Assembly: GCF_023169885.1 (NCBI RefSeq)
Contig: NZ_AP025516.1
Coordinates: 2,304,501-2,368,500 of the forward strand
Origin: Desulfofustis limnaeus
GTDB lineage: Bacteria; Desulfobacterota; Desulfobulbia; Desulfobulbales; Desulfocapsaceae
Direction: 5' to 3'
Length of the DNA stretch: 64,000 nucleotides
Shown: one piece after another, positions 1 to 64,000 of the stretch
Position numbering within the stretch: the first letter of the stretch is position 1
How the letters are laid out: each line of letters opens with the position of its first letter
Translations under genes and position numbers: made by a program
The notes under the pieces: model-generated
What the model saw: only the letters and a program-made list of their open reading frames with translations
What the model was told of the DNA's origin: nothing
Databases searched by the model: none

Positions 1-2801
1 TGGTCAAGCCGCACACCATCGACGACGTGCCGATCCTGGCTTTGACCCTGCACAGTAAGACCTACGATCACTACCAGCTGCGGCGCCTGGCCGCCCAGGT
101 AGATGACGCCATCAAGAACATCCCCTCGGTGGCGGAGACGGCTCTGATCGGCGGCACCAAGCGCCAGGTGACGGTCCGGCTCGACCCGCTGCAGCTCGCC
201 TCACGCGACTTGTCGATCACCGAACTGGTGCCGATGCTGCAGCAGGCCAACCGACAACGCTACAGCGGTGTGCTCACCGGCGCCAACCGGGAGATCGAGT
301 TGCAGACCGGCACCTTTCTCACCAGCGTCGAGGAAGTGGGCCGCATCGTCGTCGGCGTCTACGGCGGCAAACCGGTGTACCTGGAGGAAGTGGCCGACAT
401 CATCGATGGACCGGAAGAACCGTCCACCTACGTGCTGTACGGCGCCCCCGACCGGCACGACCCGGAGGCGGCGGTCACCCTGTCGATCGCCAAGCGTCCC
501 GGCGCCAATGCCGTCAGTGTCGTTCAGACGGTGCTGGAAAAGGTGGATACCCTGAAAGGAACGCTCATCCCGTCCGACATCGAGGTCAGCGTCACCCGCG
601 ACTACGGCGCCACCGCCGCGGAGAAATCCAACGAACTGCTGCTGCACATGGCCATCGCCGTCTTTGGCGTAGCCCTGCTGATTCTCATCTTCCTCGGCTG
701 GCGCGAGTCGATGGTGGTCATGTTGGCGATCCCCTCGACCCTGGCCCTGACCCTACTGGTCTTCTACCTCTACGGCTATACCCTCAATCGCATAACCTTG
801 TTCGCCTTGATTTTTTCCATCGGTATCCTGGTGGATGACGCCATCGTCGTGGTGGAAAACATCGTGCGCCACCTGCGTCTGCCCGGCAACCACTCCCGCC
901 CGCTGTTGACCGTTGCCGTCGAGGCCGTCAGCGAGGTGGGCAACCCCACCATCCTGGCCACCTGGGCGGTCATTGCCGCCATCCTGCCGATGGCCTTCGT
1001 CGGCGGCCTGATGGGACCCTACATGCGGCCGATCCCGATCGGTGCCTCGGCCGCCATGCTGTTCTCGCTGATCATCGCCTTCACCGTCACCCCCTGGGCG
1101 GCCACCCACATCCTCAAACGAAAGGGCCACGGCTCCGACGGCGACCACGACCAGGTGCCGGACGATCTTTTCACCCGGCTCTACCACCGGATCATGGACC
1201 CGCTGCTGGCCCACGGCGGCTGGCGGCTGCTCTTCTTCGCCGTGATCACCGCGCTGCTATTCGGTGCCATGGCCATGGTGGGCGTCGGCATGGTCAAGGT
1301 GAAGATGCTGCCGTTCGACAACAAGAGCGAATTCCAGGTGATCATCGACCTGGAGGAAGGCAGCACGCTGGAACAGACCGCGCGGGTGGCCATGGAAATG
1401 GCCGCCGTAATCAGGCAGGACCCGGCGGTCGTCGATTACCAGATCTATGTGGGCACCGCCTCCCCCTATAACTTCAACGGCCTGGTTCGCCACTACTTCC
1501 TGCGCAGCGGGCCGAACGTGGCCGACATCCAGGTCAACCTGCTGCCCAAGCATGACCGCACCGTCAACAGCCACGACATCGCCACCCGGCTGCGTCCCCA
1601 ACTGGCCGCAATCGCCGCCCGGCACCGGGCCGCCCTGGTGGTGGCCGAAGTGCCGCCGGGCCCGCCGGTGCTACAGACGCTGGTGGCCGAGGTCTACGGT
1701 CCGACGGAGAAGGACCGGGTGCGACTGGCCGAAGACGTGAAAGAGATCTTCGAGACCACCGCCGGGGTGGTCGATGTGGACTGGTACCGCGAAACGGAGC
1801 GCGTTCGCACCGTCATTTCGGTGGACAAGGAGAAAGCGGCGCTGAGCGGCATCACCGAAGACCAGATCACCCGGGCCATCGGCATCGCCGTGTCCGGACT
1901 CTCCGTCGATCTGTTCCATCAGCCGCGGGACAAGGAGCCGATCAACCTGGTGCTGGAACTGCCCCGCTCGCAGCGGGCCCGGGTCGATGAATTGCTCAAC
2001 CTCTCGCTGCGTTCGGAACGGCAGGCCGACGCGTCGCTGGTACCGCTCCGGGAACTGGTGCGGATCAGCGAAGCGCCGGTCGAGCAGCCGATCTACCGCA
2101 AGAACCTCAAGCCGGTGCTCTACGTCACCGGCGATGTGGCCGACGTGGTGGAAAGCCCGGTCTATGCCATCTTCGCCATGAACGAGCAGCTCAAGGCCCT
2201 GGACGCCACGCGCTACGGCGGCGCCACCGCCGAGCTGCAGCTGTTCAACTTGTTCCAGCCGTTCGAGGAGCGGGAACCGGCGATGAAATGGGACGGCGAG
2301 TGGCACATCACCCTGGAGGTCTTCCGCGATCTGGGCCTGGCCTTCTGCGTTGTGCTGGTGCTGATCTACATGCTGATGGTCGGCTGGTTCAAGAACTACG
2401 TGACGCCGCTGGTGGTAATGGCCGCCATTCCCTTTTCGCTGATCGGCATCCTGCCGGCCCACTGGGGTTTCGGGGCCTTCTTCACCGCCACCTCGATGAT
2501 CGGTTTCATGGCGGGAGCCGGCATCGTCGTACGCAACTCGATCATCCTGGTCGACTTCATCGAGCTGCGGCTCCAGCAGGGGCTGCCGCTGGCCGAGGCG
2601 GTGGTGGAGGCCGGGGCGGTGCGCTTCCGGCCCATGTTGCTGACCGCGCTGGCCGTCGTGGTCGGCGCCTCGGTGATCCTGGCCGACCCGATCTTCCAGG
2701 GATTGGCGATCTCGCTGATGTTCGGCGAGATCGCCTCGCTGCTGGTGAGCCGCATGGCGGTTCCGGTGATGTATTATATGGTCAAGAAACACCAACCTTG
2801 A
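1..2801 (+). CDS. RND-family efflux transporter permease (5' truncated)
   Basis: Inner-membrane RND permease (AcrB/CusA/MdtB superfamily) that would use the proton gradient to export a substrate through a tripartite pump. The reading frame is open from the first bases of the window, so the start lies upstream; about 930 residues are visible against a usual length near 1,040, and only the extreme N-terminus is missing. The periplasmic pore domain comes first, then membrane helices with the [13 protein letters not shown]-type segment, a second periplasmic domain, and a second membrane half containing [15 protein letters not shown] and a final [13 protein letters not shown] helix. That duplicated layout is diagnostic of RND pumps. 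The adaptor and outer-membrane partners are not in the window, so the substrate (drug, metal or other) cannot be assigned. Confidence 0.9.
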
Positions 2802-2889
2802 TCGAGCCGCCCGAGCGAAACGATCGAAGCCCGAGCTTACCGGCGGGCGGGATTTCAGCGGCGCCGGGCGGCCAGCGACGATGTCCGGC

Positions 2890-4101
2890 TCATGCCCCGG
2901 CCACCAGGGAAAACGATTGCAGCAAGCCGTCGTCGCTGCGGTTGCCGCACAGGGCGCACTTGGCGATGGCAATGGTCTCGGGCAGGTAGCGGCCATACAT
3001 TTTCACCGGCAACTCGGCGATGTTGACCGTCGGCGACAGGGCCAGCGTCAGCAGGTATTCGATCAGGAAGGAGGCGTTCTGGGCGATGGGACCGCAGTAG
3101 GCTTGGCGCTGCCGCAGCCGCAGGATGCGCAATTCGTGCATGGAGCGGCCGAATTCAGACTCCATCAGCTCGTCGTACGTGGTAAGGATCAGCTCGATGC
3201 GGACCGAGTCGGACCCACTGGCCAGATACGAGGCGAACTCCGCCTGCATCCGGGCCGGGTCGAGGCCGCGCCGGCCGGCGATGGTCCAATCGAACCCCCG
3301 GGTCTTTTCAAGTAAACGGATCGGCACCGGCAATCGCACTTCCACCAGGAGGTTGACGGCGTTATAGTCACCGCGGTGATGTTCGATTTCCACCACGGAA
3401 AAGGCCGGCCACGCCGCCAACTGCTCAGGTATCCGCGCCAACTGTTCCGGCTCGTCGACGATCTTGAAACCGAGCAGGTCGTTGACCGTTACCGCGTCCG
3501 GCTCGATGACCACGTTATGGCGGCGGAACCGCGCCGCCACCGCAGCCTCGGCGGCGGTGAAGTCGTCCTGCATTTCCTGGGCGGTGCTGAGCAGATGGAC
3601 CAGCGGCGTTCCCGCTCGCTCGGCCCGTTGTTCCGCCTGCAGGCGGGCCTCGTCCTTGATCTCGCGGAACAACGCGTCCACGAGTCGAAAGGAGATCTTC
3701 TCGGCCACCCGAGTCAAGCGCTTGATCCGACCGATGGCGGCCAACCGGTCGACCCCGTTCAGCACGAGCAGGCCATCGATGGGCAGGCGGGGAAAGAAGT
3801 ACTCGGGATCATCTTCATAGGAGAGAATCAGCTGTCTGATCCGCTCCGAAGAAGCGGGCAGGCAATCGACCAACCGCCGGCGCAGCACCTGCTTCTGCCG
3901 AACCCGCTCAGTGCGCAAGGACGAACCATAGAGTTGCTGCAGAAAGCGGAAGACCTCCCCGACCACCGCCGCCGAAACGACGCTCTCGTAGAGGAAGATG
4001 CGGCTCAGAGCAGCCCCGTCGTCAGCCCGGAAATCGTCATTCAGCCAGCGCAGGGCCAGATCGAAGAGTTCATCGCGATGGGTCATCGTGGTGAAATACA
4101 T
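2890..4101 (-). CDS. conserved-type hypothetical protein, possibly with a divergent RelA/SpoT-like fold
   Basis: About 403 residues, soluble, without signal peptide or membrane helix. I do not recognise the family securely. The N-terminal half is helical and charged. Residues around 210-330 contain a pattern reminiscent of RelA/SpoT nucleotidyltransferase domains: a DLLGFKIV strand, a GDYNAVNLLVEV strand and an RIELILTTYDELMESEFG segment. These resemble the 'D..G.RI', 'Y.a.HLVV' and 'EIQIrT..q..w...eh' elements, but several catalytic positions do not match, so this is inference only. The C-terminus has one CALC pair. The start is uncertain: an upstream TTG at 4149 also keeps the frame open, and neither start has a good ribosome binding site. 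It converges on the RND gene. Confidence 0.6.
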   Translation of the reverse strand: MYFTTMTHRDELFDLALRWLNDDFRADDGAALSRIFLYESVVSAAVVGEVFRFLQQLYGSSLRTERVRQKQVLRRRLVDCLPASSERIRQLILSYEDDPEYFFPRLPIDGLLVLNGVDRLAAIGRIKRLTRVAEKISFRLVDALFREIKDEARLQAEQRAERAGTPLVHLLSTAQEMQDDFTAAEAAVAARFRRHNVVIEPDAVTVNDLLGFKIVDEPEQLARIPEQLAAWPAFSVVEIEHHRGDYNAVNLLVEVRLPVPIRLLEKTRGFDWTIAGRRGLDPARMQAEFASYLASGSDSVRIELILTTYDELMESEFGRSMHELRILRLRQRQAYCGPIAQNASFLIEYLLTLALSPTVNIAELPVKMYGRYLPETIAIAKCALCGNRSDDGLLQSFSLVAGA

Positions 4102-4249
4102 GGCTGCTCTGGCGTCCGGGCCAACCTCCCTTGCGTTTCCTGAGAGCAATGACGAAATCTATCGGTTCATTATGGCAAAAACGGGATTTTTTTTCACCCC
4201 CTCCTGACAAAAAACTATCGCTGACAGCCACACCGCTCACCGTGCCCCG

Positions 4250-4504
4250 TCACCCAAGTCCCGGTGCACCGGCCTCGGTGAGCCAGGAGCAGATCTCCGC
4301 TTTGGTGGGTACTCGACCCACCGATTTCACCTGGCCGTCGACCACCACCGCCGGCGTCCCGAACACGCCATAGAGTGCGATCTTCATCATATCCGAGACC
4401 TTCTCGACATCGGCCTGAACGCCGGCTTCGGCCACCGCCTCTCGCACAATCTTCTCCGTCTGGCGGCACTTGGCACACCCCGGCCCCAATACTTTTATCT
4501 CCAT
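4250..4504 (-). CDS. thioredoxin-family CxxC mini-protein (redox-active disulfide protein 2 type)
   Basis: 84-residue glutaredoxin-like protein of the MTH895/TM0996 family. It opens with MEIKVLGPGCAKC, so the redox-active CxxC is CAKC at residues 10-13, and has the cis-proline region GTPAVVVDGQV around residue 50. It starts at an ATG preceded by AGGAG. It is the third gene of an arsR-permease-thioredoxin operon, 25 bases after the permease. Proteins of this family often accompany UPF0718 permeases and ArsR regulators and probably act as small cytoplasmic thiol-disulfide or metalloid-handling partners; the exact substrate is unknown. Confidence 0.88.
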   Translation of the reverse strand: MEIKVLGPGCAKCRQTEKIVREAVAEAGVQADVEKVSDMMKIALYGVFGTPAVVVDGQVKSVGRVPTKAEICSWLTEAGAPGLG

Positions 4505-4529
4505 GGCTTCTCCTCGTTAGTCGTTGCGG

Positions 4530-5705
4530 TTACACAAAGAATCTTCCGTAGATCATACCGGCGAGGGTCGACATGATCACAATGATGACGCAAAAGGTTG
4601 CCGTTTTTTTCATGCCCATAATGCTGCCGATGACCAGCATGTTGGGCAGTGACAAGGCCGGGCCGGCCAGCAGCAGAGCCAGGGCCGGTCCCTCACCCAT
4701 GCCCGCTCCCAGCAACCCTTGCAGAATCGGGACCTCGGTCAAGGTGGCGAAGTACATCAGCGCCCCGGCCACCGAGGCAATCAGATTAGCACTGACGGAA
4801 TTCCCCCCGACCAGCTCCCGGATCCACTGCTCGGGAATCAAGGCGGGATGACCGGGCCGACCTAGCAGAAACCCGGCGACAAGGACCCCGGCGGCAAGCA
4901 ACGGCGAGATCTGTTTGACAAAACCCCAGGTCGATTCCACCCAGGCACGACGCTCTTCCCCGCTGAACCAAGCCTTGATCATCACCCCGAGCACGACCAG
5001 CAGAGCACCGGTGATATACCATTTGGCGGCAAAGACAGTCGGCCACAGACCGGTCGAGGCGGGATCCGGTCTGGCCCAGGCGGCAAAGACCAGGATCAGG
5101 ACCATGGTCAAGAGATAGAGCGCATCCTGCGCCAGCGTCCGTTGCTCCCCCGTCGGTTCCGGCAGATAGACCGGACCGACGGCGCGGGCGCCATCATCGG
5201 CGCGAAAGATAAAGGCCATCAGCAGCCCGGTCACCACGGCGAATACGACCGCTCCGACAGCGCGGGCCAGACCCATCTGCCAACCGAGGATTTTTGCGGT
5301 GAGGGTGATGGCCAGTACGTTGATGGCCGGGCCGGAATAGAGAAAAGCGGTCGCCGGGCCAATCCCCGCTCCCCTCGTGTAAATACCGGCAAAAAGCGGC
5401 AACACCGTACAGGAGCAGACGGCCAGAACACTCCCGGACACCGACGCCACCGAATAGGAGAGGATCTTGTTGGCCTGCGCCCCGAAATATTTGAGCACCG
5501 CGACCTGCGAGACGAAGACGGCAATCGCCCCGGCGATAAAAAAAGCGGGGATGAGACAGGTCAGCACATGCTCCCGGGCATATTCCTGAAGCATCATGAA
5601 GGCCTCCAATCCCGAGCGGCGGAGCAGGGGATGGTCCCACGGCACGTAATAGGCGACACCAAACAGGAGCACCAGCAGGAGCGCTTTCGTTCGTTCTTTC
5701 ATCAT
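4530..5705 (-). CDS. UPF0718/ArsP-like permease
   Basis: 391-residue inner-membrane permease with about eight to ten hydrophobic helices. The diagnostic motif is a VCSCTVLPLFAGIY segment (residues near 95-110) followed by a GPAINVLAI helix, typical of the DUF318/UPF0718 permease family. ArsP, which exports trivalent organoarsenicals, and several uncharacterised metalloid-linked permeases belong to this family. The cysteine pair in that motif is consistent with soft-metalloid or thiol chemistry. The gene overlaps the upstream arsR by four bases (ATGA), so the two are translationally coupled, and it is followed by a CxxC mini-thioredoxin. Export of an arsenic species is inferred from the context; the substrate is not proven by the sequence. 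Confidence 0.85.
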   Translation of the reverse strand: MMKERTKALLLVLLFGVAYYVPWDHPLLRRSGLEAFMMLQEYAREHVLTCLIPAFFIAGAIAVFVSQVAVLKYFGAQANKILSYSVASVSGSVLAVCSCTVLPLFAGIYTRGAGIGPATAFLYSGPAINVLAITLTAKILGWQMGLARAVGAVVFAVVTGLLMAFIFRADDGARAVGPVYLPEPTGEQRTLAQDALYLLTMVLILVFAAWARPDPASTGLWPTVFAAKWYITGALLVVLGVMIKAWFSGEERRAWVESTWGFVKQISPLLAAGVLVAGFLLGRPGHPALIPEQWIRELVGGNSVSANLIASVAGALMYFATLTEVPILQGLLGAGMGEGPALALLLAGPALSLPNMLVIGSIMGMKKTATFCVIIVIMSTLAGMIYGRFFV

Positions 5706-6121
5706 CTTCGTGTGCTATGAAAATCAGGTATATCCGGGTTGAGCATATTCTTTTGGGTTACCGGGGCAGCTGACCCGCAACTGCCGCGGATATCTTCTCG
5801 CTGCACCGTCGGCAAACGGTGCAGCAGCGCCAGGAAGGCGTCGTCATCGTCGAGCCACTGCCGCAGATGAACGAGCAGGGCGGTGGCATAGACGCTTCTG
5901 GTCCCGGTCGCCGGACGGTAGTTGACCCATTGTCCTTCCTTGACCGCGTCGACCAAACCCGCCTCCTCCAGGACTTTGAGATGCTTGCTGGCGGTTGATT
6001 GTGCCAAGCCGAGGAGCGCCTGGATCTCGCACACGCACAGCACCCGATGCTGGAGCAGTTTGACGATTTTGACCCGATTCGGATCGGACAGGGCCTTCAT
6101 GACCTTGATGAATTCTCTCAT
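5702..6121 (-). CDS. arsR: ArsR/SmtB-family metalloregulator (first copy)
   Basis: 139-residue winged-helix repressor. Residues 1-95 form the ArsR domain: ALSDPNRVKIVKLL, the metalloid-binding helix LCVCEIQALLGL with the CxC pair, and the recognition helix QSTASKHLKVLEEAGLV. The longer C-terminal tail carries one more cysteine (GSCGS). In this family As(III) or Sb(III) binding to the cysteines releases the repressor from DNA. It is the first gene of the operon with the permease and the CxxC protein and presumably represses its own promoter, which lies immediately upstream and is rich in ATAT repeats. Confidence 0.92.
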   Translation of the reverse strand: MREFIKVMKALSDPNRVKIVKLLQHRVLCVCEIQALLGLAQSTASKHLKVLEEAGLVDAVKEGQWVNYRPATGTRSVYATALLVHLRQWLDDDDAFLALLHRLPTVQREDIRGSCGSAAPVTQKNMLNPDIPDFHSTRR

Positions 6122-6145
6122 GGCTCTTCCATATCGTTATATCGG

Positions 6146-6174
6146 AATATATAGATACATTTCCTGACTGTCAA
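6146..6174 (-). promoter_or_regulatory. sigma70-type promoter of the first arsR operon
   Basis: On the minus strand a perfect -35 TTGACA (6169-6174) is followed after 17 bases by TATATT (6146-6151). The DNA between the -10 and the arsR start contains repeated ATAT blocks, including a CGATAT direct repeat, a plausible ArsR operator. The operator assignment is inferred. Confidence 0.75.
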
Positions 6175-6260
6175 GACATCCATCGGCCGTGGGTGAAGAA
6201 ATCCGGCCGTTGAGATTCCATGCGGCAAAGCGGCACGCCTTTATTCGCCTTTATCCGCCT

Positions 6261-6743
6261 TCAGGTGGGCAGCAGCCGCTGCAACTCACGGGAAGACGGG
6301 ATGCGGCCGGCCACCACGACCACGCCGTTCACCATCAGCGCCGGCGGCACGAGCACCCCGAACTCGGCGAGGGACAGCGGGTCCGAGCGGTATTCGAAGT
6401 CGACCGGGTTCCCCCTTTCGTTCAATATCCGGATGACCGTGTCACGCAATTGTTCACAGCGCGGACATCCGGCACCCAAAACCATAACCTGCGCCACTGT
6501 ACCCGTCTCCGGCTCTCCAGGCAGACCGACAAAGGTGCGATAGGCCCGCTGGAAGGCCTCGTCGTAGAGTTTTTCGGCCGTCGCGGCAAAATAGTTCTGT
6601 CCGGCCAGGCGTTGTCGAATCAGGCTGCCGACCTGATCCAACGGATGGGCTTCACTCCCCTCAGCCAGTTCCTGCAGCACAGCCGTGAGCCCGACGACGC
6701 CCACCTGCTGTCCTCCGACCCTGATTTTCGTATAATCGTCCAT
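6261..6743 (-). CDS. two-domain thioredoxin-like CxxC protein
   Basis: 160 residues. The C-terminal half is a glutaredoxin/thioredoxin-like mini-domain with VMVLGAGCPRCEQL (CxxC = CPRC) and a VPPALMVNGVVV cis-proline loop, similar to the mini-protein at 4250. The N-terminal half, beginning IRVGGQQVGVVGL and containing an NYFAATAEKLYDEAF helix, is a small domain I have seen fused to such redox domains in anaerobes; its function is unknown. I chose the ATG at 6743, with GAGGT five bases upstream, over the GTG one codon earlier. It stands between the arsR operon and the divergent radical SAM gene, inside the arsenic island. Confidence 0.82.
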   Translation of the reverse strand: MDDYTKIRVGGQQVGVVGLTAVLQELAEGSEAHPLDQVGSLIRQRLAGQNYFAATAEKLYDEAFQRAYRTFVGLPGEPETGTVAQVMVLGAGCPRCEQLRDTVIRILNERGNPVDFEYRSDPLSLAEFGVLVPPALMVNGVVVVAGRIPSSRELQRLLPT

Positions 6744-6804
6744 CACTCACCTCGTTCGGTCACCTCTGCGCACGTTGTTGCCTGGACGAATGTAGCAAAA
6801 GGTC

Positions 6805-6834
6805 TTGACCTTTGCTTTCGGCTCGGGCTATCCT
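6805..6834 (+). promoter_or_regulatory. candidate sigma70-type promoter for the radical SAM gene
   Basis: TTGACC (6805-6810), 18 bases, then TATCCT (6829-6834) on the plus strand, in the divergent intergenic region. If used, the transcript would contain the fold-back element at 6908-6997 in its leader. Confidence 0.4.
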
Positions 6835-6907
6835 CGCCACAATCGACCCTACCGTGTTGATTATTACCGGCGCAGCGCCATGCGACAAACAGAATCTTGA
6901 AATCTTT

Positions 6908-6997
6908 GGTTCATCCGACGCAAACGCACTTTTCTGCGGCCTGGCCTTTTGCCGGTAACGCTCACCCGTACGCAATCCGGATGAACCCGGCTTTTTT
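6908..6997 (+). repeat. fold-back intergenic repeat, copy A, followed by a T-tract
   Basis: GGTTCATCCG at 6908-6917 and its exact reverse complement CGGATGAACC at 6978-6987 bound a region with further partial self-complementarity; CGGC and six T residues follow (6992-6997). The outer stem plus T-tract resembles an intrinsic terminator or attenuator in front of the radical SAM gene. The same right end recurs at 18291-18300 and 31949-31958. A nine-codon reading frame starts at the ATG in the right arm and its TGA overlaps the radical SAM ATG. Confidence 0.7.
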
Positions 6998-7006
6998 CGG
7001 CGCGGC

Positions 7007-8311
7007 ATGAACACCCTCACCATGCACAGGGATTGCCCACAGATCATCTACCTGGAGCCGACCACCCGCTGCAATCTGCACTGCCGGATGTGCGTCAAAT
7101 ATGCGCCGGGCAGCCGTATCCACGAACAGGACCTGGACCCGCTCCTGTTTGACCGGTTGCTCCCGACCCTGGCCAACGCTCACAAACTGATCATCAACGG
7201 CATCGGCGAACCGCTTCTCCACCCGCAGCTGGCAACCTTCATCGCCAACGCCCGCCGACACCTGCCAACGGACAGCTGCGTCGGTCTGCAGAGCAACGGC
7301 CTGCTGCTGGACACCCACCGCGCCGCCAGCTTGCTGGCTGCCGGGTTGTCCACAATCTGTCTTTCTCTAGATGGTCTGAGCGAACCGCCGATCAGTGTTG
7401 ACGGTCAGGAAGGGCACAGCCTCAGCGCCGTCGACCGGGCCATCGGCTGCCTGCAGGAAGCCCGGCAACGAATCGGGACTCAGCTGCGCATCGGCCTGGA
7501 AATCGTCATCCATCAGGGCAATTACCAGGAGTTGCCGGACATGATCACCTGGGCGGCACAACGTGGGGTCACCTTCCTGCTGGTCTCGCACCTGTTTCAT
7601 TATACCGCGACGCAAGACGATCTGTTCGACCCCAACCCGGCTCCCGCCCGCGCCCTCTTCCAAGAGCGCTGTGATCGGGCCACAGCCCGAGGCTTGGACA
7701 TGCGCGACTGCCTCAACGTCTTCAACTCGTTCGATCGTTCTGCCGATACGCTAGCCAAGCTGGCTATTTTGAACGACATCTGCAACGACGCCACCCAACA
7801 AGGCATGCATTTGCACCTGGCCGGACTGATCGAACGCCACCATGCCTTCGATCCTAACCAGGTCGAGGCCATCTTGGCCCGGTCCGGGGAGCTGGCCCGT
7901 TTAGCCGGCATCGATCTGGACCTGCCGCCGCTGGGCGCCCCGGCCCACCGCTGTTGTCCATTCATCGAAAATCGAGCCGTCTGTATCGCCGTTGACGGCC
8001 GGGTGATGCCCTGCCACTTTCTCTGGCACGGCTACGCCTGCCACGTCTCGGGCAAAGCAATCCAGGTCCGGCCTCGCAGCTTCGGTACCCTGCGCGACCG
8101 GGATCTGCTTTCAATCTGGCATGATCCCGACTATCGGCACTTTCGGCAGGAAGCAGGGGCATACCAATACGCCCCCTGCTGGAGCTGCCCGCAGGGCCCG
8201 TGCCCCGATCTGGTGGGCGGCGACAGCGACTACGCCAACGACTGCTACGGCAGTGCCGTACCCTGCGGTCATTGTCAGTGGAGCCTGGGAGGCATCAAAT
8301 GTCTGTCGTGA
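7007..8311 (+). CDS. radical SAM/SPASM-domain protein, probable cofactor or enzyme maturase
   Basis: 434 residues. The radical SAM core starts at about residue 12 with the cluster motif CNLHCRMC (CX3CX2C); INGIGEPLLHP follows as the GxGEP-like SAM-binding strand. The C-terminal 110 residues are cysteine-rich (CCPF, MPCHFLWHG, CWSCPQGPC, CYGSAVPCGHC, and a final KC), a SPASM or twitch arrangement binding extra Fe-S clusters. The end resembles the maturases associated with tungsten or molybdenum oxidoreductases, but I cannot verify the subfamily. The next gene, a MobB-like P-loop protein, overlaps it by 13 bases, and the pair sits between arsenic genes and the arsenate-respiration regulators. 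A role in pterin-cofactor or enzyme maturation is inferred. Confidence 0.85.
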   Translation: MNTLTMHRDCPQIIYLEPTTRCNLHCRMCVKYAPGSRIHEQDLDPLLFDRLLPTLANAHKLIINGIGEPLLHPQLATFIANARRHLPTDSCVGLQSNGLLLDTHRAASLLAAGLSTICLSLDGLSEPPISVDGQEGHSLSAVDRAIGCLQEARQRIGTQLRIGLEIVIHQGNYQELPDMITWAAQRGVTFLLVSHLFHYTATQDDLFDPNPAPARALFQERCDRATARGLDMRDCLNVFNSFDRSADTLAKLAILNDICNDATQQGMHLHLAGLIERHHAFDPNQVEAILARSGELARLAGIDLDLPPLGAPAHRCCPFIENRAVCIAVDGRVMPCHFLWHGYACHVSGKAIQVRPRSFGTLRDRDLLSIWHDPDYRHFRQEAGAYQYAPCWSCPQGPCPDLVGGDSDYANDCYGSAVPCGHCQWSLGGIKCLS

Positions 8312-8895
8312 CCCACCATGCGGCGGATGACTCCGGGCGGCCGCGCCATCATGACCCACACCTGCTGATCGTCGGCGGTTCCGGCCGCAATGTGGGCAAG
8401 ACCGAATGCGTCTGCCGAGTCATCAGTCACGGCCTGCAGTTTCGACCGGACATCTACGCCCTCAAAGTGTCCGCCGTCTATCCCGGGGAATTGGTATGGC
8501 ACGGCTCGCATCAAGAGGATGAACCGCCGTTTCACCTGTTCGAAGAGAACGACCGAACCTCCGCCAAGGATACCGGACGCATGCTCCGGGCCGGAGCCCG
8601 GCGGGTCTTTTACCTGCGCTGCGACGATACGGCCGTAGAAGCGGCGTACCACCGCGTCCGCCGGATGCTGCCGCCGGAGGCGACACTCGTCTGCGAGTCA
8701 AACAGCCTGGCGAACTTCGTCCGGCCGGGACTGCTGTTGGCGATCACCACCCCGCACGGCCCCGTCAAACCCCGATCCAGACCTCTGCTGGAGCTGGCCG
8801 ATCTGCTCATGGTCTCCGACGGCACGTCGGGATTTCCGGAAATTGCCTCGATCGGCGTGGATGAATTAGGCTGTTGGCGCCTGACGGATCGCTGA
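8299..8895 (+). CDS. MobB-like P-loop nucleotide-binding protein
   Basis: 198 residues from the ATG at 8299, which has GGGAGG six bases upstream and overlaps the end of the radical SAM gene, indicating coupling. A Walker A loop, GGSGRNVGKTE, lies near residues 23-33, after an LLIVGG strand. The motif and the downstream ALKVS, FYLRCD and LVCESNSL strands suggest the MobB/molybdopterin-guanine-dinucleotide adaptor group or a related cofactor GTPase. With the SPASM protein it could serve assembly of the bis-MGD cofactor of ArrA or of a W/Mo enzyme elsewhere. The function is inferred from fold and context. Confidence 0.7.
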   Translation: MSVVTHHAADDSGRPRHHDPHLLIVGGSGRNVGKTECVCRVISHGLQFRPDIYALKVSAVYPGELVWHGSHQEDEPPFHLFEENDRTSAKDTGRMLRAGARRVFYLRCDDTAVEAAYHRVRRMLPPEATLVCESNSLANFVRPGLLLAITTPHGPVKPRSRPLLELADLLMVSDGTSGFPEIASIGVDELGCWRLTDR

Positions 8896-8896
8896 C

Positions 8897-8912
8897 GTTA
8901 CGACTTGGTAAC
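8897..8912. promoter_or_regulatory. GTTAC-N6-GTAAC palindrome, candidate activator site for the sensor operon
   Basis: GTTAC (8897-8901), six bases, GTAAC (8908-8912): a perfect 5-bp inverted repeat about 55 bases upstream of the sigma54-like promoter at 8967. The same spacing and arms occur at 13558-13573 upstream of arrA, and a one-mismatch version at 13715-13730. Inferred enhancer site of the NtrC-type regulator encoded at 12200. Confidence 0.65.
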
Positions 8913-8966
8913 ACTTCTCTTGTGAATCACCAGGCCGATCAGGTACAATGAACAGGTACCAAGCGG

Positions 8967-8982
8967 TGGTGCGCTTATTGCA
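8967..8982 (+). promoter_or_regulatory. sigma54-type (-24/-12) promoter of the arsenate-sensing operon
   Basis: TGGTGCG at the -24 position and TTGCA at -12, with GG (8968-8969) and GC (8980-8981) exactly 12 bases apart, as in the TGGCACG-N4-TTGCW consensus. It lies 48 bases before the start of the binding-protein gene and downstream of the 8897 palindrome. Confidence 0.65.
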
Positions 8983-9030
8983 GTAGCGCAGACGTTACGT
9001 CCCTCTATCTGCCTCGAAACAAAAACCCAG

Positions 9031-10743
9031 ATGGTTATGGATCGCCTTATCTTCGCTGCCGTCTCTTTCTTTTTTCTGTTGTCGCCAAGCCTCGCCCTGA
9101 CGTCACCGACCGACCTCCGGGCCGGCGTAGCCAGCATGATCACACCGGTTTCAACGGTTCGCTATTATCAACAGATCATCGATTACCTCGGCGAGAAACT
9201 CGGCGTGCCGGCCGAGATGGTCCACCGCACCACCTACGACGAGATCGACCTGATGCTGGAACAAGGCCAGGTGGATGTCGCCTTCATCTGCTCCCTGTCC
9301 TATGTGTTGGACAATGAAAAATTCGGCGGTGAACTGCTCGTCGTCCCCCAGGTTGCCGGCAAGACCGTCTACCAGTCGGTCATCATCGTTCATCGGGACA
9401 GTAACATCGAGTACTTCGACGACCTGGAAAACAGGTCTTTTGTCTTCGTCGATCCGAAATCCAACAGCGGCCGGCTCTATCCCCTCTACCTGCTGGCCAA
9501 GAGACATTTCTTCCCGGAACAGTTTTTCGACTCATTTCTCTACAGCTATAGCCACAACAAATCGGTGGAGATGGTGGCCAAGAAGCGGGCCGACGGCGCG
9601 TCCGTCGACTCCATCGTCTATGATTACATGCTCGCCACCGGCTCACCCTATGCCGAGCAGACCACAATTATTCATCGCTCACCGCCATTCGGCATCCCGC
9701 CCGTCGTGGTGCCGCCTTCCACCTCTCCGGAGCTGAAGCAGGCGATGCGATCCATTTTGGTGAATATGCATCAGGACCAGAAAGGAAAAAAGATCCTCGA
9801 GCAGATGCGCATCGAACGCTTTGTCACCACCGATGACAGCAGTTACGACTCGATTCGAGCCATGCTCGCCTTTATCAGAAACAGCCAGGACCATCCGATC
9901 GACCAGGATGCCGCACCGGTCAACCGGCCCCGAAACGACCAGGCCATGCTGTTTAGCGTTTTGCCCCGGGACAATCCGATCATTGCCTATGAACGGTATC
10001 AACCGCTGATCGATTACTTGAGCCGAGAGACTGGAAAGCGCTTTGAACTCCACCTGGAAAAAAGTTACGAAGACGTGGTCGATCGTCTCGGCGACGGCAC
10101 CATCTCCTTCGCTTTGTTGGGACCGCTCACCTACCTGGATGCTCACCGGCGTTTCGGCACCGCGCCCATAGCCCGCAGCCAGAACGCCCGCGGCGAAACC
10201 TTTTTTCGCAGTGTCATCGTCACCGGGCCGGACGGATCAATCGCAGAAGTCGCCGATCTGGTGGACAAACGGTTTGCCTTTGCCGCCCTCTGGTCCACAT
10301 CCGGCACGTTGATCCCCCGTTACCTGTTGGCCTGGGCCGGTATTCTTCTCAACCAACTGGAAAGCTACCACCACTACAATTACCATGACACGGTAATCAA
10401 AAAAGTCATCAGCAACGAATTCGACGCCGGCGCCGTCCGAAGTTCCTCGGCCGAACCGTATCTGCCCTACGGCCTGAGAGTGATCGCCACTTCCGACCCA
10501 ATACCGACGGGGCCGGTGGTGGCCTCTTCGCACGTGTCTCCTACCGTTGTCCGGGCCGTGCAAAACGCCTTGCAGACCATGAAGGATAACGAGGCAAGTC
10601 GGGCGGTACTCAGCAAGCTCGACCCCGATCTGCAGGGAGGCTTCGTCGCCGCCTCCGATGCCGACTACGGCGACATCCGCAGATTATTCAACGAGATACC
10701 CCGGACCTGCGGAACCGGCTGCCACCCGGACATTTCCTTTTGA
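9031..10743 (+). CDS. periplasmic tandem PhnD-like binding protein, probable arsenate sensor component
   Basis: 570 residues. An N-terminal signal peptide (hydrophobic FAAVSFFFLLSPSLALT) is followed by two consecutive PhnD/phosphate-phosphonate-type periplasmic binding domains. The first (about 28-270) begins LRAGVASMITPVSTVRYYQQ; the second (about 300-560) repeats the pattern with FSVLPRDNPIIAYERYQPL. Each contains the DVAFICSLSYV/SFALLGPLTYL motif. No ABC permease or ATPase follows; instead a histidine kinase and sigma54 activator do, overlapping or abutting it. This matches the AioX, ArxX or ArrT sensory proteins that present As oxyanions to a kinase. Two fused lobes are unusual and might bind arsenate and a second ligand such as phosphate. 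The ATG at 9037 is an alternative start. Confidence 0.82.
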   Translation: MVMDRLIFAAVSFFFLLSPSLALTSPTDLRAGVASMITPVSTVRYYQQIIDYLGEKLGVPAEMVHRTTYDEIDLMLEQGQVDVAFICSLSYVLDNEKFGGELLVVPQVAGKTVYQSVIIVHRDSNIEYFDDLENRSFVFVDPKSNSGRLYPLYLLAKRHFFPEQFFDSFLYSYSHNKSVEMVAKKRADGASVDSIVYDYMLATGSPYAEQTTIIHRSPPFGIPPVVVPPSTSPELKQAMRSILVNMHQDQKGKKILEQMRIERFVTTDDSSYDSIRAMLAFIRNSQDHPIDQDAAPVNRPRNDQAMLFSVLPRDNPIIAYERYQPLIDYLSRETGKRFELHLEKSYEDVVDRLGDGTISFALLGPLTYLDAHRRFGTAPIARSQNARGETFFRSVIVTGPDGSIAEVADLVDKRFAFAALWSTSGTLIPRYLLAWAGILLNQLESYHHYNYHDTVIKKVISNEFDAGAVRSSSAEPYLPYGLRVIATSDPIPTGPVVASSHVSPTVVRAVQNALQTMKDNEASRAVLSKLDPDLQGGFVAASDADYGDIRRLFNEIPRTCGTGCHPDISF

Positions 10744-10754
10744 GGCACAAATCG

Positions 10755-12203
10755 ATGCGCCTCTCCCTGCAACAGAAATTCATCCTGGTGGCCTTTCTCT
10801 CCCTGCTCTTTCTAACCGGCACCATCAGCTTCATCGTTGCCACCAATACCCGAAACGCCCTGTACCAGGCAACCGAGCGGCAAGGCCGGATGCTCGCCCA
10901 GACCGTCAGTGCGCTCATTATCAACGAGTTGATTTACGAAAAACTCGGCATCGTCGAGGAGGGCGGCTTGATCGACAACTATGTCCGAGAACTGCACGCC
11001 CGTCAGGAACTCGATCTCAACTTCGTGGCCGTGCTCGACACCGGCCAGCGCGTGGTTTCGCACAGCGAATTCAGAGAATTCGGCAAACGATATGACGACG
11101 AGATCCTGCAACAGGCGTTAGCCACCAACACCGTCCAAATGAGAAAAATTGACGACCCACAGACAAAACAGTCTCTGGAATTCGCGGCTCCACTCGCCAT
11201 TGAAAGCAAGCAATGGGGTCTGCTCCACTTTTCCGTCAACCTGGCCTCGGTGGAAGAGGAGATACGGGCGCTGCTCATGCGGATCGTCTCCTTTTTCTTT
11301 CTGGTCATGACGGTGCTCTTTCTCTTCATTTATCTCCTCAGCTGGCGTTTCATCAAACCGATCACCAACCTCTCGCACGCCATGGAGGAGGTCGAGGTGG
11401 AAATGGGAGAAAAGATCATTCCCGTCTCTGGCAGCGACGAATTGAGCAGGCTGACCAAGAGCTTCAACGACATGGTCATCAGGATTCGCCAGGCCAACGA
11501 AGACATGAAAACAGCGGCGGAGACGCTGCGCCAATCGGAAAAAATGGCCACCCTTGGGGTCCTTTCATCAAGCATCGCCCATCGCATCAACAACCCGCTG
11601 GGAGGATTGTTCAATTGCGCCCAGATGCTGCGCCGCCACGGGGCGGACCAGGCCTTTCGCGACAAATACCTGGACCTGATCGAGGAGGGGTTGCAGAGCA
11701 TCAAACAGACCACCGGTCAACTGCTTGCCACGGCAAGCCGGCGCACCGGCAAGGGACAGCGCCTGGAGGTTGCTGAGGTGCTCGCCAGCGTTCTGAAGTT
11801 CCTCGATCACCGGATCAAGCGCCAAGGCATCGTCTTTTCCTCCGAGGTCGAACCGGGCCTCTTCCCGGTGGTAGCCGCCTACGACCTGGAAGAGCTCTTG
11901 CTGAACACCCTGCTCAACGCCGTCCAGGCCATGGAAACAGGGGGGCAGTTAAAGGTAAAGGCGGGCAAAACGGGGGAAGGCACCATCGTGATACGCATCG
12001 AGGACACCGGCGTGGGCATCGCTCCGCACGACCTCGACCGGGTATTCGACCTCTTTTTTTCAACCAAGACCGACGGCGAAGGAACCGGCCTGGGGTTGTG
12101 GATGTGTTACGAACTGGTCAAAAAGTATCAGGGTGATATCAGCCTCATCAGTCAAAAAGGTAAAGGCACGTCGGTCATCTTGACCATTGCGGAGGAGTCA
12201 TGA
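10755..12203 (+). CDS. membrane sensor histidine kinase of the arsenate-respiration circuit
   Basis: About 482 residues. Order: TM1 (residues 8-30), a periplasmic sensor region of about 150 residues, TM2 (roughly 180-205), HAMP linker (FIKPITNLSHAMEEVE), a dimerisation domain with the phospho-acceptor in SSIAHRINNPLGG, and an ATPase domain with NTLLNAVQAM (N box), DTGVGIAP (G1) and GTGLGL (G2). I chose the ATG at 10755, preceded by GAGG, over the TTG at 10740. It starts 12 bases after the binding protein and overlaps the response-regulator start by four bases, so the three genes form one operon. The liganded binding protein probably docks on the periplasmic domain. Confidence 0.9.
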   Translation: MRLSLQQKFILVAFLSLLFLTGTISFIVATNTRNALYQATERQGRMLAQTVSALIINELIYEKLGIVEEGGLIDNYVRELHARQELDLNFVAVLDTGQRVVSHSEFREFGKRYDDEILQQALATNTVQMRKIDDPQTKQSLEFAAPLAIESKQWGLLHFSVNLASVEEEIRALLMRIVSFFFLVMTVLFLFIYLLSWRFIKPITNLSHAMEEVEVEMGEKIIPVSGSDELSRLTKSFNDMVIRIRQANEDMKTAAETLRQSEKMATLGVLSSSIAHRINNPLGGLFNCAQMLRRHGADQAFRDKYLDLIEEGLQSIKQTTGQLLATASRRTGKGQRLEVAEVLASVLKFLDHRIKRQGIVFSSEVEPGLFPVVAAYDLEELLLNTLLNAVQAMETGGQLKVKAGKTGEGTIVIRIEDTGVGIAPHDLDRVFDLFFSTKTDGEGTGLGLWMCYELVKKYQGDISLISQKGKGTSVILTIAEES

Positions 12204-13543
12204 GCAGTATACTGCTGGTTGAAGACGAAAAAATCCTGCGGGTGTCGCTGTCTGACGCCCTGCGGGCCGAGGGATACGCCGTTCTGCCGGTCGAGGAGGG
12301 AAAAAGCGCCATGCGTTCCCTGGAAGAAGGGGAGTTTTCGCTGGTGATTACCGACATCAGGCTTCCCGACATAGGCGGTATGGAGATCCTGAAGAAAAGC
12401 CTGGCCGAGTCACCCTCGACGCCGGTGATCATGATGACCGGATACGGCAGCATCGAGGATGCGGTACAGGCGATGCGCACCGGCGCCTTCGACTATATCA
12501 CCAAACCGTTCGATCTCGATGAGATGTTGGTCACCGCCAGCAAAGCGCTGGAGATTCACGCCCTGACCACGGAGAATATCCTTTTGAAAAAGGAGATCAG
12601 CTCCTACTATAGCGGTCGCAGTATTGTCGGGGATAGCAAAGCGATTCGGGCGGTTTTTGCCCTGCTCGACAAGGTGAGCCGCACCGACTCCACCGTTTTG
12701 ATCCTTGGAGAATCGGGAACCGGTAAAGAATTGATCGCCTCAACCATTCATTACCAAAGCGGTCGAAAACACAAACCGATCATCAGAGTAAACTGCGCCG
12801 CGTTGCCGGAGGATCTGATCGAAAGCGAACTCTTCGGCTACGAAAAGGGAGCCTTCACCGGGGCCGAGGCGCGCAAACCGGGCCGTTTTGAGTTGGCCCA
12901 TGGTGGCACGATCTTTCTCGATGAGATCGGCGACCTGCCGCCGCTGACCCAAACCAAGATCCTACGCGTTCTGGAACAACGGAGTTTCGAACGGCTCGGC
13001 GGGACCAGCTCTGTCAACGTTGATGTACGGATCATTGCCGCCACCAACAAAGACCTGGAAGAGGAGGTACGCCAAGGCAGATTTCGCGATGACCTCTATT
13101 ACCGGCTCAACGTTATCCCGGTGACCGTACCGCCACTGCGCGAAAGGAGTGAGGACATTCCCCTGCTGGTTAACACCTTTGCCAAGCGCTTCAACGACCT
13201 GCTCGCCACCTCCGTTTCTTTCAGCCCGGAGGCTTTAGCGTTGCTGAAGAAATATCATTTCCCCGGAAATGTCAGGGAGTTGCTTAACATCGTTGAACGC
13301 AGTATCGCGCTGGCCGGCGATCCGCTTATCCGACCCGTCGATCTGCCGCCGCACATCGCCAAGATCCACCAGGACAAAACGCCGCTCTCCCCGCTTTCCG
13401 AGGTCATCGCCGACGCGGAAAAAAACCATATCACGAGAATCGTCCAGCTGACCGGCGGGAATCGCTCCAAAGCCGCCGAAATCCTCGGCATCAGCAGAAA
13501 GAACCTGTGGGAAAAAATCACCGCTCATCGACTCGACATCTGA
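12200..13543 (+). CDS. NtrC-family sigma54-dependent response regulator
   Basis: 447 residues with the standard three domains. The receiver (1-120) has the acidic pair EDE at 8-10 and phospho-acceptor D52 in VITDIRLPD. The AAA+ domain (about 140-380) has Walker A GESGTGKE, the sigma54-contact loop GAFTGA, Walker [11 protein letters not shown] and the arginine-finger segment [10 protein letters not shown] Fis-type helix-turn-helix follows at the C-terminus ([19 protein letters not shown]). Two promoters of the class it should activate lie nearby, upstream of its own operon (8967) and of arrA (13750), and both have GTTAC-N6-GTAAC palindromes upstream. Confidence 0.93.
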
Positions 13544-13557
13544 TCACTCCCACCAGC

Positions 13558-13573
13558 GTTACCGACCGGTAAC
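13558..13573. promoter_or_regulatory. GTTAC-N6-GTAAC palindrome, distal activator site of arrA
   Basis: GTTAC at 13558-13562 and GTAAC at 13569-13573; the arms extend to seven bases (GTTACCG/CGGTAAC). It sits about 190 bases upstream of the sigma54-like promoter, a normal enhancer distance, and shares spacing with the site at 8897. Confidence 0.65.
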
Positions 13574-13668
13574 ATCGCCTCACCGGAAAAACCAGGTATC
13601 ACTCGGATATCGCGATATTTACCATGCTTCCCCCGGCTGCGTCCCGGACCATCGCCCGATCATCTTCA

Positions 13669-13681
13669 TAACCATTTGATA
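13669..13681 (-). promoter_or_regulatory. IHF consensus site between arrA enhancer and promoter
   Basis: On the minus strand TATCAAATGGTTA matches the WATCAA-N4-TTR consensus at every defined position. It lies between the distal palindrome (13558) and the -24 element (13750), followed by an A-rich tract at about 13686-13694, as expected for DNA bending at an NtrC-type promoter. Confidence 0.5.
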
Positions 13682-13714
13682 ACCAACAAAAAAAATCCCG
13701 CCATAAAACGATCC

Positions 13715-13730
13715 GCTACGAAATGGTAAC
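13715..13730. promoter_or_regulatory. GCTAC-N6-GTAAC, second candidate activator site of arrA
   Basis: One-mismatch version of the palindrome with identical spacing, ending 19 bases before the -24 element. So close to the promoter it may modulate or be a weaker site. The stretch 13544-13925 holds no gene; it carries this site, the two sites above, a 12-bp palindrome at 13607-13618 and the promoter. Confidence 0.45.
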
Positions 13731-13748
13731 AATTTATGCCAAAAGGTC

Positions 13749-13765
13749 ATGGCATGGAAAATGCT
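13749..13765 (+). promoter_or_regulatory. sigma54-type (-24/-12) promoter of arrA
   Basis: TGGCATGG at -24 (13750-13757) and ATGCT at -12, with GG (13751-13752) and GC (13763-13764) exactly 12 apart; only two core positions differ from TGGCACG-N4-TTGCW. The predicted transcript would begin near 13776, leaving a leader of about 150 bases before arrA. Confidence 0.72.
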
Positions 13766-13925
13766 ACTACTCTGTGGAGGAATTGCTTTCGGTTCCCCCC
13801 AGCGAGATCCGGATTGTGCCACCGTTTTGCACCCGAATCGGCAAGCCGACCACTCTCTGCGACCGGGGAACCGTGCGAGAGCGAACTAGGGACCCATCAC
13901 CCCCAATCTTCGAGGAGGAGCAACC

Positions 13926-16469
13926 ATGCATATTCGCAGAAGGGATTTCATCAAAGCCAGCGCCGCCGCCGGCGCCTTGTTGACCGTCGGCTGCAGCCCG
14001 AAAATGAATGCACTGCAACCGGCTGCCGGTAACGCAGCGCATGAGACGGGAGAGGCACCCGGCGAATGGGTAGCCTCAACCTGCCAGGGGTGTACCACCT
14101 GGTGCCCCATTGAGATCTTTGTCCAGAACGGCCGCGCCGTCAAAGTCCGCGGCAATCAGCACAGTTTGGCCAACAACGGCTATTGCTGCCCACGCGGGCA
14201 CCTCCTCCTGCAGCAGATCTACGACCCGGATCGGATCAAGGTTCCAATGAAAAGAACCAACCCAAAGAAAGCCCGCGGCGAGGACCCCCGTTTCGTACCG
14301 ATCAGCTGGGACGAGGCCATGGATACCATCGCCGACAAGATCATGGAACTGCGTAATAACCAGGAAACCCACAAATACCTGCTGATGCGCGGCCGCTATT
14401 CCGACCATAACTACTTGCTCTACGATTACCTGACCAAATTGATCGGTTCGCCGAACAATATCTCGCACAGCTCAATCTGCGCCGAGGTGGAAAAATTCGG
14501 CGCCTACTACACCCAGGGTTACTGGGGCTACCGCGATTATGATCTGGACAAGATGAAATACCTCATCGTCTGGGGTTGCGACCCGATCTCGTCCAACCGT
14601 CAGGTTCCCAACGCCATCCGTAAGCTTAACAACCTTCTGGCCAATGGCAAGGTGATCGCCATCGACCCACGGATGAGCAATACCGCTGCCAAGGCCCACC
14701 GCTGGTTACCGATCAAACCGAGCGAGGACGGCGCTCTGGCCACCGCCATGGCCCATGTCATTTTAACCGGAGGCAACTGGCACAAGGAATTTGTCGGCGA
14801 TTTCAAAGACGGCCAGAACCGTTTTGTCTCCGGTCGGACCGTTAACGAGGAAGACTTCCGGGAGAACCTGACCAACGGTCTGGTAAAATGGTGGAACCTG
14901 GAAATCAAGGACCGCACGCCGGCCTGGGCTGCCGGCATCACCGGCATTGATGAAATGACCATTATCGAGGTGGCCCGAGGACTTGCCGCTGCCGCTCCCC
15001 ACTGTGGGGTCTGGTACGGACCGCACATGCAGCCCCGCGGCAGCTATGCCGTTTTTGCCATCCATGCCCTGAACGGTCTGGTGGGAGCGGTTGACAGCGA
15101 GGGCGGGGTGATCACCTATCAGAGCTCTCCCTACAGCAGTCTGCCGAAATTCGACGCGTACCAGGACGAACTCGCCAAGGCCGGCACCAAAAACAAGAAG
15201 ATCGATCACCGCGGTACCCTGGCATTTCCGGCCCTCAACAAAAAATCGGGCGGCGGTGTGGTCACCAATAACGTCGCCAACGGCATTCTCGCCGAAGATC
15301 CATACGAAATCAAAATGGCGGTCGGCTATTTCAACAACTTCAATTTCGCCGGCACCGAAGCTAAACGCTGGGATCAGGCCTTGGCCAAGATCCCCTTCTT
15401 CGTCCACATCGTCCCGATGCTGGCCGAGATGAGCCAGTTTGCCGACATCGTCCTGCCATCCACCCTGCATCACTCCGAGCAATGGGCGATCATCCGCAGT
15501 GCCGCCAACACCTATGGGCACACCTCTATTCAACAACCGGTGGTCAAGCCGTTGTTTGAAGCAAAGGCACCGGAGACCGAATATGTCTGGCTGCTGGCCG
15601 AAAAGCTCAAGGCCAAAGGGTTCCCCAACATCTACGAGTACCTACACAACGAATTCGCCGATCCCGAGACCGGCAAGAAACCGCAAAATTCCGTCGAATT
15701 CTCACTTTTTGCCACCAAGATCCGCAGCCGCAAGGCTTGGGATCCCAAGGAAAACGCCGACTATAAAGGTGACCGGGTCGAAGGTTGGGAGGCGTTCCGC
15801 CAACGCGGCGTCATCAATTCCCCCGCATTCAAACCGCGTACCTTGTGGGAGAAAGGTTTTCCCACCGAAACCAAGAAATTCGAGTTTTACAGCGAGACCT
15901 TGAAGAAAGTCCTCATCGAGCATGCGGAAAAGCATAAGGTCTCGGTCGATGAGGTACTCAAGGTCACCAATTACGAAGTCTCCGGCGAACGTGCCTTCGT
16001 CCCCCATTACGAGCCGCCGCTCCGTCACGGAGATCGCACCACGTATCCCTTCGACCTGATCGACATGAAGTCCCGCTTCAACCGGGAAGGCCGAAGTGCC
16101 AACCTCCCCTGGTACTATACCTTCAAGAAATGTGACCCGGGCGATCTGGTCGAGGACGATGTGATCCAGCTCAATCCGGCCGATGCCGCCCGGCTTGGCA
16201 TCCAGGAAGGGGATCGGGTCCAAGTCAGCTCGGTGATCGGCAGTCTGATCGTGCGCGCCCGCCTGTGGGAAGGGGTACAGCCGGGTACAGCGGCGAAATG
16301 CTACGGCCAGGGACATTGGGCCTATGGGCGTGTTGCTGCACGGGATTTCAAGAAATTCGAGCCTCGCGGGGCAAATTTCAACGAAATCATGCCCGAAGAA
16401 TATGACCGGCTGACCGGAGCAACAGCCCGAAACGGCGGATACACCGGCGTCAGCATCAAAAAAATCTAG
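13926..16469 (+). CDS. arrA: respiratory arsenate reductase, molybdenum catalytic subunit
   Basis: 847 residues, the usual ArrA length. It reduces As(V) to As(III) in the periplasm as a terminal oxidase. A Tat signal RRRDFIK lies at residues 4-10; the GC at 22-23 could also be a lipobox. The [4Fe-4S] ligands are C53, C56, C60 and C87 or C88. FVPISWDEAM (123-132) matches the region used in arrA surveys. RGRY (155-158) is the ArrA-type signature, in contrast to the GRGWG of ArxA. C185 in HSSICAE is the expected Mo ligand, and H181, K190 and Y202 sit at the spacing of substrate-pocket residues I recall for Shewanella ArrA. The start follows GAGGAGGAG. arrB begins 17 bases downstream. Confidence 0.93.
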   Translation: MHIRRRDFIKASAAAGALLTVGCSPKMNALQPAAGNAAHETGEAPGEWVASTCQGCTTWCPIEIFVQNGRAVKVRGNQHSLANNGYCCPRGHLLLQQIYDPDRIKVPMKRTNPKKARGEDPRFVPISWDEAMDTIADKIMELRNNQETHKYLLMRGRYSDHNYLLYDYLTKLIGSPNNISHSSICAEVEKFGAYYTQGYWGYRDYDLDKMKYLIVWGCDPISSNRQVPNAIRKLNNLLANGKVIAIDPRMSNTAAKAHRWLPIKPSEDGALATAMAHVILTGGNWHKEFVGDFKDGQNRFVSGRTVNEEDFRENLTNGLVKWWNLEIKDRTPAWAAGITGIDEMTIIEVARGLAAAAPHCGVWYGPHMQPRGSYAVFAIHALNGLVGAVDSEGGVITYQSSPYSSLPKFDAYQDELAKAGTKNKKIDHRGTLAFPALNKKSGGGVVTNNVANGILAEDPYEIKMAVGYFNNFNFAGTEAKRWDQALAKIPFFVHIVPMLAEMSQFADIVLPSTLHHSEQWAIIRSAANTYGHTSIQQPVVKPLFEAKAPETEYVWLLAEKLKAKGFPNIYEYLHNEFADPETGKKPQNSVEFSLFATKIRSRKAWDPKENADYKGDRVEGWEAFRQRGVINSPAFKPRTLWEKGFPTETKKFEFYSETLKKVLIEHAEKHKVSVDEVLKVTNYEVSGERAFVPHYEPPLRHGDRTTYPFDLIDMKSRFNREGRSANLPWYYTFKKCDPGDLVEDDVIQLNPADAARLGIQEGDRVQVSSVIGSLIVRARLWEGVQPGTAAKCYGQGHWAYGRVAARDFKKFEPRGANFNEIMPEEYDRLTGATARNGGYTGVSIKKI

Positions 16470-16486
16470 TACGGAGGTAACCAGAG

Positions 16487-17239
16487 ATGCCACAATACGG
16501 AATGGTCATAGACCTGCTCAAATGCGCCGGTTGCGGGGCATGCGGCCTCGCCTGCAAGACTGAAAACAATACCGCTGATCGAAAAGACGGCCAAAGCCAC
16601 AATTGGGCCGACTACCTGATCGAGGTCAAGGGGACCTATCCCAACGTCACCTACACCAACTATCCGGTCCTGTGCAATCACTGCAGCAACGCACCCTGCG
16701 TCGATGCCTGCCCGGTGGAGCCGAAGGCCATGTACAAAACGGCGGACGGCATCACCATGCATAACGACGAACGCTGCATCGGCTGCCTGGCCTGTCAGGA
16801 TGCCTGCCCCTACAGTGTTGAGGATCTGGACAGCAGCGATGCCCAATACAGCGTCATCAGCTACAACGAGGAGGGAAATAAACCTCATGAACGGTATCGG
16901 GACGACAGTCGGCTCTATGCCGGCACCGCTTCCGGCAGCGACGTTGCGGCAGCCGCCGGGGCCATCCCACCCCATCAAACCGCCTATCGCCACCCTGATT
17001 ACGAGGCGGTGCGCCGTGCCGGTATCGTGGAAAAATGCATCTTCTGCGATCACCGCATAAAAAACGGGCTGCTGCCCTACTGCGTTGAGGCATGCCCGTC
17101 GGAAGCACGGGTTTTCGGAGATCTCGACGACCCCAACAGCGACATCGCCAAGCTTCTGAAAGCCCATCGCAGCATTCGCCTCAAAGAAGAGGAAGGGACC
17201 GAGCCAAACGTCTATTACATCAACAGATTCAAAGCATAA
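16487..17239 (+). CDS. arrB: arsenate reductase Fe-S subunit
   Basis: 250 residues, DMSO-reductase-type electron-transfer subunit. The cysteine groups are CAGCGACGLAC, CNHCSNAPCVDAC, CIGCLACQDAC and CIFCDH...CVEAC, enough for four [4Fe-4S] clusters. It should pass electrons to ArrA and be co-exported with it by the Tat system, having no signal of its own. GGAGG precedes the ATG. The region near residues 125-165 is a long loop typical of ArrB/PsrB proteins. It sits between arrA and the TorD-like chaperone gene. Confidence 0.93.
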   Translation: MPQYGMVIDLLKCAGCGACGLACKTENNTADRKDGQSHNWADYLIEVKGTYPNVTYTNYPVLCNHCSNAPCVDACPVEPKAMYKTADGITMHNDERCIGCLACQDACPYSVEDLDSSDAQYSVISYNEEGNKPHERYRDDSRLYAGTASGSDVAAAAGAIPPHQTAYRHPDYEAVRRAGIVEKCIFCDHRIKNGLLPYCVEACPSEARVFGDLDDPNSDIAKLLKAHRSIRLKEEEGTEPNVYYINRFKA

Positions 17240-17328
17240 ACGAAAATTCGATGCAGCTTCGGAGCGATTGGGGCCGGCGGGAATTCAGAACCCTCGGCTC
17301 CCATCGCCCAAACCAAGGAGACGATGTG

Positions 17329-18015
17329 ATGGAAGCATACACCCGGATGGCGGTGAGCGAAGCCTGCCATTTACTCGCGGTACTGTTCTATGACCCTCGA
17401 GAGACACTGGCTGAGGCCCCGGAGACCTTGTTCGCCGATTATGAACCGGCCCTCAGGGAATGCGGCGAGGGCTTGCACGATCTGTATCGAGAGTTGCAGG
17501 TCCATTATCGCAACTCGACGCAGAACGAACTGCGGGTCGACTATGCTGCCTTATTCGTGGGCCCTTTTGAACTGCTGGCCTGCCCCTATGGCTCCGTTTA
17601 TCTGGAAAAAGAATACCGTCTCTTCGGTAGGACCACTGAGCAGGTCGAGCGTCTCTACCACCAGGCCGGACTGCAGACCGAACCGGACGCCGGCTTCATC
17701 CCCGACCATATCGCCGTTGAGCTGGAATTCCTCCATTATCTGCTGAGCCGGGGTTCGGCAAATGAAGACGATCAGGCAGCCGCCGTCCTGGCACCCTTTA
17801 TCAACCTCTTTTTTCAGCCATTTGCCGAGGCCTTGGCAAACAGGATCGTCACCCACGCACAAACCGAGTTTTACCGTACCCTCGGAGCGATGCTTGCCCA
17901 ATTGACCCGGACGCTTGTGGCATCTGCCTACGCGCAGCCCCGCTTCGCCGTCAACGACCTGCCGGCGCTTCGGCACTCCTTACTGCCGGTATCGGCTGAG
18001 ACGGTCGGGAGTTGA
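17329..18015 (+). CDS. TorD/DmsD-family chaperone for ArrA
   Basis: 228 residues, all-helical, cytoplasmic. It has the family's YAALFVGPFELLACPYGSVYLE segment (consensus Y..LF.GP....p..Ey) and PDHIAVELEFLHYL. These chaperones bind the Tat signal of molybdoenzymes until the cofactor is inserted, so ArrA is the expected client; ArrD is the usual name of this gene in arr operons. I chose the ATG at 17329, eight bases after AAGGAG; a longer upstream frame overlapping arrB has no support. Confidence 0.85.
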   Translation: MEAYTRMAVSEACHLLAVLFYDPRETLAEAPETLFADYEPALRECGEGLHDLYRELQVHYRNSTQNELRVDYAALFVGPFELLACPYGSVYLEKEYRLFGRTTEQVERLYHQAGLQTEPDAGFIPDHIAVELEFLHYLLSRGSANEDDQAAAVLAPFINLFFQPFAEALANRIVTHAQTEFYRTLGAMLAQLTRTLVASAYAQPRFAVNDLPALRHSLLPVSAETVGS

Positions 18016-18029
18016 TGGATGTTTTTTAT

Positions 18030-18306
18030 GGTTCATCAGGATTAATCGTATTTTTTTTGGAAATACGGGCAAACATCCCGGCGAAGGGCATCGCTTCCAA
18101 ACGCTGCTCTTCGGCCTGATCGCCGTCACGCCACGGCTGACAGACAGGCCATCCATGGCCTGCTGTCAGTTGCGGACGTCCTGTCCGCAACCCTGCGGGC
18201 CTTCTGTGGCGTGCCAACGGGCCTTCGCGAGGCGTTCTCCAGCAATGCCCTTCGCCTCCCGGTCGCAAATAGGTACAGGTACGCGTGAGTCGGATGAACC
18301 TTTTTT
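18030..18306 (+). repeat. large fold-back intergenic repeat, copy B, ending in a T-tract
   Basis: GGTTCATC at 18030 pairs with GATGAACC at 18293-18300. Inner arms match too: GGCGAAGGGCATCGCT near 18080-18096 against AGCAATGCCCTTCGCC near 18241-18257, then CTTCGGCC against GGCCTTCG. The centre has two more hairpins: CTGACA/TGTCAG with AGGCCA/TGGCCT (18137-18169), and a perfect GTTGCGGAC/GTCCGCAAC (18169-18191). Six T residues follow the right end. The right 80 bases resemble copy C at 31875-31958. It fills the whole gap between the chaperone and ferredoxin genes. Confidence 0.75.
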
Positions 18307-19268
18307 CTTTTTTTACACCGGAACGGGACCTTGCTCCGGTCCAGATAATCGTCGACCGCTGCCTGCGCAAACGCCTTGCCGCCAGCGATTGCCGGAAATG
18401 TACCGAGGTCTGCGCAAGCGGTGCCTTGCGCCTGGACCGCCGGGAAATCCGATTCGAGCCGGATCACTGCTCTTCCTGCATGCGCTGTGTGGCCGTCTGC
18501 CCCAACGAAGCGCTGGTCTCCCGGATCGGCATGGAGCAAATCGTTGCCTCGCTGGCTGGCCGCGACTCCGTTGTGATAACCTGCGAGCGACAACATCCCC
18601 CTGCGACCGAAAAGCTTGTCGTGCCCTGCCTCGGCCTGTTCTCGCCGCTCTCCCTGCTGGCCGTCGCTGCTTCGGGATGCCCGAACATTCGGTTTGAAGA
18701 CCGCGGTTGCGACACCTGCCGTAATCGGACCGCGGCTGAGCAGTTCCGAGAGGCCCTGTCGCGGAGTGCCGATGCCGCGGCTCGACTATGCGGCACCACT
18801 TTGGCACGAGGGTCGAACCAAGATCACCAAGAGACCCACCAGGGACAACGGCGTTCCTACCTGTTCCACCTGGGCCAAACGATACGGCTTTCGAGTTCGT
18901 CCCGAAGCGAGACCTGGTCCTCGGAACAGCGGTCGGATTCGGCATCGCGCCGACGTCTCCCCCTGTCGGCACGCCTCATTGCCGGATCGATGCAGCAGGT
19001 GGATCCGGCAACACACCGGCTCTGGCGCGACCTCTGTGGGCCTCGCTTGACCATCACCGGTTCCTGCTCCCCCTGTCCGCGCTGCACCGGTATCTGTCCC
19101 ACCGGAGCGCTCAAACGTGACGGGCGAGGGAGCGCCAAGCGATTGCTCTTCAACTGGATGCGCTGCACCAGTTGCGGGCTCTGCGTCAGTTTTTGCAAAG
19201 CCTCCGCCATCAACCTGCAGCCACCGCCACTGCTTGATCCTTCCCAACCGCTACCGCCGCTCGCGTGA
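18294..19268 (+). CDS. multi-cluster ferredoxin-like protein of the arr operon
   Basis: 324 residues, apparently cytoplasmic. Two ferredoxin modules at the N-terminus (DCRKCTEVC; CSSCMRCVAVCP) and two at the C-terminus (CSPCPRCTGICP; CTSCGLCVSFC) flank a central region with isolated cysteines (ITCE, PCLGLFSP, GCDTCRN) and a low-complexity Arg/Ser linker around residues 180-225. I do not know a named family. Position directly after arrA-arrB-chaperone suggests electron delivery or Fe-S/Mo maturation for Arr, in place of a membrane ArrC. The start is uncertain: the ATG at 18294 lies inside the right end of repeat B, with a GTG at 18285 as alternative, and neither has a strong ribosome binding site. 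Confidence 0.75.
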   Translation: MNLFSFFTPERDLAPVQIIVDRCLRKRLAASDCRKCTEVCASGALRLDRREIRFEPDHCSSCMRCVAVCPNEALVSRIGMEQIVASLAGRDSVVITCERQHPPATEKLVVPCLGLFSPLSLLAVAASGCPNIRFEDRGCDTCRNRTAAEQFREALSRSADAAARLCGTTLARGSNQDHQETHQGQRRSYLFHLGQTIRLSSSSRSETWSSEQRSDSASRRRLPLSARLIAGSMQQVDPATHRLWRDLCGPRLTITGSCSPCPRCTGICPTGALKRDGRGSAKRLLFNWMRCTSCGLCVSFCKASAINLQPPPLLDPSQPLPPLA

Positions 19269-19298
19269 GATCAGCAGACCAAGCGGACACGATCTGCC

Positions 19299-20471
19299 CT
19301 AAAACCAGTTCCTGGTTTTAAGACAGAACTTCACCAGCATGAGCATTACCGGTACCTCGATCAATACACCCACCACGGTGGCCAAGGCCGCCCCCGAAGA
19401 AAGGCCGAAGAGCATGACAGCAGTGGCGATCGCCACCTCGAAATGGTTCGAGGCGCCAATCATCGCTGCCGGTGCGGCATCCTCATAGCGCAATTTCAAA
19501 AAGCGGGCCGCCCCGTACCCGAGGATGAAGATGAAGATCGTCTGGAGAAAAAGCGGAATGGAGATCCAGAGAATGGTCAACGGGTTGGCCAGGATCACTT
19601 CACCCTTGAAGCTGAAGAGCAGCACGAGGGTGATGAGCAGAGCGGTAATGGTAATGGGGGTCAAGACATGCAGAAACCGTTCCTTGAACCAGGCCTCACC
19701 CTTGGCCCGAATCAGCCAGGTACGGGAAAAGTAGCCGGCCACCAACGGCAGGGCCACATAGATGGAAACCGAGAGCAGCAATGCCTGCCAGGGTATGGGC
19801 AAGCGACCGACACCCAGCAGAAAACCGCCGAGCACCCCATAGAGCAGCAACATGACCAGAGAGTTGATCGCCACCATGACCAGGGTCAAGCCATCATTAC
19901 CGCGAGATAGATACCCCCAGACCAAGACCATGGCGGTACACGGAGCGATGCCGAGCAGGATGCAGCCGGCAAAATAGCTGCGCCAGAGCGGCACCTCGAG
20001 CATCTTGACGCCGTCCTGCAGCACCACCACGCCGGCGCCGTGCTGCGCCCCCACCGGGAGATCGAGACCGAACGGCATCTTCACCAGGTCGATGGCATCG
20101 GCACCAATCAAGCCGCGAAACAGCACCCCAAGAAAGAGCAAGGCTATGGCATACATGGTAAACGGCTTGACGGCCCAGTTGATGAACAGCGTCAGCAGCA
20201 CCGGTTTGCCACTGCGGCCGGCCTTGATCACTCCGGCAAAATCGATCTTGACCATGATCGGATACATCATGAAAAAGAGGCAGATGGCGATCGGGATCGA
20301 TACCACGGGGGCGCCTCCTACCGTCACCGCCATACGATCAAGGGACCGGGCCAGGTCCGGGGCCCAAGTACCGAGCGCCAAGCCGCCGACAATGCAGAGG
20401 CCTACCCAAAGGGTCAAATAACGCTCGAACAGACTCGACATCCGGCGCTTTTCGGGTTGTTCCGCACTCAT
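19299..20471 (-). CDS. acr3: Acr3-family arsenite efflux permease
   Basis: 390 residues with about ten membrane helices. It exports As(III) using the proton-motive force. Family hallmarks are [16 protein letters not shown] in helix 2, [19 protein letters not shown] with the essential thiolate Cys in helix 4, and [19 protein letters not shown]-type helix 9 followed by [12 protein letters not shown] start it at the ATG at 20471, 13 bases after the arsR stop; a TTG 39 bases earlier also keeps the frame. It forms the arsR-acr3 operon and removes the arsenite produced by Arr and by cytoplasmic reduction. Confidence 0.95.
19300..19320. terminator. 9-bp perfect hairpin between converging ferredoxin and acr3 genes
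   Basis: TAAAACCAG, three bases, CTGGTTTTA. It overlaps the last codons of acr3 and lies 31 bases beyond the ferredoxin stop. The A/T-rich stem ends could serve as a short bidirectional terminator, though no long T-run follows. Confidence 0.4.
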
Positions 20472-20484
20472 GATTGCCACTTCT

Positions 20485-20826
20485 TCAGGAACAAAGTTGT
20501 TTTCGATCAAGGGTCGCCAGCCGACCTAGCATTTTTTGCACATCCGCATCATCGTTGTGCCAACCGGAAAGGAGTCGCAACATCTCGGCGGCATAGGGTG
20601 AGGCGAATGTCTCAGCAGGACGGTAATAGAGCCAACTCCCTTCTTTGCGCGAACAAGCCAGTTCGGCTTCCTCCAACTGCTTCAGATGGCGCGACACCGT
20701 TGACTGGGATAAACCGAGTAAGTCCTGCACCTCACAAACGCATAATTCGCGCCGCTCAAGAAGTTTCAGAACGCGGACCCGACTCGGGTCGGACAAGGCC
20801 TTCATGGTTTTGATGAATGATTTCAT
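20485..20826 (-). CDS. arsR: ArsR-family arsenic repressor (second copy)
   Basis: 113 residues. The winged helix has [30 protein letters not shown], with the CVC metalloid ligands, and a recognition helix [16 protein letters not shown]. It is clearly paralogous to the copy at 5702 (both begin M(K/R)xFIKxMKALSDP). I chose the internal ATG at 20826 from that similarity; AGGAG lies only two bases before it, and an ATG at 20844 is the alternative. It is followed by acr3 and should repress the shared promoter until As(III) binds. Confidence 0.9.
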
Positions 20827-20864
20827 GTCTCCTCTCGAATTCATTCATACACGCACACATGTGC

Positions 20865-20892
20865 ATATTAAGGTAAATCCTCTACGTGTCAA
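20865..20892 (-). promoter_or_regulatory. sigma70-type promoter of arsR-acr3
   Basis: Minus strand: TTGACA (20887-20892), 16 bases, TAATAT (20865-20870). A CACATGTG palindrome at 20856-20863 lies directly downstream of the -10 and is a candidate operator. Confidence 0.7.
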
Positions 20893-20929
20893 GAGAGACC
20901 CGCACCGCCACTGTCAACGGGTCTCTCTA

Positions 20930-22828
20930 CTACAACTGGTCCAGCGAACGTACCGGCAGCGGCTGTCCAGCCGGTGCCGGCGGCGCAACCGTTGCCGGTG
21001 CCGCCGGAGCGGTCATCGGAGTCGGTGGCGGTTGGGAAACAGGCAGATCGAACGCGTCGAGGGCCGGTTCGGATACGGTGGCGGGCTGCAGAGCCTGTTG
21101 CCGCTCCTCTTCCTCGATGGTCGGCAGCAGAAGCGGATCGATGATAGCCATCTCCTGCTCCACCCGCTCGATATTGCCCAGCACCTTGTCGGCGATCTCG
21201 ACCTCGGGGTACTTCACCAGGATATCCTTGAGTACCCGGCGGGTCTCCACCAGCAGCCGCTTACGGCTCTCCAGGTCGGTGGTCTTGGTGAAGCGGATGA
21301 ACAGGTCGGCGGCCTTGCGCCGTTCGTTCATGGCGGCCTTCAACGACAATTCCTTGATCTTGTCGGCAGCTCTGGTGCCAAACTCACTGTCCAACAGAGA
21401 GGTGAAGACCCCGATGGCGGTGTCAAAATCATCCTGATCGGCCGCCAGCATCCCCTCGTTCCAGCGCCGCTGCAACTCCTGCATCTGCTGGATCTTGGCA
21501 GTCTCCCGATCGACCTCTTCGGCCAGGACCAGGTCGTCGAGCTTCTTCTGCACCGCCTGAAAGCGATCGCTGCCGACAATCTGTTCCGGTACGGTTTGCA
21601 GCAGTTCCATGGCGTCCTGAAATTTCTTCTCGGCCATCAGGGCATCGGCCTGCGAAAGATACCCCTGAAACCAGGCTTCGGCACGCTGCTGGGCATCGGC
21701 TCTAATCACATCCACATTGGAGGAGACCGGCGAGTAGGGGTACTGCTCCAGGAAACGTTGGGCCTGCTCGACGATACCATACCCGTCGCGGGCCGGCAGG
21801 TAGCCGAGATAACTACGTAACAATTGCGAGTATTCACTGAGTTCTGGGCTGCCGGTGGCACTGCGTTCGAGAATTGACAGCTGCAAGGCGGCCCATTGCT
21901 CGATGCGGCCGATGGCCTGATAATCGGCGGCGATCTGGGTGTACTGCTGTTGAGCCGCAGGGTAGTTGCCGGCAGCGGTATGGAGGTCGGCCAGGACTTT
22001 ACGCAAGGAGAGCAGGTCGGTCGGCTGCTCCTTGGACACCGACATGGCCTCGACAATCTGCTGATAGATGGCGGCCGCCTTTTCCGGCTGGTCCAGGAAC
22101 ATCAAGGCATTGCCATAGAGGATCTTGGTCTTGAGGTCGACTCGCTCGATCTGATGCGGGGGAATCTTCAGCCACACCTGCACCACCTCGTTGTATTCGC
22201 CGTTGGCCGAATAGCGCTCAACCAAGGTTTCCGCTTGGTTCAAATCGGCATCGTCCGGACGTTGCTGCCAGCCGGCATCCTTGTCATGGGCCTCGCCGAG
22301 CATTCTGCCACAAATCCCTTCGAGAAAAGAGACATCCTGCCGCTGCAGATCGAAGACCGCCTCGGTCTCAAGGGGGGTCGGCACCACCTGGTTTCGCTGC
22401 AGCAAGATGTCGCGCATCTGTTGGTAACCGTTCAATACCTTTTGCAGGTCACGAAAACAGCGAACCATCGTCTGGGCCTGCTCCTTTTCGATAGAGATCG
22501 CCGCCGCCTGGCGGTCCAATTCCTGCCACCGTTCGAGTTTGCGTCCATATTCAAAGATCCGGTCATTGACATAGCTGACCGGCAGTAGATCCATCGGTTC
22601 CGGGGCGGTGCCCGAAGCCTCGGCAACGGCGGGCGCCACCGGCTGCGGGCCCGGCACTTCGGCGGTGACTGGCGGCGCCGGCCTGTCCAGGCTCCGCTCA
22701 ACGATGGCCGGTTGCTGCCGGGTGTCGGACGGCGTGGACCTTCCCGGCAGGGAGAGCGGCTGCATAGCACAACTGGAAAGCACGAACAAGAGACTCGCCG
22801 AAGCGACGGTTATGGACACCGATTTCAT
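20930..22828 (-). CDS. TPR-repeat lipoprotein of unknown function
   Basis: 632 residues. A signal peptide ending in lipobox LSSC (about residue 19) anchors the mature protein in the membrane. A proline-rich linker precedes a long all-helical region (about 90-560) with degenerate tetratricopeptide repeats, such as VWLKIPPHQIERVDLKTKIL and ALMAEKKFQDAMELLQ; the last 70 residues are Pro/Ala-rich. I do not recognise the family. Gene order places it immediately downstream of a bifunctional PBP on the same strand, so a scaffold role in cell-wall synthesis or outer-membrane lipoprotein activation of the PBP is possible but unproven. Confidence 0.8.
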   Translation of the reverse strand: MKSVSITVASASLLFVLSSCAMQPLSLPGRSTPSDTRQQPAIVERSLDRPAPPVTAEVPGPQPVAPAVAEASGTAPEPMDLLPVSYVNDRIFEYGRKLERWQELDRQAAAISIEKEQAQTMVRCFRDLQKVLNGYQQMRDILLQRNQVVPTPLETEAVFDLQRQDVSFLEGICGRMLGEAHDKDAGWQQRPDDADLNQAETLVERYSANGEYNEVVQVWLKIPPHQIERVDLKTKILYGNALMFLDQPEKAAAIYQQIVEAMSVSKEQPTDLLSLRKVLADLHTAAGNYPAAQQQYTQIAADYQAIGRIEQWAALQLSILERSATGSPELSEYSQLLRSYLGYLPARDGYGIVEQAQRFLEQYPYSPVSSNVDVIRADAQQRAEAWFQGYLSQADALMAEKKFQDAMELLQTVPEQIVGSDRFQAVQKKLDDLVLAEEVDRETAKIQQMQELQRRWNEGMLAADQDDFDTAIGVFTSLLDSEFGTRAADKIKELSLKAAMNERRKAADLFIRFTKTTDLESRKRLLVETRRVLKDILVKYPEVEIADKVLGNIERVEQEMAIIDPLLLPTIEEEERQQALQPATVSEPALDAFDLPVSQPPPTPMTAPAAPATVAPPAPAGQPLPVRSLDQL

Positions 22829-22951
22829 CGGATCACTCCCTGTTATGGATTCACCTGGTGGTACACATCAAAACGGCCTCGCCGAAACGATGTCGATACG
22901 AGTTTACTAACCTATCGGAGAAAAAGCAAAAGAGTTTAACGGCGAGCGTAC

Positions 22952-25900
22952 TCAGTCCAGCCCCTCTGATGCCACTGGGCTCGGTTCCTCCACCGCCCAG
23001 AACGGGGCGAAGCTGCGCTCCGGTTGCAAAGCTCCGTCCGGCCCCGGCGAACCGAAGGTCAGGATCGATGGCTGGTAGCGATCAAGCGGATCCACCAGTT
23101 GCATCGGTACGACGGCTCTGCCGCCCTGCTCATCGCTCACTTTGACGTTTTTCTGCCCGAGTTCCCGGCGCTTGATGGCCAGGCCGTAAAAGGAGAGGTC
23201 CACCGGATCGAGATCGGCGGCGTAGGCTTGCTGTCCGACAATCTTCTCGACAATCGTCGCCCACGCCGGCAAGGCGCCAAGGGAACCGGTGACCCGTGTC
23301 GACGTTCGGCGCATCGGCTGGTTGTCGTCGTAGCCCACATAGACCCCGATGGAGTAACCGTCGTCGAGCGTCAAACCGCTGCCTTCCGGTCCGGTAGCCG
23401 GCAAATAGCCAAAGAACGAGGCATTGGTGTAACGATTGGCGGTACCCGTTTTGCCGAGCAACGGCACGGACAACTCGAGTTCCCCAAGACCCTCCCCCGT
23501 CGCTCCGCGCAGCTTCACCTGTTGATCGGCGTAGCGTCCGGTACCGAATTTGACAGTATTTTCAAGGATATGACCGAGCGCCATCGAGACCTTGGGAGAG
23601 ACCAGACGGCGCCGGCTCAGCTGCGGCCGGAACACCACCACTCCCTCTTCGGTCTCGATCCGATCGATTATTCCCAGGCTCTCGTTGATACTTCCGTCTT
23701 GCTCGACAAACAGATGGGTCTCCCCGCTCACCATGGCCTCGTAGATCCTGGTCGTCTCGAGCAGGGTGACGGAGTTGGAGCCGAGGGGAAAGGACAAGAC
23801 CGGTTCAAGCCCGCTCCTGATCCCTGTCGCCTCGCCCAGAGCCAGCAGATACTGGAGACCGACGAGAATCCGGTAATCTTCCACGTGCTCAAGCACCTCC
23901 ATGGCGTACGGCGCCAGTTCCTTGAGCCGTTGGTATTCCGCCTCCACCTGGCGGTCAACGAAATCGAACGCCTGCACACTCAACAGGTTGCCGAGCCTGA
24001 TCCTGCCGATAAATCGGTATCGTTCCGCATTGCTCAACGAGAGGAGATAGCGCAGCAGGCTGGTTCGCTGGATCGGGGTCATACCGGCAGCCATCGACGC
24101 TGGATTGATGAAATGATAAGTATCGCTGGATTGATGAAATACCAGTTGTGCCGCAGTGGATCGTAGCGGAGCGCCGAAGGCGCGATCCGCCTCGTCAACC
24201 CCGCCACCGCCGGCTTCTCCGAGGTACTCGTCCAGTTGCCGGCGCAGGCTCGCCAGATTGAGATACGAACGGTTTAGCAGGGCCCGGCGCAGCCGCAGCT
24301 CCTCTTCCTCGGAACCGCTCCCGCCGTCATCGAGATCACGAGTGATCTGGTCGCGAAAGGAGGAGAAACCGAGGCCGTAGTGGAGCGACTGCAGGGTATC
24401 CAGTTCATGGACCAGCCCTTCGAAGATCAGATCCGTCTCGATGGACTGCACCGTCTTGCGATAGGCAGCCTGACGGATCTTGTCGCGGTTCAGCACGATC
24501 CCGTACCGGTCACGGATCCGTGCCACAAAACCGTTGTAGGGCTCGCTCTGACCATCCACAACCCGCGGCGTCAAACCGAGATGTTCAGCGACCTCGCGGA
24601 ACTGGTCACTGGTGAGCCGATCGCACAGATGGGCGGTCAACCAGACCGAGGCGAGGTTCTCCGATTTGACTCCGGCCCAACTCATGCTCACCTGCTGGTG
24701 TTCGATGTCATGATCGGGACGGGGGAAATAGGGAAGGTTCTGATAAACGAACACGTTTCGTTGATTGTTCAGGATATCGGCACTGCTCCAGCCCAGCTGC
24801 AGGGCAGCGGTATAGACAAACGGCTTGAACGACGAGCCCATGGTGCGTTTGCCGTAGACGGCGCGGTTGTAGAACCGGTTCTCGGTGCCGCCGACAACGG
24901 CGACCATGCGGCCCTGGCGCATGACCACCGCCGCCCCTTGGACCAGCGGGTAGCGCTCGAGATCGAGCCAGACCGCTGAACCTTCACCTATTTCCCGAAC
25001 GCTCACCCAAAGCCGATCGCCAATCGTGATCTGAGCCAGCAGGGTGGCATAATCCGCGGCGGCGGCCTCGCTCCAGCGGTGCTGCCGCCACTTGGCCAGC
25101 GCGTCGACGATCTGCTCCAAGCCCCTGCCATCGATGATGCCGACGCCCCGATCGCCACCCAGATCAACAATGATCTCGATCTCTTTTCCGGAGCCGGTGA
25201 CGGACTGCACCGTGCCGAATAAAAAGGCCCCGGGCTCGACCAGAAGGTCGCCGCTGTAATCGAGTTCCTCTGCTTCTTTCTGCACCTCTTCACGGCTGTA
25301 GCCGCGCAGGCGGACATCGAGATACGACAGATGATCCCGCAAGGCCGCCAGAGCAACCCGCTGCAGGTCGCGGTCCACCGTGGTGATGATGCGCACCCCG
25401 GAAGTGGTGATATTGTCGATCCCATGTTCGGCCAGTGCCGCCCGCACCATTTCAGAATCGACGGCATCGGTCACCAGGGCCATCACGTAATCGAGCGGAA
25501 AGCCGACTTTTCCTTTGTTGAAAGGGATCGAGGTCGCCACGCTTTGTTGATGTACGGCTGCTGAAATCATCCCCAGTTCCAACATCTTGTCAAGGACATA
25601 ACGGACCCGTTCGGTGGCCCGCTGTTCGGCCCGGGCAGCTTCTTCCGTGGTCTTCTTGATGAATGGATTGTAGGCGTTGGGACGTTTGACGCTACCGGCG
25701 ATGAAGGCGGCCTCGATCAGGTTCAGCTGCTCCGGCTCTTTGTCGAAGTAGTAGCGGGCGGCGACGCCGAGGCCGACGCGGTTGCCGCTCACGTAAAACT
25801 GGTTGGCGTAGAACTCGAGGATCTGTTCCTTGCTGTAGTGGTATTCGAGCCGCAACGCATAGAGCAGTTCCTTGAGTTTGGCCCGAAACGATCGTTCCTC

Positions 25901-26305
25901 CCGCTTGAACAGGTTCTTGGCGGTCTGCTGGCTGAGCGTGCTGCCCCCCTGAACGATACGGCCGGCCTCGATATTAGCGATGGCGGCACGCGCAATACCG
26001 ATGACGTCGAAACCGAAGTGGCTGAAAAACCGATTGTCTTCGGCCGCCACCAAGGCATTAACGAAGTGCTTTGGAATCTCCCGGTACTCGAGATAACGTC
26101 GATGGGAATCGGCAAAGAATACCCCGAGAGGCGTTGTCCCATCCCGGTAGAAAACCGGGCTTTCCTTACCGAGTATGCGACGGATGTTGTCCTGCGAGAT
26201 CTCCGGACCCGGCTCGACGACCACCAAGTGGTAGAGCACGCCGCCACCGGCCACACCGACAAGCAACACCACCGTAAAGAAGAAAAGGAACAACTTTTTG
26301 ATCAT
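22952..26305 (-). CDS. class A penicillin-binding protein with enlarged transpeptidase region
   Basis: 1,117 residues, against about 750-850 for typical PBP1 proteins. After one N-terminal helix comes the GT51 glycosyltransferase with EDNRFFSHFGFD and GGSTLSQQTAKNLF. The transpeptidase has SxxK (SSFK, near residue 490), SxN (SEN, near 547) and KTG (near 950). SxN and KTG are about 400 residues apart, roughly 200 more than in E. coli PBP1a or PBP1b. The extra segment (about 580-810) is charged and helical and contains a Gly-rich EAGGGG linker. It builds and cross-links peptidoglycan on the periplasmic side. The TPR lipoprotein lies downstream, and the LysM transglycosylase gene is divergent. 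Confidence 0.92.
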   Translation of the reverse strand: MIKKLFLFFFTVVLLVGVAGGGVLYHLVVVEPGPEISQDNIRRILGKESPVFYRDGTTPLGVFFADSHRRYLEYREIPKHFVNALVAAEDNRFFSHFGFDVIGIARAAIANIEAGRIVQGGSTLSQQTAKNLFKREERSFRAKLKELLYALRLEYHYSKEQILEFYANQFYVSGNRVGLGVAARYYFDKEPEQLNLIEAAFIAGSVKRPNAYNPFIKKTTEEAARAEQRATERVRYVLDKMLELGMISAAVHQQSVATSIPFNKGKVGFPLDYVMALVTDAVDSEMVRAALAEHGIDNITTSGVRIITTVDRDLQRVALAALRDHLSYLDVRLRGYSREEVQKEAEELDYSGDLLVEPGAFLFGTVQSVTGSGKEIEIIVDLGGDRGVGIIDGRGLEQIVDALAKWRQHRWSEAAAADYATLLAQITIGDRLWVSVREIGEGSAVWLDLERYPLVQGAAVVMRQGRMVAVVGGTENRFYNRAVYGKRTMGSSFKPFVYTAALQLGWSSADILNNQRNVFVYQNLPYFPRPDHDIEHQQVSMSWAGVKSENLASVWLTAHLCDRLTSDQFREVAEHLGLTPRVVDGQSEPYNGFVARIRDRYGIVLNRDKIRQAAYRKTVQSIETDLIFEGLVHELDTLQSLHYGLGFSSFRDQITRDLDDGGSGSEEEELRLRRALLNRSYLNLASLRRQLDEYLGEAGGGGVDEADRAFGAPLRSTAAQLVFHQSSDTYHFINPASMAAGMTPIQRTSLLRYLLSLSNAERYRFIGRIRLGNLLSVQAFDFVDRQVEAEYQRLKELAPYAMEVLEHVEDYRILVGLQYLLALGEATGIRSGLEPVLSFPLGSNSVTLLETTRIYEAMVSGETHLFVEQDGSINESLGIIDRIETEEGVVVFRPQLSRRRLVSPKVSMALGHILENTVKFGTGRYADQQVKLRGATGEGLGELELSVPLLGKTGTANRYTNASFFGYLPATGPEGSGLTLDDGYSIGVYVGYDDNQPMRRTSTRVTGSLGALPAWATIVEKIVGQQAYAADLDPVDLSFYGLAIKRRELGQKNVKVSDEQGGRAVVPMQLVDPLDRYQPSILTFGSPGPDGALQPERSFAPFWAVEEPSPVASEGLD

Positions 26306-26531
26306 TGATTCGGGACGTGCGACGAACGTTGTTGAAAAAAACGATGGGAAACACCGTCAAATACGGTTTTCGTGAACAATTTTCTTGCGATAAAAATCAC
26401 TTCGGGTTTAACTGATGCAATTTGTACGGGCACCGGCAAAATTGTGGTGAATGTACCTTGTTAACGGCGATAACTCAAGCCGCATTTGCCGATGGCGGGT
26501 GAATGTGGCCGGAAACGGCACCTATCTGGCA

Positions 26532-28259
26532 ATGAATCGACACATGCAGCAGCGGCCCGCACTGAATTGCATTCTCCCCACGCTCTTTTTTCTGATTCTT
26601 CTTATCTCTTCAGGCTGTTCGGTCAAAGACAATCTCACCTGGCTGGACAACGGCATCTTTTCCCCTGAAGAAACATCCATGGCCGAACAGGATCCTGATC
26701 TGCAGCCGGTGGCGGTCGAATCGGAGATCTGTCTCGACCAGGAGTTGGAGGCGCTGGCCTCGACGGGAACCTGGGAGTCTCCGCAGACACCGCACCTCAC
26801 CACGGCGGCTGAGGCACAGAAGCCGGCCGAGATTCAGTATGACTTTCCGGTGGTGGTCAATCGCCAGGTGGAAATGTATCTGGATCTCTTTCAAGGCAAA
26901 TTACGCCCCTACTTCAGCCAATGGTTGAGCCGTTCCGGCCGCTACCTGCCGATGATCCACGCCGAGTTGGAAGCAGCCGGCCTGCCCCTTGATCTTGCCT
27001 ACCTGTCGATGATCGAGAGCGGCTTCAGCCAACGCGCCTTGTCTCGCGCCAAGGCCGTCGGTCTCTGGCAATTCATGGCTGGCACCGGCCGCGATTACGG
27101 GCTGTCTGTTTCCCGCTACCTCGACGAACGACGCGATGCCGAAAAATCCACCCGGGCCGCCGTCTCTTACCTGAAGCACCTGTACAACGAGTTCGGTGAC
27201 TGGTATCTGGCTGTGGCCGCCTACAACGGTGGCCCAGGGACCATGCGCAACGCCATGAAGCGAACCGGTTGCGCCGACTTCTGGAGAATCGCCCAAAGCA
27301 ACCACCTGCACCTGGAAACAAAACGCTACGTGCCGAAGTTGATCGCCGCCATCATCATCTCCAAGGATCCCGAACGCTACGGTTTCACCAATATAGCCTA
27401 TGAACCGCCACTGACCTACGAAACCCTCGCCGTGGGACCCGGCCTCGATTTTCAGGCAGCCGCCCTGCTCACCGGTTCCGACACCTCGCTTCTCAAGCAA
27501 CTCAACCAGGAATTGCTCAGCGGCAAGACACCGCTTGACTGTGAGCAGTACGAATTGAAGATCCCCACGGGGACCCGGGAAGTGGCCGAGCGCAATCTGC
27601 CACGGCTGCACACTGTTGCCAGTACCGACTACAAAACACACATCGTTCAGAAAAACGAAACGCTGTCTCAGATCTGCAGGAAATACAACATCAACACCAC
27701 CACGCTGCTCAAGGTCAACAATCTGACCAGCAACAAGCTGCAAATCGGCAAACGCCTCCGTATCCCCTATCGGACCATTGCCTATCGCCTCCTACCGGAA
27801 GGCATCGATCCGCGCTCGGCGGCGGGCGACGCCTTGGTGATGCATACGGTCAAACGGGGGGAGACGGTCTCCAAGATCTCTCGCCAATACCAGGTTCCAC
27901 CCGAACTCATCGTCTCCTGGAACGGCCTGTCCAGTGCGCATCAGATTACCGCCGGGCAGCAATTGGCGCTCTATCTGGGGGGCAGCGATGCGGGTAGCGG
28001 GGCTCAAGAAGTGCAGTCGGCATCCCGTGACGACAGAACCGACGAGGCGAGGGTGATGGTTCTTGCCGCCACCAAGAAGCTGCCGCCTGAGCAGGAAAAG
28101 CCGGTCGATTCGGCACGCTGGTACAAAGTACGCAATGGCGATTCCCTGTGGACCATCGCCCGGCGATTCAATACCTCGCCAAACGATATCAAAAAGTGGA
28201 ATAATCTGAAATCAAACGTCATTCACCCCGGCCATCGCCTCAAGCTGATCGATGTCTAA
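26532..28259 (+). CDS. mltD: MltD-like LysM lytic transglycosylase lipoprotein
   Basis: About 575 residues. Lipoprotein signal with lipobox SSGC, then an SLT domain (about 110-260) with the catalytic Glu in LSMIESGFSQRALS and AVGLWQFMAGTGRDYGL, plus AVAAYNGGPGTMRNAM. Three C-terminal LysM repeats bind peptidoglycan (THIVQKNETLSQICRKY, HTVKRGETVSKISRQY, YKVRNGDSLWTIARRF). It cleaves glycan strands to 1,6-anhydro ends. I chose the ATG at 26532; the frame is open to an ATG at 26451. It is divergent from the long PBP, a sensible synthesis and turnover pairing. Confidence 0.92.
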   Translation: MNRHMQQRPALNCILPTLFFLILLISSGCSVKDNLTWLDNGIFSPEETSMAEQDPDLQPVAVESEICLDQELEALASTGTWESPQTPHLTTAAEAQKPAEIQYDFPVVVNRQVEMYLDLFQGKLRPYFSQWLSRSGRYLPMIHAELEAAGLPLDLAYLSMIESGFSQRALSRAKAVGLWQFMAGTGRDYGLSVSRYLDERRDAEKSTRAAVSYLKHLYNEFGDWYLAVAAYNGGPGTMRNAMKRTGCADFWRIAQSNHLHLETKRYVPKLIAAIIISKDPERYGFTNIAYEPPLTYETLAVGPGLDFQAAALLTGSDTSLLKQLNQELLSGKTPLDCEQYELKIPTGTREVAERNLPRLHTVASTDYKTHIVQKNETLSQICRKYNINTTTLLKVNNLTSNKLQIGKRLRIPYRTIAYRLLPEGIDPRSAAGDALVMHTVKRGETVSKISRQYQVPPELIVSWNGLSSAHQITAGQQLALYLGGSDAGSGAQEVQSASRDDRTDEARVMVLAATKKLPPEQEKPVDSARWYKVRNGDSLWTIARRFNTSPNDIKKWNNLKSNVIHPGHRLKLIDV

Positions 28260-29544
28260 CCGCGGGCTCGGCCCCGCTCTTTCCCGCAGCCTGCCGGCAG
28301 ACCTTACCGCTGCCGGCACCGTTCTGCCCGGCAATGTATACCAGTCTATGAACCAACCCAGTTTTCCCGCTCGGGACTATGCCCCAGATGTCCATGTGCT
28401 CGAGGATGGCCAACGAACCATCCTGCTTATCGGTACGGCTCATGTCTCCCGTCAATCGGTCGATCTGGTCAACTCGGTCATCACCAACGAAAAACCCGAT
28501 TGCGTGTGCCTGGAGTTGGACGATAAACGGTTTACCGCCCTCAACGATGAGCAGCGCTGGCAACACCTCGATCTGAAGACCATCATCAGGAACAAGCAAT
28601 TGTCGACCCTGCTGGTGTCGTTGCTGATGGCTTCCTACCAGAAGCGGCTGGGAGATCGTCTCGGGGTTTCACCCGGCGCCGAATTGATGGCCGGAGCCAA
28701 GGCCGCCGAAGCGGTGGGCGCCCGGGTCCACCTCTGTGACCGCGACATTCGCGTCACCATGCGCCGGGCCTGGAAATCGACCTCGTTTCTGCGCAGGATG
28801 TACCTGCTCTCATCGCTGTTGGCCAGTCTTTTTGATACCGAGACCATCGACGAGAAGAAGCTCGAAGAAATGAAGAACCATGACAGTCTCGGCGATCTCA
28901 TGGCGGAATTGGGGGAGGCCTTGCCGGAGTTGAAACGGGTTCTGATCGACGAACGCGATATCTACCTGGCAGAGAAGATTAAATCCGCACCCGGTTCGAG
29001 GATTGTTGCCGTGGTTGGTGCCGGCCATGTGGCCGGGATCAAACGGTGCTGGCCCACCGACCAGCGGTCGCAACTGCCGGCCTTAAACGAGATCCCGCCG
29101 GTTTCCAGAATGTGGAAGACCATCGGCTGGCTGATCCCCCTGCTCATCCTTTCGTCAATCGGCTTGATCGGCTACCGCCATGGCCTGCAGGAGGCCGGGG
29201 ACAATATCATCTTCTGGATACTGGCCAACGGCATCCCCTCGTCCATTGGGGCATTGATCGCCCTGGCTCACCCGGCAACCACCATCAGCGCTTTCGTCGC
29301 CGCCCCTCTCACCAGCCTCACCCCGGTGATCGGAGCCGGTTATGTCACCGCTTTCGTACAGGTGATGATGCGACCGCCGGTGGTTCGGGAGTTCGAGACG
29401 GTCACCGAGGATGTGGCCACTTTTTTCGGCTGGTGGCGCAACAAACTGTTGCGGGTCTTTCTCGTGTTTTTGTTGACCAGCCTCGGTTCGGCCATCGGGA
29501 CCTACGTGGGAGGCTTCGAGATCTTCACCAATCTGGCCGGCTGA
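28252..29544 (+). CDS. TraB/PrgY-family membrane protein
   Basis: 430 residues. The N-terminal domain has the TraB signature LIGTAHVSRQSVDLV (GTxH) near residue 60, conserved EKPDCVCLELDD, and VVGAGHVAGI at about 245, motifs of the EreA/TIKI-like fold. The C-terminal third has four to five membrane helices (WLIPLLILSSIG, FWILANGIPSSIGALIAL and others). Function in bacteria is largely unknown; related domains are proposed metalloproteases. The start overlaps mltD by eight bases; an internal ATG at 28348 is equally possible. Confidence 0.85.
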   Translation: MSNRGLGPALSRSLPADLTAAGTVLPGNVYQSMNQPSFPARDYAPDVHVLEDGQRTILLIGTAHVSRQSVDLVNSVITNEKPDCVCLELDDKRFTALNDEQRWQHLDLKTIIRNKQLSTLLVSLLMASYQKRLGDRLGVSPGAELMAGAKAAEAVGARVHLCDRDIRVTMRRAWKSTSFLRRMYLLSSLLASLFDTETIDEKKLEEMKNHDSLGDLMAELGEALPELKRVLIDERDIYLAEKIKSAPGSRIVAVVGAGHVAGIKRCWPTDQRSQLPALNEIPPVSRMWKTIGWLIPLLILSSIGLIGYRHGLQEAGDNIIFWILANGIPSSIGALIALAHPATTISAFVAAPLTSLTPVIGAGYVTAFVQVMMRPPVVREFETVTEDVATFFGWWRNKLLRVFLVFLLTSLGSAIGTYVGGFEIFTNLAG

Positions 29545-29576
29545 ATCAGTCGACCCCAGGAGTAAAGAGACAGCAT

Positions 29577-29909
29577 ATGACCACTGACACCAAGAAAAAA
29601 CCGCCACGGCCGCTCACCAACGATCAGAAAAAGCAGCTACGCCGTTACGGGCACGCACTGAACCCGCTGGTGAACATCGGCAAGGAGGGTCTGACGGCCA
29701 CGGTACTGCAGGAAATCGATACGTCGCTGCAGATCAACGAACTGATCAAGGTGAAACTTCTCAACACCGCACCACTCGACAAGCACCAGGCATCCCTGGA
29801 AATTCCGGCGCACACCGGCAGCGTTCTCGTCCAATTGATCGGCAAGACACTGCTTCTCTATCGTCCGAACCCCAAACGTCCCAAAGACAAGCGGATCATC
29901 GTACGTTAG
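29577..29909 (+). CDS. yhbY: YhbY-type CRM-domain RNA-binding protein
   Basis: 110 residues: a single CRM domain with LTNDQKKQLRRYGHALNPLVNIGKEGLT, containing the GxxG-like loop, and IGKTLLLYRPN at the end. Family members associate with pre-50S ribosomal particles. AGGAG lies 14 bases and AAAGAGA nearer the ATG. It is tandem with the TraB gene. Confidence 0.9.
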   Translation: MTTDTKKKPPRPLTNDQKKQLRRYGHALNPLVNIGKEGLTATVLQEIDTSLQINELIKVKLLNTAPLDKHQASLEIPAHTGSVLVQLIGKTLLLYRPNPKRPKDKRIIVR

Positions 29910-29960
29910 TCGGACGGTCGCCGGCAGACTCACCCAGGATCGGTCAACGGTCAGCGAGCG

Positions 29961-30368
29961 CTATTTGGCTTCGGTGGGATAACCGTTATCGTCCCATAGG
30001 CGCCAACCGCCCTTGAGGGCAAAGACCGACGTAAAGCCACGATCGGAAAGCATCCGTGCCACACTGGCACTGGTGGCCTCGTTCGGTCAGGCACAATAGA
30101 GAACGATGGTTTTCCTCTGGTCGTAACGGTCGGCCCACGAAGCGACATCGCCCGGATTCTCACGGATCGCGCCGCGAATTTTCCGATCGCTGTTCCTCCA
30201 GTCCCCGCCGGTACGCACGTCGATAACCACTACCTCTTCGGACCCCAGTCGCTCAAGGAGAGCCTGCTGCTCCATGATCAACCGGTCGGCGGCCGCCAGC
30301 GGCAACGCCCAACCGATGGCCACCGAGCAAATCATGAGCACGAGCCATTTGATCATATCAATCCCCAT
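29961..30368 (-). CDS. exported rhodanese-like protein with in-frame TGA at the catalytic Cys (probable selenoprotein)
   Basis: Read through the TGA at 30087-30089, the frame encodes 135 residues ending at TAG (29961-29963). A signal peptide (MIKWLVLMICSVAIGWALPLAAA) precedes a rhodanese domain: VVVIDVRTGGDW, then IVLYCA-U-PNEATSASVARML, then FALKGGWRLWDDNGYP. U is residue 94 and occupies the active-site cysteine position of the YCxCPNEATS loop. Reading frame and family similarity continue intact for 42 codons after the TGA, and a SECIS-like hairpin follows at the right distance. Conventional gene calling would stop at 30087 and lose the active site. A nonsense mutation or sequencing error is the alternative. 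The protein would transfer or bind sulfane sulfur or selenium in the periplasm. ATG at 30356 and GTG at 30395 are alternative starts. Confidence 0.78.
30054..30073 (-). promoter_or_regulatory. bacterial SECIS-like stem-loop
   Basis: In the mRNA, GUGCC and GGCAC (5 bp) enclose the loop AGUGU, with CC/GG continuing the stem past one bulged A. The loop starts 22 bases after the UGA and has G as its second base. This fits the published bSECIS constraints (stem, short apical loop with an early G, loop about 16-37 bases from UGA). Confidence 0.6.
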
Positions 30369-30473
30369 TGTCAATTGTTCCCTGAAGGCGATCACCGCTT
30401 GGGTGAGCGTGGTTAAAATATAAGAACGGTTCCCAGCGCTGTCTCTGGCAAAACTCAGTTTCGTTGATTCTGC

Positions 30474-30502
30474 TTGACCTTCACCGGCACGGTCGGTAAA
30501 TT
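30474..30502 (+). promoter_or_regulatory. sigma70-type promoter of the CoA-transferase gene
   Basis: TTGACC (30474-30479), 17 bases, TAAATT (30497-30502). The palindrome at 30500 overlaps the -10, suggesting repression. Confidence 0.55.
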
Positions 30503-30526
30503 GTCGACAATTGCAGTATCGACAAT
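30500..30526. promoter_or_regulatory. candidate operator: ATTGTCGACAAT palindrome plus repeated TCGACAAT
   Basis: A perfect 12-bp palindrome (30500-30511) followed seven bases later by a second TCGACAAT (30519-30526). Position at the -10/+1 region fits a repressor site; the regulator is not identified. Confidence 0.5.
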
Positions 30527-30577
30527 AGTCTTACAGGGCGCCTGCGCCCACTCACCGCTCACAGGAGGATCGTCCGG

Positions 30578-31792
30578 ATGAACAGGGGATTGGAAGGAAT
30601 CAGGGTCATCGAGGTCGGCGGCGCTTTCGCCATGCCACTTGTCGGTATGCTCATGGGCAGCTGGGGGGCCGAAGTCATCCATATTGAACCGCCGAAACGC
30701 GGCGACCTGCAGCGCTATCTGCTGGCCGGCGGCATGGCCGGTTGGGCGCGTCCGCACCACGTCAACTACATCTGGGAACATGTGGATCGTAACAAGAAAA
30801 GCCTCACCGTCAACCTGGGCTCCGAGGAGGGGCAAAAGATCATCCACGACCTGGTGGCCGGCGGCGACGTGTTTCTCAACAACCTGCGCCCATACGAGAT
30901 GGAAAAATTCAATCTCGGGTATCAAACCCTGCAGGCGGTCAACCCGCGCATCATCTACGCCAACTTGACCGGTTATGGGCTGCGCGGCCCTGATAAAAAC
31001 GTCGGCGGGTATGATTCGGTCGCCTTTTGGGCCCGCAGCGGGGTCATGGATCTGATGCATGAGGCGGACATCGCTCCGAACATCTCGAGGCCGGCCTATG
31101 GCGACTCCATCACCTCGCAAAGCCTGTTGGCCGGGGTCATGGCCGCCCTATTCATCAGGGAACGCAGCGGTGTCGGCCAGGAAGTCGAGGTCTCCTTGTT
31201 TCAGACGGCAACCTTTGCCTTGGGGACCGACATCTCCGGTTGTCTGATTAGCGGGGAAGACTCGGTACGACCCTCGCGGCGGACTATGGGCAACCCGATC
31301 CGCAACATCTACCCCACCAGCGACCAGCGCTGGATCATGCTCGGCATGACCAACTCCCAACACTACTGGCCGTCCTTCTGCCAGGCCGTCCAGCAACCGC
31401 ACTGGGAACATAACCCCCGCTTCGCCACTCAGGAAGCCCGAGCCGCCAACGCTGCCGAGCTGGTCAAACTGATCGAGGAAATTTTCCTGACAAAAGCCTA
31501 TGGTCAATGGGTCGACATACTCAACAGCAACAAGCTGATCTGGTCGCCGGTGCAGACCCCGCTGGAAGTGGTCACCGACGAACAGGCGGTCGCCAACGAC
31601 TTTTTCGGCGAATGGGACCATCCGACGTACGGTCCGATCAAGCTGCTCAACAACCCCATCAAGTTGTCCAAATCCCCTGCCGAAAATCGTTGCAAGGCAC
31701 CGGAATTGGGGGAACATACGGAGCAGATCTTGACGGAGCTGGGGTATTCCAGGCGCGATATCGACCAACTCCGGGCCGACGGCATCGTCTAA
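30578..31792 (+). CDS. CaiB/BaiF family III CoA-transferase
   Basis: 404 residues. It begins LEGIRVIEVGGAFAMPLVGMLMGSWGAEVIHIEPP, the usual family III N-terminus, with the catalytic Asp region at VGGYDSVAFWARSG (about residue 150) and GVMAALFIRERSGVGQEVEVSLFQTA. These enzymes move CoA between carboxylic acids without a covalent ping-pong anhydride pool. GGAGG stands eight bases before the ATG. No acyl-CoA dehydrogenase, ligase or mutase gene is adjacent, so the substrate cannot be named. Its promoter carries a strong palindromic operator candidate. Confidence 0.9.
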   Translation: MNRGLEGIRVIEVGGAFAMPLVGMLMGSWGAEVIHIEPPKRGDLQRYLLAGGMAGWARPHHVNYIWEHVDRNKKSLTVNLGSEEGQKIIHDLVAGGDVFLNNLRPYEMEKFNLGYQTLQAVNPRIIYANLTGYGLRGPDKNVGGYDSVAFWARSGVMDLMHEADIAPNISRPAYGDSITSQSLLAGVMAALFIRERSGVGQEVEVSLFQTATFALGTDISGCLISGEDSVRPSRRTMGNPIRNIYPTSDQRWIMLGMTNSQHYWPSFCQAVQQPHWEHNPRFATQEARAANAAELVKLIEEIFLTKAYGQWVDILNSNKLIWSPVQTPLEVVTDEQAVANDFFGEWDHPTYGPIKLLNNPIKLSKSPAENRCKAPELGEHTEQILTELGYSRRDIDQLRADGIV

Positions 31793-31874
31793 CCCCCAAA
31801 GTTCTGGGAGGCGCAACCAACCAAGCAAACCCTCGACGTGGCAACAACAATGGTCGGGCATCATGGGAGGGTCT

Positions 31875-31958
31875 CATGGTCGGGTCTCTGCAAACCGTCT
31901 GCCAGCACTACCCGTCGCCTCCTCGGTAAAAGATGGGTACGCTTGAACCGGATGAACC
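31875..31958 (+). repeat. fold-back repeat family, copy C (right half)
   Basis: The sequence from GGTCGGGTCTCTGC to CGGATGAACC (31949-31958) aligns with the right arm of copy B: CCAGCA-CCC-TCGCCTCC, GGTACGC-TGA and CGGATGAACCT are shared. There is no clear left GGTTCATC arm and no T-tract. It lies between two converging genes, so it is not a leader here. A direct repeat ATGGTCGGG precedes it. Nothing else is seen between 31793 and 32015. Confidence 0.6.
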
Positions 31959-32015
31959 TGAATTTCTGGGAGAGAGGCAGGCAGGCGGGATTGCCAGCAG
32001 GCCATGGCGACCGAA

Positions 32016-32789
32016 TCAGTCCAAGGAGAAGAGACGGGTCGGCTGCCACTGGCTGGCAATATCAAGCAGTACCGCCATTTCTCCGGATGACAGAACGGCG
32101 CGCGCTTCCTTAAAGGCAATTTCCGGCAGGTTATTGGTTTCGCTGAGGTGTGCCAACACCACCTGCTGCAACCCGTCATGGCGAAGAGCGGCCAGCAGGC
32201 TCGCGGCGTCGGTGTTGGACAGGTGACCTCGATTGGAACGTACCCGCTGCTTGAGCGGCAACGGGTACGGGCCGTTCTGCAGCATCTCCTGGTCATGATT
32301 GAACTCGAGCACCAGGGCATGGCAACCGCTCAGACGACGCTCGATCAGACGCGAGGCGATCCCGGTATCGGTGCAGATACCAAGGCGGTGGGTGCCGTCT
32401 TCGACGATAAAGCCAACCGGATCACCGGCATCGTGGGAGATAGAAAAGGAGCGAATCCGCAGGTCGCGGCAGATGATGGTATCGCCGGTCTGAAACTCGT
32501 TTCGCTGAGCCAGCTTGGTCAAGGTCGTGCCGGCCCCCCGGAAGGTCGGGGCATTGGCGAATACCGGCAGCCGACAGCGCCGCGACAGCACCCCGATTCC
32601 GGCGATATGGTCCTGGTGTTCGTGGGTGACAAAAAGAGCGGCGAGCCGATCCGTATCCCGGTCGATGAGCCGAAGCCGCTGGGCAATCTCACGTCCGGAA
32701 AAACCGCCGTCAACGAGAATCGCGCATTCGTTGGTCTCAATATAGATACTGTTGCCGCGGCTGCCGCTGCCCAGGACCGCAAAGCGCAT
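32016..32789 (-). CDS. metallo-beta-lactamase-fold hydrolase (YycJ/WalJ-like)
   Basis: 257 residues. MBL fold with LGSGSRGNSIYIE at the N-terminus, metal motif FVTHEHQDHIAGI (HxHxDH), SHDAGDPVGF and TDTGIAS, and a C-terminal VVLAHLSETNN histidine strand. This pattern fits the YycJ/WalJ group, proposed 5'-exonucleases. Its ATG shares one base with the dut stop (TGATG), so the two are coupled. Confidence 0.87.
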   Translation of the reverse strand: MRFAVLGSGSRGNSIYIETNECAILVDGGFSGREIAQRLRLIDRDTDRLAALFVTHEHQDHIAGIGVLSRRCRLPVFANAPTFRGAGTTLTKLAQRNEFQTGDTIICRDLRIRSFSISHDAGDPVGFIVEDGTHRLGICTDTGIASRLIERRLSGCHALVLEFNHDQEMLQNGPYPLPLKQRVRSNRGHLSNTDAASLLAALRHDGLQQVVLAHLSETNNLPEIAFKEARAVLSSGEMAVLLDIASQWQPTRLFSLD

Positions 32790-33265
32790 CAGCGTACGCC
32801 GGTGTGTCCGAAACCGCCGTCTCCCCGCTCCGTTTCGTCGAGACGGTCGCGGAGCATCAATCGAGCGGTGGCGACCGGGGCCAGCACCAGCTGGGCGATC
32901 CGATCGCCTCGTTGAATGCGAAAGACCTCGTGGCCAAGGTTGATCAGGGCGATCTTCACCTCACCGCGATAATCGGCATCGATGGTGCCGGGACTGTTGA
33001 TCAGGGTGATGCCGTGGCGAATGGCCAGGCCGCTGCGCGGCCGCACCTGCAATTCATAGCCACCCGGCACAGCTACCGCCAACCCGGTGGGAACAAGGGC
33101 CCGTTGGCCCGGCTGCAGCAGCTGGTCGCCATCAACTGCGGCGCACACATCCATGCCGGCCGATCCGGCTGTCTCGTATGATGGCAGCGCCAGGTCGGCG
33201 GTTCGTTCCGGCTCAAGCCAGCGGATGGCAACCGCCACCGCCGCGGGAGATGAATGCATCGTCAT
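32789..33265 (-). CDS. dut: deoxyuridine 5'-triphosphate nucleotidohydrolase
   Basis: About 158 residues, trimeric dUTPase. All five motifs are present: [26 protein letters not shown] (catalytic Asp), RGDRIAQLV and [10 protein letters not shown]. It hydrolyses dUTP to dUMP and PPi, keeping uracil out of DNA and feeding thymidylate synthesis. I chose the ATG at 33265; another ATG two codons later has better spacing to AAGG. It follows the pnp terminator and is coupled to the MBL gene. Confidence 0.93.
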
Positions 33266-33288
33266 CGCCTTGAGGGACCCTTGAGAGA

Positions 33289-33326
33289 GGGAAACTGCCG
33301 CCGCGTGCAAGCGACGGCAGTTTCCC
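33289..33326 (-). terminator. 12-bp stem-loop downstream of pnp
   Basis: GGGAAACTGCCG and CGGCAGTTTCCC form a perfect 12-bp stem around a 14-base loop, between pnp and dut. On the minus strand TCTCTC follows rather than a T-run, so it may be a partial terminator or a processing or stability hairpin. Confidence 0.6.
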
Positions 33327-33360
33327 GGCACAGAGGTTTTAAAGGTTAGCGAAGGGCCGT

Positions 33361-35439
33361 TCAGTCCTGCAGCAGGGCCTTACGGCTCAAACGGATGCGA
33401 CCGCGACCGTCGATCTCGAGCACCTTCACCTCGATCTCGTCGCCTTCCTTGACCACATCAGTTACTTTATTGACCCGTCCCTTATCGAGTTCCGAGATGT
33501 GAACGAGCCCGTCCGTACCCGGCAGAATCTCGACAAACGCTCCGAAATCCTTGATCGTTTTGACCACACCCTTGTATACGGCACCGATTTCAGGTTCGGC
33601 GGTGATGGTCTTGATCCGGTACAGCAGTTCCTCGAAGTTACCGCCATCTACGGTGAATATCTTGACCAGGCCGCTGTCCTCCACCTCGATCTTGGCGTCA
33701 TAGTCGGCGGACAACTCCTTGATAACCTTGCCGCCGGGGCCGATCAGATCGCGGATCTTGTCGGGGTTGATATGCAATGAGTGGAACTTGGGCGCGTAGG
33801 AAGAAATCTCCTTGCGCGCCTCGGCAATGCCCTTGCTCATTTCCCCGAGGATATGCAACCGGCCGCTCTTGGCCTGGGCCAGTGCTTGGCCCATGATGGC
33901 CCGGTCGACGCCGGCGATCTTGATATCCATCTGCAGGGAGGAAACGCCTTGCGCCGTCCCGACCACCTTGAAATCCATGTCGCCCAGGTGATCCTCGTCG
34001 CCGAGGATGTCGGAAAGCACTACCACCCGGTCATCCTCCTTGATCAGCCCCATGGCGATACCCGAGACCGGCGCGCTGATCGGCACACCGGCGTCCATCA
34101 GCGCCATGCTGCCGCCGCAGACCGTGGCCATGGACGAGGAGCCGTTGGACTCAAGGACCTCGGAAACGACTCGGACGGAATAGGGGAAGTCCGCTTCTGC
34201 CGGCAAGACCGCTTCGAGGCCGCGCATGGCCAGCGTTCCGTGGCCGATGTCGCGCCGTGACGGACCGGTCATGCGCCGCACCTCGCCGACACAGAACGGC
34301 GGGAAGTTATAATGGAGCATGAACCGCTTGTTCTCTTCGCCGCCCAGGGTCTCCACCCGTTGCTGATCACGTTCGCTGCCGAGAGTGGCGGTGACCAGCG
34401 CCTGGGTTTCGCCGCGGGTAAACAGGGCTGAACCGTGGGTTCGTGGCAGATAACCGGCTTCGCAGCTGATGGGGCGGATTTGATCGAAGGCGCGACCGTC
34501 GATCCGCCGTCCCTGGTCGACGATCATCGCCCGCATCTGCTGCTTGCGATATTTCGACAGGAGTTCGCCGATCTCACCGGCGCGGAGGCCCTCGGGATCG
34601 AGTTCCGCAGCGATTGCAGCGAGCAGTTCATCGTAGGCGCGGCCGCGCTCGATCTTATCGGCCGTGGCGATGACCGTTGCCATAGGCACAGAGGCCCGCT
34701 CGACAATCTGCTGATAGAGGACCTCGTCGATCTCTTTCTTCTCCACCGAGCGTTTTGCTTTGCCGCTGGTCGACTGCAGCTGCTTTTGAATCTCCACCAA
34801 CGGCTGCAGTTGCTGGAAGGCGAAGAAGATGGCGTCGAGGACGACCTCTTCGGGCAGAATATCGGCCTTGCCTTCCACCATTACCACCGCATTGTCGGTA
34901 CAAGCGACGACGATATCCATCGCCGATCGCTTCAACTCTGAAGTGGTCGGGTTCATCACGAAGGCCCCGTCGATATAGCCGACTCGACCACCGGCCACCG
35001 GCCCGGCAAAGGGGATATCCGACAGGACCAGCGCGCAACTGGCTCCGGTCAGGGCCAGCATGTCAGGTTCATGCTCCTGGTCGGCTGAAAGCACCGAGGC
35101 AATGACCTGGGTCTCGGCGTAATAGCCGTCGGCAAACAAGGGCCGCAGCGGCCGATCGATGATCCGGCAGGTGAGGACCTCGCGATCGCTCGGCCGGCCG
35201 ATTTCACGGCGAAAGTAGTTGCCGGGAATCCGGCCGACGGAGGCGAGCTTTTCCTGGTACTCGATGGTCAGCGGCAGGAACCCCATCTCCGGCTTGTTTC
35301 GTTTTTCACCGACCGCCGTCACCAATACGACGGTCTCGCCGCATCGTACGACTACGGATCCGGAGGCTTGCTTTGCCAGTTTACCGGTTTCGATCGAAAT
35401 GGTGGTGTTACCAACGGTGGCTTCAACTGTTTGCATCAT
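33361..35439 (-). CDS. pnp: polynucleotide phosphorylase
   Basis: 692 residues, full length. Two RNase PH domains ([14 protein letters not shown] near the start; [32 protein letters not shown] in the second core) enclose a helical linker. A KH domain ([20 protein letters not shown]) and an S1 domain ([23 protein letters not shown]) follow. It degrades RNA 3' to 5' by phosphorolysis and is a degradosome core. GGAG precedes the ATG. Order rpsO-terminator-pnp is the common bacterial arrangement. Confidence 0.97.
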
Positions 35440-35482
35440 CTATGTCTCCACATTCCAGATCCAGAGTGGACCCGGATTTTTT

Positions 35483-35506
35483 CCGACCAACACAATCTCC
35501 GGTCGG
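35483..35506 (-). promoter_or_regulatory. stem-loop in the pnp leader
   Basis: CCGACC and GGTCGG form a 6-bp stem about 45 bases before the pnp start. In other bacteria PNPase controls its own mRNA through a leader hairpin; that function here is inferred only. Confidence 0.35.
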
Positions 35507-35610
35507 ACTTTACTACATCAATGAAATGATCTTCGATAATTTCATCACGGACCATTCCGCCCCATTGCGAAATGGCATGCTTCATCACAACAACAATGTC
35601 CATCGGGGAA

Positions 35611-35652
35611 AAAAGACCCCGGGTGCAGGACCCCAGCGGGACGCTGCACCCG
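35611..35652 (-). terminator. intrinsic terminator of rpsO
   Basis: On the minus strand CGGGTGCAG pairs with CTGCACCCG (9 bp), followed by GGGTCTTTTTT. It lies about 100 bases after the rpsO stop and before pnp. The remaining stretch 35440-35748 holds only the pnp leader. Confidence 0.8.
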
Positions 35653-35748
35653 AGACAGAGATATCGCTCGCCGCGCCAGAAACGGAGGGCGGTCTTCGGG
35701 TATTCAGACCTTTCCGAGCTACGGCGGACACGATCGGTGGCAGGAGGA

Positions 35749-36018
35749 TTATTTCCGGATACCCAGCTCCTTGATCAGCGCCCGGTATTTGCCGATATCC
35801 TTTTTCTTGAGATAATCGAGCAGGCTTCGTCGCTGGCCGACCAGTTTGAGCAGACCCTGTCGGGAATGATGGTCCTTGGCATGCACCTTGAAATGCTCGG
35901 TCAGGTACTGAATTCGATCGGTCAGCAAGGCGATTTGCACCTCGGATGATCCGGTGTCCGAAGGATGGGTCTTGAACTTCTCGATAATCTCATTTTTTTT
36001 CACTGCCGATTGGGCCAC
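35749..36018 (-). CDS. rpsO: 30S ribosomal protein S15
   Basis: 89 residues, typical length. It has the S15 signature [28 protein letters not shown] and [21 protein letters not shown]. It binds 16S rRNA early in 30S assembly. The start is GTG, six bases after AGGAGG. Confidence 0.98.
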
Positions 36019-36067
36019 AGCTAACCTCCTGTATCATTCAGAATACAAATCTATCGTTGTTTTTTTT

Positions 36068-36096
36068 GTTATACTACACTCGCTGACCGGCGGCAA
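36068..36096 (-). promoter_or_regulatory. sigma70-type promoter of rpsO
   Basis: Minus strand TTGCCG (36091-36096), 17 bases, TATAAC (36068-36073), leaving a leader of about 45 bases before the GTG start. Confidence 0.65.
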
Positions 36097-36157
36097 ACAT
36101 CATTTGCAATCAGATCAACGCAAGGGCAAAGGCAACCGGAAGCTGTCTTACTTAACT

Positions 36158-36934
36158 TCAAGCGTAATCAGGCATATTATAAATTTCGCTTGAATATTGC
36201 AAGCGTTTCCGTACCTGTTCCACATCAAGCAGCCCCTCGGCGAGTAGGGCCCGGCCGTCGGGACCAGCCAGCGCCGCTCCGGTCACCGCCTCCTCGACGG
36301 AGAAACAGCCGCTACCGAGGCGCCGCAACCCGCTCAGAAAGGCGCCGCAACCGAGGGCAGCACCGATGTCTGCGGCAAGCGAACGGATGTAGGTGCCCTT
36401 GCCGCAACGGATCCGCAGCTGCACCGTCGGGTCGGTCACCTCAACCTGCGAGCGGGCATCGAGCCATTCCAACTCGTCGATCACCACCGGCCGCGGCGGC
36501 TTTTCCACCACAATACCCTGCCGGGCGTAGTGATACAACGGCTTGCCCTGGTGTTTCAAGGCCGAAAAGGCCGGCGGCGTCTGCATGATGGTGCCGCGAA
36601 ACCGGGCCAGCACCGCTTCCATCGTCTCTGCCGAGATGGCCGGCCACGGCCCGGTGGCATGCAGCTCCCCTTCCGGGTCATGGGTCGTTGAGACACATCC
36701 CAACTGCACCGTGGCCAAATAGTGCTTTTTACCCTCCATCATCGCGCCGATCAACCGGGTGGCCGGACGACCGATACAGATGACCAGCAAACCGGTGGCA
36801 AACGGATCGAGCGTGCCGGCATGACCGACTTTTTTCACCCTGGATAAACGGCGCAGCACACGAACCATGGCGAACGAGGTGAAGCCAGCCGGCTTGTCAA
36901 CCAGCATCACCCCCGTTCCGTCAGCCATCTGCAC
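36158..36934 (-). CDS. truB: tRNA pseudouridine(55) synthase
   Basis: 258 residues. GVMLVDKPAGFTSF and the catalytic VGHAGTLDPFATGLL (Asp) identify TruB, with GKGTYIRSLAADIG further on. It makes Psi55 in the T-loop of tRNAs. A GTG at 36934 with AGGAG nine bases upstream is the preferred start. It belongs to the rimP-to-truB operon. Confidence 0.96.
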   Translation of the reverse strand: MQMADGTGVMLVDKPAGFTSFAMVRVLRRLSRVKKVGHAGTLDPFATGLLVICIGRPATRLIGAMMEGKKHYLATVQLGCVSTTHDPEGELHATGPWPAISAETMEAVLARFRGTIMQTPPAFSALKHQGKPLYHYARQGIVVEKPPRPVVIDELEWLDARSQVEVTDPTVQLRIRCGKGTYIRSLAADIGAALGCGAFLSGLRRLGSGCFSVEEAVTGAALAGPDGRALLAEGLLDVEQVRKRLQYSSEIYNMPDYA

Positions 36935-36970
36935 GTCTCGTCACTCCTGCCCGGCGGCAACCGGATCGCT

Positions 36971-37987
36971 TCACGGATGAGCCAGATTGGCGGCCATCTG
37001 CTCGATGATGGCCCGGATCAACGTCCGGCGCACCTCTTCGATGGAGACCCCGCTGAAACGGCATCCAGCAGCGTTGCGGTGACCGCCGCCGGCAAACGCC
37101 TTGGCGATTTCGGCCACGTCGACCGTCCCTTTGGCACGCAGACTGACCGATACCTTTTCCTTGCCTTCAACCGCCTTCAGGAAGAATGCCACGCGCACCG
37201 AGCGGATGGATCGCGGGAAATCGACGAATCCCTCGATATCGTGAATCGTTGCACCGCTCGCGGCAAGCATGTCACCAGTCACGTGGATGCAAGCAATCTG
37301 GTCGTTTTCATGAAGGTCCAGCGTTTCCAGGACCATGCGCAGCAGTCTCATGCGCGCGGGACTGAAATTCTCGTGAATGTGGACCGATACCTGTTCCGGG
37401 TGCACTCCGCCGTCCACGAGACGGGCGGCGATTTCCAAGGTCCTCGACCCGGTGTTCTCATAGCGGAACGAACCGGTATCGGTGGCAATGGCCACATAAA
37501 TATTGAAAGCGGCTTCGGGCGAAAACGTATGGCCCAGCGCCTCGCCAATCTCGTAAACCATTTCGCCGGTGGACGATCGGGCCGGATCGACCCAACAGAT
37601 ATCCCCGAAAGAGCGGTGCGACCGATGGTGGTCGACGACCAGAACCGGCTTGACGGCGGTGAGTACCTCCTTTTCTCTGCCGAGACGATCCGCCTCGCCG
37701 CAATCGAGCACGACGGTGGCCAGGTCGCTGCCGGCCTGCGAACAAAATCGTTTCACGTCCGCCTTACTGCAGCATACCCGCTCGGCGCCGGGGAGAAAGT
37801 CATAGAGATGAGAGACCGGGGCATCGAGGTAACAGAGCACTTCCTTGCCCCGCTGCGTCAAGATATCAGCCAGACCCAATTGCGAACCGAGTGCGTCTCC
37901 GTCGGGATGGATATGGGTCAGAATGAGGAAATGACCCTTTTCCCGAAACACGTCCAGGATCTGTTCAGGTACGGTGTTGACGTTCAT
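36971..37987 (-). CDS. nrnA: DHH-family oligoribonuclease / pAp phosphatase
   Basis: 338 residues. DHH domain with THIHPDGDALGS, VVLDCGEADRLG and VVDHHRSHRSFGD, and a C-terminal DHHA1 domain ending in the FAGGGHRNAAG nucleotide-binding loop. It degrades nanoRNAs and 3'-phosphoadenosine phosphate. GGAG precedes the ATG, and the gene start overlaps rbfA by 23 bases. Confidence 0.94.
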   Translation of the reverse strand: MNVNTVPEQILDVFREKGHFLILTHIHPDGDALGSQLGLADILTQRGKEVLCYLDAPVSHLYDFLPGAERVCCSKADVKRFCSQAGSDLATVVLDCGEADRLGREKEVLTAVKPVLVVDHHRSHRSFGDICWVDPARSSTGEMVYEIGEALGHTFSPEAAFNIYVAIATDTGSFRYENTGSRTLEIAARLVDGGVHPEQVSVHIHENFSPARMRLLRMVLETLDLHENDQIACIHVTGDMLAASGATIHDIEGFVDFPRSIRSVRVAFFLKAVEGKEKVSVSLRAKGTVDVAEIAKAFAGGGHRNAAGCRFSGVSIEEVRRTLIRAIIEQMAANLAHP

Positions 37988-38387
37988 CCTGCTCCTTGGC
38001 TATATCGGCCAGCAGCTTCTCCACCTCTTCCGCCTGCGCTGCATGTTCATCATACCAGAACCGCAACTCCGGAGTAAATTGCATATTGAGCGTTCTGGCC
38101 AGATGACTGCGCATGAAACCGGTGGCCCGCTCAAGTCCCTTGCCGATGGCCTCGAGATCGGCCTGACCGCTGACACCATAATAGATCTTGGCGTGACGCA
38201 GGTCGTTGGAAACCACCACCCGGTGGATAAACACGTCGAGCAGACGCGGGTCGCGGCTGCGTTGCAAGAGCAACACCGACAATTCGTTACGGATCGCATC
38301 TGCCACCCGGACCGCTCGTTTCGGCGGCTTCGAACGGGCCGCACCAAGCGACTCAAGGTCCTGTCTGGGATGCCATTTACCGGTCAT
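37965..38387 (-). CDS. rbfA: ribosome-binding factor A
   Basis: 140 residues, single KH-like domain: RVADAIRNELSVLLLQ, DPRL, HAKIYYGVSG and LARTLNMQFTPELRFWYDE. It acts in 16S rRNA maturation and cold adaptation. Located between infB and nrnA as usual. Confidence 0.95.
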   Translation of the reverse strand: MTGKWHPRQDLESLGAARSKPPKRAVRVADAIRNELSVLLLQRSRDPRLLDVFIHRVVVSNDLRHAKIYYGVSGQADLEAIGKGLERATGFMRSHLARTLNMQFTPELRFWYDEHAAQAEEVEKLLADIAKEQDERQHRT

Positions 38388-38404
38388 TTGTGGGCTCCGC
38401 TGAG

Positions 38405-41152
38405 CTATTCGAGCTTGGCTTCCACCTGCTGCATGACGAACGCCTCGAGCAGATCTCCAACCTTGATGTCATTGAAATTCTCGACGCCGATACCGCACTC
38501 GTAACCGGACACCACTTCCTTGGCGTCGTCCTTGAACCGTTTGAGCGAACTGATTTTCCCGGTGTAAACCACCACCCCGTCACGCACCACACGGACCCCG
38601 GCGTTCCGGCGGATGACGCCGTTGGTTACCGAACAACCGGCAATGCGCCCAACTTTCGGGACACTGAAGGTGTCGCGGATCTCTGCGGTACCGATCACCT
38701 CCTCCTCGAAGGTCGGGTCGAGCATACCGACCATGGCCTTGCGGATATCGTCGAGGGCATGATAGATGACGTCGTAGCTGCGCAGATCGACATTCTCGCG
38801 ACTGGCCAGTTCCTTTATCTTGGCGGTGGGCCGCACGTTGAAGCCGATGATGATGGCATCCGAAGCCGAGGCCAGCAGGATGTCGGAATCGGTGATGGTG
38901 CCGGTGCCCTCGTGCAACACCCGCACCTTGATGGCATCGGTGGACAACTCTTCGGCAGCCTTGGCAAACGCCTCCAGGGTACCCTGCACGTCGGCCCTGA
39001 TGATGACGCGCAGCTCCTGCACGTCGCCCTCGGCCATCTTCTCGAACAACTTGTCCAGTGAGATCTTGCTACCCGACGCCAGCTCGGTTTCCCGCGCCTT
39101 CATCAGGCGGGCTTGGCTGACGTTCTTGGCCATCTTCTCATCGGTCACCACAATAAACTCGTCACCGGCCTGCGGCACCCCTGACAAGCCCTGGACCTCG
39201 ACCGGCGTGGACGGACCCGCCTCCTTGAGCGGCCGCCCCTTGTCGTCGCGCATGGCCCGTACCTTGCCGCTGTATTGGCCGGCCACGAAGTAATCGCCGT
39301 TGCGCAGGGTACCATCTTGAACGAGCACCGTGGCCACGGCGCCGCGCCCTTTGTCGAGTTGCGCCTCCACCACCCGGCCTTTGGCCTTTCTCGAGGCGTC
39401 TGCCTTGAGCTCCAGAATTTCCGCAAGCAACTGGATATTTTCCAGCAGCTCGTCGATGCCGACATTGTTCTTCGCCGAGGTTTCGCAATAGATGGTCTGC
39501 CCGCCCCAGTCTTCGGGAATCAGGCCGAAATCGGACAGCTCCCGCTTCACCCGATCGGGATCGGCGTTCGGTTTGTCGATCTTGTTCACCGCCACCAGGA
39601 TCGGGACATTGGCCGCCTGGGCATGGTTGATGGCCTCCTTGGTCTGCTCCATGACCCCGTCGTCGGCAGCCACCACCAGGACCACCAGGTCGGTGATCTG
39701 GGCGCCGCGCGAACGCATCTCGGTAAAAGCGGCATGACCCGGAGTGTCGACAAAGGTCACATCGCCGGCCCTGGAGCGAACATGATAGGCACCGATGTGC
39801 TGGGTGATGCCGCCCGCCTCGCCTTCAGCCACATCGGTTTTTCTGATAGCGTCGAGAATCGAGGTCTTGCCGTGGTCCACGTGGCCCATGACCGTGACCA
39901 CCGGCGGTCGCATCCGGGTTTCACCGCCCTCTTCCTGGGCATCCAGCATCTGGATCCCGATCTCTTCGGTGATTCCCTGTTCGATCTCATAGCCGAAATC
40001 GGCAGCAATCAACGTCGCCGTCTCCACATCAACCGCCTGATTCATGGTGGCCATGACGCCCAGCCCCATCAATTTGGCAATGACTTCCGAGGCCTTGATC
40101 TTCATCCGGGCGGCCAGGTCGCTGACGGAGATGGTGTCGAAGACGGTAATCTTGCGCTTGCTGGCTTTCATCTCGATGGTGGATGGGACGATTCGCTTAT
40201 CCGCCTTCCGGCCCCGCTTGCCGCGCTTGCCGCCGCGCTGATACTCGGCATCGAAGTGGGTGAATTTGAGATTTTTCTTGCCCTTGCCGCGCAGTCCCTT
40301 GCCGCGACGATCCCGATCGTCCTCCTCGTCGTCGCCGCGTTTGCCTTTCTTGCGCGACCGATCGGCCGAATCGGCGGTGGTCTCTTCCTGGATCGGCACC
40401 GCCAGATTGGGTCGGCCGGATTTTGAAGCGGTCGAACGCACGGCCTTTTTCGGACGGGAACGGTCTTCCTCTCCACTTTCTTCAGCAATGGGCAGATCAA
40501 TTGAGCCGACCACCCGAGCAATGCCTTTACGCTCGACCTTTTTCGGCTTCTTGCTTTCCTTCTGGACCTTACCCGGCTCCTCGCCAACCACCGTTTGCGC
40601 CGGTTGGTCAGCAAGCTGCTTTTCTTCCTGCGCTGCCGGTTTCTCCGGTTCGGCTGCCGCCGCGGGGGCCTCCCCCTCGTCCTCTGGTTGCAGGTCCGCG
40701 GCCGTGGCCGTTTCTCCCGGCACGGACGCCTGTTCTTCAGCCGCCGGAACCGGTTCCTGGTCGGCCGTTGTCTCATCGCCTGCAGCGGCTGCCGACGTTG
40801 CAGGCGCACCCTCGTCGGCACTGCCGGCCGCTTCCTCGGGTTCGGCTGCGGCCTGCTCATCCACCGCTTCCATGTCTTCGGCCGTCTCTTGCTCCTCGGT
40901 CTTCGGGCGACGCCTGATGATGGTAGCCCGGCGCCTGATCACGGTCGACCCTTGCGAACCGTCGATCCGTTTCGCCACCAGTTCGGTTTCCGGGTTTTGC
41001 AGCATGGTCCGACGAATCTTCTCAGCGGTTTCTTCATCGACGGTCGAACTGTGGCCCTTGACGTCGTATCCTTCGGCTATCAACTTGTCCGCCAGATCCT
41101 TGCCTGTCATTCCGGCCTCTTTTGCCAGTTCGTACACTCTCACTCTACTCAT
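38405..41152 (-). CDS. infB: translation initiation factor IF-2
   Basis: 915 residues. An N-terminal IF2N helix domain ([20 protein letters not shown]) is followed by a long Ala/Glu-rich linker (about 60-280) and a second IF2N-like domain. The G domain has GHVDHGKT (G1), DTPGHAAF (G3) and NKIDKP (G4); then come the beta-barrel and C-terminal fMet-tRNA-binding domains. It delivers initiator tRNA to the 30S subunit. The low-complexity linker explains the numerous spurious frames on the opposite strand. Confidence 0.97.
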
Positions 41153-41227
41153 GCCTCACTCCTGGAAAACCACGTTCCGTGTTCTTTTTCCACTCTAGCA
41201 CAGCCTCGGCAACAGATAGACCTTTGC

Positions 41228-41452
41228 TCAGGTCTTGCGAAACAATCGTTTCCATCGCTTGCTGTCCTTGTATAGCCTGTTTCTGCACTCATCCCGGTCA
41301 CAACAATAGGCCCCCCGGCCGGGCAGCAACTGCCTGGCGTCGGCAACGGGTCCGAGTTCCGACCAGATGTGGCGCAACAACTCCTGTTTTGCCGCCTTCC
41401 TGCCGCAACTGACACAGGTTCTGATTGGCGGCCGCGGCGCCGGCCGGGTCAC
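41228..41452 (-). CDS. ylxR: YlxR/RnpM RNA-binding protein
   Basis: 74 residues of the DUF448 family: RTCVSCGRKAAKQELLR at the N-terminus and GRGAYCCDRDECRNRL. Members bind RNA, and RnpM modulates RNase P in Bacillus. It overlaps nusA by four bases and is always found between nusA and infB in this operon type. Confidence 0.92.
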   Translation of the reverse strand: MTRPAPRPPIRTCVSCGRKAAKQELLRHIWSELGPVADARQLLPGRGAYCCDRDECRNRLYKDSKRWKRLFRKT

Positions 41453-42858
41453 TGGGCTTCTGTTTCGTCCGGTTGTCCCGCTTCATCCTCACCGGCCGTG
41501 GGCGTTTGCGAAGCCGACTCGCCCTCGGCCTCGGCCGATTCCGGCTCGCTCGCCGGTTCCGTGGCCGAGGCAGCGGCCGCTTCCTTTTCGGCTGCCGCCT
41601 GTTCGGCCGCCGCCAGTGCCTCTTCCCCGGCCTGAAGTTTGGCCGCCTCGATCAGTTGATCGGCATAGTCCTCGTCGATGGAACGGATGATGGTCAAATC
41701 GTCAACCGACGACCGGGTCAGATCAACCACCGACTTGATCCCCTTGGCGAACAACTGATCGCCAAGATTCTCGTCGATCCCCGGGATCTGCAGGAGGCCT
41801 TGATACCCTTCATCCTCCAGGTTGGCCCAGCGCTGTTCGCTCTTGACGTCGATACGCCACCCCATCAACCTCGAGGCCAGCCGGACATTCTGGCCCTGCC
41901 GGCCGATGGCCAGCGACAGCTGGTCGTTGGGCACCACCACCAGCAACGAGTTGGCATCCTCATCCACCATGACCATGCTGACATGGGCCGGTGCCAGAGC
42001 ATTGTAGACATATTTCGCCGGATCGGGACTCCAGGTAACGATATCGATCCGTTCTCCCTGCAGCTCCTGAACCACGTTTTGCACCCGACTTCCCTTCATG
42101 CCGACACAGGCGCCCACCGGATCCACGTCGGATTCGGTCGAACTGACGGCGATCTTCGCGCGAAAGCCCGGTTCGCGGCTGACCCCCATGATCTTCACGA
42201 TCCCCTCGGCAATCTCCGGCACTTCCATCTGGAACAGCTTCACCAGAAACTCGTCGGCGGTGCGCGACAGGATCAACTGCGAATCCCTGCTGTTTTGACG
42301 GACCTCCAGCAAATAGGCACGAATCCGATCGCCCTGTTTGAACGAGCGTTTTGGAATCTGATGTTCTTTGGGCAGGATGGCATCGGTGCGGCCGAGGTTG
42401 ATGATCATATTGCCGCGCTCGAAGCGCTGGACAATACCGCTCACCACCTCGCCCTGCCGATCCTTGAACATGTCGTAGATGACGTCGCGTTCGGCGTCCT
42501 TCATGCGGTGGATAATGACCTGTTTCGCGGACTGAGCGGCGATCCGGCCGAGTTCGGTGATGTTTTCCATCTTCTCGCCAAGCTCGTCGCCGATCTGCAC
42601 TTCCGGGTCGAGCAGTTTGGCCGCTTCGAAGGAAATTTCGGTCTGATCGTCTTCGGCTTCTTCGACAACGCTGCGGAACTGGAACACTTCGACTTCTCCC
42701 AGCTCCTCGTTGTAGTGCACCTCAATATCTCGCCTGCTCCCGTATTTCTTCCGGGCCGCTGAGGCCACCGCCTCTTCGATCGCCTCGATGAGAAGCCGCC
42801 GGTCAAATCCCCGATCCCTGCTGATCTGATCAATTATCCGTTTAAGATCCGATACCAT
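41449..42858 (-). CDS. nusA: transcription termination/antitermination factor NusA
   Basis: 469 residues. N-terminal RNAP-binding domain, S1 domain (GEVVSGIVQRFERGNMIINLG), two KH domains (GACVGMKGSRVQNVVQEL; LAIGRQGQNVRLASRL), a helix-hairpin-helix-like C-terminal region (IPGIDENLGDQLFAKGI) and an acidic, Ala-rich tail. GAGG precedes the ATG. It controls pausing, termination and antitermination. Confidence 0.97.
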   Translation of the reverse strand: MVSDLKRIIDQISRDRGFDRRLLIEAIEEAVASAARKKYGSRRDIEVHYNEELGEVEVFQFRSVVEEAEDDQTEISFEAAKLLDPEVQIGDELGEKMENITELGRIAAQSAKQVIIHRMKDAERDVIYDMFKDRQGEVVSGIVQRFERGNMIINLGRTDAILPKEHQIPKRSFKQGDRIRAYLLEVRQNSRDSQLILSRTADEFLVKLFQMEVPEIAEGIVKIMGVSREPGFRAKIAVSSTESDVDPVGACVGMKGSRVQNVVQELQGERIDIVTWSPDPAKYVYNALAPAHVSMVMVDEDANSLLVVVPNDQLSLAIGRQGQNVRLASRLMGWRIDVKSEQRWANLEDEGYQGLLQIPGIDENLGDQLFAKGIKSVVDLTRSSVDDLTIIRSIDEDYADQLIEAAKLQAGEEALAAAEQAAAEKEAAAASATEPASEPESAEAEGESASQTPTAGEDEAGQPDETEAQ

Positions 42859-42935
42859 TATCCTACCTCGCCATCAGCACCCTCCCGAACCGGGCTGTCC
42901 ACCTTCATCGGGTCGTGCTTCTGTCCAAAAGACAC

Positions 42936-43391
42936 TTAAAGAGTCAGACGGGCTTTTTGTATTTCTTCCCAGGCAAAGGTGGTCGTGCCACCCTGCTCGA
43001 GAGCAACAGTCAGCCTCCCGTCGCTCACCTCCTGTAGCCGACCGACAAATACCTTTTGGCCGTCTCGCTCTTGCTTCACCTTCACCCGCACCTTTTCCCC
43101 CACGAATCGCCGACTCTCGTCAAGCGTACGGAGTGTTCTTTCGATCCCCGGGGAGGACACCTCCAGATGATACTGATGGTCGATCATATCCTCCACGTCG
43201 AGAAAATCGCCCAGTTCCCGGCTGACCCGGGAACAATCATCGAGGCTCACGCCGCCGACCCGATCGATGGTCAACCGCAGCACCCAGCCATGCCCTTCCC
43301 GGCGAAACTGGATATCGTACAATTCGAGTCCCAGCGACGGCAACAAGGCCTCGGCAAAAGCACGAACCCGATCAACCACCAGTGCACTCAT
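42936..43391 (-). CDS. rimP: ribosome maturation factor RimP
   Basis: 151 residues from the ATG at 43391 (a GTG at 43418 would add nine). It has LGLELYDIQFRREGHGWVLRLTID, the DCSRVSRELGDFLD segment, the YHLEVSSPGIERTLRT signature and a C-terminal SH3-like barrel. It is needed for 30S maturation and is the first gene of the rimP-nusA-infB operon. Confidence 0.93.
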   Translation of the reverse strand: MSALVVDRVRAFAEALLPSLGLELYDIQFRREGHGWVLRLTIDRVGGVSLDDCSRVSRELGDFLDVEDMIDHQYHLEVSSPGIERTLRTLDESRRFVGEKVRVKVKQERDGQKVFVGRLQEVSDGRLTVALEQGGTTTFAWEEIQKARLTL

Positions 43392-43478
43392 CGTCTGCCA
43401 ACCACCTTTTTCGGACACCGCCGCCCGCCATCGGCTCCCCCGATGGTCCGGTCAGACCGGCGGCCAACTGAAAAAATT

Positions 43479-43505
43479 ATAAAAAAAAAAGCGGGCAAAG
43501 CCCAC
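43479..43505 (-). terminator. intrinsic terminator after tRNA-Gly
   Basis: Minus strand GTGGGC/GCCCGC stem (one G-U pair) with a TTT loop, followed by ten T residues. It ends the tRNA transcript before the rimP operon. Confidence 0.85.
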
Positions 43506-43595
43506 TTTCCTATTCCTGCCGGCACACATCGTCCCCCAGGTATAAGCAGCACCTCCGTCGGGCGAACCCGGTAAGGAGACGGCTGGTCGACGGTT

Positions 43596-43671
43596 TGGAG
43601 CGGGCAACGAGGTTCGAACTCGCGACCTCAAGCTTGGGAAGCTCGCGCTCTACCAACTGAGCTATGCCCGC
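43596..43671 (-). tRNA. tRNA-Gly, anticodon CCC
   Basis: 76 bases with full cloverleaf: GCGGGCA/TGCCCGC acceptor stem, D arm GCTC...GAGC, anticodon stem CGAGC/GCTTG with loop TTCCCAA, and T arm GCGAG-TTCGAAC-CTCGT (one wobble pair). CCA is encoded at the 3' end after discriminator T. It reads GGG codons. Confidence 0.96.
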
Positions 43672-43695
43672 ATCACATGGACCGTAACAGGTTTA

Positions 43696-43724
43696 CAATA
43701 ACCACATCCGGCCAACCTTGTCAA
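43696..43724 (-). promoter_or_regulatory. sigma70-type promoter of tRNA-Gly
   Basis: Minus strand TTGACA (43719-43724), 17 bases, TTATTG (43696-43701), about 25 bases before the tRNA. Confidence 0.65.
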
Positions 43725-43891
43725 GTAATTGCAACGCTTGGGCGCACCGGACACACAGCGGCGTCCGCGCCCCCGTTCCCCGACCGGGGCCACGGCCGGC
43801 CACAGGGACGATGGGTCAGGCAGGGCAGCCATTGGGTTCAGCGCCACCCTCCCTGTAGGAACACAACCGCCACCACCCGCAGAAAATACGA

Positions 43892-43920
43892 TTGACAAAC
43901 CGCCGGCTGACTACTACAAC
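43892..43920 (+). promoter_or_regulatory. sigma70-type promoter of topB
   Basis: TTGACA (43892-43897), 17 bases, TACAAC (43915-43920). The leader to the ATG is about 135 bases. Between this promoter and the tRNA promoter (43725-43891) I see no gene or structure. Confidence 0.6.
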
Positions 43921-44063
43921 AACGGACATTTGAGTTTCGACCACAACCCATACCCCGCCGGGCCACGCTCCGCCCCGCGCAGACGTCTGCCAGCAACCCG
44001 GATCACGGCGATCAGTGCCGGCCGGACGCCCATCGGCATCCCCGACTTGTTCGATAGTGTCTT

Positions 44064-46526
44064 ATGACTGAAAAAACTCTGATCATTGCAGAAAAACCGA
44101 GCGTGGCCGGCGACCTGGTGAAAATCCTGCCGGGCCGTTTCAAAAAGAGCCGCACCCATTACGAAGGCGATCAATTCATCGTCTCCTTTGCCATCGGTCA
44201 CCTGGTATCCATCTGCTACCCCGAAGAAATCGACCCCCGTTACCAGAAATGGCGCCTGGACGATCTACCCATCTTGCCCGAAAGCTTTCCCCTTAAAGTA
44301 CTCGATGCCACGAAAAGCCAGTTCAACGCCTTGCAGAAACTGATCCGGCGCCAGGATGTGGGTACCATCGTCAATGCCTGCGACGCCGGCCGTGAAGGAG
44401 AACTGATCTTCAAATACATCATCAGCGTGGTGTGGAACAAGTCAGTGGCCCAGAAAAAGATGAAACGTCTCTGGCTCCAGTCCATGACCGACGAGGCGAT
44501 CAAGGCCGGGCTGACATCTTTGCGCAACGATACCGAGATGGTGCCGCTCGAGGACACCGCCCGTTGCCGCTCGGAGTCCGACTGGCTGATCGGCATCAAC
44601 GCCACCCGGGCGCTCACCGCCTACAAATCTCGATTCGGCGGCTTTTTCAAGACACCGTGCGGCCGGGTCCAGACGCCGACTTTGTCGCTGCTGGTGAAGC
44701 GCGAGCAGGAACGGCAGGCCTTCGTGCCGCGCCCCTATCAGACGCTGATCGGGACCTTCTCCAGCGGTGATCAGGACTACACCGGTAAATGGTTCGACCC
44801 AGGCTTCAAGAAAGATCAAAATGACCCGGACAAACGGGCTGATCGAGTCTGGGATCCGGCTCGCGCCGCCCGAATAGCCGAGGCTTGTAACGGACAGCCG
44901 GCAGTTGCCCAGGACTCCACCAAGGAGACCCAGCAGTCGGCGCCGCAACTCTACGATCTGACCTCCTTGCAGCGGGAAGCCAACGGACGCTTCGGCTTTT
45001 CGGCGCAAAACACCTTATCCATCGCCCAATCGCTCTATGAACGGCACAAGGTCCTCACCTATCCGCGTACCGACTCCAGATACCTTCCCCAGGACTACCA
45101 AGCCACCACCACCTCAGTGGTGCGCGCCCAACAGGGCTGGCAGTATGGTCCGTATGCCGGAATCATCCTGGAAAAAAAATATATCCGGGCCAATCCGCGG
45201 GTCTTCAATAGCGCTAAGGTAACCGACCACCACGCCATCATTCCCACCAACCGCATTCCAGCCGGGCTCAGCGAGGCAGAAGCGAAGATCTACCGGATGG
45301 TCGTGCAACGGTTTCTCGCCGTATTCTTTCCACCGGCCCGCTACCTGCAGGCACGGCGGGTCACGGTGGTGGCCGAGGAATCGTTTGCCACCGAGGGCAA
45401 GATCCTGCTTGATCCGGGCTGGAAAGCGCTCTACCTGGAGGGAGCGACCGAAAAGGGTGACGATATCCTCAAACCGCTACCGCCGGACGCGGCCATCACC
45501 TGTACCGGCGTTGAGCAGATCGAGGCGGAGACCAAACCACCCCCCCGGTTCAGCGAAGCCACGCTGCTCTCGGCCATGGAAAATTCGGGCAAACTGGTGG
45601 ACGATGAGGAACTGGCCGAGGCCATGAAGGAACGGGGGCTCGGCACCCCGGCCACGCGAGCGGCCATCATCGAAAAGCTGCTCAAAGACAAATACCTGGT
45701 GCGCGAGGGCAAAGAGCTGACCCCCACCGGCAAGGCCTTCGAGCTGTTGGCCCTGCTCGAGGCGATGCGCATCGACGTGCTCGCCTCGCCGGAGATGACC
45801 GGGGAGTGGGAATTCAAGTTGAACCAGATCCTCAAGGGCGAGTTCACCCGGGACCAGTTCATGAAGGAGATCCGCGATCTGACCCGGCAGATCACCGACC
45901 GCATCAAGGGCTACGAAGACCAGCGGCAGCGGCAGCCGGCGCCGTTCAGTCCCGTGGGCGGGCGCATCTTTTTCGAGACGCCCACTGCCTACGAGCGTGA
46001 AGACGGCACCCTGGTGATCCGTAAGATCCTCGGCGGCCGAGTCATGACCGACGCGGAGATCGTTGCCCTGATCAACGGCGAGACCATCGGTCCCTTCAGC
46101 GACTTCCGGTCCAAAAAGGGCAAGTTGTTCACCGCCTCGGTCCGGCTGGTCAACGACAAGGTCGATTTCATCTTCTCCGACACCACGGAAGGCCTCGATC
46201 TGGAGACCATCAAAGAGCAGGGATCGCTCGGTATGTCCCCGGTCGACGGATCGCCGGTCTACGAAACCCCGGCCGGCTACCTGTCCGAATCGGCCCTGGA
46301 AAACGACGATAAAAAAGGGTTGCGGATCAGCAAGATCATTCTCGGCAAGGCCATCAGCCCCGACGACATCCGGCAGCTGCTCGAACAGGGCAAGACCCCT
46401 TTGCTCAAAGGGTTTATTTCAAAGAAGCGGAAACCGTTCGATGCCTATCTGCTGCTCGACAAACGGGGCAAGATCAGCTTCGAGTTCCCCCCCCGTCGCC
46501 CTCGCACACCTGCGAAAAAGGATTGA
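44064..46526 (+). CDS. topB: DNA topoisomerase III (type IA)
   Basis: 820 residues. Toprim domain with LIIAEKPSVA and NACDAGREGELIF, the acidic Mg site. Active-site tyrosine in KVLTYPRTDSRYLP, and DHHAIIPT. After residue 620 there are two C-terminal repeats (FETPTAYEREDGTLVIRKILGG and YETPAGYLSESALENDDKKG), longer than E. coli TopB. It decatenates DNA with single-strand passage. Confidence 0.95.
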   Translation: MTEKTLIIAEKPSVAGDLVKILPGRFKKSRTHYEGDQFIVSFAIGHLVSICYPEEIDPRYQKWRLDDLPILPESFPLKVLDATKSQFNALQKLIRRQDVGTIVNACDAGREGELIFKYIISVVWNKSVAQKKMKRLWLQSMTDEAIKAGLTSLRNDTEMVPLEDTARCRSESDWLIGINATRALTAYKSRFGGFFKTPCGRVQTPTLSLLVKREQERQAFVPRPYQTLIGTFSSGDQDYTGKWFDPGFKKDQNDPDKRADRVWDPARAARIAEACNGQPAVAQDSTKETQQSAPQLYDLTSLQREANGRFGFSAQNTLSIAQSLYERHKVLTYPRTDSRYLPQDYQATTTSVVRAQQGWQYGPYAGIILEKKYIRANPRVFNSAKVTDHHAIIPTNRIPAGLSEAEAKIYRMVVQRFLAVFFPPARYLQARRVTVVAEESFATEGKILLDPGWKALYLEGATEKGDDILKPLPPDAAITCTGVEQIEAETKPPPRFSEATLLSAMENSGKLVDDEELAEAMKERGLGTPATRAAIIEKLLKDKYLVREGKELTPTGKAFELLALLEAMRIDVLASPEMTGEWEFKLNQILKGEFTRDQFMKEIRDLTRQITDRIKGYEDQRQRQPAPFSPVGGRIFFETPTAYEREDGTLVIRKILGGRVMTDAEIVALINGETIGPFSDFRSKKGKLFTASVRLVNDKVDFIFSDTTEGLDLETIKEQGSLGMSPVDGSPVYETPAGYLSESALENDDKKGLRISKIILGKAISPDDIRQLLEQGKTPLLKGFISKKRKPFDAYLLLDKRGKISFEFPPRRPRTPAKKD

Positions 46527-46555
46527 CACTTCCTCTGTAACACGGCACAAAAGAG

Positions 46556-46945
46556 ATGATGAAACGTTTAAAGAAAGAGTTCTCAGCCTTGGACGGCCGC
46601 GAACTCGCCCATAAATGCGCCCAGATTGCCGAACAAGGCAAGGCTGAAGATATCGTGGTCCTCGACGTCCGGGGAATGGCCTCCTTCAGCGATTATTTCG
46701 TGATCATGAGTGGCCGTTCCACCCGGCACGTTCAGGCCCTGGCGGAAAGCATCGAGAACGAAATACGCTCCAAGCGCATCAAGACCTCTCAGGCCGAGGG
46801 GTTGCAGGAAGGAACTTGGGTACTGCTTGATTTCGGTGATGTGGTCGTCCATGTCTTTTATCACGAACAACGAACCTTCTATGATCTCGAAGGCCTCTGG
46901 CATGACGCTCCACGCCTCGATCTATCGGTCTCGTCCGGCACCTGA
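46556..46945 (+). CDS. rsfS: ribosomal silencing factor RsfS (YbeB/Iojap)
   Basis: 129 residues with KAEDIVVLDVRGMASFSDYFVIMSGRSTRHVQALAESIE and GTWVLLDFGDVVVHVFYHEQRTFYDLE. It binds L14 and blocks subunit joining under starvation. Its usual partner nadD is not adjacent. Confidence 0.95.
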   Translation: MMKRLKKEFSALDGRELAHKCAQIAEQGKAEDIVVLDVRGMASFSDYFVIMSGRSTRHVQALAESIENEIRSKRIKTSQAEGLQEGTWVLLDFGDVVVHVFYHEQRTFYDLEGLWHDAPRLDLSVSSGT

Positions 46946-47023
46946 CAGGCAGGGGCGGCAGCAATCGATACGGCAGCGTCTCTCGTAGAATAAATCGACT
47001 AGAGCGTTCGGCTCACGGCTACC

Positions 47024-48421
47024 ATGCAATATATCAGCACTCGCGGCGGCATAACCGCCGTCCCGTTCACCGAGACAGTCAAGATGGGGCTGGCCACCGA
47101 CGGCGGCCTGCTGCTCCCCCGAACCATCCCCCGGGTCGACCGCTCCACGTTCGAGTCCTGGCAGGGGCTCTCGTACCAAGATCTGGCCTTCGAGGTCATG
47201 GCCCGCTTCATCGACGACATCCCGGTCAGCGATCTGAAGGCTCTGATCAAGCGTTCCTACGAGCCGTTCGATCACCCCGACATCGCACCGCTGGTTCACC
47301 TCGACGGACTCCATATCCTCGAGCTGTTTCACGGTCCGACGCTCGCCTTCAAGGACATCGCCCTGCAGTTTCTCGGCAATCTCTTCGAATATCTGCTGCG
47401 ACGCGATGATTCCTTCATGAACATTATCGGCGCCACCTCGGGCGACACCGGCAGTGCCGCCATCTACGGGGTGCGGGGCAAGGAGCGACTCAACATCTTT
47501 ATCCTCCACCCACACGGCCGCGTCAGCCCGATTCAGGAACGGCAGATGACCTCGGTCACCGACGCCAACGTCTTCAACATCGCCATCCAAGGGACGTTCG
47601 ACGACGGGCAGTCCATCGTCAAGGACATCTTCGGGGACGTGGCCTTCAAGGGGCGTTACCACCTGGGCGCCATCAACTCGATCAACTGGGCCCGGATACT
47701 GGCCCAGGTGGTCTACTACGTGGCCAGTTGCCTGCACATCACCAGCCACGAAAACGACCGGGCCACCACCTTCGCCGTGCCCACCGGTAATTTCGGTGAT
47801 ATCTTCGCCGGCTACATCGCCAAGAAAATGTTGCCTGAAGGTTGCATCAGCAAGCTGGTACTGGCCACCAACGCCAACGATATCCTGGCCCGCATGATCA
47901 ACCAGGGCGACTATTCCCTGGGCCCGGTGATAGCCACCTCCAGTCCGTCCATGGACATTCAGGCCGCCTCCAATTTCGAGCGCTATCTCTACTATCTGCT
48001 GGACAGCTCACCGCAACATGTGGTCGCCGCCATGGCCCGCTTCAAGGAGCAGGGCAGCCTCCAGTTGGAGGATTGTCTCGGCCATATTCGCCGGGACTTC
48101 GTGGCTGTCTCGGTCACCGAGGAGGAGGTGCTCCAGACCATTACCGAATGTTACCGGAACCATGGCTACATCCTTGACCCGCACACGGCGGTCGGCGTCC
48201 GCGCCGCCCTGCAGCAACGGGCCCAGGGCATCCCCACGGTCTGCCTGGCCACCGCCCATCCGGCCAAATTCGCAGCCACCGTCGAGCAGGCCATCGGCAG
48301 ACCGCTCGACCTGCCGGCTTCCTTGGCCGCCCTGCTCGACCTGCCGACGCGCTGCGAGATCATGGCCGCCGACCGGCAACAGATCCAGACCTACATCGCC
48401 AACCACGCGCTCCACCGCTGA
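47024..48421 (+). CDS. thrC: threonine synthase
   Basis: 465 residues, PLP fold type II, long (class I) form. It contains STRGG at the N-terminus, HGPTLAFKDIALQFLGN (PLP-binding lysine in FKD) and ATSGDTGSAAIYG. It converts O-phosphohomoserine to threonine. The stop overlaps the start of the nucleoside phosphorylase gene. Confidence 0.95.
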   Translation: MQYISTRGGITAVPFTETVKMGLATDGGLLLPRTIPRVDRSTFESWQGLSYQDLAFEVMARFIDDIPVSDLKALIKRSYEPFDHPDIAPLVHLDGLHILELFHGPTLAFKDIALQFLGNLFEYLLRRDDSFMNIIGATSGDTGSAAIYGVRGKERLNIFILHPHGRVSPIQERQMTSVTDANVFNIAIQGTFDDGQSIVKDIFGDVAFKGRYHLGAINSINWARILAQVVYYVASCLHITSHENDRATTFAVPTGNFGDIFAGYIAKKMLPEGCISKLVLATNANDILARMINQGDYSLGPVIATSSPSMDIQAASNFERYLYYLLDSSPQHVVAAMARFKEQGSLQLEDCLGHIRRDFVAVSVTEEEVLQTITECYRNHGYILDPHTAVGVRAALQQRAQGIPTVCLATAHPAKFAATVEQAIGRPLDLPASLAALLDLPTRCEIMAADRQQIQTYIANHALHR

Positions 48422-49263
48422 TGGGTTTGTCGATGGCCGATCATATCGACCGGGTGAACCTGGCCGCCGCCTTCCTGCAGGCACGCCTCGGCCCCCTGCC
48501 CGACACGGCGATCCAACTGGGCACCGGCCTGGGTGGCTTCGCCGACCGGGTGGTCGCCGAGCAGGTCATCCCCTACCGGGATATCCCCGGCTTTCCGCAG
48601 TCCACCGTTCCCAGCCACCACGGCGCTTTGCTCGTCGGCAGTATCGGCGGCCACCGTTTGATCGTACTCTCCGGGCGCTTTCATTACTACGAGGGGTACA
48701 GCACCAAAGAGGTTGCCCTGCCGATCCGGGTACTCCAGGTACTTGGCCTGCACCGGCTGATCATCACCAACGCCGCCGGCGGACTGAACCCGGCCTTTCG
48801 TCCCGGCACCATCATGATCATTCGTGATCATCTCAATTTTCTCGGTGAGAACCCCCTGCGCGGGCCCAACGTCGAGGCCTGGGGCCCCCGTTTTCCCGAC
48901 TTCTCCCAGGCCTATGACCCGCAGCTGCTGGCGCTCGCCCAGGAGGCGGCGGTCAATTGTGGACTGGCAGAGCGCGTCGCCACCGGCGTTTACGTCTGCA
49001 TTCCCGGACCAAGCCTCGAGACCCCTGCCGAAACCCGCTGGCTCCGACAATCCGGTGGTGACGCGGTGGGCATGTCTTCAGTGCCGGAGGTGATTGTCGC
49101 CCACCATGGCGGGATCGAGGTTCTCGGTCTCTCCGCCGTCTCCAACGTCAACGATCCCGATAATTTTCAGCCCCTGTCGCTGGCAGCTATCATCGAGGAA
49201 GCAGCTGCCATTGAACCACACCTCGAGCGGCTGGTGGTCGATATCGTTTCCCGCCTGCCCTAA
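48421..49263 (+). CDS. purine-nucleoside phosphorylase (PNP/MTAP family)
   Basis: 280 residues, trimeric family: LGTGLGGFADRV, VPSHHGALLVG, GRFHYYEGY, NAAGGLNP, and GMSSVPEVIVAHHGG. The purine-pocket segment reads VSNVND; the Asn corresponds to N243 of human PNP and favours 6-oxopurines, whereas true MTA phosphorylases have Asp there. The next gene deaminates MTA/SAH, so inosine-type products (perhaps 5'-methylthioinosine) are plausible substrates. Confidence 0.9.
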   Translation: MGLSMADHIDRVNLAAAFLQARLGPLPDTAIQLGTGLGGFADRVVAEQVIPYRDIPGFPQSTVPSHHGALLVGSIGGHRLIVLSGRFHYYEGYSTKEVALPIRVLQVLGLHRLIITNAAGGLNPAFRPGTIMIIRDHLNFLGENPLRGPNVEAWGPRFPDFSQAYDPQLLALAQEAAVNCGLAERVATGVYVCIPGPSLETPAETRWLRQSGGDAVGMSSVPEVIVAHHGGIEVLGLSAVSNVNDPDNFQPLSLAAIIEEAAAIEPHLERLVVDIVSRLP

Positions 49264-49284
49264 CCAGTCTCAGAGAGAGGCCCC

Positions 49285-50607
49285 ATGTCATCGTCCCTTG
49301 CCAGCCTGCTCGTTTCCGGCACCTTCCTGCTGCCGACCTGGCGGCAGCAGGATTGCCTGGAAAACGGCGCCGTCCTGATCACCGGCTCCACCATCACCGC
49401 AGTCGGCACCCGTTCCGAGTTGCAGCGCAGCCACCCCGGCATCCCGGAACTGCATGAACCGCACGGGCTGATCATGCCCGGGCTGGTCAACACCCATACC
49501 CACGCGCCGATGGCGTGCTTCCGCGGCCTAGCCGACGATCTGCCGCTGATGACCTGGCTGCAGGACCACATCTTTCCTCTCGAGGCGCGACTCGACCGAC
49601 CTACGGTTCGTCTGTCGGCCCTGTTGTCGATGGCCGAGATGATCAAATCCGGCACCACCAGTTTCTGCGATATGTACCTGTTCGCCGAAGAGGTCGCCGC
49701 GGCCGCGGCGACGGCCGGCCTGCGCTGCTGGTTCGGCGAGGTGCTCTACGACTTTCCCTCGCCGTGCTACGGTGCTCTGGAAAACGGACTGCGACTCACC
49801 GCCGAACTGCTCGATCGGTTCCGCGACCACCCGCTCATCACCGCCACCGTCGATCCGCACAGCGTCTACACCTGCGCCCCCGGGCTGCTCGAACAATGCG
49901 GCCGGCTGGCCGCCGATCATGACAGCCTGCTGGTCACGCACCTGGCCGAGACCGAATCCGAGGTGCATACCTGCCGCAGCCGCTACGGCAAGACCCCGGT
50001 CGAACATCTCGATTCCCTCGGACTCCTCGGCAGCCGCACCCTGGCCGCCCACTGTGTCCACCTGGAAGAGAGCGATATTGAGCGGTTCGCGGACCGGAAC
50101 GTCAAGGTCAGTCATTGTCTCGAATCCAACTTGAAACTGGCTTCCGGCGTGGCACCGATACCGCGCCTGCTCGAGCGAGGGGTCACCGTCTCCCTCGGTA
50201 CCGACGGCAGCGCCAGCAACAACGACGTGGATCTGTTCAGCGAAATGAGCAGTGTTGCCAAAGTGCACAAAGGAGTCATGCTGGACCCGACCGTCATGTC
50301 CGCCGAAACCACACTGCGCGCCGCCACCATCGGAGGAGCCGAGGCGCTTGCCGCGGCGGCCTCGATCGGCACGCTGGCCCCGGGCAAACAGGCCGATCTG
50401 ATCGTTATCGACCTCGATCAGCCGCACCTGACACCGCTGTACAATCTGCCCTCCCATCTGGTCTATGCCGCCCGCGGCGCCGATGTCATCCATTCCCTGA
50501 TCGGTGGCCGACCGGTGATGAAAAATCGGCAGCTGCTGACCATCGATGAAAGCGAGGTCATCGCCCGGATGGGGGAGGCGCTGAAGAAACTGCGGCCCGG
50601 CGGTTAA
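49285..50607 (+). CDS. mtaD: 5'-methylthioadenosine/S-adenosylhomocysteine deaminase
   Basis: 440 residues, amidohydrolase superfamily. Metal ligands: GLVNTHTHAPM (HxH), DPHSVYTCAP, LVTHLAETESE and LGTDGSASNND. The MACFRGLADDLPLMTWL loop is typical of the MTA/SAH deaminase and cytosine-deaminase-like branch. It removes the 6-amino group of MTA, SAH or adenosine. A ribosome binding site GAGAGAGG precedes the ATG, and the phosphorylase gene lies 21 bases upstream. Confidence 0.88.
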   Translation: MSSSLASLLVSGTFLLPTWRQQDCLENGAVLITGSTITAVGTRSELQRSHPGIPELHEPHGLIMPGLVNTHTHAPMACFRGLADDLPLMTWLQDHIFPLEARLDRPTVRLSALLSMAEMIKSGTTSFCDMYLFAEEVAAAAATAGLRCWFGEVLYDFPSPCYGALENGLRLTAELLDRFRDHPLITATVDPHSVYTCAPGLLEQCGRLAADHDSLLVTHLAETESEVHTCRSRYGKTPVEHLDSLGLLGSRTLAAHCVHLEESDIERFADRNVKVSHCLESNLKLASGVAPIPRLLERGVTVSLGTDGSASNNDVDLFSEMSSVAKVHKGVMLDPTVMSAETTLRAATIGGAEALAAAASIGTLAPGKQADLIVIDLDQPHLTPLYNLPSHLVYAARGADVIHSLIGGRPVMKNRQLLTIDESEVIARMGEALKKLRPGG

Positions 50608-50620
50608 CCGCTCGCACGGC

Positions 50621-50649
50621 TTGACTTTCTGAGCATACTGCTCTAAACT
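50621..50649 (+). promoter_or_regulatory. sigma70-type promoter of the tatA pair
   Basis: TTGACT (50621-50626), 17 bases, TAAACT (50644-50649), about 75 bases before the first tatA. Confidence 0.65.
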
Positions 50650-50723
50650 CAGCGGGTAATCTCATCTGCCGAGGCCTGCCGGGCCGGCGGCAACAGCCTC
50701 CACCGTCTTTATTCGAGGTAACT

Positions 50724-50918
50724 ATGTTCGGACTGGGAATGCCGGAACTCATCATCATTCTGGTTATCATCGTCATCATCTTCGGCGCCGGAAAGCTGCC
50801 GGAGATTGGGTCGGGAATCGGCAAGGGAATCAAAAACTTCAAGGAAGCGACCAAACAAGAAGAGAAAAAGAAGTTGGATGAAGACAAGACCGACAAAAAC
50901 GATTCCCCTTCTGCGTAA
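50724..50918 (+). CDS. tatA: Tat translocase subunit TatA (copy 1)
   Basis: 64 residues: short N-terminus [10 protein letters not shown], one membrane helix ([12 protein letters not shown]), then [20 protein letters not shown] amphipathic helix and a charged tail. It forms the pore of the twin-arginine pathway, which ArrA needs. GAGG precedes the ATG. No tatC is adjacent. Confidence 0.93.
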
Positions 50919-50964
50919 CACGATCTCATTTCGTAAACCAACGAGCACCTGAGGAGTATTCATC

Positions 50965-51210
50965 ATGTTCGGACTCGGCACCCCGGAACTCATTATTATT
51001 CTCGTCATTGCTTTTCTCATATTCGGTGGCAAGAAACTGCCGGAGATCGGCTCCGGTCTCGGCAAGGCCATTTCCTCCTTCAAAAAAGGCGTCAGTGAGG
51101 TGGAAGAGGGCGGGAAAACCGTGATGAACGACATCCCCGGCGTCAAAGAGGTGCAAGAGGTCAAGGAGCACGTGGATCAGATAAAAAATATCGGCAACGT
51201 GATGAAATAG
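50965..51210 (+). CDS. tatA: Tat translocase subunit TatA/B-like (copy 2)
   Basis: 81 residues, closely related to copy 1 ([40 protein letters not shown]) but with a longer helical tail (about residues 45-80) ending NIGNVMK. The longer tail could give a TatB-like role. It lies 46 bases downstream of copy 1, with GAGGAG before its ATG, suggesting tandem duplication and divergence. Confidence 0.92.
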
Positions 51211-51419
51211 CCGATAGCCGCCACGCCCTCCCCCGTTAACGACGTCGGGCCTGGACCGGGCGGTCGTGGATGAAGCAAAAAAAATGCCGGGCCTCTCGAT
51301 TGCGGAATTCATCGATTGATGACGTCACCAATGCCGAATCCGTCGTCGGAATTATTTTCAGTTGACGAGCAGCCCAAACGACTCCCCATCCACCCGTCTG
51401 CACAACCGGCCCCAGTCGC

Positions 51420-51448
51420 TTGACGAAGATCGTCATATTTTGTATTGC
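51420..51448 (+). promoter_or_regulatory. candidate sigma70-type promoter of the glutamate synthase operon
   Basis: TTGACG (51420-51425), 17 bases, TATTGC (51443-51448); the -10 match is only fair. The leader to the first gene contains the hairpin at 51467-51485. Confidence 0.4.
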
Positions 51449-51466
51449 TGCAGTTTCGCGTTACCC

Positions 51467-51485
51467 GACCGGCTTCCTGCCGGTC
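51467..51485 (+). other. stem-loop in the glutamate synthase leader
   Basis: GACCGGC, loop TTCCT, GCCGGTC: a perfect 7-bp hairpin about 90 bases before the amidotransferase gene, with no T-run. Apart from this and the promoter, the 362-base stretch 51211-51572 shows nothing I can name. Confidence 0.45.
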
Positions 51486-51572
51486 GCAACCACCCCCTGA
51501 ACGGCCCCCTGCCCGGAGCCGACAAGGCAAAGAGTGCCCACCCGGCGCTACTCCCTCCAAGGAGATGAACAG

Positions 51573-52715
51573 ATGTGTCGACTCGCTCTGAAAACTGCCC
51601 GAGAGCCGTTTTCACCCTATGACGTCCTGACCGCCATGGAGGCCATGCAGGAAGGCTACGATGGCTCGGGCTTGGGACTGCTGCTGCGCGGCATGGAATT
51701 CGAAGATTTCCGCTACAATCCCAAATTCCCTATCCTCTCCGGCATCGCCGAAAGCGAGAAGGCCTGGCGGCGGCTGGACTCGTTCATGGAGGAACGCGGC
51801 TACGAGTTGAAATACGATCACAAGTTCCACATGAAACGGGCTCACATGAACGGCAAGGACCGCTACCGCTATTTCGTCCGCGCCTACCGGATGCCCGACC
51901 GATTCGCCGACGCCGACCAGGATGCCCGGGAGACTGAACTGCTCAAGACCCGCTTGGCCCTGCGCCGGGACGGTGAGGAGCACGGCGGCGATCTGTCGGT
52001 CTTCTCCTTCTGGCCCGACGTCACCATGATCAAAGAGGTGGGTTGGCCGCTGCAGGTGGGCAACACGCTGAGCCTGCACGACGGCCAGATCAAGGCCCGG
52101 GTATGTATGGCTCAAGGCCGGCAGAACACCAATTACGGCATCAACCTTTACGCCTGCCACCCCTTCTTTATCCAGGGTATCGCCACCATGACCAACGGCG
52201 AGAACACCGCCTTCGTACCGATCCGTGACTGGCTGATCGGCCGCAATCTGCCCGGCTATATCGGCTACCAGAGCGATTCCGAAGTCTTCACCCATATCCT
52301 GCACTATACGCTGAAGCATCTGAAGCTGCCGCTGCAGATCTATAAACACATCATCACCCCGCTCAACGCCGCCGAGTTGGACAAGCACCCCCAGGGCGAT
52401 TTTCTCAAAGGTTTGCGCGATGCCTGTCGCCGCCTGATCATCGACGGCCCGAACGCCGTCATCGGCACCCTGCCGGATGAAACCTGCCTGCTGGTCATGG
52501 ACCACAAGAAACTTCGTCCGGCCACTGTCGGCGGTCGAGAAGGCGTCTGGGCCATCGCTTCGGAAATGTGCGGGGTCGACGCCATGATTCCCGACCGTGA
52601 CCCGGCGCTTGATTTCCAACCGATGCGCGAACATACCGTTATCATCCCTCCCCAGAGAAAGGAACTCACCGTATGGTCCCAATACGAACAATTCCCGTTG
52701 AGCCAGGCAGCCTGA
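51573..52715 (+). CDS. glutamate synthase, class II glutamine amidotransferase subunit
   Basis: 380 residues from the ATG at 51573 (AAGGAG upstream), which puts the nucleophile at Cys2 (MCRLALK). It is the Ntn-hydrolase glutaminase domain, containing GYDGSGLGLLLRGM, QGRQNTNYGINLYACHPFF and GENTAFVPIRDWL. It supplies ammonia from glutamine to the FMN subunit. It corresponds to the N-terminal part of bacterial GltB, made here as a separate protein. It overlaps the next gene by 43 bases. Confidence 0.88.
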   Translation: MCRLALKTAREPFSPYDVLTAMEAMQEGYDGSGLGLLLRGMEFEDFRYNPKFPILSGIAESEKAWRRLDSFMEERGYELKYDHKFHMKRAHMNGKDRYRYFVRAYRMPDRFADADQDARETELLKTRLALRRDGEEHGGDLSVFSFWPDVTMIKEVGWPLQVGNTLSLHDGQIKARVCMAQGRQNTNYGINLYACHPFFIQGIATMTNGENTAFVPIRDWLIGRNLPGYIGYQSDSEVFTHILHYTLKHLKLPLQIYKHIITPLNAAELDKHPQGDFLKGLRDACRRLIIDGPNAVIGTLPDETCLLVMDHKKLRPATVGGREGVWAIASEMCGVDAMIPDRDPALDFQPMREHTVIIPPQRKELTVWSQYEQFPLSQAA

Positions 52716-54313
52716 CCTACCCCGATCTGCCCTGGATCATCGAGCACCGGGAAGACCGCTGCACGCTGTGCGGTCATTGCACCACCGTCTGTCCCAAAGA
52801 GTGTCTCCACCTGGCCTACCGACGGCAGCGCATGCCGCGGTTGGACGTCTTGAGCAACAAACGGGGCAGCGAATACCGCACCTTCACCGGCATCCGCCAG
52901 CGCACCGACATGGCCCATGCCTGTATCGGCTGCGGCATGTGCGCCATGGTCTGCCCGAACGAAGCGATCATGCCGGTGCCCAACAGCGTTGAACGGCGTA
53001 CCCTGTTTTTCACCAACCAAAAAGGCGAGGCCGCCAAGCGGGGCGGGCGACGCAACGCACCCGGAGCCACCCTGCTCGACCGCATCATCTTCGACCGCAT
53101 CTCGATGCTCACCGACCCGGCGCTCGATGCCGGCCGACACGAGTTCACCGTAACCACCACCATCGGCCGCATCCTCTCCCCGGAAGACTACTTGGCCCGG
53201 CGTCTCGACGGCGGCTGGATTCCGACGACCCGTGAGGTGTTCCCCTTCATTATCGGCTCCATGTCGTTCGGCGCCCTGTCGCCCAACATGTGGCTCGGCC
53301 TGCTCCAGGGCGTTGCCTACTGCAACGAGGTCCTGGGCATCCCGGTGGTCATGTGCACCGGCGAGGGCGGCTGCCCGCCCTGGGTGCTGAAGAGCCCCTA
53401 TCTCAAATACATCATCCTGCAGATCGCCTCCGGCTATTTCGGCTGGGACGAGATCATCAGAGCCATCCCCGAGATGCAGTGCGACCCTGCCGCCATCGAG
53501 ATCAAATACGGTCAGGGCGCCAAGCCCGGCGACGGCGGGCTGCTCATGTGGTACAAGGTCTCCAAGCTGATCGCCCGGTTGCGCGGCGTCCCGGAAGGGG
53601 TCGACCTGCCATCCCCGCCGGTGCACCAGACGCTCTACTCCATCGAGGAGAGCGTCATGAAGATGATTCAGACGCTGTCCATGGCCTTTGGCCACAAGGT
53701 GCCGGTCTATCCGAAGATCTCCGCCTCCACCTCGGCCAAGGCGGTGCTGAACAACCTGGTGCGCAATCCCTATGCCGGCGGCCTGCTCATCGACGGCATC
53801 GATGGCGGCACCGGCGCCGCCTACAACGTGTCCATGGATGCCACCGGCCATCCGGTCGCGTCCAACGTCCGCGAATGCTACCTCGATCTATGCGCCCAGG
53901 GCATGCAGAACGAACTGCCCATTTACGCCGCCGGCGGCATCGGCAAGAACGGCAACGTGGCCCAGAACGGCATGGCTCTGATCATGCTCGGGGCCAGCGC
54001 CGTGCATATCGGCAAGTACATCATGCAGGCCACCGCCGGCTGCCTGGGCAACGAGCAGAACCGCTGCAACGTCTGCAACCTCGGCATCTGCCCGAAGGGC
54101 ATCACCAGCCAGAACCCGAAGCTCTACCGACGGCTCGACCCGGACCAGGTGGCGGAGCGGGTGGCCGAGACCTTCATGACCATCCAGACCGAGGTGAAAA
54201 AAATCATGGCCCCGCTCGGCCGCTCGCAGAGCCTGCCGATCGGCATGTCTGACGCCATCGGCATCAGCGATAAGGACGCCGCCGATCGGCTGCAGATCAA
54301 ATATGTCTGTTAA
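52673..54313 (+). CDS. gltB: glutamate synthase FMN/Fe-S synthase subunit with N-terminal ferredoxin domain
   Basis: 546 residues. Two ferredoxin clusters at the N-terminus (CTLCGHCTTVCP; CIGCGMCAMVCP) precede the FMN-binding TIM barrel with SMSFGALSPNMW, IEIKYGQGAKPGDGG, KISASTSAKAVLNN, DGIDGGTGAAY and the 3Fe-4S-type CNVCNLGICPKG. It converts 2-oxoglutarate plus ammonia to glutamate. This separate synthase unit is the archaeal/anaerobe-type arrangement. Confidence 0.92.
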   Translation: MVPIRTIPVEPGSLTYPDLPWIIEHREDRCTLCGHCTTVCPKECLHLAYRRQRMPRLDVLSNKRGSEYRTFTGIRQRTDMAHACIGCGMCAMVCPNEAIMPVPNSVERRTLFFTNQKGEAAKRGGRRNAPGATLLDRIIFDRISMLTDPALDAGRHEFTVTTTIGRILSPEDYLARRLDGGWIPTTREVFPFIIGSMSFGALSPNMWLGLLQGVAYCNEVLGIPVVMCTGEGGCPPWVLKSPYLKYIILQIASGYFGWDEIIRAIPEMQCDPAAIEIKYGQGAKPGDGGLLMWYKVSKLIARLRGVPEGVDLPSPPVHQTLYSIEESVMKMIQTLSMAFGHKVPVYPKISASTSAKAVLNNLVRNPYAGGLLIDGIDGGTGAAYNVSMDATGHPVASNVRECYLDLCAQGMQNELPIYAAGGIGKNGNVAQNGMALIMLGASAVHIGKYIMQATAGCLGNEQNRCNVCNLGICPKGITSQNPKLYRRLDPDQVAERVAETFMTIQTEVKKIMAPLGRSQSLPIGMSDAIGISDKDAADRLQIKYVC

Positions 54314-54376
54314 TCAGTACGACTCGGAGGCCGGCCTGTCGGTCAATCCGGTCATCATCTTTCAGGGAGTTCTTCT

Positions 54377-56710
54377 GTGACAACGAAGGTCATAAAAGGT
54401 CGTGATGACAAGGGGCTGCGCATCAGTTCCATGGCGTACGAACAGCTGGTCCGCACCGCCGCCGTCGAATCGGGACAGCTGCTCCTGGAAACCTACGGCC
54501 AGCACAATATCGGTATTCGGCTGCAGCGCCCCGGCGGCCTGCACCTGCAGATAAACGGTCCGTGCGGACAGCGTCTCGGCGCCATGGGCCTGCCGGGAAC
54601 CACCATCGACTGCCGGGGATCGGTCTCGGATGATCTCGGTTACCTCAATATTGGTGCGGAGATCACCGTCCACGGCGACGCCACCAACGGGGCGGGCAAC
54701 GCCATGGCGGCGGGCAAGCTGTTCATCGGCGGCTCCATCGGTGCCCGCGGTCTGACCATGACCAAATGGAACCCGGAGTACGCCAGACCGGAGTTGTGGG
54801 TACTCGGCTCCACCGGCGACTCCTTTGCCGAATTCAACTGTGGCGGCACCGCCGTCGTCTGCGGAGTCGATGCCAAAAACCCGGACAACATACTCGGCTA
54901 TCGCCCCTGCGTCGGGATGGTCGGCGGCACCATCTATTTTCGCGGCCGCATCGACGATTCCTACTCCCGTACCAACGCTCGGCTGGCCCCACCCGACGAC
55001 GCCCAGTGGCAGTGGTTGGTCGACAATCTGCCCGTTTTCCTGCAACGTATCGGCCACAGCTCGCTCTTCGACCTACTGAGTAACCGTGACCAATGGCAGG
55101 TGCTCAACGCGGTTACCCCGCAAGAACGGGCCCTGATGTTCTCCGGGCCGATGCCCATGGCCCAGTTCCGCCGGGAATTCTGGGATCGGACCTTTGGCGG
55201 CGACCCGCTGCGCGATCTGGCGCCCGGCCTGGACCGCTCCGCCATCGGCGCCATCGTCACCGGCGAACTGCGCCGTCGCGCCCCGTGGTGGGCGAACAAC
55301 GAGGCAGCCGCGCCCTGTACCTATTTCTGCCCGATCCACATCCCCACCGTGGAGCGGCTACGACTGATCAGAGAGGGCCGTATCGACGAGGCCTACCAGC
55401 TGGTGCTGCGGCATACGCCGCTGCCGGCATCGGTCTGTGGGGCTATCTGCCCCAACCTATGCATGGAAAATTGCACGCGAACCGGTGTTGACGGCTCCAT
55501 CGAGATGCACATCCTCGGTCGAGCCGTGGCCCACGTCCCGCCCCCGCCCGAAGCGGAGCCGCTCGGCCGGAAGGTAGCGGTGGTCGGCGGCGGTCCGGCC
55601 GGCCTGAATGCTGCCTGGCAATTAGCCCTGGCCGGCATCGAGACCCATATCTACGAAAAAGATACCCGTCTTGGCGGCAAGCTGGCCCAGGTCATCCCCT
55701 GGGAGCGGCTGCCCCAGGCCATCTGGGATGAAGAGATCAAGCGCTTCTGCTCCCTGTCCAACATCACGGTGCATCTCGGCGTGGACATGGACAGCGCAAC
55801 TTTTGAGCAGCTCAAGGCGGAATTCGATTACGTGATCGTTGCCGTCGGCACCCATCGCCCGCGACGCCTGACCTTTCCCGGCCACGAACGAGTCATCGCC
55901 GCCCTCGACTTCCTCAAGGAGGCGAAGACCAGAAAGACCATGGCCATCGGTCCCGAGGTGGTGGTCATCGGCGCCGGCAACGTGGGCTGTGACGTGGCCT
56001 GCGAAGCCTATCGGGTCGGGGCCGGCAAGGTAACGCTGGTGGATATCCAGAAGCCCCTGGCGTTCGGCAAGGAGAGAGAGGCAGCCGAGGCCGTGGGGGC
56101 CCAGTTCCGCTGGCCGGTGAAAACCAGGGAAGTCACCGCCGAGGGGTTGATTACCGATGACGGCGAACTGATCCCGGCGCAGACCGTATTTATTTCCATC
56201 GGCGATGTGCCGGCCCTGCCGTTTCTACCCGGGTCGGTGGACACGCTGCATGTCGGCGGCGCCGACTGGATCAAGACCGATGGTGCCCACCGCACCTCCG
56301 ACAGCCAGGTGCTGGCCATCGGCGACGTGGAAAAACCGGGCCTGGCAACAGATGCCCTGGGCGCCGGCAAGACTGCGGCAGAGAGCATCATTGCCGCAAT
56401 CAAGGGGGTCGAGTTCAAGCCCTTCGGCAAACAGCTCATCTCACCACGGGCCCTCACCATCACTCATTACAGCCCGGGAGCCACCGGCACCAGCGAGCAG
56501 GACCAGGCCTCCCGCTGTCTCTCCTGCGCCACCTGCCGGGATTGCCACCTGTGTGAGACGATCTGTCCGACCGGCGCCATCAGCCGCGTCGACACCGATG
56601 TGGCCGGTGATCGCGGATTCGAATATGTATCGGACGACAAGAAGTGTATCGGCTGCGGTTTCTGCGCCGACACCTGCCCCTGCGGCATCTGGCAGATCAA
56701 TCCGTTTTAG
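54377..56710 (+). CDS. gltD: glutamate synthase GXGXG domain fused to GltD-like oxidoreductase and ferredoxin
   Basis: 777 residues. The first 200 or so form the GltB C-terminal GXGXG beta-helix (GDATNGAGNAMAAGKLFIGGSIGARG). Then the GltD-type unit: Fe-S motif CTYFCPIHIPTVERL...CGAICPNLCMENC, FAD site VAVVGGGPAGLNAAW, NAD(P) site VVVIGAGNVGCDVA, and IGDVEKPGLATDALGAGKTAAESI. Two C-terminal [4Fe-4S] clusters follow (CATCRDCHLCETICP; CIGCGFCADTCP). It starts at GTG after AGGGAG. It should feed electrons from NAD(P)H or ferredoxin to the FMN subunit. Confidence 0.9.
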   Translation: MTTKVIKGRDDKGLRISSMAYEQLVRTAAVESGQLLLETYGQHNIGIRLQRPGGLHLQINGPCGQRLGAMGLPGTTIDCRGSVSDDLGYLNIGAEITVHGDATNGAGNAMAAGKLFIGGSIGARGLTMTKWNPEYARPELWVLGSTGDSFAEFNCGGTAVVCGVDAKNPDNILGYRPCVGMVGGTIYFRGRIDDSYSRTNARLAPPDDAQWQWLVDNLPVFLQRIGHSSLFDLLSNRDQWQVLNAVTPQERALMFSGPMPMAQFRREFWDRTFGGDPLRDLAPGLDRSAIGAIVTGELRRRAPWWANNEAAAPCTYFCPIHIPTVERLRLIREGRIDEAYQLVLRHTPLPASVCGAICPNLCMENCTRTGVDGSIEMHILGRAVAHVPPPPEAEPLGRKVAVVGGGPAGLNAAWQLALAGIETHIYEKDTRLGGKLAQVIPWERLPQAIWDEEIKRFCSLSNITVHLGVDMDSATFEQLKAEFDYVIVAVGTHRPRRLTFPGHERVIAALDFLKEAKTRKTMAIGPEVVVIGAGNVGCDVACEAYRVGAGKVTLVDIQKPLAFGKEREAAEAVGAQFRWPVKTREVTAEGLITDDGELIPAQTVFISIGDVPALPFLPGSVDTLHVGGADWIKTDGAHRTSDSQVLAIGDVEKPGLATDALGAGKTAAESIIAAIKGVEFKPFGKQLISPRALTITHYSPGATGTSEQDQASRCLSCATCRDCHLCETICPTGAISRVDTDVAGDRGFEYVSDDKKCIGCGFCADTCPCGIWQINPF

Positions 56711-56797
56711 GCTGCCGACGTCGAGTGGAGCGGAGCTATCCGGCGGTACCGGCAAGTGCCGCTCCGCCGGCAGGAGGAGGGTGACGGCTGCCGGCCT

Positions 56798-57073
56798 CTA
56801 TTTCTGAAAACGGAGATAGACCTTGTAGGCGCCGCTCTCCAGGTCGCGGGGCAGCAGATCCCCGTCCGCCACCATAATGGTGAGGACCCGTCCTTTGAGC
56901 GGATCTTTCGTCTTCTTGGTGCGCCGCTCCATGCCGGACGGACCCGCCACCCCTTTTCGCGGCGGGCGCACATGCAGGAGTTTGGCCTCGATCATGCCGG
57001 GTGGCGCTGTCTCTGTTTTCTTGGCCGGGAAATTCGGCGCTAACGGCACGGCCGAACCGATGATAATCTCCAT
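56798..57073 (-). CDS. small hypothetical protein
   Basis: 91 residues, basic, Pro/Lys-rich (APNFPAKKTETAPPG; RRTKKTKDPLKGRVLTIMVADGDLLPRDLE; ends in YKVYLRFQK). No signal peptide or helix, and no family recognised. It has AGGTG seven bases before its ATG, which supports translation. It stands alone between glutamate synthase and ogt. Overlapping frames on both strands lack comparable starts. Confidence 0.5.
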   Translation of the reverse strand: MEIIIGSAVPLAPNFPAKKTETAPPGMIEAKLLHVRPPRKGVAGPSGMERRTKKTKDPLKGRVLTIMVADGDLLPRDLESGAYKVYLRFQK

Positions 57074-57153
57074 GGATTAACACCTCGAAAAGATCGATTT
57101 GGGGGCGCCACCAGCGGACGGTCCGACGACGGCGCTCACCCTAGCTTACCCGA

Positions 57154-57660
57154 TCAGCCGAAGTCGGCAACTCCTTCGTGCTTCAAGAGCGCTTTTTTTA
57201 TCGACGGATCGGGCGTATAGCCGCCCATTCCACCGTTGCCGGCGACAATCCGATGACAGGGGATGAACAATGGCACCGGGTTGCGGCTCAGCGCCTGGCC
57301 GACCGCCCGAGCCGCCCGCGGCCGACCCAAGCGGGTAGCGATCTGACCGTAAGTCCTGCTCGCCCCGTAGGGGATGGCCGCCGCCTCACGCCATACCGCC
57401 TGTTGAAACGGTGTCCCCCCCAGGCGAAGCGGTAGGTCGAAGTTCCGTCCCTCCCCGCTCAGGTAGCGGCGCAACTGCGCAACGGCCGAACGCAACACCG
57501 GGGAATGAATGGTCGCATCACCAGCCGGCAGCTCTTCGCCGGCCGCCCCTTTCTGCACTATTCGCACGGCACAGACCGCCTCATTCTCGACGGTCACCAC
57601 CACTTTCCCGAAAAACCCGTCCACCACCGCCTGCTCAGACGTTGCCCCAACTCGTTTCAT
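57154..57660 (-). CDS. ogt: methylated-DNA-protein cysteine methyltransferase
   Basis: 168 residues. The C-terminal domain has GTPFQQAVWREAAAIPYGASRTYGQIA, and the active site PCHRIV in NPVPLFIPCHRIVAGNG. It moves the O6-alkyl group of guanine onto its own cysteine. GGAGGG precedes the ATG. Confidence 0.94.
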   Translation of the reverse strand: MKRVGATSEQAVVDGFFGKVVVTVENEAVCAVRIVQKGAAGEELPAGDATIHSPVLRSAVAQLRRYLSGEGRNFDLPLRLGGTPFQQAVWREAAAIPYGASRTYGQIATRLGRPRAARAVGQALSRNPVPLFIPCHRIVAGNGGMGGYTPDPSIKKALLKHEGVADFG

Positions 57661-57939
57661 GGTCCCTCCTCGTTATTCTCATGGGAACCTTGAAAAATTG
57701 CCATTTCGCCCAATCTCATCGTTGCGCAAACACATTTAATCATCGGGATATCATGTACATGACTGCGGTAAAATGTTCTTGCGCGCCTCGATCTTGAACG
57801 ACATTTCGAATTTTTCGAGTTCCCCTTATCCTTTTTTTCACCGGTACGCCCACCATGCAAGATCCTCCTGCAATATGGCCAGCGAAGTGCTATAGTCTTC
57901 GGCAGATAGGCAAACGATACCCAGTATAGCCGAGATCGT

Positions 57940-60039
57940 ATGAAAAACGCTCTGTACAAGAAACTCAAGCCGATAAAAGAGGTGCAAATCGTCCGCGGAG
58001 TCGAACTGCCGGTGGGACTCGGCTTCCGTCAGCTCGTCGTCACCGGTCCGCCCGGTGCAGGGAAAACACATTACATCAACCAGATAAGAGGATGGCCCAA
58101 CGAAGGCTATATCGACCTGAGCCGGAAAGGGTGGTGGCGGGATCAAAGCCTCATTTACCGTCCCCGCGAGATCAACCTCGGCATCCCCTACAAGGGCAGA
58201 AAAGACGTGCTCACCGTCTTCGATCAGGAATGGCGGGAAGCCCCTCCTCAGTCCCTGCACATCGATTACCAACGAATCAGGATCCCGCCGCCGGCCCGGA
58301 CCATAGTTAACACCAACTGGCGCGATCGTTACATCTTCGAGTTTCTCCTGCCCGAGCCGCAGGTCATCTACGAGCGTCGCCGCAACCGCCAGAAGAACGG
58401 CTTTTTTCCGGTGGACAGCAACTTGACGCTGGAAGAGGTGGCTCGCCAGGTGGCAACCTATTGCAGTATCGCTCTTTACCTGCACCGGGCCGGGGTCCAT
58501 GTCTATGTCCGCCACGACATCTCGGAACCGCCGATGCTGATCAGCGAAAAAGGGGATCCGACCCTGCCTCCCTGGGCGGTCGCCGATGCCCGGCCCCGGC
58601 CGAATCTGAAAACAGTGGCCGGCTGGCGCCAACTGTTGCTCGGGCAGAGTCCGGTTCCCTGGTTTTCCGTGACCAACGAGATCCAAGACTTGACCGAGCC
58701 AAGCAGAATCCCGCACGACGGCAAGAGCCTCGACATCATTATCGGTCAGCTCCATCTGCGCCTCTCTCCGGAAATCCCCATGGGGGCCAGCAAGAGTTAC
58801 CTGCGCTTTCACCGTAACTGGATCGTCCGCAGACCCGGCTCCTGTTCCGATCTTGCCATCTTCGGCTTTGCCCGTATCTGCCCGGGGGAAACCGTCACCA
58901 TCGGCCGCTCCAACCGGGACTACGATGCCCTGTTCAGCTTTTCCAAAGAGATCGCCAAACGACACCTGGTCATCACCAATGTCCGTGGCGACCTCCTGCT
59001 CCGACCGATCAGCAGCGAGCCGGTGGTCCGGGTCGTCCGCCTCGATGACCTGGACAGCCGGGAGCAGATGGATTCCAGCCGGGTAACCGCCATGCGCCAG
59101 GCCAGATCGCTGCTCGGCGGCAGGATCGCTCTGCTCGACCGGACCAGCGCCCTGGCCCTGATCCTCGAGGTCAACGAGATCCTGGCCAGCGAAGCCTATC
59201 GTCCCCTGGACGGCTACGACATGCCCGGCGGACTGGTGGAATTGCCGGACGAGCAGACCCCGGTCATCATCGGCGATCTGCACGCCCAGGTGGACAACCT
59301 GCTCAAAATCTTGACTGAGAACTGTCTGATTCAGGCCCTGCAGAATAACCGCGCCTTTCTCTGCATCTTGGGCGATGCCGTCCACTCGGAAAATATCCAG
59401 GAAATGGAACGGATGGAGAGCTCAATTCTGATCATGGATCTGATCCTTTCCCTGAAACGGCGTTTTCCCACCAACGTGTTCTATCTCCGCGGCAACCATG
59501 ATGATTTCGATCCGGAACTGGCCAAAAACGGGATCGCCCAGGGTCTGCTGTTCAAGAAAGCGCTGGAGCAGCAGCGCGGCAGCGCCTATGTGGAGGCCAT
59601 GCAAACCTTCTACCATCGGCTGCCCCACATGATCGTCAGCCCCTCCTTTATTGCCGTCCATGCCGGGCCGCCGCGGGCGGGGACCAACCGCGAGCAGATC
59701 GTCCAGCTGCGCTTGAACCGCCAACTCGCCGAAGAATTGACCAAAAACCGGCTCAAACGCCCCTACTACCTCAGCGGCTACGGCAAAGCCGACGTCAAGG
59801 CGTTGCGCCAGGCCTTCAACCTGCCGAAATCGACCCCGGTGATCGTCGGACACACGCCGCTCGACCCGTTCGGCTCGGTGTGGCAGAATGTCGGCGCCAT
59901 CAAGAATCATCATATCGTCTCCAGTTCGCACCAGGACGGCCCCGCCTGTTTCGTGCGGATCAGCGGCTCCATGGTGCCATTGACCTACGCCGCCGAACCG
60001 CTCACCAAGCTGATCAATAAGCTCAAGCACCGCGCCTGA
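57940..60039 (+). CDS. three-part protein: P-loop NTPase, FHA-like region, PPP-family phosphatase
   Basis: 699 residues. The N-terminal P-loop is VVTGPPGAGKTHYI (residues 31-44), with a possible kinase-type fold to about 230. The middle (about 290-365) has TIGRSNRDYDALFSFSKEIAKRHLVI, matching the iGR...SR.H core of FHA domains. The C-terminus is a Ser/Thr-phosphatase-type metallophosphoesterase: VIIGDLHAQ (about 445), LGDAVH, YLRGNHDD, AVHAGPPR and IVGHTP give all five metal and phosphate motifs. The combination suggests a regulator that both adds or senses and removes phosphates. It precedes the DUF47-PiT pair. The 279-base gap before it shows no clear structure. Confidence 0.75.
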   Translation: MKNALYKKLKPIKEVQIVRGVELPVGLGFRQLVVTGPPGAGKTHYINQIRGWPNEGYIDLSRKGWWRDQSLIYRPREINLGIPYKGRKDVLTVFDQEWREAPPQSLHIDYQRIRIPPPARTIVNTNWRDRYIFEFLLPEPQVIYERRRNRQKNGFFPVDSNLTLEEVARQVATYCSIALYLHRAGVHVYVRHDISEPPMLISEKGDPTLPPWAVADARPRPNLKTVAGWRQLLLGQSPVPWFSVTNEIQDLTEPSRIPHDGKSLDIIIGQLHLRLSPEIPMGASKSYLRFHRNWIVRRPGSCSDLAIFGFARICPGETVTIGRSNRDYDALFSFSKEIAKRHLVITNVRGDLLLRPISSEPVVRVVRLDDLDSREQMDSSRVTAMRQARSLLGGRIALLDRTSALALILEVNEILASEAYRPLDGYDMPGGLVELPDEQTPVIIGDLHAQVDNLLKILTENCLIQALQNNRAFLCILGDAVHSENIQEMERMESSILIMDLILSLKRRFPTNVFYLRGNHDDFDPELAKNGIAQGLLFKKALEQQRGSAYVEAMQTFYHRLPHMIVSPSFIAVHAGPPRAGTNREQIVQLRLNRQLAEELTKNRLKRPYYLSGYGKADVKALRQAFNLPKSTPVIVGHTPLDPFGSVWQNVGAIKNHHIVSSSHQDGPACFVRISGSMVPLTYAAEPLTKLINKLKHRA

Positions 60040-60246
60040 TGCCACCCCTCGAACCAGCCCCCGGGTCCCGGCCCAGCGCCAGGCCCGTGACGAAATGAGG
60101 ATGGATACGCACATTGTTCTTGAATTATACCCTCATCATCTGCTAATCAATCGGTAACCTTTCTCCAACACCGGCACGACGCCGCACATCGCATTGCGCG
60201 TTCAACGGGCAATTCGCCCCGACTTCGATTTTCAAGACAGCTGATC

Positions 60247-60933
60247 ATGGACATCAAATCAACCACCCCGTTCGCCGGATTGTTCCGGACCTCACCGTTT
60301 AAACCGGTGCAGCAGCATATGCGGCTGGTATTTTCCTGCATCTGCTACATCCCGCCCCTGCTCGATGCGCTGTATCGCAAAGACTACGAGCAGGTAAAAG
60401 AATTCGCCGACGAGATCATCAAGCTCGAATCGGAGGCCGATGAAATCAAGCAGGCCTTTCGCCTGACCATGCCGAACACCCTGCTCCTCCCGGTCGATCG
60501 CAAGGACCTGCTCAACCTGATCAGCGATCAGGACAGTATCGCCGATCTGGCCGAAGATATCGCCAAGGTCCTGCTCTACCGAGACATGGAGGTGCCCGAT
60601 CCGCTCAAAGGCGTACTCGACGAGTTGCTGGAAGGCACCATGGAGATCAGCGTGGCTGCCAAGGACCTCATCGAGCAGCTGGACGAACTGCTGCAAGTGG
60701 GGTTTCGGGGACGTGAACAGGAGAAAGTGTCACAGATGATCAGCGGCGTCCGGCGCAGCGAACACAACATCGACACCATCATTCACCGCATCAAGCGCAC
60801 CCTGTTCGAACACGAGCAACGCCTCGACCCGATCTCGGTGATCTTCTGGTACCAACTGATCGACCTGCTCGGGGGCATCTCGGACCAGGCTGAAAACGTA
60901 GCTGACCGGCTTCTTCTTTTCCTTTCAAAATAA
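60247..60933 (+). CDS. DUF47/PhoU-like phosphate transport regulator
   Basis: 228 residues, all-helical (TIGR00153-type). It has PFKPVQQHM, metal-binding E/D repeats LESEADEIKQAF and SEHNIDTIIHRIKRTLFEHE, and a final AENVADRLLLFLSK. Such proteins sit next to PiT transporters and adjust phosphate uptake. It starts 207 bases after the P-loop/phosphatase gene and 14 bases before pit. Confidence 0.9.
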   Translation: MDIKSTTPFAGLFRTSPFKPVQQHMRLVFSCICYIPPLLDALYRKDYEQVKEFADEIIKLESEADEIKQAFRLTMPNTLLLPVDRKDLLNLISDQDSIADLAEDIAKVLLYRDMEVPDPLKGVLDELLEGTMEISVAAKDLIEQLDELLQVGFRGREQEKVSQMISGVRRSEHNIDTIIHRIKRTLFEHEQRLDPISVIFWYQLIDLLGGISDQAENVADRLLLFLSK

Positions 60934-60947
60934 CTGAACAATTATTT

Positions 60948-62213
60948 ATGGAAATCATCGCGTCACACGGCACTATCTTCGTGATTCTGGCGGTCGTATT
61001 CGGTCTTTTCATGACCTGGGGCATCGGTGCCAACGACCTGGCCAACGCCATGGGCACCTCGGTCGGTTCTGGGGCGATAACAATCAAACGGGCGATCATT
61101 ATCGCCATCATATTCGAATTTGCTGGGGCCGTATTGGCCGGTGGTCACGTCACCGGAACCATTCGCAGCGGCATCATCGACCCGGCTTCAATCATCAACT
61201 CACCGGAAATACTCGTTTTCGGGATGCTTGCCTCGCTGCTGGCCACCGCCTTCTGGCTGATGATCGCCTCCTGGAAAGGCTGGCCGGTCTCCACCACCCA
61301 TTCGATCATCGGAGCCCTCGTCGGTTTCGCCATTGTCGGAATCGGTCCCGAGGCAGTCAAGTGGGGAAAGATCGGCAGCGTGGTCGCCAGCTGGGTTATC
61401 AGCCCGATTATGGGCGGAACTATCAGCTTTTTGTTGGTAATGAGTACCAGAAAACTAATCTTTGACACCGATCAACCGCTGCGCAACGCAAAATGTTATG
61501 CCCCCGCATACGTCTTCGTGGTCGGATTCATCATCTCCTTGGTCACCCTTTTCAAAGGACTGACTCATCTCAATATGGACTTGACGATTACCCAGAGTTT
61601 CATCGTGGCTATCATGTTTGGGCTCCTTACCGCCTTTATCGGATGGCTCTTTATCCGACGAGTCAAAGAAGACCGGGCCGCCGACCGGGACTTCCATTTT
61701 GCCAGTGCGGAGAAGGTGTTTGCCCCGATGATGCTGTTTACCGCCTGTGCCATGGCTTTCGCTCACGGGTCGAACGACGTGGCCAACGGTATTGGCCCGT
61801 TGGCGGCGGTGGTGAGTATTATCAGCTCTGGAGGCGATGTCATGCAGACATCGCCATTGCCCCTGTGGATCCTGCTGCTCGGTGGCGGCGGCATCGTTCT
61901 CGGCCTGGTGACGCTCGGTTATCGAGTTATGCTGACCGTCGGCCGCAAGATCACCGAACTCACGCCATCACGGGGATTCTGCGCCCAACTCGCTGCTGCT
62001 GCGACCGTCGTCATCGCCAGCCGCACTGGCCTGCCGGTTTCGACCACGCACATTTTGGTCGGTGCCGTGCTGGGTGTAGGATTGGCCCGCGGCATGGGCG
62101 CCATTGATCTGCGCGTGCTGCTCGATATCGTCATTAGCTGGCTGGTAACCCTGCCGGCTGGCGCATTCATGGCGATGTTCTTCTACTTCACCCTCAAGGG
62201 TATCTTCAGCTGA
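60948..62213 (+). CDS. pit: PiT-family inorganic phosphate transporter
   Basis: 421 residues, about ten to eleven helices. Duplicated signature: FMTWGIGANDLANAMGTSVGSGA and AMAFAHGSNDVANGIGPLAA, plus WPVSTTHSIIGALVG and LPVSTTHILVGAVLG. Low-affinity symport of metal-phosphate; this type can also admit arsenate, which matters in an arsenate-respiring cell. Confidence 0.95.
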   Translation: MEIIASHGTIFVILAVVFGLFMTWGIGANDLANAMGTSVGSGAITIKRAIIIAIIFEFAGAVLAGGHVTGTIRSGIIDPASIINSPEILVFGMLASLLATAFWLMIASWKGWPVSTTHSIIGALVGFAIVGIGPEAVKWGKIGSVVASWVISPIMGGTISFLLVMSTRKLIFDTDQPLRNAKCYAPAYVFVVGFIISLVTLFKGLTHLNMDLTITQSFIVAIMFGLLTAFIGWLFIRRVKEDRAADRDFHFASAEKVFAPMMLFTACAMAFAHGSNDVANGIGPLAAVVSIISSGGDVMQTSPLPLWILLLGGGGIVLGLVTLGYRVMLTVGRKITELTPSRGFCAQLAAAATVVIASRTGLPVSTTHILVGAVLGVGLARGMGAIDLRVLLDIVISWLVTLPAGAFMAMFFYFTLKGIFS

Positions 62214-62269
62214 TTGAGGGCCGCCGGTTCCCGGAGGCGGCAATTCCCGATCAGGCTGCACCGGCATCT

Positions 62270-64000
62270 TCAGCGGCTGTCCAAGGCTCGGCGCATGAAA
62301 TCGAGCCAGACCGGCGCTGCCGTACGGCCGCCATTCTCGTCACCGCCCAGACTGCGGTTGCGGTCGAAGCCGAACCAGACCCCGGCGACAAGCTGCTCGT
62401 GAAAACCGATGAACCAGGCATCGCGAGTGGCATCCGAGGTGCCGGTCTTACCGCCTGACAGGCCTGGCAGGCCGGCCGCCGCGGAGCCGGTCCCCTCGGT
62501 GATGACCCGTATCAACAATTGTCTCATCTGCGCCGCGGTGGCGGCGGAGATCGCCTGCTGCCGCTCCGGCTGAGCCCGGTACAGACGTTGTCCGTCCGCG
62601 GTGTCGATCCGTTCGATGAGCCGCGGCTGGACAGCGGTCCCGTCGCAGAGAAACGGCAGATAGGCCGCCGTCATTTCCAGCGGTGAGACGTCGACGGCCC
62701 CCAGGGCCAGAGACAGATCGGGCGGCAACTCGGCGCTGATACCGGCCTGCCGGGCCAGCCTTTGCACCGGTTTCACCCCGATCTGCTGGAGCACCTTGAT
62801 GGCAGGGATGTTATAGGAATGAATCAGGGCGTCGGCAAGGGTCACCGAGCCGTGGAAACGGCCGGAAAAATTACGTGGCCGCCACGGCCGGCCGTCGGCC
62901 CCGGTGATCGAGATCGCCTCGTCGACCACCCGGCTCTGCGGACTCAGGCGACGCTCCAGGGCCGCCGCATAGACCAGCGGCTTGAATACCGACCCGGCCG
63001 GCCGTTTCGCCTGCACGCTGCGGTTAAAAGGGGTACGCGTGAAATCGCTGCCGCCGACCAACGCCCGCACCCTTCCCGAACAGGCCTCGACGCAGGCCAG
63101 CGCGCCCTCCGGAGTGCCGTCCCGGCCGACCGGACCGGCCGTACGGGCCGCCAACCGCAGCGTGCCGTCAGTGATCGCTTTCTGGCCGGCCAGCTGCAAC
63201 CCCCGATCCAGATTGGTATAAATCCTTACCCCGGCCCGGTCAAGCGAGCCCCCGAGCATGTTCTGCGCCCGCCGCCGCACCTCGGCCAGGTAGTATCCGT
63301 TGTCTCCGACCGCACCTTGCCCCTGCAACGTCGCCGGCTGTCGGTGAGCCTGTCGGGCCTCGTCGGCACTGATCAAGCCGTCGTCCACCATCCGATTCAG
63401 TACGTAGCGCTGCCGCTCATGGGCAGCCGACCAATGATCTCTCGGTGAGTAGCGGCTGGGTGCCTGAGGCAGCCCGGCCAGCAGCGCTATTTCGGCAAGA
63501 TCCAGGGCAGCCGCCGACTTGCCGAAATAGGTCTGGGCCGCCGCCTCGACACCGTAAGCGCCGGAACCGAGATAGATGTGATTGAGATAGATAAAGAGGA
63601 TCTCGTCCTTGCTCAACAGGGTGTCGATCCGCCAGGCCAGTATCGCCTCCTTGAACTTGCGCAGGTAGGTCTTTTCCGACGACAGCAGCAACCCCTTGGC
63701 CACCTGCTGGGTAATGGTCGAGCCGCCCTGACTCTTGCGGCCGGTCCGGATATTGTTGATCAAAGCCCGCAGCACCGAGAGAAAATCGAGACCCGGATGC
63801 TCGTAAAAACGGGAATCCTCGGCAGCAACGAAGGCCTTGGGCAACAACGGGGCCATCTGGTCAAGACCGATGACTGTCCTGTTTTCCACGAAGATGCGGT
63901 CAACCTCGGCTCCCTGCCGATCGTAGACCACCGTCGCCTGCAACGGGTTGTAGTGGGAAACGTTCCGAATGCCGGGGATATCCAGATGATGAAAGCCGGC
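62270..64000 (-). CDS. class A penicillin-binding protein (5' truncated)
   Basis: The frame stays open to the right edge, so the N-terminal anchor is missing; about 576 residues are visible. GT51 domain: AFVAAEDSRFYEHPGLD, GGSTITQQVAKGLLL. Transpeptidase: SxxK in AGSVFKPLVY, SxN in HSYNIPAI, KTG in SGGKTGTSDATRDAWFIGF. Spacing is normal, unlike the long PBP at 22952. It polymerises and cross-links peptidoglycan. Confidence 0.93.
   Translation of the reverse strand, partial: AGFHHLDIPGIRNVSHYNPLQATVVYDRQGAEVDRIFVENRTVIGLDQMAPLLPKAFVAAEDSRFYEHPGLDFLSVLRALINNIRTGRKSQGGSTITQQVAKGLLLSSEKTYLRKFKEAILAWRIDTLLSKDEILFIYLNHIYLGSGAYGVEAAAQTYFGKSAAALDLAEIALLAGLPQAPSRYSPRDHWSAAHERQRYVLNRMVDDGLISADEARQAHRQPATLQGQGAVGDNGYYLAEVRRRAQNMLGGSLDRAGVRIYTNLDRGLQLAGQKAITDGTLRLAARTAGPVGRDGTPEGALACVEACSGRVRALVGGSDFTRTPFNRSVQAKRPAGSVFKPLVYAAALERRLSPQSRVVDEAISITGADGRPWRPRNFSGRFHGSVTLADALIHSYNIPAIKVLQQIGVKPVQRLARQAGISAELPPDLSLALGAVDVSPLEMTAAYLPFLCDGTAVQPRLIERIDTADGQRLYRAQPERQQAISAATAAQMRQLLIRVITEGTGSAAAGLPGLSGGKTGTSDATRDAWFIGFHEQLVAGVWFGFDRNRSLGGDENGGRTAAPVWLDFMRRALDSR

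Follow-up and report, generated by a model that had tools for sequence, protein, structure and literature searches.

The window, a stretch of 64,000 nucleotides from the Desulfofustis limnaeus genome, carries on its minus strand a small rhodanese gene that almost certainly encodes a true selenoprotein, with a single in-frame UGA codon read as selenocysteine at residue 94 (Sec94). This reading, which strongly supports the original prediction, rests on membership of the family NF041203, conservation of the UGA, a covarying SECIS hairpin, selection past the UGA, and the presence of SelB, tRNA-Sec, and SelD in the genome. The features of the gene are as follows.

29961..30368, minus strand: selenoprotein gene of rhodanese family NF041203, 135 amino acids including Sec94, from translation with TGA read as a residue
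30288..30368, minus strand: probable signal peptide, a hydrophobic stretch with ...PLAAA before D28, read by eye
30093..30095, minus strand: Cys92 codon (TGT), favoured as the canonical rhodanese catalytic position and first residue past the strand, from DSSP of the model and the GlpE and 2hhg alignments
30087..30089, minus strand: UGA codon, predicted Sec94, second position of the CxU pair, from translation and the shared codon in 89 of 106 aligned phylum rows
30056..30070, minus strand: SECIS hairpin GUGCC-AGUGU-GGCAC, with arms 30070-30066 and 30060-30056 and loop 30065-30061

The gene and its family

Translation of the minus-strand frame 30368-29961 with TGA read as Sec gives MGIDMIKWLVLMICSVAIGWALPLAAADRLI...TIVLYCAUPNEATSASVARML...LKGGWRLWDDNGYPTEAK, followed by TAG, with exactly one in-frame UGA (U94, forward coordinates 30089-30087). 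A rhodanese frame interrupted by one TGA and reaching a normal TAG had been predicted, with no strand named, and is borne out by translation; the gene has no companion on the minus strand and lies between two plus-strand genes. The start in MGIDMIK (30354-30368) may lie four codons early, and an inner ATG (30356-30354, minus strand), whose product begins MIKWLVLM..., appears the likelier start because GGGG lies six bases upstream of it and relatives begin with MKK or MNK. Export is suggested by the hydrophobic N-terminus and an AAA-D site, both judged by eye, and the N-terminal helix (residues 4-18) has low pLDDT and lies outside the rhodanese domain in the AlphaFold model.

By its sequence the gene belongs to an already catalogued selenoprotein family. 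The protein scores 159.7 bits over 119 residues against the NCBIfam model NF041203, "rhodanese-related (seleno)protein" (rhodanese_LYCAU, cut-off 115), and 47 bits against Pfam PF00581 Rhodanese (cut-off 22.2); the second-best NCBIfam match is NF033833 ChrE, a chromate-resistance rhodanese, at 42.2 bits and under its cut-off of 120. It shares with NF041203 the LYCAU motif, the small size, and the UGA at the second motif position, and shows no real difference from the family. In the accessible part of PMC13188914, a CxU rhodanese is entered as 'rhodanese-like form 3' with the example TKB26178.1, is given the figure 1, taken here as one Sec, and is credited to reference 13 of that paper, Zhang and Gladyshev 2005. 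The accessible part of PMC9312934 enters 'COG0607 form 2', also CxU and with the same example, as a predicted family credited to its reference 11. The LYCAUPNEATS loop of the window protein, with its single UGA, matches this description, and the original statement that Sec-containing rhodaneses had been reported agrees with both entries.

The AlphaFold model, built from a 46-row alignment, has a rhodanese fold (mean pLDDT 87.9), and its best structural match by VIA-align is 3tp9_A (Z 16.9, rmsd 1.7 over 102 residues of the predicted model). Structures of persulfide dioxygenase-rhodanese, NADH persulfide reductase, and GlpE all occur within the top 20 matches; because both kinds of enzyme and GlpE are found there, the structure does not choose between a reductase and a transferase. 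GlpE itself resembles the window protein in fold (1gmx, Z 14.7), and its active-site Cys was aligned to Cys92, but as aligned it has no second Cys or Sec in the loop, and the loop of the window protein is two residues longer. The window protein falls far under the cut-offs of the NCBIfam models for GlpE (23.2 against 102) and PspE (12.5 against 102, and 12.9 against 126.3). TsoB (NF045694), a rhodanese/DsbD fusion-like protein with a UxxxxU motif, is likewise a Sec-containing protein with a rhodanese region, but it differs in motif and architecture, and the window protein reaches only 26.1 bits against its cut-off of 805. The DedA-rhodanese fusions of Proteobacteria, exemplified by L058, have an [IV]YCACPNEA[ST]A loop like that of the window protein, but with CxC; L058 is Cys-coded and has a membrane domain in front. 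The DedA check was run on L058 alone, which matches the UptA/DedA models and NF041203 (68.3 bits), all under cut-off. Such fusions are noted in the portion of PMC10127716 available to us, where the link is called unclear.

Decoding of the UGA codon

The genome encodes SelB (364.7 bits, cut-off 242.25) and a tRNA-Sec (72.5 bits, gathering score 47; ARAGORN agrees, with anticodon tca). It also holds two genes for SelD, the selenophosphate synthetase (L135 and L136), each of which has an in-frame UGA of its own (KTCGUAAK and KGAGUASK). A search for selB, selC, and selD had been proposed as a check, and all three are present. For selA, no match over the cut-off was found in the searched genome sequence, and its expected place, beside a TPR gene, lies outside that sequence. 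In a genome of the same genus selA adjoins the TPR gene, and a single-contig genome from the family has it between rRNA and the TPR gene; because the TPR counterpart borders a stretch outside the searched sequence, the selA result is not counted as evidence. Within this bacterial family selA is often near contig ends (L202, L203, and L206), with rRNA adjoining in L203 and L206, and unsearched stretches at rRNA genes can give single-contig genomes the appearance of lacking selA.

Among 395 genomes of the phylum, SelB is found in 60 of the 61 where NF041203 is matched above its cut-off (the exception is G227) and in 293 of the 334 others, which is weak evidence because SelB exceeds its cut-off in 353 of the 395. 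The proportion of non-synonymous change is lower past the UGA than before it in nine of nine chosen pairs of close relatives, as translated sequence should show, and is 0.24 after against 0.33 before for the window gene and its counterpart in the same genus, a comparison that leans toward lower values after the UGA because the part before can include a loosely held signal peptide.

Two more UGA-containing rhodaneses occur in the genome, both under the NF041203 cut-off. One, at L185:1636-3018, is a long protein in which rhodanese is matched three times and which has the motif FYCGGYTU; the other, at L186:2467-2784 on the minus strand, is a short rhodanese with FYCNUKGGGSA and no obvious signal peptide.

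The SECIS hairpin

A hairpin with an AGUGU loop that meets bacterial SECIS constraints had been predicted 22 bases after the UGA; comparison by hand confirms it, with the loop separated from the UGA by 21 nt. The consulted section of PMC13188914 describes bacterial SECIS elements as having a loop of 3-9 nt, an upper stem of 4-16 bp, a spacing of 16-37 nt, and a G within the first two loop positions, and the window hairpin fits the loop, stem, G, and spacing constraints given there, the energy limit standing outside this comparison. An Rfam scan of 29700-30700 returned nothing but a chance-level L19_leader match (E 8.1). Of 200 dinucleotide shuffles of the 81 nt around the hairpin, 197 fold less well than the native sequence (z -2.67). 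When the protein is held fixed, 37 of 200 synonymous shuffles equal the hairpin, and a second set gives p 0.16. Taken alone, the window hairpin is not beyond chance; only the comparison of relatives makes it decisive.

The full set of five pairs is possible in 87 of the 89 aligned rows that have UGA at position 94, against one of 17 non-UGA rows of the phylum (L172) and one of 77 Cys-coded rows (L055), and the loop of the best hairpin begins 21 or 22 nt past the UGA in 75 of the 89. In the alignment of these 89 rows (A1), 99.6% of cells pair, four of the five pairs have changed on both sides (31 cells), and the only broken pairs seen by eye are in L165 and L267, both CxU. None of 500 shuffles of A1 reaches the observed covariation in any of five measures; the shuffle leaves relatedness in, and slid versions of the hairpin do not exceed 61.6% of cells and five double-changed cells. 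The second loop position is G in all 89 UGA rows and the third is G or U in all 89, while the stem includes two third codon positions that hardly vary, one with C in 88 of 89 rows and the other with G in 89 of 89. The mean z of synonymous shuffles is -1.00 for the 89 UGA rows, -0.40 for the 77 Cys rows, and +0.14 for the 17 non-UGA rows, with p < 0.05 in 15, five, and none of them, respectively. Chance and a dead gene, considered as explanations of the frame, are rejected in view of the conservation of the UGA, the covariation, and the selection past the UGA.

The exceptional Cys-coded row L055 (L055:220-570) comes from a Desulfatitalea MAG and is a small NF041203 member (170.2 bits) in which TGT replaces TGA and the hairpin is intact; it probably carries a leftover SECIS after a recent change from Sec to Cys.

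Residues at the motif and the catalytic position

Relatives were collected from three sets. The 58 close genomes, the window's included, hold 21 genes in 20 genomes with exactly one TGA, counting matches that start at residue 26 or earlier and end at 132 or later, and all 21 are CxU. In the 395 phylum genomes, the 61 with a match over the NF041203 cut-off give 84 matches by count, of which 75 contain one TGA or more; the window's and 80 others were used, and G145:C28, G151:C183, and G227:C79 were left out. Seven sub-cut-off stretches were added, one of which (L187) yielded no row, and because most of them were chosen for showing no TGA, the share of UGA rows is a product of row choice and not a frequency. 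A further 77 rows of the genome_contigs set came from 80 loci kept of 134 relatives. After removal of identical rows, the alignment comprises 183 rows: 21 from the bacterium's own family, 85 from elsewhere in the phylum, and the 77 genome_contigs rows.

UGA occupies position 94 in 89 of the 106 phylum rows, the window included. The 17 others are CxS (nine), CxC (three), CxA (two), SxS (one), CxV (one), and one gap, and 11 of them exceed the NF041203 cut-off (L170-L177, L182, L241, and L246). In L241 a UGA occupies the next codon, and this row may be a UGA row out of place; L246 carries a UGA at another site, and in L182 a stop (UAA) stands at the Tyr. The genome_contigs rows are CxC without exception (77 of 77), a count biased because the set was found partly with the peptide pattern YCACPNEA. 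Homologues coding Cys at position 94, which the original prediction had proposed to look for, were thus found by alignment both within the family (L055, L170, and L171) and among the genome_contigs rows. At position 92 every one of the 89 UGA rows has C or U, and 16 of the 17 phylum rows lacking UGA have C, the exception being the SxS row L177. A clade of CxS and SxS paralogues (L173-L177, L181, L182, and L246), from four genomes of one family (f22), is without UGA at position 94 and without the five-pair hairpin. The existence of CxS and CxA paralogues implies that the second residue of the motif is not indispensable to the fold.

The predicted model and three alignments bear on which residue occupies the catalytic position. 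DSSP of the AlphaFold model gives a strand at residues 87-91 and a helix at 98-109, the strand ending with Tyr91 and Cys92 opening the loop. In a profile alignment, Cys92 falls on the active-site Cys of GlpE, with a two-residue insertion after it. A phmmer alignment with 2hhg likewise places Cys92 at the active-site Cys, whereas an ungapped alignment with 6mxv places residue 94 there. With two of the three alignments in agreement, the favoured reading is that Cys92 would be the nucleophile at the canonical place and Sec94 its partner in the CxU pair. The original prediction had put the UGA exactly at the active-site Cys of the YCxC loop; it stands insofar as the UGA replaces the second Cys of YCxC, and does not stand as to the canonical place, which two of the three alignments give to Cys92.

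UxU relatives

Both motif positions are UGA in 11 of the 89 UGA rows (L148, L154, L158, L169, L189, L226, L227, L229, L230, L236, and L249). All 11 have two UGA codons six bases apart and a single intact SECIS hairpin, whose loop lies 21 nt after the nearer codon and 27 nt after the farther one. Two of the UxU proteins were sampled for their match to NF041203 and reach 145.8 and 178.6 bits. In a tree built with both motif positions masked, the UxU label needs at least eight changes, which may be gains or losses and five of which are forced by well-supported (starred) branches, although this tree, with 108 rows on 126 columns and an unsettled bootstrap, is a weak one. A literature search on rhodanese, UxU, and selenoprotein found no paper on a UxU rhodanese selenoprotein, and a search on rhodaneses with several Sec residues showed no UxU rhodanese in titles or the starts of abstracts.

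Tentatively, and with somewhat less confidence than an even balance would warrant, the active-site pair could be seen as a redox couple in which the use of selenium is being tuned, with the CxU of the window protein as the one-Sec stage. If this is true, the canonical residue has switched between Cys and Sec repeatedly, one hairpin serves two UGA codons, and the catalytic bridge of UxU proteins is a diselenide.

Proposed function

The probably exported selenoprotein, with its single rhodanese domain, may act as a sulfane-sulfur (persulfide) reductase through a Cys92–Sec94 bridge and not as a plain carrier, a reading that we hold to be evenly balanced. SelB with Sec-tRNA-Sec, guided by the hairpin 21 nt downstream, would decode the UGA as Sec94. 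Cys92 would take up sulfane sulfur from thiosulfate, polysulfide, or a persulfide to form Cys-S-SH, and Sec94 would attack this persulfide, freeing sulfide and leaving a Cys92-S-Se-Sec94 bridge to be re-opened by a thiol-redox partner in the periplasm. We infer the reductase chemistry from the CxU pair together with established rhodanese and selenol chemistry; the decoding is the firm part. The handling of sulfane sulfur or selenium named in the original prediction is likewise an inference. Paired action of residues 92 and 94 is suggested by the retention of C or U at position 92 in the UGA rows and of C in nearly all the non-UGA phylum rows, and by the tree, in which position 92 has switched between Cys and Sec several times. 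The reductase reading is rated lower because these changes may run in either direction, toward Sec or away from it. Clustering of the gene neighbourhoods gave no gene for the redox partner, most neighbours having no annotation.

A multi-pass membrane protein, recognized by eye, is present at 13 of 20 own-family loci, including L252:4425-5723 on the minus strand. In the seven loci checked it lies directly upstream of the Sec rhodanese on the same strand; it is absent from the window's locus and from the same-genus locus. Searches of two of the 13 by Pfam and one by NCBIfam gave no match over the cut-off.

The foremost alternative, possible but rather unlikely, is that the same selenoprotein is a plain sulfurtransferase or a sulfur or selenium carrier, in which one residue of the CxU pair passes on sulfur or selenium with no net reduction. 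The predicted rhodanese fold and the canonical Cys92 are consistent with this, as is the retention of Cys92 in all nine CxS rows, which is expected if one Cys suffices. However, such an enzyme has no need of a second, more reactive selenol, yet 89 rows have U at position 94 and the 77 rows of the pattern-biased set have C there.

CxU and CxC pairs are good ligands of soft metals, and it is conceivable, though improbable, that the pair binds a soft metal or metalloid (Hg, As, or Cu) in the periplasm and so protects the cell. The sub-threshold match to the chromate-resistance model ChrE (NF033833) points this way, and metal roles are mentioned for some other selenoproteins in the accessible text of PMC13188914; against it, clustering gave no conserved neighbour of that kind, which weighs little with neighbours mostly lacking annotation. 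Still less probable is a regulatory switch in which both products matter and ribosomes stop at the UGA when selenium is low. Sec decoding depends in general on the supply of selenium, which agrees with such a switch, but the product cut at residue 93 would, in the model, lose the helices and strand that follow in the domain. That the gene is dead, carries a sequencing error, or ends at a true stop is scarcely credible: the ordinary code does give an open frame at 30087-30395 (minus strand), 102 amino acids long and ending at the UGA, but the same codon recurs in 89 rows, the hairpin covaries, selection continues past the UGA, and the Sec machinery is present. The persulfide reductase acting through the Cys92–Sec94 pair remains the preferred reading.

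Significance

For a family that the available part of PMC9312934 lists as predicted, the present analysis adds comparative proof in the form of a covarying SECIS hairpin that is lost in the non-Sec paralogues. The catalytic assignment shifts from a lone Sec to a Cys–Sec pair, as favoured by the alignments, and gene callers without Sec support would truncate or overlook such genes. The UxU relatives, a side result, are rated as worth more than the window gene itself, and the series of CxU, UxU, CxC, CxS, and CxA motifs within one family constitutes a natural experiment on the benefit that selenium brings to a rhodanese.
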